NCBI GenBank assembly: GCA_903835265.1
Contig: CAILMG010000233.1
Location: forward strand, 1-34,040
DNA from: an uncultured Methylococcus sp.
GTDB taxonomy: Bacteria; Pseudomonadota; Gammaproteobacteria; Methylococcales; Methylococcaceae
Direction: 5' to 3'
DNA: 34,040 nt
In this document: piece by piece, positions 1 through 34,040 of the stretch
Layout of the letters: every line of letters begins with the position of its first letter
Numbering within the stretch: the first letter of the stretch is position 1
The notes under the pieces: model-generated
Databases searched by the model: none
The model's input: only the letters and a program-made list of their open reading frames with translations
Told to the model about the DNA's origin: nothing
Program-made: the position numbers and the translations under genes

Positions 1-289
1 GAGGAGGGACTTCTATGGCCGAAAGCCAGTGGCTGATGCGCGGATCATCGACCCCACTTGGCGGCGGTGGTGCGAAGTAGTAGACGATGTCGGCTGGCCG
101 GAGAATTGCACCGAGGGAGTCCGGCCGATCGAGATCGCCCGGGAGGGGATGGATCCCTTCCTTTTGGAGGGAGTCGCACCGCTCCGGTGATCTTGCAAGG
201 GCCGCAATGGAACCCCCTTCCTGTTGTTCAAGACGTGCGACGCGTCGTCCAATATCGCCGCAGCCAATGATCAAATGGGTCGCTTTCAT
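1..289 (-). CDS. NAD(P)-binding SDR/epimerase-type protein, 5' part only
   Basis: Reading the minus strand from the ATG at 289 gives an open frame to the window edge (96 codons). It begins MKATHLIIGCGDIGRRVARL. The pattern GCGDIGRRVA is the glycine-rich turn of a Rossmann fold (GxGxxGxxxA) that binds NAD(P). It is followed by the alternation seen in extended SDR/NAD-dependent epimerase proteins: a strand rich in Ala/Leu, a basic 'ARSPERC' segment, then 'GDLDRPDSL' and 'ADIVYYFAPPPP', matching the D-x-x-D and 'vv(y/h)xap' region of YeeZ-like members. The C-terminal part, including any YxxxK site, lies outside the window, so the substrate is unknown. It is transcribed divergently from the metal efflux operon. 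No strong Shine-Dalgarno sequence is visible, so an upstream GTG start cannot be excluded. The family call is likely; the exact function is not known. Confidence 0.8.
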   Translation of the reverse strand, partial: MKATHLIIGCGDIGRRVARLEQQEGGSIAALARSPERCDSLQKEGIHPLPGDLDRPDSLGAILRPADIVYYFAPPPPSGVDDPRISHWLSAIEVPP

Positions 290-517
290 GGTCAAAAAAA
301 TGAATATCCACAAAGGGCTGTGTTACCTTCTTACTATACTGTGAGAATGATGATAAGGGGCGAGAGGCCGGATTTGATGTGGACCTCAATGATAAAATTC
401 GCGCTATCGAGGCTGATTCTTCGAGGTTCTGTCTGGACTGCTGTGTCCAAGATACCCGTCATCGGGCGCCTTAAAAGATGTGACGTTCCCATTTTCATCA
501 CTTTCAAGGGAGACCTG

Positions 518-1795
518 ATGAGAGTCCTTCTTGGTCTCACGCTGTGGCTGGCTTTATGGTGTTCCCCATCGGCATGGGCCGAGCCTGTTTTCGGCGAGCA
601 CATTGATGAGATCATCATCGATGATGGCTTGACCCTCAAAGAGGTCGTAGAGACAACCTTTGAACGCTATCCTCAATCGGCGTTGATCGCGGCCTATCAG
701 GAGGAAGCCCGCGCGCTTGAACAAAGAAGCAGCAGCTGGATCGCGGGTTATCCCATGATCTATCTTCAGTACATTGATGATGCCTTGATTTCTAATCGGG
801 GGATCAGTGATATCCAAAGTGGTTATCAGGTCCCCCTCTGGATGTGGGGGCAAAAAGATGCCAGCCAGAAAGTCAGCGATGAGGCCAAAGAGGCGGCGGA
901 ATATTACACCGTCGCCATGAAGCACGAAATTGCAGGATTGGTCAGGGATACCCTTTGGAATTGGCGATTGGTTGAAAATCGCCGCGATATCGCTGGAAAA
1001 ATTCTCGAAGTGGCTGAAAAACTAACCCGGGTGGTCCAGCGCCGGGTTGAATTAGGGGATCTTGCTAGAGCCGATTTGCTCCTCGCTGAAAGTGATGAGC
1101 TTGAGAAGAAGACCCTCTATCTTCAGGCGGAAGCCGAGGTGATGCATGCGAGAAAGGCCTATCAAAATTTGACCCGAATGACGCGCGTCCCTCGTCACCT
1201 GGAGGAGAAACTCTCGAAGATTCGGGACATGGATGAACGACATCCTGCTATCGCAGCGGCCAATGCGTCGGTGGAGCGGGCTCAGGCGGAAGTTGAACTG
1301 ACCCGGCTCTCAAAGCAAGGGAACCAGCCGACGGTTTTATTGGGAAGTGACAGCACCTCCATTGGACAGACTCACATTGATGGGACTTATGGCACCAGTC
1401 GTGATTATGGAACCGGAACCAATTTGGTCTTTCAGATTCCGATCGGGGGTGATGACTGGCATGCTCCACAAGTGGCTCAGGCCAACCTCTTGCTCAATGA
1501 AAAAATCGTTCAGCGGGAAACCCTTCGGCGTCAGCTGGAGAAGGCCTTGCACGAAGCCCAGCATAATTTCGAGATTGATACTTTAGCCATGGCCATCGCC
1601 GATCGGCGAAAGACCATCGCGGTGACTCAGATCGAGATGAGCAAAATTGCCTTTGAGGCCGGGGAGGTCGCGCTGATTGATTATTTGAAGATCCTTTCTG
1701 GTGCCCAAGCGGCCATTCGTGATGCGGCTGAGCGCGCCATCCTGCTTGAAAAAGACACCGCGGTGATTAATCAGGTCCTCGGGATTTCGCCATGA
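518..1795 (+). CDS. TolC-family outer membrane factor of a heavy-metal RND efflux system (CzcC-like)
   Basis: The protein of 425 residues is the outer-membrane channel subunit of a tripartite efflux pump. I chose the ATG at 518, preceded by AAGGGAG, because it starts a clean signal peptide (MRVLLGLTLWLALW, then SAWA before the mature EPVFGE). The frame is open further upstream, but that part looks non-coding. The mature part has two long amphipathic helical stretches, rich in Glu, Ala and Arg, typical of the paired OEP repeats of TolC/CzcC. An example is 'LTRVVQRRVELGDLARADLL', the conserved helix that carries the GD(l/v)xxxDLL motif. The length is usual for CzcC-like factors. It is the first gene of a four-gene operon with the adaptor, permease and DUF3240 genes. 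The metal transported cannot be read from this subunit. Confidence 0.88.
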   Translation: MRVLLGLTLWLALWCSPSAWAEPVFGEHIDEIIIDDGLTLKEVVETTFERYPQSALIAAYQEEARALEQRSSSWIAGYPMIYLQYIDDALISNRGISDIQSGYQVPLWMWGQKDASQKVSDEAKEAAEYYTVAMKHEIAGLVRDTLWNWRLVENRRDIAGKILEVAEKLTRVVQRRVELGDLARADLLLAESDELEKKTLYLQAEAEVMHARKAYQNLTRMTRVPRHLEEKLSKIRDMDERHPAIAAANASVERAQAEVELTRLSKQGNQPTVLLGSDSTSIGQTHIDGTYGTSRDYGTGTNLVFQIPIGGDDWHAPQVAQANLLLNEKIVQRETLRRQLEKALHEAQHNFEIDTLAMAIADRRKTIAVTQIEMSKIAFEAGEVALIDYLKILSGAQAAIRDAAERAILLEKDTAVINQVLGISP

Positions 1796-2892
1796 GGCTT
1801 TGGGTGGCCCTTTCGCTGATGATTCTGACCCCTTCTCTTGAAGCGGGGCGTCCGCTCGTTGAGATGGGCAGCGAGCAGATCAGCCACCTCGATGTTCAAC
1901 TGACCCAACCCCAAGCCGTTAGTAACATTCCGTTGACGCAGGCGCCAGGTCGGGTTGTTTTGCCGCCTGCTCAGGAATTTGCTGTGACATCAAGGCAACC
2001 GGGGATGATCAGCAAGGTCAATGTTTCTATCGGGGTGAAGGTTCGGCAAGGCGAAGTCCTCGCCGAAATGGACAGTATTGCGCTAGTCGATCTCCAACGG
2101 GCGCTGATCGATGCCCAATCGGTGTTTCGGGTCGCTGAATCAAAGCTGAAGCGGGACGACACCCTGTTGCAGGAGGGGGTCATCTCCAAGGTTCGATGGC
2201 AGGAAACCCACAGTGACTTCGAACGTTCGCAGGCGACCCTTAAAGCGGCTGAGCAGACCCTTTTGGTCTCGGGCCTGACGTTGGGAGACATTCAGCGACT
2301 AAAAGCCGGCGCTCAGATCAATGGGGCGTACCGCGTTCTGTCACCCACCAGTGGTGTGGTGTTGGAGCGTTTTGCGATTGTCGGTCAGCGGGTGGATGCG
2401 TTGGTCCCCCTCTTCAAAATCGGACGCCTCGATGAACTTTGGCTCGAGATGGATCTCCCGCAGGAACGGCTCAAGGAAATTCGCATCGGTGATGGGGTGG
2501 AGCTTGAATCGCCCAGAGCCAAAGCCCGCATTATCGAAATCAGTGCCAACGTAAACCCGCTGAGTCAAACCGCTCTGGTGAGGGCGCGGGTGGAGGAGGG
2601 GCAAGGGGAGCTCCTTCCCGGGATGCAGATCAATGTGCAATTGATGCATCGGAGTTCTGATCGGATTTTTAGGATCCCGCTGTCGGCTCTGATTTCGCAT
2701 GAGGGCCGCCAGTATGTCTTTGTCCGCCGAGAAGGCGGCTTTGAGCCGGTCGAAGTGGCTGTGGCTGGTCAGGAAGCCTACAACGTGGTCCTCCACGAGG
2801 GCCTTGAGGGCGGTGAGTCGATCGTCGTCCAGGGGGTGGCCGCTCTCAAAGCCGCCTGGCTCGGACAGGCCACGGCAGGCCACTCGGACTGA
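1792..2892 (+). CDS. RND efflux periplasmic adaptor subunit (CzcB/HlyD family)
   Basis: The 366-residue membrane fusion protein links the inner-membrane permease to the outer-membrane factor. It has an N-terminal secretion signal (MRLWVALSLMILTPSLEAG). A first lipoyl/barrel-sandwich half follows at about residues 65-95 (QPGMISKVNVSIGVKVRQGE). Next come a helical hairpin (LQRALIDAQSVFRVAESKLK onward) and the second lipoyl half with 'SPTSGVVLERFAIVGQRVD'. The C-terminal beta-barrel segment ends with 'IPLSALISHEGRQYVFVRRE', typical of RND adaptors. No His-rich metal-binding extension is visible. Its ATG overlaps the TGA of the TolC gene (ATGA), and its own TGA overlaps the permease ATG. All three subunits should therefore be translationally coupled. 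Confidence 0.92.
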   Translation: MRLWVALSLMILTPSLEAGRPLVEMGSEQISHLDVQLTQPQAVSNIPLTQAPGRVVLPPAQEFAVTSRQPGMISKVNVSIGVKVRQGEVLAEMDSIALVDLQRALIDAQSVFRVAESKLKRDDTLLQEGVISKVRWQETHSDFERSQATLKAAEQTLLVSGLTLGDIQRLKAGAQINGAYRVLSPTSGVVLERFAIVGQRVDALVPLFKIGRLDELWLEMDLPQERLKEIRIGDGVELESPRAKARIIEISANVNPLSQTALVRARVEEGQGELLPGMQINVQLMHRSSDRIFRIPLSALISHEGRQYVFVRREGGFEPVEVAVAGQEAYNVVLHEGLEGGESIVVQGVAALKAAWLGQATAGHSD

Positions 2893-5800
2893 TGTCCCAT
2901 TTGATTCGCTTCGCTTTGGCTCAGCGGGTCTTTACCCTGCTGTTGGCTTTGATGTTGGGCGGTGCTGGATGGTTTGCGGCACGTAGCCTTCCCATCGATG
3001 CTTTTCCGGACGTCTCACCCACCCAGGTCAAGATTATCGTCAAGGTACCCGGTATGACCCCTGAAGAGGTCGAAGCACGGGTGACCTCTCCGATTGAGAT
3101 CGAAATGCTGGGGGATCCCGAAACAAACCATGCTGCGTTCCGTCGCTAAATACGCCCTGACAGATATCACCATTGATTTTGAGGAAGGAACTGATATCTA
3201 CTGGGCACGGCAGCAGGTGGCCGAGCGGATGGCGCTCGCCTGGACGACGTTACCGGCCAATGCCGAAGGTGGCATGGCGCCGATGACGACGCCTCTGGGT
3301 GAAATGTTCATGTTTACCATCGAGGCCGAGGGGCTTTCACTTTCGGAACGCCGGGGGCTGCTTGATTGGGTGATTCGACCGGCCTTAAGGACGGTACCCG
3401 GAGTGGCGGACGTCAACGCACTCGGTGGCTTGGTCAGAAGCTTTGAGGTCGTCCCCGACAGCATGCGATTGTCGGCTCGGGGGGTCAGCATGGAAGCCTT
3501 GACCGATGCATTGAAACTCAACAATCGGAATGATGGCGCCGGTCGTCTCCTCCAAGGAGAGGAAGCCCTTCTGGTTCGGGCCGAGGGACGAATTACGGAT
3601 CTCGAAGACGTGAGGACCATCGTCGTCGCGCAGCGTCAGGGGATCCCGATTACCGTCGCCGATGTTGCCGAGGTCAGGGTGGGGGCGCTGACCCGCTATG
3701 GTGCTGTCAGTCAGAATGGCCACGGGGAAGTTGTCGAAGGATTGGTTCTTAGCCTTCGGGGGGCTAATGCCCGCGCCGTGGTGGCTGGGGTTGAACAAAA
3801 GCTGGAGGAACTGAAGCCGGCCCTGCCGCCGGAGGTGAACATCAGTGTTTTTTACAACCGTAGTGGTCTCGTCAATCGGGCCACTCAGACGATCATTCAT
3901 GCGCTCATTGAGGCCACCGTTCTTGTCATCATCCTCTTGCTCCTTTTTCTGGGTGATCTTCGGGCCGCACTGACCGTTGCCCTCATCCTCCCGATGGTGG
4001 CCCTTTTCACCTTCCTCTTGATGAAAGCCACCGGATTAACCGCTAACCTCATGAGCCTTGGGGGACTTGCGATTGCTATTGGGAAGCTAGTTGATCCTGC
4101 GGTGGTCGTCGTTGAAAACATCACGTCTCATCTTGCAGATCATGGCAAAAGCCAACGATTGCCGAGACTCCATGTGATCTATCGAGCCATGCGTGAAGTG
4201 ATGGCTCCTGTCGTCTCTGGATCGCTGATTATTGGCATTGTGTTTATCCCGCTGTTGACGCTGGAGGGTCTTGAAGGAAAGCTCTTTAGGCCCGTCGCCC
4301 TGACCAACGTCTTTGCGATGTCAGGCTCGATGTTGTTTTCATTACTGGTGATTCCTGTCCTCGCTTCCTTTTTAATGACAAAAGTGAAGCATGAGGAGCC
4401 TTGGTTGGCCAGAAAGCTAGCCGCCCTCTATGAACCGGTCCTCCGTTGGGCGCTTCAGCATGCGAGAACGGTCCTGGTGATGGCCACCCTCTTATTTCTC
4501 TCAGCACTTCTCCTCTATACCCAAATAGGAAAAAGTTTCATGCCGACGATGGATGAGGGAGACATCATTGTTCAGGTAGAAAAACTACCCTCCATCAATT
4601 TGGATGAATCGGTTCGAATGGATGGGGAGATCCAAAAGGCGATTTTGGAGCACGTTCCGGAGGTCGAGAGAATCACGGCTCGGGTCGGTGCCGATGAGAT
4701 CGGGCTTGATCCGATGGGTCTTAATGAGACCGATACCTTCTTGGTTTTAAAGCCTCAAAAGACCTGGGGGGTTCCGGATAAGGCCGCCCTCATTGACGCC
4801 ATTCGTAAAGTTCTCGATAGCTTTCCAGGCGTTGCCTACAGTTTTACTCAGCCCATTCAGATGCGCGTTACTGAGATGTTGACGGGGGTTCGAGGGGATG
4901 TTGCGGTGAAACTTTATGGACCTGAGCTTGATGTTCTCAATCAGAAGGCGGAAGACATCGCGGAGGTGATGCGAAGTATAAAGGGGGCATCGGACGTTTT
5001 CACTCTACGAAATGAAGGCATGCAATATCTGGTCGTTAAGGTCAATCGCTTGGCTGCGGGCCGGCTGGGCTTGAATGCCGACAGTCTCGCCGATACCTTG
5101 AGAACACAGATTGAAGGAAGAAAGATTGGGATCGTCCAGGAAGGGGTCCGGAGGACCCCCCTGCTGCTCCGGGGGCAAGGTGAACCTGCGAGCATGTCCA
5201 CTCTTCAAATCGCCCTCCCGAATGGCGAGCGGGTCCCCTTGTCGGCGGTGGCAACTCTGGGGTCGATTGAAGGGGCCGTCTCCATATCGAGGGAACGTGG
5301 CCAGCGTTTTTCTGTGGTCAGAAGCAATGTCGAGGGGCGCGATCTGGTGGGCTTTGTGGAGGATGCCAAGCGGGCGGTGACCGAGCGTGTGGTATTCCCT
5401 CAAGGTTATGTCATTCAATGGGGTGGGCAGTTTGAGAATCAGCAACGTGCCGCGGCGCGTCTCGCCGTGGTGATCCCGCTGGCCATAGGGATGATTTTTC
5501 TTCTGTTATTTTCAACATTCCATTCGGTCAGACAATCCCTTTTGGTTCTGGCCAATGTACCCCTGGCCCTGATTGGGGGTGTTTATGGGATTTGGCTTTC
5601 GGGTGAATATCTCTCGGTCTCCTCATCGGTTGGTTTTATTTCGCTTTTAGGCATCGCAGTCCTCAATGGGGTGATGATGGTCAGTACCTTTAATCAAATG
5701 CGGGCCATGGGTAAACCGATGGAGGACGTGGTGATCGAGGGGGCGATGCGTCGTTTGCGTCCGGTTTTGATGACGGCAGGGATCGCGGCCTTTGGTTTGA

Positions 5801-5964
5801 TTCCACTCCTTTTTGCGACAGGGCCAGGTTCAGAGATTCAGCGGCCGCTGGCTGTGGTCGGGGTGGGTGGCCTTTTTACCTCGACGCTACTGACCCTGGT
5901 GATGCTGCCTATTCTTTATAGACGCTTTGGCGAGGCCTCAGTGGGCCGGGGAACGCTCCAATGA
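2892..5964 (+). pseudogene. CzcA/CusA-family heavy-metal RND efflux permease, frameshifted near the N terminus
   Basis: The inner-membrane proton-driven pump of the operon would be 1,023 residues if intact, the usual length. The first frame (ATG at 2892) gives TM1 and the first pore-domain strand (SLPIDAFPDVSPTQVKIIVK ... SPIEIEMLG), then runs wrongly to a stop at 3149. The correct continuation, 'IPKQTMLRSVAKYALTDITI', is in the next frame, open to 5964. Removing one G from the G5 run at 3110-3114 joins them exactly at MLG-IPKQT, as the family requires. TM4 carries 'AIGKLVDPAVVVVEN', a variant of the HME-RND motif AxGx3Dxx(x3)VEN. It lacks the DFG...DGA form of classic Co/Zn/Cd CzcA, so the substrate remains open. 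The rest looks fully functional, so this is either a very recent mutation or a base-calling error. Confidence 0.9.
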
Positions 5965-6263
5965 CCGGGGGGATTCTCCTGACCCTCATGGTCCCCCAGC
6001 TCCTTGAGGACAACATGGTGGACTGGCTTATGTTGAACGCTGAAGATCGACTCTTTTTGAGTGGGGTCGTCAGTGCGCACGCGGCAGGGCATGAACGCCT
6101 CAGTTTGATGGAGCAGGTGACCGGTCGCAGGCAACAAATTCGGTTTGATGTCTTGCTAGAGGCGGAAGAAGTGGATGGCGTCCTCAAGCAATTGAAGCAG
6201 GATTTCAAGCACACGGGTATTCGCTTCTGGATGGCTCCACTGCATCAGAGCGGAGAACTCTAA
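5961..6263 (+). CDS. DUF3240 family protein, accessory gene of the metal efflux operon
   Basis: This 100-residue cytoplasmic protein starts with an ATG that overlaps the TGA of the permease gene (ATGA). It is thus the last gene of the efflux operon. The sequence shows 'LLTLMVPQLLEDNMVDWLM', a middle 'VSAHAAGHERLSLMEQVTGR' and a C-terminal 'LKQDFKHTGIRFWMAPLHQSG'. This layout fits DUF3240: a small alpha/beta ferredoxin-like fold that resembles PII-type or CutA-type proteins and is commonly found behind CzcA-like genes. A role in metal sensing or in modulating the pump is inferred only from the neighbourhood. No Cys-rich or His-rich metal site is evident beyond a few scattered His residues. It ends ten bases before the stop of the convergent epimerase gene. 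Confidence 0.8.
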   Translation: MTGGILLTLMVPQLLEDNMVDWLMLNAEDRLFLSGVVSAHAAGHERLSLMEQVTGRRQQIRFDVLLEAEEVDGVLKQLKQDFKHTGIRFWMAPLHQSGEL

Positions 6264-6273
6264 AGGCACCCCT

Positions 6274-7164
6274 TTATCTTCTGAGAGCCTCTTCTAAGGC
6301 GGATTCAAGGGTCGGATAAGAGAACCTAAATCCCAAGGCCTCTGCATGTTTTGGAAGCACCCGTTGGCTCCCGAGCAAAAGCTCCGCCATCTCACCCAGC
6401 AGTCCCTTCAAGAGCCATCCCGGGATGTGGCAGAAGGCGGGCCGTTGCAGCTGATGCGCCAGCGATTGTGTGAAGACCTGGTTGGTGACCGGGTTGGGCG
6501 CGGTGGCGTTGAAGATACCCTTGGCAGCCTTCGATGCTAAAAGGAGGCGGGTGAGCGCGATATGATCGTCGAGGTGGATCCAAGACATCCACTGTTGGCC
6601 ATCACCGATTCGGCCGCCAAGCCCCAGGGAAAAAGGAATGTGCATCGGCTGAAGGAATCCACCGTTGCGGCCAACCACCAACCCAGTCCGAAGGATGGCG
6701 ACCCGAACCCCAAGCGCTTCTGCTTTGAGAGCGGCTTCTTCCCAGGCCAGACAGAGATCATGAGCAAATCCATGATGTCCCTGATCACTCTCTGATAAAG
6801 TGCGGTCGCCCTGATCCCCGTAAATGCCGATGGCAGAGCCACTGATCAGTATCCGTGGCTTGATGGTCGCGGCGTTTATTCGCTCGAGAAGTTGTTCTGT
6901 GATGCCGATACGGCTGTCCCATAAGACTTTTTTACGGGAAGTCGACCATCTCCGTCCCATGATGGGAGCGCCAGAGAGGTTGATGACCGCTTCAAAGGAT
7001 TGATCGGGGGACCATTCAGAAAGGCTCTTGATGATGACGCAGGAGTCCTTTTCCTTTGGCCGTGTGTGGTGAGCGAGCAGCGTGAGTGTGTGGCCGTCAG
7101 CGATCAGGGCTTTAACGAGAGCTTGGCCGATAAATCCAGTACCCCCAGTGACCAGAATATTCAT
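6274..7164 (-). CDS. TIGR01777-family NAD(P)-dependent epimerase (YfcH-like)
   Basis: The 296-residue protein starts MNILVTGGTGFIGQALVKAL, with the TGGTGFIG Rossmann motif of extended SDRs at residues 6-13. Family hallmarks follow in order: 'AVINLSGAPIMGRRW', 'KVLWDSRIGITEQLLERI', 'ISGSAIGIYGDQGDR' (with the SxxxxYG region), 'RTGLVVGRNGGFL', 'WMSWIHLDDHIAL' and the C-terminal DUF1731-type segment 'LLGSQRVLPKHAEALGFRF'. This domain set defines the TIGR01777 (YfcH/SDR39U1) group. Its physiological substrate is unknown. In E. coli yfcH is linked loosely to cell division or quality control, but I would not transfer that here. The gene ends convergently with the metal efflux operon. The small membrane-protein gene at 7328-7453 lies upstream on the same strand and could share its promoter. 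Confidence 0.9.
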   Translation of the reverse strand: MNILVTGGTGFIGQALVKALIADGHTLTLLAHHTRPKEKDSCVIIKSLSEWSPDQSFEAVINLSGAPIMGRRWSTSRKKVLWDSRIGITEQLLERINAATIKPRILISGSAIGIYGDQGDRTLSESDQGHHGFAHDLCLAWEEAALKAEALGVRVAILRTGLVVGRNGGFLQPMHIPFSLGLGGRIGDGQQWMSWIHLDDHIALTRLLLASKAAKGIFNATAPNPVTNQVFTQSLAHQLQRPAFCHIPGWLLKGLLGEMAELLLGSQRVLPKHAEALGFRFSYPTLESALEEALRR

Positions 7165-7327
7165 GGTCGATGCTTCGTGGGGTCAGTGTTTGTGGGATCG
7201 GAAGATGAAGCTCGCAATGGATGCTTCAGAGGGCCATAAAGAAGGGAGGAGCGGGTAAACATTAGCAAGTCAGGTGATGTTAACGGCTTCAACCGAAGCA
7301 CCACCTGAAATTGCGTCGAAAAACGTC

Positions 7328-7453
7328 TTACTTCGGTTCTTCGTCGTTGAAAACCCAACGAACAAACAGAACACCGACTACGAGAATAACCAGCGTAACG
7401 GTGATACCGACTGGAGACCGCATTTTTTCGACCAGCTCGAGAATCATTCCCAT
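7328..7453 (-). CDS. Small single-pass membrane protein (41 residues), unrecognised
   Basis: The minus strand reads from ATG (7451-7453) to TAA (7328-7330). The product begins MGMILELVEKMRSPVG. A hydrophobic segment then spans about residues 17-34 (ITVTLVILVVGVLFVRWV), and the end is acidic (FNDEEPK). An AGAAAGG motif sits about 9 bases before the ATG, and a promoter with a perfect TTGACA lies about 60 bases upstream at 7516-7543. The topology is probably N-in or a simple membrane anchor, with a short amphipathic N-terminal helix. I do not recognise the family. A clean start signal, a promoter, a stop and a membrane-like composition argue for a real micro-gene. It lies between the lipoprotein gene and the epimerase gene, all on one strand. 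The alternative is a chance hydrophobic frame. Confidence 0.6.
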   Translation of the reverse strand: MGMILELVEKMRSPVGITVTLVILVVGVLFVRWVFNDEEPK

Positions 7454-7515
7454 GTGCTTATACCTTTCTTGTTGGCTTAATGAATAGCTTCAAATAGCGT
7501 CAAGCGCTGGCCGGT

Positions 7516-7543
7516 ATCTTACAGCCTGCCGGCGACGTGTCAA
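7516..7543 (-). promoter_or_regulatory. Sigma-70-type promoter upstream of the 41-residue membrane protein gene
   Basis: On the minus strand a perfect -35 hexamer TTGACA (7538-7543) is followed after 16 bases by TAAGAT (7516-7521), four of six matches to the -10 consensus. It lies downstream of the bidirectional terminator, so it would start a fresh transcript for the micro-gene and possibly the epimerase gene. Read by eye; no start site is known. Confidence 0.5.
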
Positions 7544-7600
7544 GTCAGTGTGACGGAGAAGCCACCCCATGGGCACCTTTTGCTGACTTATTTTGGCCCA

Positions 7601-7631
7601 AAAAAAACCCGGGCGTTGCCCGGGTTTTTTT
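7601..7631. terminator. Strong bidirectional rho-independent terminator
   Basis: A perfect inverted repeat has a GC core CCCGGGC-GTT-GCCCGGG, flanked by seven A on the left and seven T on the right. The arms are 7601-7614 and 7618-7631. It works in both directions. On the minus strand it ends the transcript of the small lipoprotein gene at 7723-7842. There is no plus-strand gene just before it. Confidence 0.88.
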
Positions 7632-7722
7632 CACCTGATGCGCCATCTGCTTGTCTTGTCGGAAGAAACGAATCCCCTTAGAGCCTTGGAGCAGTGCGCC
7701 GATTTCAGGTTGACGCTCTATC

Positions 7723-7842
7723 TTACAGAGAAGGAGCAGCAGGAGCTTCGAGCTTCTGCCCGTCGCCGTCAGGTGAGTTACCACAGCCAACAACAACCAA
7801 AGACATCATGAGTACGCTTACAACGCAGAGCAACTTCTTCAT
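7723..7842 (-). CDS. Very small lipoprotein (39 residues)
   Basis: The minus strand carries AGGAGG seven bases before an ATG at 7840-7842. The frame then gives MKKLLCVVSVLMMSLVVVGC followed by GNSPDGDGQKLEAPAAPSL and TAA (7723-7725). This is a textbook type II signal peptide: two Lys, a hydrophobic core and the lipobox V-V-G-C with Cys20 as the lipid-modified residue. The mature part is only 20 residues. It is Pro/Ala-rich and has Gly at +2, which would not retain it in the inner membrane, so it is probably sent to the outer membrane. It has its own promoter (7904-7932) and its own terminator (7601-7631), making it a monocistronic unit. It does not look like LptM, entericidin or Lpp in detail. 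The function is unknown; a stress-type or envelope-structural role is a guess. Confidence 0.78.
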   Translation of the reverse strand: MKKLLCVVSVLMMSLVVVGCGNSPDGDGQKLEAPAAPSL

Positions 7843-7883
7843 AAGGAACCTCCTGATTGGACACTTAAAAGTTATAGTTAATA

Positions 7884-7896
7884 GTGCTCAGAGCAC
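7884..7896. promoter_or_regulatory. Operator-like palindrome at the predicted start of the small lipoprotein transcript
   Basis: GTGCTC-A-GAGCAC is a perfect 6-bp inverted repeat around one central base. It lies about 7 bases downstream of the -10 box of the promoter at 7904-7932, so it covers the expected transcription start. It could be a repressor operator or a short 5' hairpin. The binding protein is unknown. Confidence 0.45.
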
Positions 7897-7903
7897 GGGC
7901 CAT

Positions 7904-7932
7904 TTTATAAATAACATTCCGATAAATTGCAA
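7904..7932 (-). promoter_or_regulatory. Sigma-70-type promoter of the small lipoprotein gene
   Basis: On the minus strand TTGCAA (7927-7932) and TATAAA (7904-7909) are separated by exactly 17 bases in an AT-rich stretch. The -10 has five and the -35 four consensus matches. The predicted start is near 7897, giving a leader of about 55 bases before the ATG at 7842. Confidence 0.6.
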
Positions 7933-8030
7933 TAGCTGGTTGTGTCCTCTTGAGGGTCACGAGGTGCCCTTGTCTTCAATTTTGAAGGGGGGCGGCTCGA
8001 TTTGGTGCGCTGATATTTTTCGTGGCCAGG

Positions 8031-8903
8031 CTATTGATTAAGGATATCCAATCCCTCAGCCATGGCAGGGTGAAGGGGGGCTGGTTGCCCGCTGATCCTC
8101 TCAAGGCCCATGAAATCAAATAGATGGCGATCAGCGAGTTGTGAGGGGGCGACGTTTTGTAGTGCCGTAAAGATGGTTTCAATCCGCCCCGGATACTGTT
8201 GGTCCCAGGCTTTCAGCATCTCCTTCATGACCTGCCGCTGAAGATTTTTCTGCGATCCGCAAAGGTTGCAGGGGATGAGAGGAAAGCCGCGAACCGTCGC
8301 ATAGGCATCAATGTCGGCCTCTTTGCAGTAAGCGAGAGGGCGGATCACGATATGCGCCTGGTTATCGCTAAGGAGTTTGGGTGGCATCGCCTTGAGGCTG
8401 CCGCCATAGAAGAGATTCAAAAAGAAGGTCTCGATGATGTCGTCACGGTGATGCCCTAAGGCGATCTTAGTGATCCCGTTGTCCTGCGCATAGCGATAAA
8501 GGAGTCCGCGCCGAAGCCTTGAACAGAGCCCGCAGGTGGTCTTCCCTTCGGGGATGACGCGCTTGACGATGCTGTAGGTATCTTGCTCAATGATGTGGAA
8601 AGAGACGCCTCTTTCCTTGAGATAATTCGGTAACACCTCCTCTGGGAAGCCTGGCTGCTTCTGATCGAGGTTCACCGCGATGATGTCAAAGGCGATGGGG
8701 GCGTTTAGTCGGAGGCTGAGGAGGAGATCTAGCAGGGTGTAGGAGTCTTTGCCGCCCGAGAGGCAGACCATCACCTTGTCGCCGGCTTCTATCATATTGA
8801 AGTCGGCGATAGCCGCTCCTGTCAGTCGACGCAGCCGTTTCTGGAGCTTGTTAAAGTCATATCGCTCTTTCTCGGCGAGGCCTTGAGTGGCGCTATCCGT
8901 CAT
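8031..8903 (-). CDS. ttcA: tRNA 2-thiocytidine(32) synthetase TtcA
   Basis: This cytoplasmic enzyme of 290 residues uses ATP and an Fe-S cluster to thiolate C32 in tRNAs. The PP-loop SGGKDS is at residues 49-54. The cluster/thiolation cysteines are in '[11 protein letters not shown]' (C124 and C127) and '[11 protein letters not shown]' (C212 and C215), the standard TtcA arrangement. '[21 protein letters not shown]' is also characteristic. I chose the ATG at 8901-8903, which overlaps the end of fabB by 11 bases. An earlier start at 8945 would add 14 residues that overlap fabB more deeply and do not look like TtcA. It is the third gene of the fabA-fabB-ttcA operon. The link between lipid synthesis and tRNA thiolation is positional only. 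Confidence 0.95.
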
Positions 8904-10110
8904 ACCGCTGAAAGACGAGGCTGGCATTGGTTCCGCCGAACCCAAAACTATTGGACATGGCGAGATTCAAATCGACGTTGTCGAGACGCTTCCGAACAAT
9001 GGGGACATCTGCGGCGCCAGGATCAAGGTTCTCAATATTGGCGGACGCCGTAATGAATCGGTGCTCCATCATGAGCAAGGTATAGATGGCCTCATGAACC
9101 CCGGCGGCCCCAAGAGAATGACCCGAAAGGGACTTGGTCGAGCTGATGTGAGGGATCGCGTTTTCAAACACGGATTTCACGGCCTCGAGTTCGCGAATGT
9201 CTCCGATGGGGGTGCTGGTGCCGTGCGCGTTGATATAGTCGATCGGCCCCTTGATATCGGCCATCGCTTGCTGCATGCAGCGAATGGCCCCTTCACCCGA
9301 AGGTTGAACCATGTCGTAACCATCGGAGGTCGCCCCGTAGCCGACGATCTCGGCATAGATTTTAGCGCCTCGACGACGGGCGTGTTCGAGCTCCTCTAGG
9401 ACTAGAACGCCGCCTCCGCCTGAAATAACAAAGCCGTCGCGATCGGCATCGTAGGCTCTTGATGCACGTTCCGGTGTTTCGTTGTACTTAGAGGAGAGTG
9501 CCCCCATGGCGTCAAACAGCACCGTCAGTGTCCAGTGCAGTTCTTCGCCACCACCGGCAAAGATAATGTCTTGCTTTCCCAGCTGAATCAATTCGGCCCC
9601 ATTGCCGATGCAATGAGCACTGGTGGCACAGGCGGAACTGATAGAGTAGTTGACGCCCTTAATCTTGAAAGGGGTAGCGAGACAAGCTGAATTCGTATTC
9701 GACATGGTGCGCGGCACCATGTAGGGACCTACTTTTTTGATGCCCTTCTCTCTAAAGGAATCCCAGGCCTGAAGGAGATTGGAGGTCGAAGGGCCTCCAG
9801 AGCCCATGATCAGTCCGGCGCGGGGATGTGAGACCTGATCCTCACCCAGTCCTGCGTCGAGGATGGCTTCTTCCATCGCGAGGTAGTTGTAGGCGGCGCC
9901 ATCCCCCATGAAACGACGGACTTTCCGGTCAATCCGTTCATCGAGATCGATGTCGAGCGGGGCGTACACATGGCTTCTGAAGCCGAGTTCAGCATATTCA
10001 GGGCTATGCCTGACCCCCGACGATCCCGATCTTAGCGCGTCGGTCACGGCGGTTTTATGGTTACCAAGGCTCGATACGATACCGATACCGGTTACAACAA
10101 CACGTCTCAT
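8893..10110 (-). CDS. fabB: 3-oxoacyl-[acyl-carrier-protein] synthase I (beta-ketoacyl-ACP synthase I)
   Basis: The 405-residue condensing enzyme elongates acyl-ACP with malonyl-ACP. Together with FabA it is needed for unsaturated fatty acids. The Cys-His-His triad is clear: C161 in '[16 protein letters not shown]', H296 in '[14 protein letters not shown]' and H331 in '[15 protein letters not shown]'. The C terminus '[14 protein letters not shown]' is the usual thiolase-fold end. The ATG at 10108-10110 ([16 protein letters not shown]) has GAGGAG about 10 bases before it. The frame is open further upstream, but that overlaps fabA. It starts 14 bases after the fabA stop and overlaps ttcA at its end. 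The fabAB pairing supports the FabB rather than the FabF assignment. Confidence 0.96.
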
Positions 10111-10124
10111 AGCTACGTTGCTCC

Positions 10125-10667
10125 TCAGAAGTCGTCTGTGGAGGTGAAAAGGCCGACTCTCAGGTCGTTCGCCTCGTATATGATGCGGCCATCGCATTCC
10201 ATTTCAGCATCAGCGATGCCCATGACCAATTTGCGCATCATCACCCGTTTCAAGTTGATGCGGTAGGTTACCAGCTTGTTGCTAGGCAAAACCTGCCCGC
10301 GGAATTTTACTTCGCCGACCCCCAACGCTCTGCCGCGGCCCGGGCCGCCAAGCCAGCCAAGATGAAAGCCTACGAGCTGCCACATGGCATCGAGGCCGAG
10401 ACAGCCCGGCATTACGGGGTCCTTTTCAAAATGACACCCAAAGAACCAGAGCCCCTGCTCAATATCAAGCTCGGCGGTAATGAAGCCTTTATCGAACAGT
10501 CCCCCATTCTCGCTGATGGCGGTAATGCGATCGAACATGAGCATGGGCGGCAGCGGTAGCTGTGCATTGCCGGCCCCGAAAAGCTCACCATGTCCGCACA
10601 GCAAGAGATCATCTCGCGTATAACTACTCTGTCGGACGTGAGCTTTTGTTGATTCAGTCAGTGTCAT
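10125..10667 (-). CDS. fabA: 3-hydroxydecanoyl-ACP dehydratase/isomerase
   Basis: This bifunctional enzyme dehydrates 3-hydroxydecanoyl-ACP and isomerises the trans-2 to the cis-3 decenoyl product, the branch point to unsaturated fatty acids. The hot-dog fold signature '[20 protein letters not shown]' holds the catalytic His79 and Asp93. '[12 protein letters not shown]' and '[11 protein letters not shown]' are also typical FabA segments. The chosen ATG (10665-10667) gives 180 residues, slightly longer than the usual 171-172. The preceding sequence is a weak ribosome-binding context. Open frame continues upstream to a TTG at 10790, but that part has no FabA similarity. It is the first gene of the fabA-fabB-ttcA operon, with a leader of about 130 bases. 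Confidence 0.96.
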
Positions 10668-10797
10668 TGCGTTGCAGGATTCCTTGCTCGCGAGAGGTGG
10701 AAGAAGCGTCATCGTCGATGTTGGCCCCTTGACCCGATGTGATCTCGAGGCCGAGGCCGCCGAGCTTCCCGGTGAGTGGGGTGTCTTCAAATAAAAA

Positions 10798-10813
10798 AGC
10801 GTACCATTGTAGC
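10798..10813 (-). promoter_or_regulatory. fabA promoter with extended -10 and a possible FabR-like operator
   Basis: On the minus strand TGC-TACAAT (the -10 hexamer is 10806-10811) is an extended -10 element with five of six matches. The -35 is weak. Transcription would start near 10799. The same bases on the plus strand read AGCGTAC-N5-TAGC. This resembles, as I remember it, the FabR operator of E. coli fabA (half-site AGCGTAC, partner TAGCT). The spacing and the second half differ by a base or so. A repressor bound here would block the -10 box. This is inference from motif memory and position. Confidence 0.4.
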
Positions 10814-10901
10814 AGAGTCAAGCGTCACTCATTACAATCTTCACTGTCTTCCCTTCAAGAGATCTGCCTTGTCATCCCGACCGCACCCAAAAGGACCCAT
10901 C

Positions 10902-12725
10902 TTGACGACGGATCTCATCGATTGGCATTACATTCGTCGGGTCGTCGTTGAGCATCGACGCGATCTTTTGATGGCCCAGGGGCTTGCGATCTTGGCTGCG
11001 CTGATGGCGGTCCCTGTTCCTTTGTTGCTGCCGCTCCTGGTCGATGAGGTGTTGCTCCAGCATCCAGGCTTCGCGGTTCGCTGGATGGATACCCTTTTTC
11101 CAGCTGATTGGCACGGTCCACTCACTTACATTCTGGCCCTCCTTGGATTGACGCTCTTGCTCCGGATTTCGGCGGCTTTGTTCAATGTGCTCCAGACCCG
11201 CGCATTCAGTTTGATCTCAAAGGACATCATTTACCGGATTCGGTGCCGGCTGATTCAGCGGCTCGAGCGGATTGCTATGTCGGAATACGAGAATCTTGGC
11301 AGCGGCTCGGTGATTACCCACATGGTGACGGATCTCGACACCGTCGATCAGTTCATTGGGGCGACGGTATCGAAGACGCTGGTGGCCCTTTTGACATTGA
11401 CGGGGACGGCCATCGTCCTCTTATGGATGAACTGGCGGCTGGCGCTCTTTATTCTTTTGTTGAATCCTCTGGTCATTCTTTTGACCCGAAGCCTCGGGCG
11501 GCGGGTCAAAGAACTCAAGCGACAGGAGAATACCGCGCTAGGATCCTTTCAGTTACTTCTCTCTGAAGTGCTTGAGGGCATTCATCAGATAAGGGCTAGT
11601 CATCGCGAGCATCACTACATGGCGCGTTTGAGCGATAAAGCGCGATCGGTCAGGGAACATTCCGCGGCGTATGCCTGGAAGAGCGATGCGGCTGGTCGCT
11701 TGAGTTTTTTGGTCTTTCTGACGGGATTCGATTTACTTAGGGGCACCGCATTGTTGATGGTGGTCTATTCGGATCTCACGATTGGGGAGATGATGGCGGT
11801 ATCGGGCTACCTTTGGTTCATGATGGCGCCGGTTCAGGATATCCTTGGAATGCAGGTGGCCTACTATGGAGCGAAAGGGGCTTTGGAGCGGTTGAACCAG
11901 TTTTGTCGGCTGCAGCAAGAGCCGAACTACCCCCATCATCAGAACCCTTTCCTAGGAAAGACCACGGTGGGGCTTTCGGTGAAGGAGCTCTCGTTTTCCT
12001 ATGGCAATGGGTTTGAGGTACTACATGCGATCAATCTGGAGGTGGCGCCGGGTGAACGCGTGGCGCTGGTTGGGGCCAGTGGGGGTGGAAAATCGACCTT
12101 GATACAACTCTTGATCGGCCTCTACCCGCTCTCCAAGGGAATGATTGCGTTTGATGGCGTTCCGATGGATCAGATAGGCCTCGATGTGGTGCGGGAAAAT
12201 GTGGTGACGGTATTGCAGCACCCGGTTCTCTTTAACGATTCTGTCAGGGCTAATGTCACGCTCGGGCGAACCGCAGACGATGCCGCCATCTGGCATGCCC
12301 TTGAAGTGGCGCAGCTTCGTGAGTTCATTGAGGCGTCACCTGGGGGGCTCGATGCCATGGTAGGCCGGATGGGGGTTCGTCTCTCAGGTGGCCAGCGCCA
12401 GCGCCTCGCGATTGCCCGGATGGTCCTTCAAGATCCCAAGGTGGTCATCCTCGATGAAGCGACCTCCGCTGTCGATAACCTTACGGAATCCCGACTTTAT
12501 GAATCCCTTGACCGTTTTCTCGCCGACCGAACCACGCTCATTGTGGCTCATCGCTTGAGTGCGATTCGCCATGCCGACCGGATCTTAGTGTTTGAGGATG
12601 GACACCTTCAGGAAGAGGGGACGCATGAGGCCTTGATGGCGCGCCGGGGACTTTATGCGACGTTCTATGGGGCTGGAACATCGAGACCCTTGGCCGCTCA
12701 AGCGTCGGGGGAGGTCCTGTCATGA
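10902..12725 (+). CDS. ABC transporter, fused permease and ATPase (MsbA/multidrug-lipid exporter type)
   Basis: The protein has 607 residues: an N-terminal exporter transmembrane domain with about six helices (residues 20-330), then a nucleotide-binding domain. The ATPase shows Walker A GASGGGKST, the signature RLSGGQRQRLAIAR, Walker B VVILDEATSAVD and the H-loop VAHRL, so it is a half-transporter that works as a homodimer. I chose the TTG at 10902 because AAGGA sits 8 bases before it and homology-like sequence (DLIDWHYIRRVVVEHRRDLL) begins there. Upstream codons look non-coding. A TACAAT at 10833-10838 may be its -10 box. The substrate is not evident; lipid or lipid A-type transport is possible, as for MsbA. 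Its TGA overlaps the start of the PHP gene. Confidence 0.88.
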   Translation: MTTDLIDWHYIRRVVVEHRRDLLMAQGLAILAALMAVPVPLLLPLLVDEVLLQHPGFAVRWMDTLFPADWHGPLTYILALLGLTLLLRISAALFNVLQTRAFSLISKDIIYRIRCRLIQRLERIAMSEYENLGSGSVITHMVTDLDTVDQFIGATVSKTLVALLTLTGTAIVLLWMNWRLALFILLLNPLVILLTRSLGRRVKELKRQENTALGSFQLLLSEVLEGIHQIRASHREHHYMARLSDKARSVREHSAAYAWKSDAAGRLSFLVFLTGFDLLRGTALLMVVYSDLTIGEMMAVSGYLWFMMAPVQDILGMQVAYYGAKGALERLNQFCRLQQEPNYPHHQNPFLGKTTVGLSVKELSFSYGNGFEVLHAINLEVAPGERVALVGASGGGKSTLIQLLIGLYPLSKGMIAFDGVPMDQIGLDVVRENVVTVLQHPVLFNDSVRANVTLGRTADDAAIWHALEVAQLREFIEASPGGLDAMVGRMGVRLSGGQRQRLAIARMVLQDPKVVILDEATSAVDNLTESRLYESLDRFLADRTTLIVAHRLSAIRHADRILVFEDGHLQEEGTHEALMARRGLYATFYGAGTSRPLAAQASGEVLS

Positions 12726-13609
12726 GCGCCGCCATCTCGAGGGTCTTTGACCTTCACGCGCACTCGACCTACTCGGATGGAGCTTATAGCCCACGGGGGC
12801 TCATGGAGCGGGCTGTGGCGGCAGGTATTCATGTGCTCGCCCTGACCGATCATGACACCATGGCTGGCCACTTAGAAGCCGAGGAAGCCGCCCGCGACTT
12901 AGGGGTGGGCTTTCTCCCTGGGGTGGAGATTTCAGTGACCTGGCAGGGTAAGACGCTCCATCTGGTTGGGCTCCGTGTCGATGCGGGTCACCAACCCTTG
13001 ATCGCCGGTCTTGAGGGTCTCGCCCTTCATCGCCAGCAACGTGCCTTTGAAATGGCGCAGCGACTAGAAAAGGTCGGGGTGATCGGCATTTACGATGAGG
13101 TTCTTTCGCTAGCTGGGCGGGGGATGGTGACCCGAACGCATTTTGCGCATTGTCTCGCAAGGCGGGGTCTGGCGGCCGATGTCAGAGATGTCTTCAATCG
13201 CTACCTGACCCCAGGAAAACCAGGTTATGTTCACAGTACGTGGGCGAGCCTTGAAACCGCCATTGAGTGGATTCGGGGGGCCGGCGGCGTGGCCGTACTT
13301 GCCCACCCGATTCGTTATAAGTTGACCGGCAGTTGGCTCAGGCGGCTGGCGCTCGAGTTCAAGGAGTTCGGCGGGCAGGCGATTGAAGTTCTTTCTGGCC
13401 AAGCCAGCCCGGGCGATGTTCAGGCCAGTGCGCAACTTGCCAAACGGTTTGATCTCTTGGGGTCCTGTGGCTCTGATTTTCATGGACCGGATCAGGGCTG
13501 GCCCAAACTGGGTCGGCTTCCGCCCATGCCGAAGGACGTGACGCCGGTTTGGAGTCTTTGGCCAGATGCGGGCGCTTTAGGGTCGATGTTCCCTCCAGCA
13601 GCGCTCTGA
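12722..13609 (+). CDS. PHP-domain phosphoesterase, RNase AM / 3',5'-nucleotide bisphosphate phosphatase type
   Basis: The 295-residue metal-dependent hydrolase belongs to the PHP family. The metal ligands appear in the usual order: 'FDLHAHSTYSDG' (HxH), 'LALTDHDTMAG', 'LPGVEIS', 'TRTHFAHCLARRG', 'AVLAHPIRYKL' and near the end 'SCGSDFHGPDQ'. This matches E. coli YciV (Rnm, RNase AM), which trims the 5' ends of 23S, 16S and 5S rRNA and cleaves 3',5'-bisphosphonucleotides. The length agrees. The ATG overlaps the TGA of the ABC exporter gene (ATGA), so the two are translated together. tag follows three bases after its stop. The family is certain; the exact substrate is inferred from YciV. Confidence 0.9.
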   Translation: MSAAISRVFDLHAHSTYSDGAYSPRGLMERAVAAGIHVLALTDHDTMAGHLEAEEAARDLGVGFLPGVEISVTWQGKTLHLVGLRVDAGHQPLIAGLEGLALHRQQRAFEMAQRLEKVGVIGIYDEVLSLAGRGMVTRTHFAHCLARRGLAADVRDVFNRYLTPGKPGYVHSTWASLETAIEWIRGAGGVAVLAHPIRYKLTGSWLRRLALEFKEFGGQAIEVLSGQASPGDVQASAQLAKRFDLLGSCGSDFHGPDQGWPKLGRLPPMPKDVTPVWSLWPDAGALGSMFPPAAL

Positions 13610-13612
13610 TCG

Positions 13613-14188
13613 ATGTCCCGAAAGAAGCGTTGCTCTTGGGCGGAACGCTCGGCGGTTGAGGCCCTCTATCATGACGAGGAATGGGGCTGGCCGGTTCATG
13701 AGGATCGGACACTTTATGAGTTTTTGGTGCTCGAAGGGGCTCAGGCAGGGCTCTCCTGGAGAACCATTCTTGAAAAGAGGGCGGCCTATCGTGAGGCCTT
13801 TTGCGGCTTTGATCCTGAAGCGGTTGCGAACTTTGATGCCTCAGCCCTTGAGGCGCTGATGGCCAATCCCGGTCTGGTTCGAAACCGCCTCAAGCTCCAG
13901 TCTGCGGTCAATAATGCGCGCGCCTTTTTGAGAGTCCAAGAAGAGCTTGGCAGTTTTGATGCCTTTGTTTGGGGGTTCATGGAGAGTGGCCCCCTCAACC
14001 AGGTGTTTCCCTCGATGGCGGCGCTTCCTGCGCAGAGTGACGTTTCTGAGTCATTGAGTCAGGCGCTCAAACAGCGCGGTTTCAGCTTCGTGGGGCCGGT
14101 GATCTGCTACTCGTTCATGCAGGCCGTGGGGATGGTCAATGATCACCTGGCCGGCTGCTTCAGAATCGACGCGCAGCCGAGTCTTTAA
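13613..14188 (+). CDS. tag: DNA-3-methyladenine glycosylase I
   Basis: The 191-residue base-excision repair enzyme removes 3-methyladenine from DNA. The whole length follows E. coli Tag: 'RCSWAERSAVEALYHDEEWG' at the start, 'EGAQAGLSWRTILEKRAAYR', 'NPGLVRNRLKLQSAVNNARA' and the C-terminal 'RGFSFVGPVICYSFMQAVGM'. The zinc-snap ligands are present: Cys7 and His20 at the N terminus, and the His and Cys of 'VNDHLAGCF' near the end. It is the last gene of the ABC exporter-PHP-tag operon, three bases after the PHP gene. Its TAA overlaps the stop codon of the convergent TauE gene by three bases. No Ada-type regulation is visible. Confidence 0.96.
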   Translation: MSRKKRCSWAERSAVEALYHDEEWGWPVHEDRTLYEFLVLEGAQAGLSWRTILEKRAAYREAFCGFDPEAVANFDASALEALMANPGLVRNRLKLQSAVNNARAFLRVQEELGSFDAFVWGFMESGPLNQVFPSMAALPAQSDVSESLSQALKQRGFSFVGPVICYSFMQAVGMVNDHLAGCFRIDAQPSL

Positions 14189-14997
14189 GCAACAAATTTG
14201 AGCCCGATGATCATGAGCAGCGTCGCCAAGATGGGACGAAGGATCCGCTCCGGGATTTTCGCGCTCAGATGGCTTCCTGCATAGATGCCGGGAAGAGAGC
14301 CTAACAACAGGCTCATGAGGAGATGCAAGTCAACGTTCCCCATGTGAAGGTGACCAAGACCCGCAACGGTGGTTAAAGGGATGGCATGGGCCAGATCGGT
14401 GCCAACAATACGAACCGTGGCTAGACGGGGATAAAGAAAAAGGAGCGCAATGGTTCCAAGGGCTCCTGCGCCGACGGAGGACAGGGTCACCAAGACCCCG
14501 AGCAGAATCCCTACCAAGATGGTCAGGGGGGTTTGTAAGGCTCCGAAACGTTCACTGTGCTGGAGTCGATGCCGTGCGACCTCATCGTCAAGCCGCTTGG
14601 CTATCAGGCGGCTTCGAACAAAAAGTGCCAGCGAGGTGAAGATCAGGGCAATCCCCAGGCTAAAGGTAATGGCTGAGGTCACCGTCTCATCCTTGGTGAA
14701 GACGGTTTCGAGAAGATAAATGATCAAAAGAGCGGCCGGAATGCTGCCGAGGCACAAGTGAAAGACGATTTTCCAATCCACGGATCGATGTTTGCCATGA
14801 TGGACCAAGACCCCGCCGCTCTTGGTGATGGCGGCAAACAAAAGGTCGGTGCCAACGGCTGCTTTGGGGGCGAAACCAAAGATGAACACCAGGATGGGGG
14901 TCATTAGGGAGCCGCCCCCGACGCCGGTCAGACCGACGAGAAATCCGACTAAAAGGCCTGAAACAACTTGGGCGATATTGAGGTCGAGTCCAAACAT
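14185..14997 (-). CDS. Sulfite/organosulfonate exporter TauE/SafE family permease
   Basis: The 270-residue inner-membrane protein has about eight hydrophobic helices arranged as two repeats. The N-terminal repeat has 'SGLLVGFLVGLTGVGGGSLM', the glycine-rich signature of TauE/SafE (DUF81). The second repeat has 'LLGVLVTLSSVGAGALGTIA', which mirrors it. A hydrophilic loop of about 40 residues with many Arg and Glu separates the halves. Members move small anions such as sulfite, sulfoacetate or thiosulfate, or have unknown substrates. The neighbourhood (tag on one side, thiC on the other) gives no hint. The start ATG at 14995-14997 is preceded by a weak AGAG. The stop overlaps the tag stop in a convergent arrangement. 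Confidence 0.9.
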   Translation of the reverse strand: MFGLDLNIAQVVSGLLVGFLVGLTGVGGGSLMTPILVFIFGFAPKAAVGTDLLFAAITKSGGVLVHHGKHRSVDWKIVFHLCLGSIPAALLIIYLLETVFTKDETVTSAITFSLGIALIFTSLALFVRSRLIAKRLDDEVARHRLQHSERFGALQTPLTILVGILLGVLVTLSSVGAGALGTIALLFLYPRLATVRIVGTDLAHAIPLTTVAGLGHLHMGNVDLHLLMSLLLGSLPGIYAGSHLSAKIPERILRPILATLLMIIGLKFVA

Positions 14998-15093
14998 AAG
15001 TCTCTGTCGTATGAGCTTCTATCAGCAGCTTGAGGCATCATCATGTGATCAAGCGCTCGATGCCGCTCGATGAAGCGAGAATAAACCCAAGAG

Positions 15094-15117
15094 TTTATCC
15101 GATTTATAACGGATAAA
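15094..15117. repeat. Perfect 8-bp inverted repeat upstream of the thiC riboswitch
   Basis: TTTATCCG (15094-15101) and CGGATAAA (15110-15117) flank an 8-base AT spacer (ATTTATAA). It lies in the 235-base gap between the TauE gene and the riboswitch. There is no T-tract, so it is not a good terminator. It may be an operator, or a hairpin of the TauE leader on the minus strand. Nothing else is evident in this stretch (14998-15232). Confidence 0.4.
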
Positions 15118-15232
15118 TTGGTTATGCAGCTTTGTTAGAACGAATATCAGGAGATTGGGGCGATCTATCCGCGGCGATCAGCGTGCTTCTCCTTGCCAAA
15201 ATAGCGGGTATGCATTAGCTTAGCTAGACCTA

Positions 15233-17286
<2,054 letters not shown>

Positions 17287-17311
17287 GAGCGAGGGATCCG
17301 CACTAGCTTGG

Positions 17312-17341
17312 CAAGGGCGCCTCGCGATCTAAGCGCCCTTG
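17312..17341. terminator. Hairpin at the convergent ends of thiC and the 84-residue hypothetical gene
   Basis: CAAGGGCGC (17312-17320) and GCGCCCTTG (17333-17341) are a perfect 9-bp inverted repeat with a 12-base loop. The right arm includes the last codons of the minus-strand gene. No T-tract follows on either strand, so it may be a weak terminator or a 3'-end stabilising hairpin. Confidence 0.5.
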
Positions 17342-17583
17342 GTGAAGAAATTGGTAAGGGTTTTTTCAATCATCCCCCAGGGCATCACCAGGGGTTTTTG
17401 GGCGATGCTGACGGAGAGGATCTGATCGAGAATCGCGTAGGTCCCCTTGATGCCATGTCCATCAAATTGACCCTCCGTCTCATCGCCCTCCATGGCGACA
17501 CCGTTCTTTTGGGCGGCCAGCTTAGCGGCGGCAATGACCGCTTCGGGTGGTGCGGTCAGTTGGATGGTAAAAACCTTGCTCAT
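17329..17583 (-). CDS. Conserved-looking small hypothetical protein (84 residues)
   Basis: The ATG at 17581-17583 is preceded by GAGGA, a good ribosome-binding site. The protein begins MSKVFTIQLTAPPEAVIAAA and continues with 'GVAMEGDETEGQFDGHGIKG', 'TYAILDQILSVSIAQKPLVM' and a C-terminal 'IEKTLTNFF'. It has no signal peptide or membrane segment. The pattern (N-terminal strand, helix after 'APPEAVIAAAK', then alternating strands and a C-terminal helix) resembles a minimal helix-grip (SRPBCC-like) fold, but that is only a guess from secondary-structure impression. It lies 55 bases downstream of rpoH on the same strand and may be cotranscribed with it, which would place it under heat-shock control. 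Convergent with thiC. Confidence 0.75.
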   Translation of the reverse strand: MSKVFTIQLTAPPEAVIAAAKLAAQKNGVAMEGDETEGQFDGHGIKGTYAILDQILSVSIAQKPLVMPWGMIEKTLTNFFTKGA

Positions 17584-17638
17584 GTTCGATCTTCCTCTGT
17601 CGGGGCCAGGCGGCAACGCCCCCTCTCGATAAACCGAT

Positions 17639-18493
17639 TCAGGCGTTGATGGAGAGTTTCAGCCGTTTCATGGCCGAGGCCTCAAGTTGGCGAATTCGCT
17701 CTGCCGACACATTATATCGGGCCGCTAGGTCATGAAGCGTCAGCTTACCCTCATTCAACCAGCGGCTTCTCACGATATCCTGGCTGCGATCATCCAGTTG
17801 CTCGATGGCCTGTATCAGTCGCTTTTCGTGGTGAGCGTCCCAATCCGCTTCTTCCAGAACATCAGCGGGGTCGGCATGCCCCTGCTGAAGATAATGCGCG
17901 GGGGCGAGGGATTCTCGCTCACTGTCGTCGGCATCATCCGGGGCATCATAGGCGAGATCCTGACTGCTCAGGCGACCTTCCATCTCATAGACCGCCGCAA
18001 GGTCAACGCCGAGTTCTTCGGCAACGGTTTGGGCCTCATTTTCTGTCAGCCACCCTAATTGCGTCTTGTATTTCCGGAGATTGAAAAAGAGTTTCCGCTG
18101 CGCTTTGGTGGTCGCGACCTTGACGATACGCCAGTTTTGGATGATGTATTCATGGATTTCAGCCTTGATCCAATGGACCGCAAATGAAACCAGGCGAACG
18201 CCCATGTCAGGATCAAATCGCTTGACGGCCTTCATCAGACCGATATTCCCCTCCTGGATCAAGTCAGGCAGGGCAAGGCCGTAGCCCAGATAGCCCCGGG
18301 CAACGTGAGCCACAAAGCGGAGATTGGCCATCACCAACGCCCGAGCGGCCTCAAGATCGCCGGATTCCCGGAATCGCTGAGCGAGCGCGCGCTCTTGCTC
18401 CACGTCCAGCCGAGGAAGTTTGGCAATCGCCGACATGTAGCTGTCGATGGAGCCCACCGAAGCGTTAAATGGTAATGAAAGTTCACGGGTCAT
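17639..18493 (-). CDS. rpoH: RNA polymerase sigma factor RpoH (sigma-32)
   Basis: This is the heat-shock sigma factor, 284 residues, the usual length. Region 2 is clear: 'NLRFVAHVARGYLGYGLALP' and 'DLIQEGNIGLMKAVKRFDP', with the -10 recognition helix 'VHWIKAEIHEYIIQNWRIVK'. The RpoH box 'QRKLFFNLRKYK' (about residues 132-143) separates it from other group 2 sigmas. Region 4 ends with 'YNVSAERIRQLEASAMKRLK'. The ATG at 18491-18493 has GGGGGA about 9 bases upstream. It follows ftsE-ftsX on the same strand, the classical gammaproteobacterial order. A perfect CIRCE operator lies 41 bases before the start, so HrcA probably represses it, an unusual link for a sigma-32 gene. The downstream 84-residue gene may share its transcript. 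Confidence 0.98.
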   Translation of the reverse strand: MTRELSLPFNASVGSIDSYMSAIAKLPRLDVEQERALAQRFRESGDLEAARALVMANLRFVAHVARGYLGYGLALPDLIQEGNIGLMKAVKRFDPDMGVRLVSFAVHWIKAEIHEYIIQNWRIVKVATTKAQRKLFFNLRKYKTQLGWLTENEAQTVAEELGVDLAAVYEMEGRLSSQDLAYDAPDDADDSERESLAPAHYLQQGHADPADVLEEADWDAHHEKRLIQAIEQLDDRSQDIVRSRWLNEGKLTLHDLAARYNVSAERIRQLEASAMKRLKLSINA

Positions 18494-18534
18494 GGTGACG
18501 GTCCCCCAGCACGATAGATGTTCACGAGATTATG

Positions 18535-18561
18535 TTAGCACTCTAGGACAGTGAGTGCTAA
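18535..18561. promoter_or_regulatory. CIRCE operator (HrcA binding site) upstream of rpoH
   Basis: TTAGCACTC-N9-GAGTGCTAA is present with all 18 consensus bases and the canonical 9-base spacer. The arms are 18535-18543 and 18553-18561. It lies in the 130-base gap between ftsX and rpoH, 41 bases before the rpoH ATG. Both genes are on the minus strand, so rpoH is the target. CIRCE normally controls groES-groEL, grpE-dnaK or hrcA itself. Confidence 0.95.
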
Positions 18562-18623
18562 TTGAAGTTCCCCCCAGGGATGAGCGGGCTCCGTGTGAAT
18601 CACTCTTGGGTTCTGATCGATCC

Positions 18624-19613
18624 TTAAAGCGGTTCGAGATCCTTTAGGAAATGATTGACGACGATGAAGGCGCCCACGATGCCCAGTACGATGGCGCTGC
18701 CCATCAACAGGGCCGTTCCGCGCAGGTCGAGGTAGGCAAGACGATAGGGGCTTCCATAGAGTTCGGCGAGTTCATTGGCGGGCGATTGAATACCAAGAAT
18801 GAGGAGGTTAGCCACCAGCCATGCCATGAGGGCTCCAAGAAAGGCATACCAAAAACCAGAATGGATAAAGGGCCGGCGGATGAAATGATCGGTCGCCCCC
18901 AGCATTTTATTGACGGCGATTTCTTCAAGTCGGCTTTGAAGTTCAAGCCGGATGGTATTACCGACAATGAAAACAACACCGAAGCCCAGAAGGATGCTGA
19001 AGGCGACGATACATCGCTCAGCGATAGCGAGGATGGCCCTTAATTTTTTTAACCACTCGTCATCGAATTGAACGTGATCGGCTTCTGATAAGCGGCGAAG
19101 CTCATCCAGCAACAGGGTCACGGCAGCCGCATCGGTCATCCGGGGCCGAACGAGAATGACCGCCGGTAGAGGGTTGCCGTGAAGCGCTGAAAGCGCATCA
19201 GCGAAGCCACTGTAGGCGATCAGCTCACGGAGTCCATCCTCTTTGGTGAGGATCTGTGTCCCAAGGATGAGGGGAAACCCCCCGAGTTTTTCGGTCAAGC
19301 GCCGAGCCGCCTCATTGGTGATCTCAGGCTTTAGGAAGAGGGAAATGTGGCTGGTGGTCTGGAGCGCTTCGATGGGTAAGCGCGCGTTTTGAATCAAGGC
19401 GTGAAAGCTTGCAGGAAGCGCTAGGGCGATGGCCACCACAAGAATGGTCAGACTACTCGCGATGGGCGTTTCCCAGATCCTGAGGAAGCTGCCTTGAAGC
19501 GAATGAAGGTGGGCCAGCGCGTAGGTTTTTAGGCGAACCGACCAGCGAATCTTTTGAGAGAGCGGCTGCCGAAAAGGCCCAGGCCGTCCTTTGGAGGAGC
19601 TGTTATTACGCAT
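18624..19613 (-). CDS. ftsX: Cell division ABC-like permease FtsX
   Basis: The inner-membrane partner of FtsE (329 residues) transmits ATPase cycles to periplasmic cell-wall hydrolase activators at the septum. The start ATG (19611-19613) overlaps the end of ftsE and has GGAGG seven bases upstream. The layout is typical: a basic cytoplasmic N terminus, TM1 (about residues 53-75, 'SLTILVVAIALALPASF') and a large periplasmic loop (about 80-190). Three C-terminal helices follow, with 'RLELQSRLEEIAVNKMLGAT' in the cytoplasmic loop, the conserved FtsX coupling segment. 'HPFI'-type 'RRPFIHSGFWYAFLGALMAW' and the final 'VNHFLKDLEPL' fit the family end. It is followed after 130 bases by rpoH. Confidence 0.95.
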   Translation of the reverse strand: MRNNSSSKGRPGPFRQPLSQKIRWSVRLKTYALAHLHSLQGSFLRIWETPIASSLTILVVAIALALPASFHALIQNARLPIEALQTTSHISLFLKPEITNEAARRLTEKLGGFPLILGTQILTKEDGLRELIAYSGFADALSALHGNPLPAVILVRPRMTDAAAVTLLLDELRRLSEADHVQFDDEWLKKLRAILAIAERCIVAFSILLGFGVVFIVGNTIRLELQSRLEEIAVNKMLGATDHFIRRPFIHSGFWYAFLGALMAWLVANLLILGIQSPANELAELYGSPYRLAYLDLRGTALLMGSAIVLGIVGAFIVVNHFLKDLEPL

Positions 19614-20277
19614 CGTTAAAACCTCCTTCCGTGAGCTTTCCATGGTCAAGGCGAAGGGTGCGCCGGCTGAAACGCTGGACCAGTTGTTGATCATGACTGG
19701 CAATCAGTAGTGTGACACCCACATCATTGAAATCACGGAACATCCGCATAATTTCCTCGGCAAGATCAGGATCGAGATTGCCGGTGGGTTCATCGGCAAG
19801 GATCAATGGCGGTTTGTGGACAATAGCCCGAGCAATTCCCACCCGTTGCTGTTCGCCCCCCGAGAGCGCCAGCGGTAGTCGTTTTTCCTTTTTGAGAAGA
19901 CCGACCTTGTCGAGTGCGGCGCGGACCCTCCGGGTAATATCGTCAGGATGATGCCCCATGATTTCTAGGGGTAGAGCGACATTGTCGAAGACGCTCAGAT
20001 GATTAAGCAAACGGTAGTCTTGAAAAATTAGACCCAGTTTCCGTCTTAGGTAGGGAATTTGTCGTTTGCGAAGGCCTTTGATGCTGATGCCATCAAGCAA
20101 AATGTCCCCGCGACTGGGTCGCTCAAGCGCTGCAATGAGGCGGAGTAGAGTGGTTTTGCCTGCGCCTGAATGTCCGGTCAAAAAAGCCAACTCGCCACGC
20201 TGGAGGCTAAAGCTGACCTCTGAGAGGGCCTCGCCACTGTCGGGGTAACGCTTGCTGACGTTGTCAAATTCGATCAT
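19606..20277 (-). CDS. ftsE: Cell division ATP-binding protein FtsE
   Basis: This is the 223-residue ATPase of the FtsEX complex. Walker A is GHSGAGKTT, the signature is [15 protein letters not shown], Walker B is [13 protein letters not shown] and the switch His is in '[11 protein letters not shown]'. '[19 protein letters not shown]' is characteristic of FtsE rather than LolD. The ATG at 20275-20277 ([18 protein letters not shown]) is the family start; the frame is open upstream, but that region is an intergenic inverted repeat. The stop overlaps the ftsX start by eight bases, so the pair is translationally coupled. ftsY, which often comes first, is absent here. The flippase gene is divergent instead. 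Confidence 0.97.
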
Positions 20278-20314
20278 GGCCTGAATCTTTTTTCCGGAAA
20301 CTGAGGGGATAGGG

Positions 20315-20351
20315 ATGGCCTTGGTGAAACAAAGCGCTCCACCAAGGCCAT
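20315..20351. repeat. Perfect 12-bp inverted repeat between ftsE and the flippase gene
   Basis: ATGGCCTTGGTG (20315-20326) and CACCAAGGCCAT (20340-20351) flank a 13-base spacer. No T-tract follows on either strand, so it is not a standard terminator. It sits in the divergent control region and could be a large operator or a leader hairpin of the ftsE transcript. Confidence 0.55.
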
Positions 20352-20409
20352 GGTATCCATTTGCAGCAAGACTTGGCAAAGGTCACTGGGACTCCCCGCT
20401 TTGGAGGAT

Positions 20410-20415
20410 TACAAT
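20410..20415 (+). promoter_or_regulatory. Possible -10 element of the flippase gene
   Basis: TACAAT matches five of six bases of the -10 consensus and lies about 40 bases before the flippase ATG. The -35 region is weak. The same stretch also contains a strong GGAGG followed by a five-codon mini-frame (20414-20431), so a role as leader peptide is an alternative. Confidence 0.3.
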
Positions 20416-20454
20416 GGGCCAAGCTACCTAACATCGAATAAACCCCGCTTGAAC

Positions 20455-21951
20455 ATGCTTCGTAAACTTGCCTCTCAGACCATGGTCTATGGTTTGAGCA
20501 GTATCATTGGCCGGTTTCTCAACTACCTGTTGGTTCCGCTCTACACTTATTCGTTTCCGGCTAGGGATTACGGCGTGGTCTCTGAGCTTTATGCCTATGC
20601 CGGGTTTTTAAGTGTCGTATTGGTCCTTGGGCTTGAAACCGGCTATTTCAGGTTCCGGGGTCAAAAGGACCTCCCCCCAGGGCTAGCTTATCGCTCAGCG
20701 CTTCGGGTTCTGATTCCTTTCAATCTGGCTTTCGTGCTGCTCGTTTGGGCCAACCGGGAGCCGCTTTCTGCCCTCCTTCTTTACCAGGATCACCCGGAAT
20801 ATCTGATCATCTTCAGCCTGATTCTCGCGATTGATGCGATCGGATCACTGCCTTTTGCTCGGCTTCGAGCGGAGGAGCGGGCGATGCGGTTTGCCGTCAT
20901 CAAGCTCACTGAAATCGCAATCACGATTGGCCTCAATGTGTTCTTCATTGTCCTGCTTCCAGAGGCTCTCAAGGTCTGGCCAGATTCCCCATGGCTTGCC
21001 TACTATGATCCTGAGGTAGGGATTGGCTTCATCTTTGTCGCTAATTTAGTGGCGAGCGCTATCAAGCTTTTATTGCTGCTGCCGGAGTTTCGGGGGGAGG
21101 GAACAGAGCCTTTGGGTCCTTGCATAAAGAAGATCCTCCGTTATTCGCTGCCGATGGTGGTGATCGGGTTTGCGGGGATCATTAATGAGATGCTCGATCG
21201 CGCGATACTGAAGACCCTTCTGCCTTATGACCTTCCGGAAAATCTTCGCCAGCTTGGGATCTACGGCGCGTGTTACAAATTATCGATCCTCATGACCCTC
21301 TTCGTTCAGGCCTTTCGCTATGCGGGTGAACCCTTCTTCTTTTCAATAGCGGGTCGATCTGACGCCCCTCGCGCCTACGCCTTGGTGATGCGCTATTTTG
21401 TCGTTTTCTGCGTCTTTATTTTTCTGTTGGTCACGCTGTTCATCGACTATTTCCAATATTTCATTGGCGAGGATTACCGGGAGGGGCTTGCGGTGGTCCC
21501 CATCCTGCTGATGGCCAATCTTTTTCTTGGCATCTACGTCAATCTGTCCATTTGGTACAAGCTGACCGATCGGACCATGATGGGTGCCTGGGTATCTTTG
21601 ATGGGCGCGGTGGTGACGATCGGTCTCAATCTCTGGTGGATCCCGATTTATGGCTACGTGGGTGCGGCATGGGCAACCCTCGTCTGTTATGGGGTGATGA
21701 TGCTGGTTTCCTTTATCCTCGGACGGATCTTTTACCCCGTCCCTTACCCGGTCGGCCGAATCCTTGGCTACATCCTACTGGCCCTTGGGGGGGTCCTTTT
21801 GGATCAGGAATTGGTCGCAGTGTGTGGCTGGCGCTCGATAGGAGCGGGTCTTCTGGTCATGGGGCTTTTTCTGGGGTTTGCCTTCATTGTGGAGGGTTTG
21901 CCTCTCATCAGGGGATCGCTTCAATCCAGAAGGCTTCCTCCAAAAACCTGA
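20455..21951 (+). CDS. Polysaccharide/lipid-linked oligosaccharide flippase (Wzx-like, MATE/MVF superfamily)
   Basis: The 498-residue integral membrane protein has about 12-14 hydrophobic helices along its length. The N terminus 'MVYGLSSIIGRFLNYLLVPL' followed by 'YTYSFPARDYGVVSELYAYA' is the typical opening of oligosaccharide flippases (Polysacc_synt family). Such proteins move undecaprenyl-linked sugars across the inner membrane. There are no glycosyltransferase or polymerase genes beside it, so the glycan is unknown and it is an orphan here. The ATG at 20455 gives the family start, but no good ribosome-binding site precedes it, and a TTG two codons earlier is possible. It is divergent from ftsE and ends in a bidirectional terminator. 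Confidence 0.88.
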   Translation: MLRKLASQTMVYGLSSIIGRFLNYLLVPLYTYSFPARDYGVVSELYAYAGFLSVVLVLGLETGYFRFRGQKDLPPGLAYRSALRVLIPFNLAFVLLVWANREPLSALLLYQDHPEYLIIFSLILAIDAIGSLPFARLRAEERAMRFAVIKLTEIAITIGLNVFFIVLLPEALKVWPDSPWLAYYDPEVGIGFIFVANLVASAIKLLLLLPEFRGEGTEPLGPCIKKILRYSLPMVVIGFAGIINEMLDRAILKTLLPYDLPENLRQLGIYGACYKLSILMTLFVQAFRYAGEPFFFSIAGRSDAPRAYALVMRYFVVFCVFIFLLVTLFIDYFQYFIGEDYREGLAVVPILLMANLFLGIYVNLSIWYKLTDRTMMGAWVSLMGAVVTIGLNLWWIPIYGYVGAAWATLVCYGVMMLVSFILGRIFYPVPYPVGRILGYILLALGGVLLDQELVAVCGWRSIGAGLLVMGLFLGFAFIVEGLPLIRGSLQSRRLPPKT

Positions 21952-21978
21952 TCGCCGTCCGTGGCGATCGGTTATTTT
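21948..21978. terminator. Bidirectional rho-independent terminator between the flippase and globin-like genes
   Basis: CTGATCGCC-GTCCGT-GGCGATCGG forms a nine-pair stem (one G-T wobble) at 21948-21971. It is followed on the plus strand by TTATTTT. On the minus strand the same stem is followed by five T. It starts at the flippase stop codon and ends four bases before the stop of the convergent gene. Confidence 0.82.
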
Positions 21979-21981
21979 AGG

Positions 21982-22431
21982 CTATTTGCCGAAGAGCTGT
22001 TGGTGGATCTTATCAGCACCCTTCCCAAGGATCTCTGAGGCGTCATCAGAGAGTTCCATTTCTTTCAAGGTGTCTCTGAGGTGGTCAAACATCAGCGTGA
22101 TGTGGCTCTTCTTCAATCCCTTCTCCAGAAGCTTTGAAAAGGCTTCTCCGAGATCGCTTGAGGGCGCTTCGGCGTCTTCTTTCAAAAGTACAGAGAGAAA
22201 CGCCTTGTTATGGTCGCCCATATCGGAGCGGCTGACGCCAAAAAGCACATAGTTGATTCTGGGATCCGCAAACAGCTTGTCGGTGAGTGTGGCGATGGTG
22301 GTGAGTATCGCTTCATCACCGACGATCAGTTCCCCAAGGCTCATCGGCTCAGCCGGAGGGGTGGTGGCTGATTTGGTAGGTGCCCTGCGGGTCTTCTTCA
22401 CTGCTTCAGCGGGATTATTGGTATCCGTCAT
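21982..22431 (-). CDS. Truncated-globin-like protein with a charged/Pro-rich N-terminal extension
   Basis: The protein has 149 residues. Residues 1-30 are polar and rich in Thr, Pro and Ala. From about residue 31 it follows group 1 truncated hemoglobins: 'LGELIVGDEAILTTIATLTD', then 'KLFADPRINYVLFGVSRSDM' (helices B-E), 'NKAFLSVLL', and 'KKSHITLMFDHLRDTLKEME' (helix G, equivalent to HFDAVxxHLxxxLxELG). Residues 85-105, where helix F should give the proximal heme His, read 'SSDLGEAFSKLLEKGL'. They contain no His, and Leu appears at the aligned place. It may therefore be a globin fold without normal heme binding. The ATG has GAGGA about 9 bases before it. It lies downstream of priA with a 195-base gap that shows no clear promoter. 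Confidence 0.62.
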   Translation of the reverse strand: MTDTNNPAEAVKKTRRAPTKSATTPPAEPMSLGELIVGDEAILTTIATLTDKLFADPRINYVLFGVSRSDMGDHNKAFLSVLLKEDAEAPSSDLGEAFSKLLEKGLKKSHITLMFDHLRDTLKEMELSDDASEILGKGADKIHQQLFGK

Positions 22432-22625
22432 GTCGTTTTCCTCGTTGTAATTTAGATCGACTGGTTATTGTTTTCACGCGATGACGTGGATCGGCTTGGC
22501 CCTGGCCTTAAGCGCGGTTGGAGCTTGAGGCTCGCCCATTTTTCCAGAATTACAGTGATCCCTCCAGTCAAACCGAGGGGGGCCTATGATTCGCGGGCTG
22601 CAAGCGATCAGAAGAACCTGTTTGC

Positions 22626-24827
22626 TCAGAAAAGATCCACCGGATCAATGTCGAGGGACCAGCGGACCCGGTGTCGTGATGGGATGGTTTCGGCAGACGC
22701 GATGATGACGTCCAGCAGGGCATGCAGCTGACCGCGCTGAGGGGCTTGCAGTAACAGCTGCCAGCGGAAGCGATTTCCTCTTCGTGCCATCGGGGCAGGG
22801 ACAGGGCCTAGCACCATCACAGAAGAAGGATGGGGGGCGATGCGGTCCCTCAGCTGCGTCAGAAAGGCTTCGGCATCCTGACTGACCAGGGCGTCACATC
22901 GGACCAGCCCCTGATGGGAAAAGGGCGGGAGTCCCGCCGCTCGCCGCTCCTTGAGGCAGGCCGTGGCGAAGGCGGGGTACCCTTCCTCAATCAATGTTTG
23001 CAACAGGGGGTGACTTGGGTTCCGGGTCTGCAGGAGCACGGTTCCGGGTTTTTCCTCTCTTCCAGCCCGGCCTGCGACCTGGATGATCAGTTGGGCGGTT
23101 TTTTCCCCCGCCCGAAAGTCGGTGCTGAAAAGTCCGGCATCGACATCCAGAATGCCAACCAGGGTCACGCCAGGAAAATGGTGGCCTTTAGCAATCATTT
23201 GGGTTCCGACCAAAAGATTGATGTGGCCAGCGTGAACGGCCTTAAGAACCCGGTCGAGAGCACCCTTGTGTCGGGTGCTGTCTCGGTCGATGCGCGCAAT
23301 TCGCTGATCGCTAAAAAGCGTTTTTAGGGCTTCCTCAATCCGTTCCGTGCCAAGACCCAGTGGCTTCAGGTCGTCCTGCCCGCATTGAGGGCAACGGGTC
23401 GGAAGGAGCGTCTCAAGGCCACAATGATGGCAGCGAAGGCGGTGCTCTTTTTGGTGAATCACCAGCCTTGCATCGCAATCTGGACAGGGCGCAACCCAGC
23501 CGCATGGGTGACAGATCAGGGTCGGCGCGAACCCCCGTCGATTAACGAACAAAAGGACTTGTTCGCCCCGCGAAAGGGTCTCCCGCATCCTCATGATGAG
23601 CTGGGATGACAGTCCCTCCTGAAGGGTTTGTGCGCGGATATCAATAGGTTCGAAGCGAGGCGGGGTGGCGGCGCCTGCTCGCTTTGGGAGAGACACCGGG
23701 TGGTACCGGCCACCGTCAACGTTGGCTAGACTTTCAAGCGAGGGAGTGGCTGAGCCTAGCACGATGGGGAGTCCCATTCTTCTGGCGCGCATGATGGCGA
23801 CATCGCGCGCAGAAAAGCGAAGCCCCTCTTGCTGTTTAAATGAGCTGTCATGTTCTTCGTCCAGAATGATCAGGCCGAGGGAAGGGCTCGGCGTGAAAAC
23901 GGCGGATCGGGTCCCGAGAAGGATGGCCGCATCGCCTCTTTGGATCGAGAGCCAAGCGTCGCGTCGCTGTCCCTCGGGAAGTCCGGAATGGAAGATCGCG
24001 AGTTTGGCATCAAAGCGCGCCCTGAAGCGGGACTCGAGTTGTGGGGTGAGGTTAATTTCAGGCAACAAAATCATGACTTGCTGGCCTCGGGCTAGAACCT
24101 TTTCGGTCAGGCGAAGATAAACCTCGGTTTTACCGCTGCCCGTCACGCCTTCTAGCAGGAATACGTTGAACGCATCGAGGTGTGCCGAAATATGCACGAC
24201 CGCTTTGGTCTGATGATCATTGAGTTTGGGTGGCTCGCAGAGGCGAGTCGAGGGGGGAGGCTGGCGCTCCTCCGTGAGGACCGTCTGCCAGGTGGCCAGG
24301 CCCTTTTTGACCAGGGCACTTGCGGCGGCGGGATACTGGGGATGAGCGGCAACGAGATCGCTTCTTGAGAGGCCATCATTTGATTGATGGAGATGTTGAA
24401 GCAGCTCGCTTTGGCGGGGGGCTTTTTTTAAGAGTCCGGGACCTTCTGGCTGCCGGTTCAGCACCAGACGTTGTTCTTGACTAGGCAAGCTTTCCCCCCC
24501 CTTTCGGAGAGAAACCGCCATCGCTGAGAACAGGGTTTCGCCAAGTGGGTGATGATAATAACGGCTGGTCCAGGTCAGTAGAGCAAGGTCTTCAGGGCCT
24601 AACAAGGGGACGCTATCAAGAATGGATAGGGCGACTCTCAGGCGGTCTTTTGGAATCTCGGAGGTGTCTTTAACCCCGAGCAGAATGCCGATTTTACGGC
24701 TACGACCGAAGGGAACTTCGACGCGGACCCCTGGCTGAACGGCATGAGCCTCAATCCCTTCGGGTGGTAAGTAGTCAAAGATCCGGTGCATGGGCACAGG
24801 AAGCGCGATGTTGAAAACGGTGGGCAT
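22626..24827 (-). CDS. priA: Primosomal replication restart helicase PriA
   Basis: This is a 3'-5' superfamily 2 DNA helicase of 733 residues that reloads the replisome at collapsed forks. The N-terminal 3' DNA-binding domain begins MPTVFNIALPVPMHRIFDYL. Helicase motifs follow: Walker A in 'GVTGSGKTEVY' (about 229-235), 'LIILDEEHDSSFKQQEG' (DEEH), and 'VLGSATPSLESL'. The zinc-binding region has eight Cys in CxxC pairs: 'CHPCGWVAPCPDC', then 'CHHCG' and 'CPQC'. Motifs V and VI follow, with 'LLVGTQMIAKGHHFPGVTLV' and 'QVAGRAGR'. The ATG at 24825-24827 is the family start; an upstream open stretch is not typical. It is divergent from the HNH gene. Confidence 0.98.
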   Translation of the reverse strand: MPTVFNIALPVPMHRIFDYLPPEGIEAHAVQPGVRVEVPFGRSRKIGILLGVKDTSEIPKDRLRVALSILDSVPLLGPEDLALLTWTSRYYHHPLGETLFSAMAVSLRKGGESLPSQEQRLVLNRQPEGPGLLKKAPRQSELLQHLHQSNDGLSRSDLVAAHPQYPAAASALVKKGLATWQTVLTEERQPPPSTRLCEPPKLNDHQTKAVVHISAHLDAFNVFLLEGVTGSGKTEVYLRLTEKVLARGQQVMILLPEINLTPQLESRFRARFDAKLAIFHSGLPEGQRRDAWLSIQRGDAAILLGTRSAVFTPSPSLGLIILDEEHDSSFKQQEGLRFSARDVAIMRARRMGLPIVLGSATPSLESLANVDGGRYHPVSLPKRAGAATPPRFEPIDIRAQTLQEGLSSQLIMRMRETLSRGEQVLLFVNRRGFAPTLICHPCGWVAPCPDCDARLVIHQKEHRLRCHHCGLETLLPTRCPQCGQDDLKPLGLGTERIEEALKTLFSDQRIARIDRDSTRHKGALDRVLKAVHAGHINLLVGTQMIAKGHHFPGVTLVGILDVDAGLFSTDFRAGEKTAQLIIQVAGRAGREEKPGTVLLQTRNPSHPLLQTLIEEGYPAFATACLKERRAAGLPPFSHQGLVRCDALVSQDAEAFLTQLRDRIAPHPSSVMVLGPVPAPMARRGNRFRWQLLLQAPQRGQLHALLDVIIASAETIPSRHRVRWSLDIDPVDLF

Positions 24828-25062
24828 GTCGTCTATTGCAACCGATGGCAAAAAGCGCTGTCTCAAGGGTCAAGGCGCGGCGAGAGAGCGGTCATGGCGG
24901 CATCGCGCTCTTTAGAGTCGTGGGGCCCTTGCCTTGATGAAGATCTCAAGGGTTTCTTCTCCTGCCTGAAATTGCATACACTGTGCGGCAGAAGACAGAT
25001 TGAAATCAATTGCTTATTCACTCGAATGATAACGAACTAAAATTCTAACGGGAGGAGGGCCC

Positions 25063-25653
25063 ATGCAGATTTGTCAGCTACAGGTGTTGCGAACGGACGC
25101 ATCCGGGATGCCGCTGGAGTGGCTCGGTTATCAGGATGCCGCCAAGCTCTATCATCTGGATATGGTCGCCTACAGTTGCGGCAGCCCACTCTATACCCTC
25201 AGGGGTGGCATCAATGCCAAAAGTGGCCGACAAAGCCTCATTGTGGTCCATTCGATCATCGCAACGAACCATCAGCACAAGCGCTCTCTGGGATTTACCC
25301 AAAATTACACGCCGCCCCTTAATAATCCCGCCTTGTTCCGGCGGGATGATCATCTTTGTCTCTATTGCGGCTTTCAGTTCCGCCACTCTGATTTGTCGAG
25401 GGATCATGTTAAGCCCTTAAGTCAGGGCGGCCGGGATCTTTGGTCCAATGTGGTTTCCGCCTGCAAGCGATGCAACAATCACAAAGCGGGACGGACCCCG
25501 GAGCAGGCCGGAATGCAGTTGCTGGCTATTCCCTTTACTCCGACCCACGCCGAATATGTTTATCTTCAGGGGCGCCGAGTTTTGAGTGACCAGATGGAGT
25601 TTCTGAAGGCTCATTTCCCTCGTCAGAGTCCGCTTCATCAGCGTTTTAGTTAG
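25063..25653 (+). CDS. HNH endonuclease family protein
   Basis: The 196-residue protein has an HNH nuclease domain at about residues 98-145. It shows 'CLYCGFQF' (zinc pair), 'DLSRDHVKPLSQGGRDLWSN' (the D-H of the first motif and the central N) and 'VVSACKRCNNHKAGRTPEQ' (second zinc pair, N and H). The N-terminal part (about 1-95) is an unassigned domain, and 'LRGGINAKSGRQSLIVVHSI' within it is characteristic of a widespread chromosomal family in proteobacteria. A very strong GGGAGGAGGG lies just before the ATG, and TAAAAT (25038-25043) may be its -10 box. It stands alone, divergent from priA and convergent with the hemA operon. There is no restriction or intron context, so the role is unknown; DNA repair is a guess. 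Confidence 0.85.
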   Translation: MQICQLQVLRTDASGMPLEWLGYQDAAKLYHLDMVAYSCGSPLYTLRGGINAKSGRQSLIVVHSIIATNHQHKRSLGFTQNYTPPLNNPALFRRDDHLCLYCGFQFRHSDLSRDHVKPLSQGGRDLWSNVVSACKRCNNHKAGRTPEQAGMQLLAIPFTPTHAEYVYLQGRRVLSDQMEFLKAHFPRQSPLHQRFS

Positions 25654-25664
25654 ACCATGATCCT

Positions 25665-26090
25665 CTAGGAGAGAGAGTTCGAGGGTTTTTCATTCTCTTG
25701 CCGGAGGAGAAGAGGGATCTCTCGAGGCGTTTCATCGTTTGACAGCTCAAAGGCCCTCATCTCGAGGACACCCTTGATGTTCGTGGTCACGATGAGGTGG
25801 GGGAGGTCTGGTTTCAGCGACATGGGTGGGAGGTCCCTTTGGAGGCTGGGGAGGCCTTCATGATAGCTGTGAACGGTCGCCGTGATCTTTTCACCCAATA
25901 GGGCGAGTCTGTCTTGAAGGGCCTTTTCTGCCGCCGCCAGGGCTGGATTGACCGCATGAAAGCTCTGGAGTTGGCCTTGAGCCCCTGAAATGACCCCGGC
26001 CACGCCCTCAGGCCCTGCGGCTTGTGCGAGGGCGAGGAGCTGGTTGGTCAGCTGGCGGGAGAGAGTGATGCGTTGTTGGGCCATGGCCAT
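25665..26090 (-). CDS. Degenerate JAB/MPN-like (M67 family) protein in the hemA-prfA-prmC operon
   Basis: The 141-residue protein reads 'ITLSRQLTNQLLALAQAAGP' and 'EGVAGVISGAQGQLQSFHAV', the normal opening of a small JAB/Mov34 domain. It then has 'KITATVHSYHEGLPSLQRDL' where the JAMM metal motif (HxHx7Sx2D) belongs. Here the second His is displaced (HSYH) and Ser and Asp have three residues between them instead of two. Metal binding or peptidase activity is therefore doubtful. The C-terminal 'PHLIVTTNIKGVLEMRAFEL' fits the last strands of this domain. It starts ten bases after the prmC stop, so it is cotranscribed. Start codons at 26093 (TTG), 26090 or 26084 are all possible. Family call is tentative. 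Confidence 0.6.
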   Translation of the reverse strand: MAMAQQRITLSRQLTNQLLALAQAAGPEGVAGVISGAQGQLQSFHAVNPALAAAEKALQDRLALLGEKITATVHSYHEGLPSLQRDLPPMSLKPDLPHLIVTTNIKGVLEMRAFELSNDETPREIPLLLRQENEKPSNSLS

Positions 26091-26099
26091 CAAGGGGAT

Positions 26100-26984
26100 T
26101 CAGGTGAGAGGGGTCCCATATCTTGCCATGGTGCAGCGCCAATGTCCCTCGAGGTCTTTGGCATGGGTGATGTCTCGGTATCCGAACTGCTGAAGGAGTC
26201 TGGCCACAGCGGAAGCCTGTCGATAGCCATGTTCGAGGAGCAGGCTGCCCTGGGGTTTTAGATAGTTCTTGGCTTCTCTGATGATAATTCGAAGGGCATC
26301 AAGACCATCTTCGCCGGAGGCCAGCGCGGTCCTCGGTTCGAATCGAAGGTCACCTTGAGTGAGGTGGGGGTCTTGATCGCTGATGTAAGGTGGATTAGAG
26401 ACGATCAGGTCGAAGGGCTTTGTGGGATCACATTCTTCTAACCAGTTCGAGAGAATGAAGCGGATGTTCTTTGGCGCCATGCGCGCAGCATTTTGACGCG
26501 CGACCTCGAGCGCCTCGGCGCTGTGGTCGATGGCCGTGACGCTGATGTTAGGGCGCTCCGCTGCGAGGGTGATGCCGAGGACGCCGCTGCCGGTGCCAAG
26601 GTCAAGGAGTTCTGCGGGTTGTTGATCCGGGAGGAGGCGCAAAGCTTGTTCAACCAGCAACTCGCTGGCGGGGCGGGGGATCAGGACGCCGGGTGTGACG
26701 ATAAAGGATCGCGACCAGAATTCGCGCTCGCCAATCAGGTAGGCGATGGGATGGCCCTCTAGGCGTTGCCCAACCCCACCTTCAAAACGCGCCAAAGCGT
26801 TCGCGGTGATCGCTCTTTCAGGCCAGGCTCTCAAATAACTGCGATTGACCCCAAGCGTATGCATGAGAAGAATTTCTGCATCCATGCTTGGGGAGTCTGA
26901 AGCCTCAGCCAGTCGACTTTTGGCGCTCTTGAGGAGGTCCCCGATGGTCCGTGTTTCTTGGCTGATGCGCTTAGTCCTCGGCAA
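26100..26984 (-). CDS. prmC: Peptide chain release factor N5-glutamine methyltransferase PrmC
   Basis: The enzyme (294 residues) methylates the glutamine of the GGQ motif in release factors RF1 and RF2 and so raises termination efficiency. The SAM-binding motif '[15 protein letters not shown]' is at about residues 126-140, and the catalytic '[11 protein letters not shown]' has NPPY at 197-200. The N-terminal helical domain has '[20 protein letters not shown]' and '[20 protein letters not shown]', which are typical. No ATG is suitably placed. The best start is the TTG at 26982-26984, which overlaps prfA by 14 bases and suggests translational coupling. It lies directly behind its substrate gene prfA, the standard order. 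Confidence 0.96.
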
Positions 26985-28053
26985 GTTGCTGCAATAGTTC
27001 GGCCTGATGCTCGCTAATCAAGGGTTCAATGATCGGATCAAGGTCTCCTTCGAGAATCCCTTCCAGTTTGTAAAGTGTTAGGTTGATGCGATGATCGGTG
27101 AGGCGTCCTTGGGGAAAATTGTAGGTTCTGATTCGTTCGGAGCGATCGCCGCTACCCACTTGTAGCTTCCGAGAAGCGGCAATTTCAGCCGACTGTTTGT
27201 CCTGTTCGGCGGAGAGAATCCGTGACTGTAAGAGAGACATCGCGCGCGCTCTGTTCTTGTGTTGCGAACGCTCATCCTGACACTCAACGACGACGCCGGT
27301 CGGGATATGGGTGATTCTGATCGCGGATTCGGTCTTGTTGACATGCTGGCCGCCTGCACCAGAGGCGCGATAGGTATCGACTCTGAGATCGGCGGGATTG
27401 ATCTCAAATTCCACGTCATCGACTTCTGGGAGAACGGCCACCGTGCAGGCTGAGGTATGGATCCGGCCCTGGGCTTCGGTTTCAGGCACGCGTTGAACTC
27501 GATGGGCGCCGGCTTCAAACTTCAGTTGCGAATAAACATCCTGACCGCTGATGCGCACGATGATTTCCTTGTAGCCGCCCTGTTCGCCTTCGCTTTCGCT
27601 CATGACTTCGGCCTTCCATCCCTTCTGTTCGGCATAGCGCAGATACATGCGATAAAGGTTTCCTGCAAAGAGGGCGGCCTCGGCGCCCCCCGTTCCGGCC
27701 CGGACCTCGAGGAAGATATTTCGCTCATCGTTGGGATCTCTTGGCAGAAGGAGTACCTGCAGTGCTTGCTCAAACTCGGTTTCATGCCGCTTCGCCGTTT
27801 CCAGTTCGTCTTTGGCCATGGCGCGGACCTCACGATCCTCATCCTCCATCAAGGTTTCGGCAAAGGCGATGGTGTCGAGTGTGGCCAGATAATCTCGAAA
27901 GGTGGTGACCAGGGGGTTCAGTTGTGCATATTCTCGGCTCAGCGACCGAAATCGGTCCTGATCATTCTGAGTTTCTGGTTCTGCGAGCAGGGCGGTGATT
28001 TCTTCAAAGCGCTGGGAGAGATGTTCCAGTTTTTGATGGATGGACGGTTTCAC
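26971..28053 (-). CDS. prfA: Peptide chain release factor 1 (RF1)
   Basis: This 360-residue translation factor releases the peptide at UAA and UAG. The catalytic GGQ is in '[20 protein letters not shown]' (about residue 234). Codon recognition sits in the '[16 protein letters not shown]' vicinity plus the tip motif upstream. The N-terminal coiled-coil domain and the C-terminal '[20 protein letters not shown]' are normal for RF1. The start is a GTG at 28051-28053, three bases after the hemA stop. It is the middle gene of hemA-prfA-prmC. The product is the substrate of PrmC encoded next. Confidence 0.97.
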
Positions 28054-28056
28054 GAA

Positions 28057-29316
28057 TCAGTTCGGGTCCTTGAGTTGGAAAAGTTCTCGGGCAGCCGCAA
28101 TGAGGTCATGACGCTCATGGGTGCCGGCGTGTTTTAACTGGGTGCTGGGGAGGTGGGTCAGCGTGTTGGTGAGCTGCATGGCCATTACTTCAAGGATTTG
28201 CTGGGGATCTTGTCCGCGTTTTAGATCCTGAAGCGCCTTGAAAAGCGCTTCGTCCCTTAACTGTTCAGCCTGTGTTCTGAGGTCTCGGATGGTACTCGTG
28301 GCGCCTTGGGCGCGGAGCCAGTTGAGGAAGTGGGAGACTTCAACGTCAATGATTTCTTCTGCTTGCTTGGCGGCCTCTTGCCGTGAACGCATGCTTTCTT
28401 GGATGGTGTTCCGGAGATCATCCACCGTGTAGAGATAGACATCCCTCAACTGGGCCACTTCGGGTTCGATGTCGCGGGGAACGGCCAGATCAACCATAAA
28501 CATCGGTTTGTGCTTCCTAGCTTTGATCGCGCTCTCGACACTGCCTTTGCCGAGGAGCGGCAGCGGGCTGCCGGTCGAGGAGACCACGATATCGGCCCGC
28601 GACAGATGTTGGGGAAGCTCTGACAGTGAGATGGCAAAGCCATTGAACTGTTGGGCCAGAAGATGGGCGCGGTCGTAGGTGCGGTTGGCGATAATCAGCT
28701 CACCGATCCTGCTTTCGGTGAGGTGTCGTGCGGTCAGTTCGATGGTCTCACCGGCGCCGATCAGGATCGCGGTTTGTTGGCTTAGATCTTCGAAAATCCG
28801 CTGTGCCAGGCGGATGGCTGCAAATGCCACGGAGACCGGACTGTTACCGATGGCCGTGTCTGTCCTGACTTTCTTGGCGGCGGCAAAGGTATGCTGAAAG
28901 AGTTTTCCAAGGGTTTTCCCGATGGTGCCAGCTTCGGTCGCGGTTTGGTACGCCGATTTCATTTGCCCAAGAATCTGTGGTTCGCCAAGAACCATCGAAT
29001 CGAGCCCGGAAGCGACGCGAAACATGTGGCGTATCGTGGACGAATCGGTATGGGTGTAAAGGTAGTGCTGAAAATCCTCTCGATTAACCCGCTGTTCATG
29101 AGCGATCCAATCGACCAGAGATTCCGGTGAGCGGTCGCTGACGCCACAATAAAACTCGGTCCGGTTGCAGGTTGATAGGATGGCTGCCTCCTCGACGCCC
29201 TGGAGGTCCCTCAACCTTCGGAGCGTATTGACCACAAAGTCTTGAGGAACAGCCAACCTTTCCCGGACCGAGATGGGGGCTGTTTGATGGTTCAATCCGA
29301 GGGTTATGATGGCCAT
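28057..29316 (-). CDS. hemA: Glutamyl-tRNA reductase
   Basis: This NADPH-dependent enzyme (419 residues) reduces glutamyl-tRNA(Glu) to glutamate-1-semialdehyde, the first committed step of tetrapyrrole synthesis. The catalytic cysteine is C50 in 'AAILSTCNRTEFYCG', and H99 lies in the usual 'STIRHMFRVASGLDSMVLGE' segment. The NADPH domain has 'TAILIGAGETIELTARHL'. The C-terminal dimerisation helix is present (QAEEIIDVEVSHFLNWLRAQ). The N terminus 'MAIITLGLNHQTAPISVRER' is standard; the known N-terminal region can signal heme-dependent degradation in enteric bacteria. It is divergent from the TPR lipoprotein gene, and a perfect hairpin (29369-29388) lies in its upstream region. Confidence 0.98.
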   Translation of the reverse strand: MAIITLGLNHQTAPISVRERLAVPQDFVVNTLRRLRDLQGVEEAAILSTCNRTEFYCGVSDRSPESLVDWIAHEQRVNREDFQHYLYTHTDSSTIRHMFRVASGLDSMVLGEPQILGQMKSAYQTATEAGTIGKTLGKLFQHTFAAAKKVRTDTAIGNSPVSVAFAAIRLAQRIFEDLSQQTAILIGAGETIELTARHLTESRIGELIIANRTYDRAHLLAQQFNGFAISLSELPQHLSRADIVVSSTGSPLPLLGKGSVESAIKARKHKPMFMVDLAVPRDIEPEVAQLRDVYLYTVDDLRNTIQESMRSRQEAAKQAEEIIDVEVSHFLNWLRAQGATSTIRDLRTQAEQLRDEALFKALQDLKRGQDPQQILEVMAMQLTNTLTHLPSTQLKHAGTHERHDLIAAARELFQLKDPN

Positions 29317-29368
29317 TCGGCTCGCGGGGTGATACTTTCAGAATATAATTTTAGAGGATAAACGTCTG

Positions 29369-29388
29369 CTCGGGGTAATTGCCCCGAG
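29369..29388. promoter_or_regulatory. Perfect 7-bp inverted repeat in the hemA/TPR divergent control region
   Basis: CTCGGGG (29369-29375) and CCCCGAG (29382-29388) flank TAATTG. It is 53 bases before the hemA ATG. TATATT and TAAAAT, potential hemA -10 boxes on the minus strand, lie between it and hemA, so it would sit around -35 as an operator. It has no T-tract that would make it a terminator. Confidence 0.4.
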
Positions 29389-29518
29389 TCGTTCCGTCAG
29401 GTTTCAATCCCCGAGCGGAATTCCCTGATGCCGCCGAGTCGTTTTTCGGTGCGCTGGCCAGGCGATTTTCGGGGTTTCCGGCGCTCTTTTTTGTTCGAAC
29501 TAACGAGGCTAATCTCAC

Positions 29519-31252
29519 GTGCTGAAACGTCTGTTGTTTTTGATGGTGCTAGGAGGTTTGTGGGCCACCGGCTGTGCCGGTGTTGGTTCTCAAGGAGCAT
29601 CCGCTCAATCGGCGGTGGCGACAACCGCCGTTGAAGATCTCGACGCGACGGCTGCGCCAGTCTATCTGATGTTGGTCGGAGAGATTGCTGGTCAGCGTGG
29701 CCAATTTGATGTTGCACTGGATCATTATGCTCGCCTCTCTGAAATCGTCAGAGACGTTCGAGTGGCTGAGCGCTCGACGCAGATCGCGCTTTATGTGAAA
29801 GATGCCGATAAGGCTCTCAAGTCGGCGGAGGTCTGGTCAGAACTTGATCATAAAAGTCTCCCGGCCCACCGAGTCACCGCTATTTTGGAGATCAAGGCGG
29901 GCAACCTTGAGGGGGCTTCTCAGGAACTTCAAACGTTGTTTGAGCTCAAGGATCCCGATCTCGAAAACACGCTGATTGAGTTGGTGAAGTGGATCGATGC
30001 GGAACTGCCTCGTGATGACGGTCTTAAGGTCATGGAGGATTTGACGGCGAGGCACCCGCGGGTTGCCGAGCTGCATTTTGCCTATGCCCTGCTCGCAAGC
30101 GACAAGGGCGCGCTGATGGTGGCTGAGAGCGAACTGGCCAAAGCCTTGACGATGCGTCCAACCTGGAGCCGGGCGCTGATGTTGAAGGCGCAGCTCCAAT
30201 TGCAGGCGGGAGATGCGCGTGGTGCCCGCATGAACCTTGAGAAGGCGATCAAGAGTGACCCCTCCAATACGCGGGCAGGACTGCTTTATGGCCAGTTTCT
30301 GGCGAAAAGTGGCGATTTGAAGGGCGCCGAACGGGCCCTTACAAAGGTTCTTGAGCGCGATGCCGATTTGTCCGACGCCCGCTTTGCGCTCGCCTCGGTC
30401 TGGTTAGAACACGGTGCGAATGATCGCGCCAAAAAGGAATTTGAGGGGTTGCTAAACGATCCCCGCTGGCAGCCGCAATCGGAATTTTCTCTGGGATTGA
30501 TGGAGGCGCGCCTGGGGCATGCCGAGACGGCCCTGAAGCATTTTGACCGGGTCCATTCGGGGGGCGGGCTTGAATTTGATGCCCGCTTTAATGCGGCCTC
30601 CTCGCTGATGACCCTTGGCCGCTTTGCCGAGGCCAGGGGGCGTCTTGCCGCGGCGCGGCATGACTACCCCGATGAAAAGATCAAGCTCTATATTGTGGAG
30701 GCCGAGCTGTTGGTCAAAGGCAAGGAGGTGGCATCGGCCTATGATCTTTTGTCCGAGGCTCTCAAAGAGGCCCCGCAACAGACTGATTTGCTGTATTCAA
30801 GAGCGCTTTTAGCCGATCAGCTGGGTCATTTTGACGTGATGGAGGCCGATCTTCGGGTGGTGCTCGATAAAAATCCGGATGATGCAGCGGCGCTGAACGC
30901 GCTCGGCTTTTCCCTTGTAGAGCATCGTCCAGAGCGGCTGGAGGAGGCCGAAGGTTTGATTCATCGGGCGCTTGAAAAGCGGCATGATGATCCCGCCATC
31001 CTCGATAGTCTGGGTTGGCTGTTGTTTAAGAAGAGCCAGCCCAAAGAGGCTCTCGGTTATCTTCGAAAAGCCTACAAACTCTACCCTGACCCTGAAATTG
31101 CCGCGCATCTGGGTGAGGTGTTGTGGGTCGGGGGGCTGCGGTCTGAAGGGCAGCGGGTCTGGGCCGAGGGGTGGAAGAAGAATCCGGATCAGGATGATAT
31201 GAAGCGGGTACGGGAGGCCTATCCCGCGGCCTTCAAGGGGGGCTCCCATTGA
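29519..31252 (+). CDS. Tetratricopeptide repeat lipoprotein upstream of lolB
   Basis: The 577-residue protein has a GTG start at 29519, with GAGG about 10 bases before it. The N terminus is a lipoprotein signal, ending in the lipobox-like A-T-G-C with Cys19. The rest is alpha-helical TPR repeats of about 34 residues each: for example 'LYGQFLAKSGDLKGAERALT', 'AALNALGFSLVEHRPERLEE' and 'AILDSLGWLLFKKSQPKEAL', the last two with the conserved G and A positions. This is the equivalent of PA4667 in Pseudomonas, placed before lolB-ispE-prs in the same order. The role is unknown; a scaffold for envelope protein interaction is plausible. The stop TGA overlaps the TTG start of lolB. Confidence 0.93.
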   Translation: MLKRLLFLMVLGGLWATGCAGVGSQGASAQSAVATTAVEDLDATAAPVYLMLVGEIAGQRGQFDVALDHYARLSEIVRDVRVAERSTQIALYVKDADKALKSAEVWSELDHKSLPAHRVTAILEIKAGNLEGASQELQTLFELKDPDLENTLIELVKWIDAELPRDDGLKVMEDLTARHPRVAELHFAYALLASDKGALMVAESELAKALTMRPTWSRALMLKAQLQLQAGDARGARMNLEKAIKSDPSNTRAGLLYGQFLAKSGDLKGAERALTKVLERDADLSDARFALASVWLEHGANDRAKKEFEGLLNDPRWQPQSEFSLGLMEARLGHAETALKHFDRVHSGGGLEFDARFNAASSLMTLGRFAEARGRLAAARHDYPDEKIKLYIVEAELLVKGKEVASAYDLLSEALKEAPQQTDLLYSRALLADQLGHFDVMEADLRVVLDKNPDDAAALNALGFSLVEHRPERLEEAEGLIHRALEKRHDDPAILDSLGWLLFKKSQPKEALGYLRKAYKLYPDPEIAAHLGEVLWVGGLRSEGQRVWAEGWKKNPDQDDMKRVREAYPAAFKGGSH

Positions 31253-31824
31253 CGGCTTGGTTCCTGATCCTGGTGGGCTTTCTAACGGCCTGCTCGACCG
31301 TTCAGACGGTGGCGCCGGTTGTGGATCTCCCGGACTCACCGGAGTTCTTGGCGCGCTGGTCGATGGATGGTCGCATCGCGGTTCAGTCAGGAGAAAAGGC
31401 CTGGCAGGCTAATTTATTTTGGGAGCATGAGCCGCAGCAAGACCGTTTGAGGCTATCGGGGCCTTGGAGTCAGGGCCTGGTTTCGATTATTCTCCAAAAG
31501 GATCTGATTTATCTCAATGAGGGTGGCGGGGTCACCACGCTGTCTAAGGATCCTGATGCGATGCTGCGAGAAAAGCTGGGCTTTGTGGTGCCCTTAGCCA
31601 GTCTTCGCTACTGGGTGCTGGGGCGTCCTAATCCCGCTCTCAGCAGTCATTCGGGGACGGCCCATGAGTCGGATGAGGATAGGGCTTTCGAGCAGTCCGG
31701 CTGGCAAATACAGATCCAGAGCACGAGTCCTGTGGATGGTTGGCTATTGCCGCAAAAATTGGTGGCCCAGGGTGCTGGCGTCAAACTCAAGATCGTGACC
31801 GATCAATGGGTCATTAGGGAGTGA
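31249..31824 (+). CDS. lolB: Outer-membrane lipoprotein receptor LolB
   Basis: LolB (191 residues) accepts lipoproteins from periplasmic LolA and inserts them into the outer membrane. It has a short signal ending in the lipobox L-T-A-C with Cys15. The mature part shows the LolB pattern: 'SMDGRIAVQSGEKAWQANLF', 'RLRLSGPWSQGLVSIILQKD', 'LGFVVPLASLRYWVLGRPNP' and the final 'GWQIQIQ...GWLLPQKL'. The start is a TTG (31249-31251) that overlaps the TPR gene stop, so translation is probably coupled. The name rests on fold-like sequence features and on the position between the TPR gene and ispE. Its own stop overlaps the ispE GTG. Confidence 0.92.
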   Translation: MTAWFLILVGFLTACSTVQTVAPVVDLPDSPEFLARWSMDGRIAVQSGEKAWQANLFWEHEPQQDRLRLSGPWSQGLVSIILQKDLIYLNEGGGVTTLSKDPDAMLREKLGFVVPLASLRYWVLGRPNPALSSHSGTAHESDEDRAFEQSGWQIQIQSTSPVDGWLLPQKLVAQGAGVKLKIVTDQWVIRE

Positions 31825-32684
31825 TCACAGGAATGTCCTCGTTATGGAAGGAGCCCCGGCGTTTTCCCGCGCCGGCAAAATTGAACTTGATGCTGCGTAT
31901 CGTTGGTCGTCGCGAAGATGGCTATCATCTTCTGCAGACGGTGTTTCAGTTCATCGATTGTTGTGACTGGCTGACCTTTACCCCACGGGATGATGGGGAG
32001 GTGCGTTTGGAGCAGCCGTTACCGGGGGTGCCGGAGGAGACGGATCTGACGATTCGTGCGGCGAAGTCCCTCAGGGCGTTTGCTGGCATTCAGAGGGGAG
32101 TGACCATTCGCATTGAAAAAAACCTACCCATGGGTGGCGGTCTTGGTGGCGGAAGTTCTGATGCGGCGACAACGCTGCTCGCACTGAACCATCTCTGGAG
32201 TGCGGGCCTCTCCATCCTGGACCTCAAGACCTTAGGGTTGGCTTTGGGTGCTGACGTACCGGTCTTCATCGAGGGGGTTGCCGCCTGGGCTGAGGGGGTG
32301 GGCGAGCATCTGACGCCGCTTGAATTGGACGAAGCCTGGTACGTGGTGATTGTCCCCCCCTGTCATGTTGCGACCGGGCGCATATTCAATGACCCTGATT
32401 TGACAAGAAATAACCCGCCCATCACAATACGCGACTTTTTTGAGGGTCAAAGGGATAACCATTGTCTGCCGGTCGTGGCGATGGCTTATCCTGAGGTGAC
32501 GGCAGCGCTTGCGGCCCTTTCGAGGGTCGGCGAGGCGCGTCTGACGGGAACCGGAGCCTGCGTTTTTGCCGCGTATGATACGGAGGGCCAGGCCCTTGAG
32601 GCGGCTGAGCGGCTCGGTACGGATTGGCGCACGTTGGTCGTTCGAGGGCTGAACCGGTCGCCTCTTTTAGCCTATCTGACGTAA
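31821..32684 (+). CDS. ispE: 4-diphosphocytidyl-2-C-methyl-D-erythritol kinase
   Basis: This GHMP-superfamily kinase (287 residues) phosphorylates CDP-methylerythritol in the MEP isoprenoid pathway. The N terminus 'FPAPAKLNLMLRIVGRREDG' and 'YHLLQTVFQFIDCCDWLTF' are diagnostic, and the ATP-binding glycine loop is 'NLPMGGGLGGGSSDAATTLL'. 'GLALGADVPVFIEGVAAWAE' and the C-terminal 'RLTGTGACVFAAY' complete the GHMP motifs. The start GTG (31821) overlaps the lolB TGA (GTGA). An ATG at 31833 is the alternative and would give a more typical short N terminus. It follows lolB as in Pseudomonas. Confidence 0.96.
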   Translation: MITGMSSLWKEPRRFPAPAKLNLMLRIVGRREDGYHLLQTVFQFIDCCDWLTFTPRDDGEVRLEQPLPGVPEETDLTIRAAKSLRAFAGIQRGVTIRIEKNLPMGGGLGGGSSDAATTLLALNHLWSAGLSILDLKTLGLALGADVPVFIEGVAAWAEGVGEHLTPLELDEAWYVVIVPPCHVATGRIFNDPDLTRNNPPITIRDFFEGQRDNHCLPVVAMAYPEVTAALAALSRVGEARLTGTGACVFAAYDTEGQALEAAERLGTDWRTLVVRGLNRSPLLAYLT

Positions 32685-32709
32685 AAAAAACGAGAAAAAG
32701 TTTCTTTAT

Positions 32710-32784
32710 TGGGGCGTAGCCAAGCGGTAAGGCACCGGGTTTTGATCCCGGCATGCCCAGGTTCGAATCCTGGCGCCCCAGCCA
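32710..32784 (+). tRNA. tRNA-Gln (anticodon TTG)
   Basis: The cloverleaf is complete. The acceptor stem TGGGGCG pairs with CGCCCCA, and a short D arm follows (TAGCCAAGCGGTAAGGC). The anticodon stem CCGGG/CCCGG encloses the loop TTTTGAT with anticodon TTG. The T arm is CCAGG-TTCGAAT-CCTGG, and the discriminator G and encoded CCA close the gene. It lies between ispE and prs, the standard place in many gammaproteobacteria, and is probably processed from the operon transcript. Confidence 0.98.
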
Positions 32785-32819
32785 TATTCTTTCAGTGGAA
32801 GCCCTTGGGAGCTGAATCA

Positions 32820-33773
32820 ATGACCGACGCCACGTTCATGGTGTTTTCGGGAAACGCGAATGCGCCGTTGGCCAAGGGGATTGTTCGGGCGTTAAATATG
32901 CGCCTTGGGCACGCCACGCTCGGACGGTTTTCTGATGCCGAAATCTCTTATGAGATTGAGGAGAATGTCCGCGGGCGCGATGTTTTTATCGTGCAGCCGA
33001 CCTGCTCTCCGGTCAATGAGAACCTCATGGAGTTGCTGGTGATGATTGACGCCTTTAGGCGTTCATCCGCCGCCTTAGTGACCGCGGTAATCCCCTACTA
33101 CGGGTATTCAAGGCAGGATCGGCGAATCCGCTCGGCGCGCGTTCCGATCGCCGCAAAACTGGTTGCAAAAATGATTTGCGCCGCCGGGGCTGATCGCGTT
33201 TTGACCGTGGATCTTCATGCAGACCAGATTCAGGGTTTCTTTGATGTGCCGGTGGACAACGTTTATGCGTCGCCGATCCTGTTGGGGGATGTCTGGCGGC
33301 AGCAGTATCAAGACCTCATTGTGGTCTCCCCTGATGTCGGGGGGGTGGTAAGGGCTAGAGCCTTGGCTAAGCGATTGGATGAGGCCGACCTCGCCATTAT
33401 CGATAAGCGCCGTCCAAGGGCCAATGAGGCCAAGGTCATGAACATCATTGGTGATGTCGCGGGACGCACCTGCATCATGGTCGACGATTTGGTCGATACG
33501 GCCGGCACCTTGTGTAAGGCGGCGGAAGCACTGAAGGACAATGGCGCCATGAAGGTGGTGGCCTATTGCACCCACCCGGTGTTGTCAGGACGTGCTCTAG
33601 AGAACCTCAATAATTCGGTTCTTGATGAGTTGGTGGTGACGGATACCATCCCGCTCCGCGCCGATGCTCGGCGTTGTAAAAAGATTCGGCAACTCAGTGT
33701 TGCGGAAATGCTGGCTGAGACCATTCGCCGAATGGCGGTGGGTGAATCGGTCAGCTCCATGTATGTCGATTAA
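32820..33773 (+). CDS. prs: Ribose-phosphate pyrophosphokinase (PRPP synthetase)
   Basis: The enzyme (317 residues) makes 5-phosphoribosyl 1-pyrophosphate from ribose 5-phosphate and ATP for nucleotide, His and Trp synthesis. The ATG at 32820 has GGGAG about 8 bases upstream; the frame is open into the tRNA gene, which is not coding. Motifs: '[20 protein letters not shown]', '[12 protein letters not shown]', the metal/ATP flap '[15 protein letters not shown]', the ribose-phosphate loop '[20 protein letters not shown]' and the end '[14 protein letters not shown]'. This is the class I bacterial type. It lies between tRNA-Gln and rplY. Confidence 0.98.
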
Positions 33774-33815
33774 CTCGGCTTAACGTTAACTGCTCAGAGT
33801 ATTTGGAGAAAAAAG

Positions 33816-34040
33816 ATGGCAGGCAGTTTTGTATTTGAAGCAATGCCGCGCACCGATATCGGTCGTGGCTATTCACGTCGTTTGCGCTTAGAGGGCAAGG
33901 TTCCGGCGGTTCTTTATGGGGCGGGCGGAGAGCCGGTTGCGCTCATGTTGAATCACAACAAGGTGGTCAAGGCGCTCGAACACGAAGCGACTTACTCACA
34001 CATTCTGACGATCCAATATGATGGCAAAGAAGAGACGGCC
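33816..34040 (+). CDS. rplY: 50S ribosomal protein L25 (Ctc/TL5 type), 5' part only
   Basis: The frame opens with ATG at 33816, preceded by TTGGAG, and runs to the window edge (75 codons). The protein starts [20 protein letters not shown], followed by '[20 protein letters not shown]', the 5S rRNA-binding segment of L25 (RxxGxVPAVxYG). '[20 protein letters not shown]' continues the beta-barrel. It binds 5S rRNA in the large subunit. The long Ctc-type form with a C-terminal domain is usual at this locus, but that part is outside the window. It follows prs after 42 bases. Confidence 0.93.

Follow-up and report, generated by a model that had tools for sequence, protein, structure and literature searches.

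In the window (the whole stretch of 34,040 nucleotides analysed here), a perfect CIRCE operator lies immediately in front of rpoH, the gene for sigma-32. We consider it likely that this CIRCE is a genuine HrcA operator acting on rpoH transcription, and that a sigma-E-type promoter and a weaker, housekeeping-like promoter are combined with it in a single composite switch. The sequence evidence described below lends strong support to HrcA control of rpoH; HrcA binding at rpoH, the use of the two promoters, the sensing through GroEL, and the direction of the effect are inferred. With somewhat less assurance, we think it probable that a large part of the Gammaproteobacteria shares a conserved rpoH switch, built on an HrcA operator and a sigma-E promoter with bases in common, through which the cytoplasmic chaperone status vetoes the envelope-stress input to sigma-32, and that rpoH is the sole CIRCE target of HrcA in some lineages (Pseudoalteromonas and Alishewanella).

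The operator and the promoter elements in front of rpoH

The rpoH gene (17639-18493, minus strand) matches NCBIfam TIGR02392 with 392 bits, above the cut-off. Its upstream neighbours are the ftsX ORF (18624-19703, minus strand; TIGR00439), the true start of which probably lies further inside the ORF, and ftsE (19606-20379, minus strand; TIGR02673), both also above their NCBIfam cut-offs. Since all three genes are co-oriented, the 130 bp that separate ftsX from rpoH can serve rpoH only. The CIRCE operator, TTAGCACTC-N9-GAGTGCTAA, occupies 18535-18561, with 41 bp between its end and the rpoH ATG. It agrees with the consensus at 18 of 18 positions and is the sole match in the window when up to three mismatches are allowed, while none of 100 dinucleotide shuffles yielded any match at that stringency. 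The original prediction, which described a perfect CIRCE here with rpoH as its only possible target, is therefore borne out on both points. Elsewhere in the window, Rfam detects a TPP riboswitch (15228-15333, plus strand) directly 5′ of a thiC-like ORF (15361-17286) and a tRNA gene (32710-32781, plus strand) between ispE-like and prs-like ORFs; the same search of the window found no known RNA element at rpoH.

A predicted sigma-E promoter is threaded through the operator. Its −35 element, GGAACTT (18565-18571, minus strand), lies 3 bp upstream of the CIRCE and is kept across relatives, and its −10 element, TCCTA (18544-18548, minus strand), lies inside the N9 of the CIRCE after a 16-bp spacer. 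The order on the minus strand is thus GGAACTT-CAATTAGCACTCACTG-TCCTA-GAGTGCTAACAT, which matches the pattern of the E. coli rpoH P3 type (GGAACTT, 16-bp spacer, TCnnA), with a −10 that is weak and weaker than in most relatives. The register (offset 13) is common to the genus of the window, as compared to an offset of 7 in most relatives. Within the genus, the motif is GGAACTT or GGAACCG, 16 bp, and TCCTA, TCGTA, or TCTGA, the last occurring in the congener L007 in place of TCCTA. In the relatives, the −10 usually consists of the TC of the left arm and the first bases of the N9 (TC-TAA, TC-CAA, or TC-AAA).

The operator also carries a putative housekeeping-like promoter, which in the window is predicted to be weak. 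The right arm of the CIRCE followed by NAT reads TGC-TAANAT, which resembles an extended −10 element; in the window it is TGCTAACAT, where the arm and three flanking bases form TGC-TAACAT (18532-18540, minus strand), with a −35-like TTAGCA (18556-18561) located 18 bp upstream. This combination scores 8 of 12 by our count, under the threshold of the consensus scan, and a standard sigma-70 promoter scan of the 130-bp gap returned nothing above threshold. Across the family, an extended −10-like promoter in the rpoH CIRCE is probable: the T at the third position after the CIRCE (position 30, the final T of TAANAT) is found in 90 of 101 rpoH sites, 0 of 28 groES sites, and 1 of 25 hrcA sites. At groES of the Methylococcales, the CIRCE lies after a TTGACA/TATNAT promoter.

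Could HrcA repress the housekeeping promoter only, with GGAACTT being a relic or a chance match and sigma-E having no action on rpoH here? The weak TCCTA of the window would fit this explanation, as would the 40 of 101 CIRCE-bearing rpoH upstreams in which no sigma-E motif is recognisable at the chosen stringency. However, the motif stands in register across the genus, and class-wide it is far more frequent than in shuffled sequence. When a GAAC-bearing −35, a spacer of 15-17 bp, and TCNNA are required, it is present in 61 of the 101 distinct CIRCE-bearing rpoH upstreams, and 50 of these 61 share one register. Shuffling the flanks with their dinucleotides kept gave a mean of 1.8 and a maximum of 5 in 200 trials, a figure that is not a probability, as the sequences are related, although the pattern spans many families. 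The motif is absent from all 28 groES CIRCE sites, and GAAC does not occur in register at any of the 25 hrcA CIRCE sites. Moreover, direct action of sigma-E on rpoH, including binding, is documented in Salmonella (PMC4577112) and Vibrio alginolyticus (PMC4890791). We therefore regard the relic or chance explanation as unlikely. At the level of sequence, a sigma-E-type promoter is interlocked with the CIRCE at rpoH.

HrcA in the same genome and the conservation of the rpoH site

The original prediction had proposed that hrcA and further CIRCE sites be sought in the same genome, and both are present. The genome contains a single clear copy of hrcA (PF01628, E=1.9e-59; TIGR00331, 315 bits), as the first gene of hrcA-grpE-dnaK-dnaJ, in which grpE, dnaK, and dnaJ were named from their own sequences. 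A scan of the whole 2.45-Mb genome with up to three mismatches found three CIRCE sites: perfect ones at groES and rpoH, and one with two mismatches at the start of hrcA. The reversed pattern gave two matches per strand in the same genome at the same stringency, so that the hrcA site is unconvincing when taken alone; at the hrcA loci of relatives, a wider search (up to four mismatches) found a CIRCE at the same place in 28 of 30. The gene for sigma-E, rpoE, is present as well, split over two contig ends that cover positions 4-115 and 132-190 of TIGR02939, each piece on its own falling below the cut-off. The closest named record is “Methylococcus sp. UBA6136”, with 76% RpoH identity, and the next best are Methylococcales.

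Conservation in relatives, which had likewise been put forward as a check, extends well beyond the genus. A CIRCE with up to three mismatches precedes rpoH at 50 of 56 loci in the Methylococcales (including that of the window) and at 104 of 136 loci overall, with many other Gammaproteobacteria among them. The named loci that bear it include Methylobacter, Methylomonas, Pseudoalteromonas, Alishewanella, Rheinheimera, Dyella, and Ketobacter. The rpoH loci of Legionella, Shewanella, Alteromonas, and Tolumonas have no CIRCE, and our hrcA search finds no hrcA in these genomes either. Among 80 named loci, CIRCE and hrcA are both present in 48 and both absent in 23, while 6 have the CIRCE only and 3 have hrcA only (Fisher p=1.3e-11). 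All six CIRCE-only loci come from metagenome-assembled genomes, where hrcA could be absent from the assembly alone. L102, which is one of the three hrcA-only loci, belongs to a Thiotrichaceae assembly with two rpoH copies, the second of which (L105) bears a CIRCE. Thioploca has hrcA and an rpoH without CIRCE.

The fate of the site after the loss of the repressor can be followed in one genus of the Methylococcales (g20). In the species with hrcA, the rpoH CIRCE has two mismatches, while in two species without hrcA it has decayed to four and six mismatches and the sigma-E-type GAAC-N-TCTTA motif is kept at the same place. The pattern is the one that would be expected from repressor loss under continued selection on the promoter. 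The original claim of HrcA control over rpoH is thus supported by the co-variation with hrcA and by the decay after its loss; what it had missed is the overlap with the sigma-E-type promoter.

In Pseudoalteromonas (three genomes) and Alishewanella (L235 and L237-L239), the single CIRCE in the genome at up to two mismatches is the one at rpoH. HrcA is divergent in this set, with E-values between 2e-8 and 7e-40, and the gene adjoins a grpE-like gene in both loci inspected. In these lineages, rpoH may be the only output of HrcA, which would make HrcA a dedicated rpoH regulator.

These distributions bear on a further explanation, in which the rpoH CIRCE is an inert remnant with little effect, and sigma-32 is controlled chiefly, as in E. 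coli, through its translation and stability. In favour of it, RpoH of the window has an intact RpoH-box sequence (QRKLFFNLR), and chaperones therefore probably still exert feedback on the protein. A neutral site, however, would not remain perfect over such distances, nor would it be the last CIRCE left in some Alteromonadales, and we consider this explanation quite improbable. The idea that the inverted repeat acts in the rpoH mRNA, on stability or translation, rather than as a DNA operator is rejected as highly improbable: judging from the layout, readthrough from ftsEX could transcribe the repeat, located as it is shortly before the start codon, but the predicted promoter starts lie inside it and would omit the left arm, shuffled versions of the predicted 5′ leader are more structured than the leader itself (z=+2.0), and the base-level conservation fits CIRCE and tracks the presence of hrcA.

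Two loci, L049 (2815-2872) and L091 (2905-2963), carry two tandem CIRCE-like repeats before rpoH, one with zero or one mismatch and one with three, which are possibly two operators.

Proposed regulation of rpoH

In Bacillus subtilis, HrcA activity is known to depend on GroEL. On this basis, we propose that HrcA is active and sits on the CIRCE when free GroEL is plentiful, which would keep rpoH low. In this position, HrcA would cover the sigma-E −10 element and the span from the housekeeping −35 to the −10, and both promoters would be blocked. When misfolded proteins occupy GroEL, HrcA would become inactive, and groESL, hrcA-grpE-dnaK-dnaJ, and rpoH would be derepressed together. Sigma-E would then drive rpoH only with HrcA off, when the envelope is also stressed. 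As read from the promoter region, the rpoH circuit would be one of three inputs (HrcA/GroEL, sigma-E, and the housekeeping sigma factor), and would go beyond a repressor placed over an activator. Readthrough from ftsEX could be a further source of rpoH mRNA.

HrcA and sigma-32 are usually portrayed as parallel heat-shock strategies, and the model organism E. coli is without hrcA. If the switch works as we infer, many Gammaproteobacteria place the repressor over the activator, and the state seen in E. coli may be derived, having arisen by loss of the brake and retention of the sigma-E promoter. It would also constitute a testable logic gate, with rpoH activated by sigma-E only once GroEL is occupied.

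Precedents and the class-wide occurrence of the composite element

How does this arrangement compare with the known systems? To our knowledge, E. coli has no hrcA, and it was not among the control genomes with a match in our hrcA search. Its gene order, ftsX-rpoH, is the same as in the window, and its rpoH P3 promoter, GAACTT-N16-TCnnA, likewise lies between the two genes; our motif finder recovers this promoter as TGAACTT-16-TCTGA. In contrast, the E. coli upstream region lacks a CIRCE (the best match has eight mismatches), and HrcA does not gate the promoter there. The CIRCE sequence, the repressor family, and the link to chaperonin genes (the groESL and dnaK operons) are shared with Bacillus subtilis, Agrobacterium, and others. 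In those organisms, the CIRCE targets are chaperones; the target in the window is a sigma factor, with predicted promoter elements within the operator.

The nearest precedent is Geobacter sulfurreducens, in which Rodionov et al. (2004; PMC545781, table 8) had already predicted a CIRCE in front of rpoH. There, a perfect CIRCE is located at −51 of rpoH, and CIRCE sites are also found at groESL and hrcA-grpE-dnaK-dnaJ. The arrangement of a CIRCE before rpoH is therefore, on the strength of that table, not new by itself. G. sulfurreducens differs in being a deltaproteobacterium, and the entry in table 8 describes no interlocked sigma-E promoter. Our search of the literature, mostly of open papers, found neither a CIRCE at a gammaproteobacterial rpoH nor an overlap with a sigma-E promoter; priority of Permina and Gelfand 2003 is possible.

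The composite element was also sought without reference to genes, using the pattern GAAC-N11/12-TTNGCACTC-NNA-N6-GAGTGCTA in 369 genomes spread over the Gammaproteobacteria. It occurs in 119 of them, as compared to none for the reversed-pattern control, and this prevalence is a lower bound because the pattern misses the register of the window itself. The gene hrcA is present in 113 of the 119 genomes with the composite element, versus 155 of the 250 others (p=6e-13). In a phylum-wide sample, the element was found in six genomes inside the Gammaproteobacteria and in none outside. All 120 matches were inspected: 117 lie before rpoH (those of genomes G014 and G043 being the rpoH loci L023 and L180), two before hrcA, and one before a ClpB-like gene, at L303 (G211:C8:47854).
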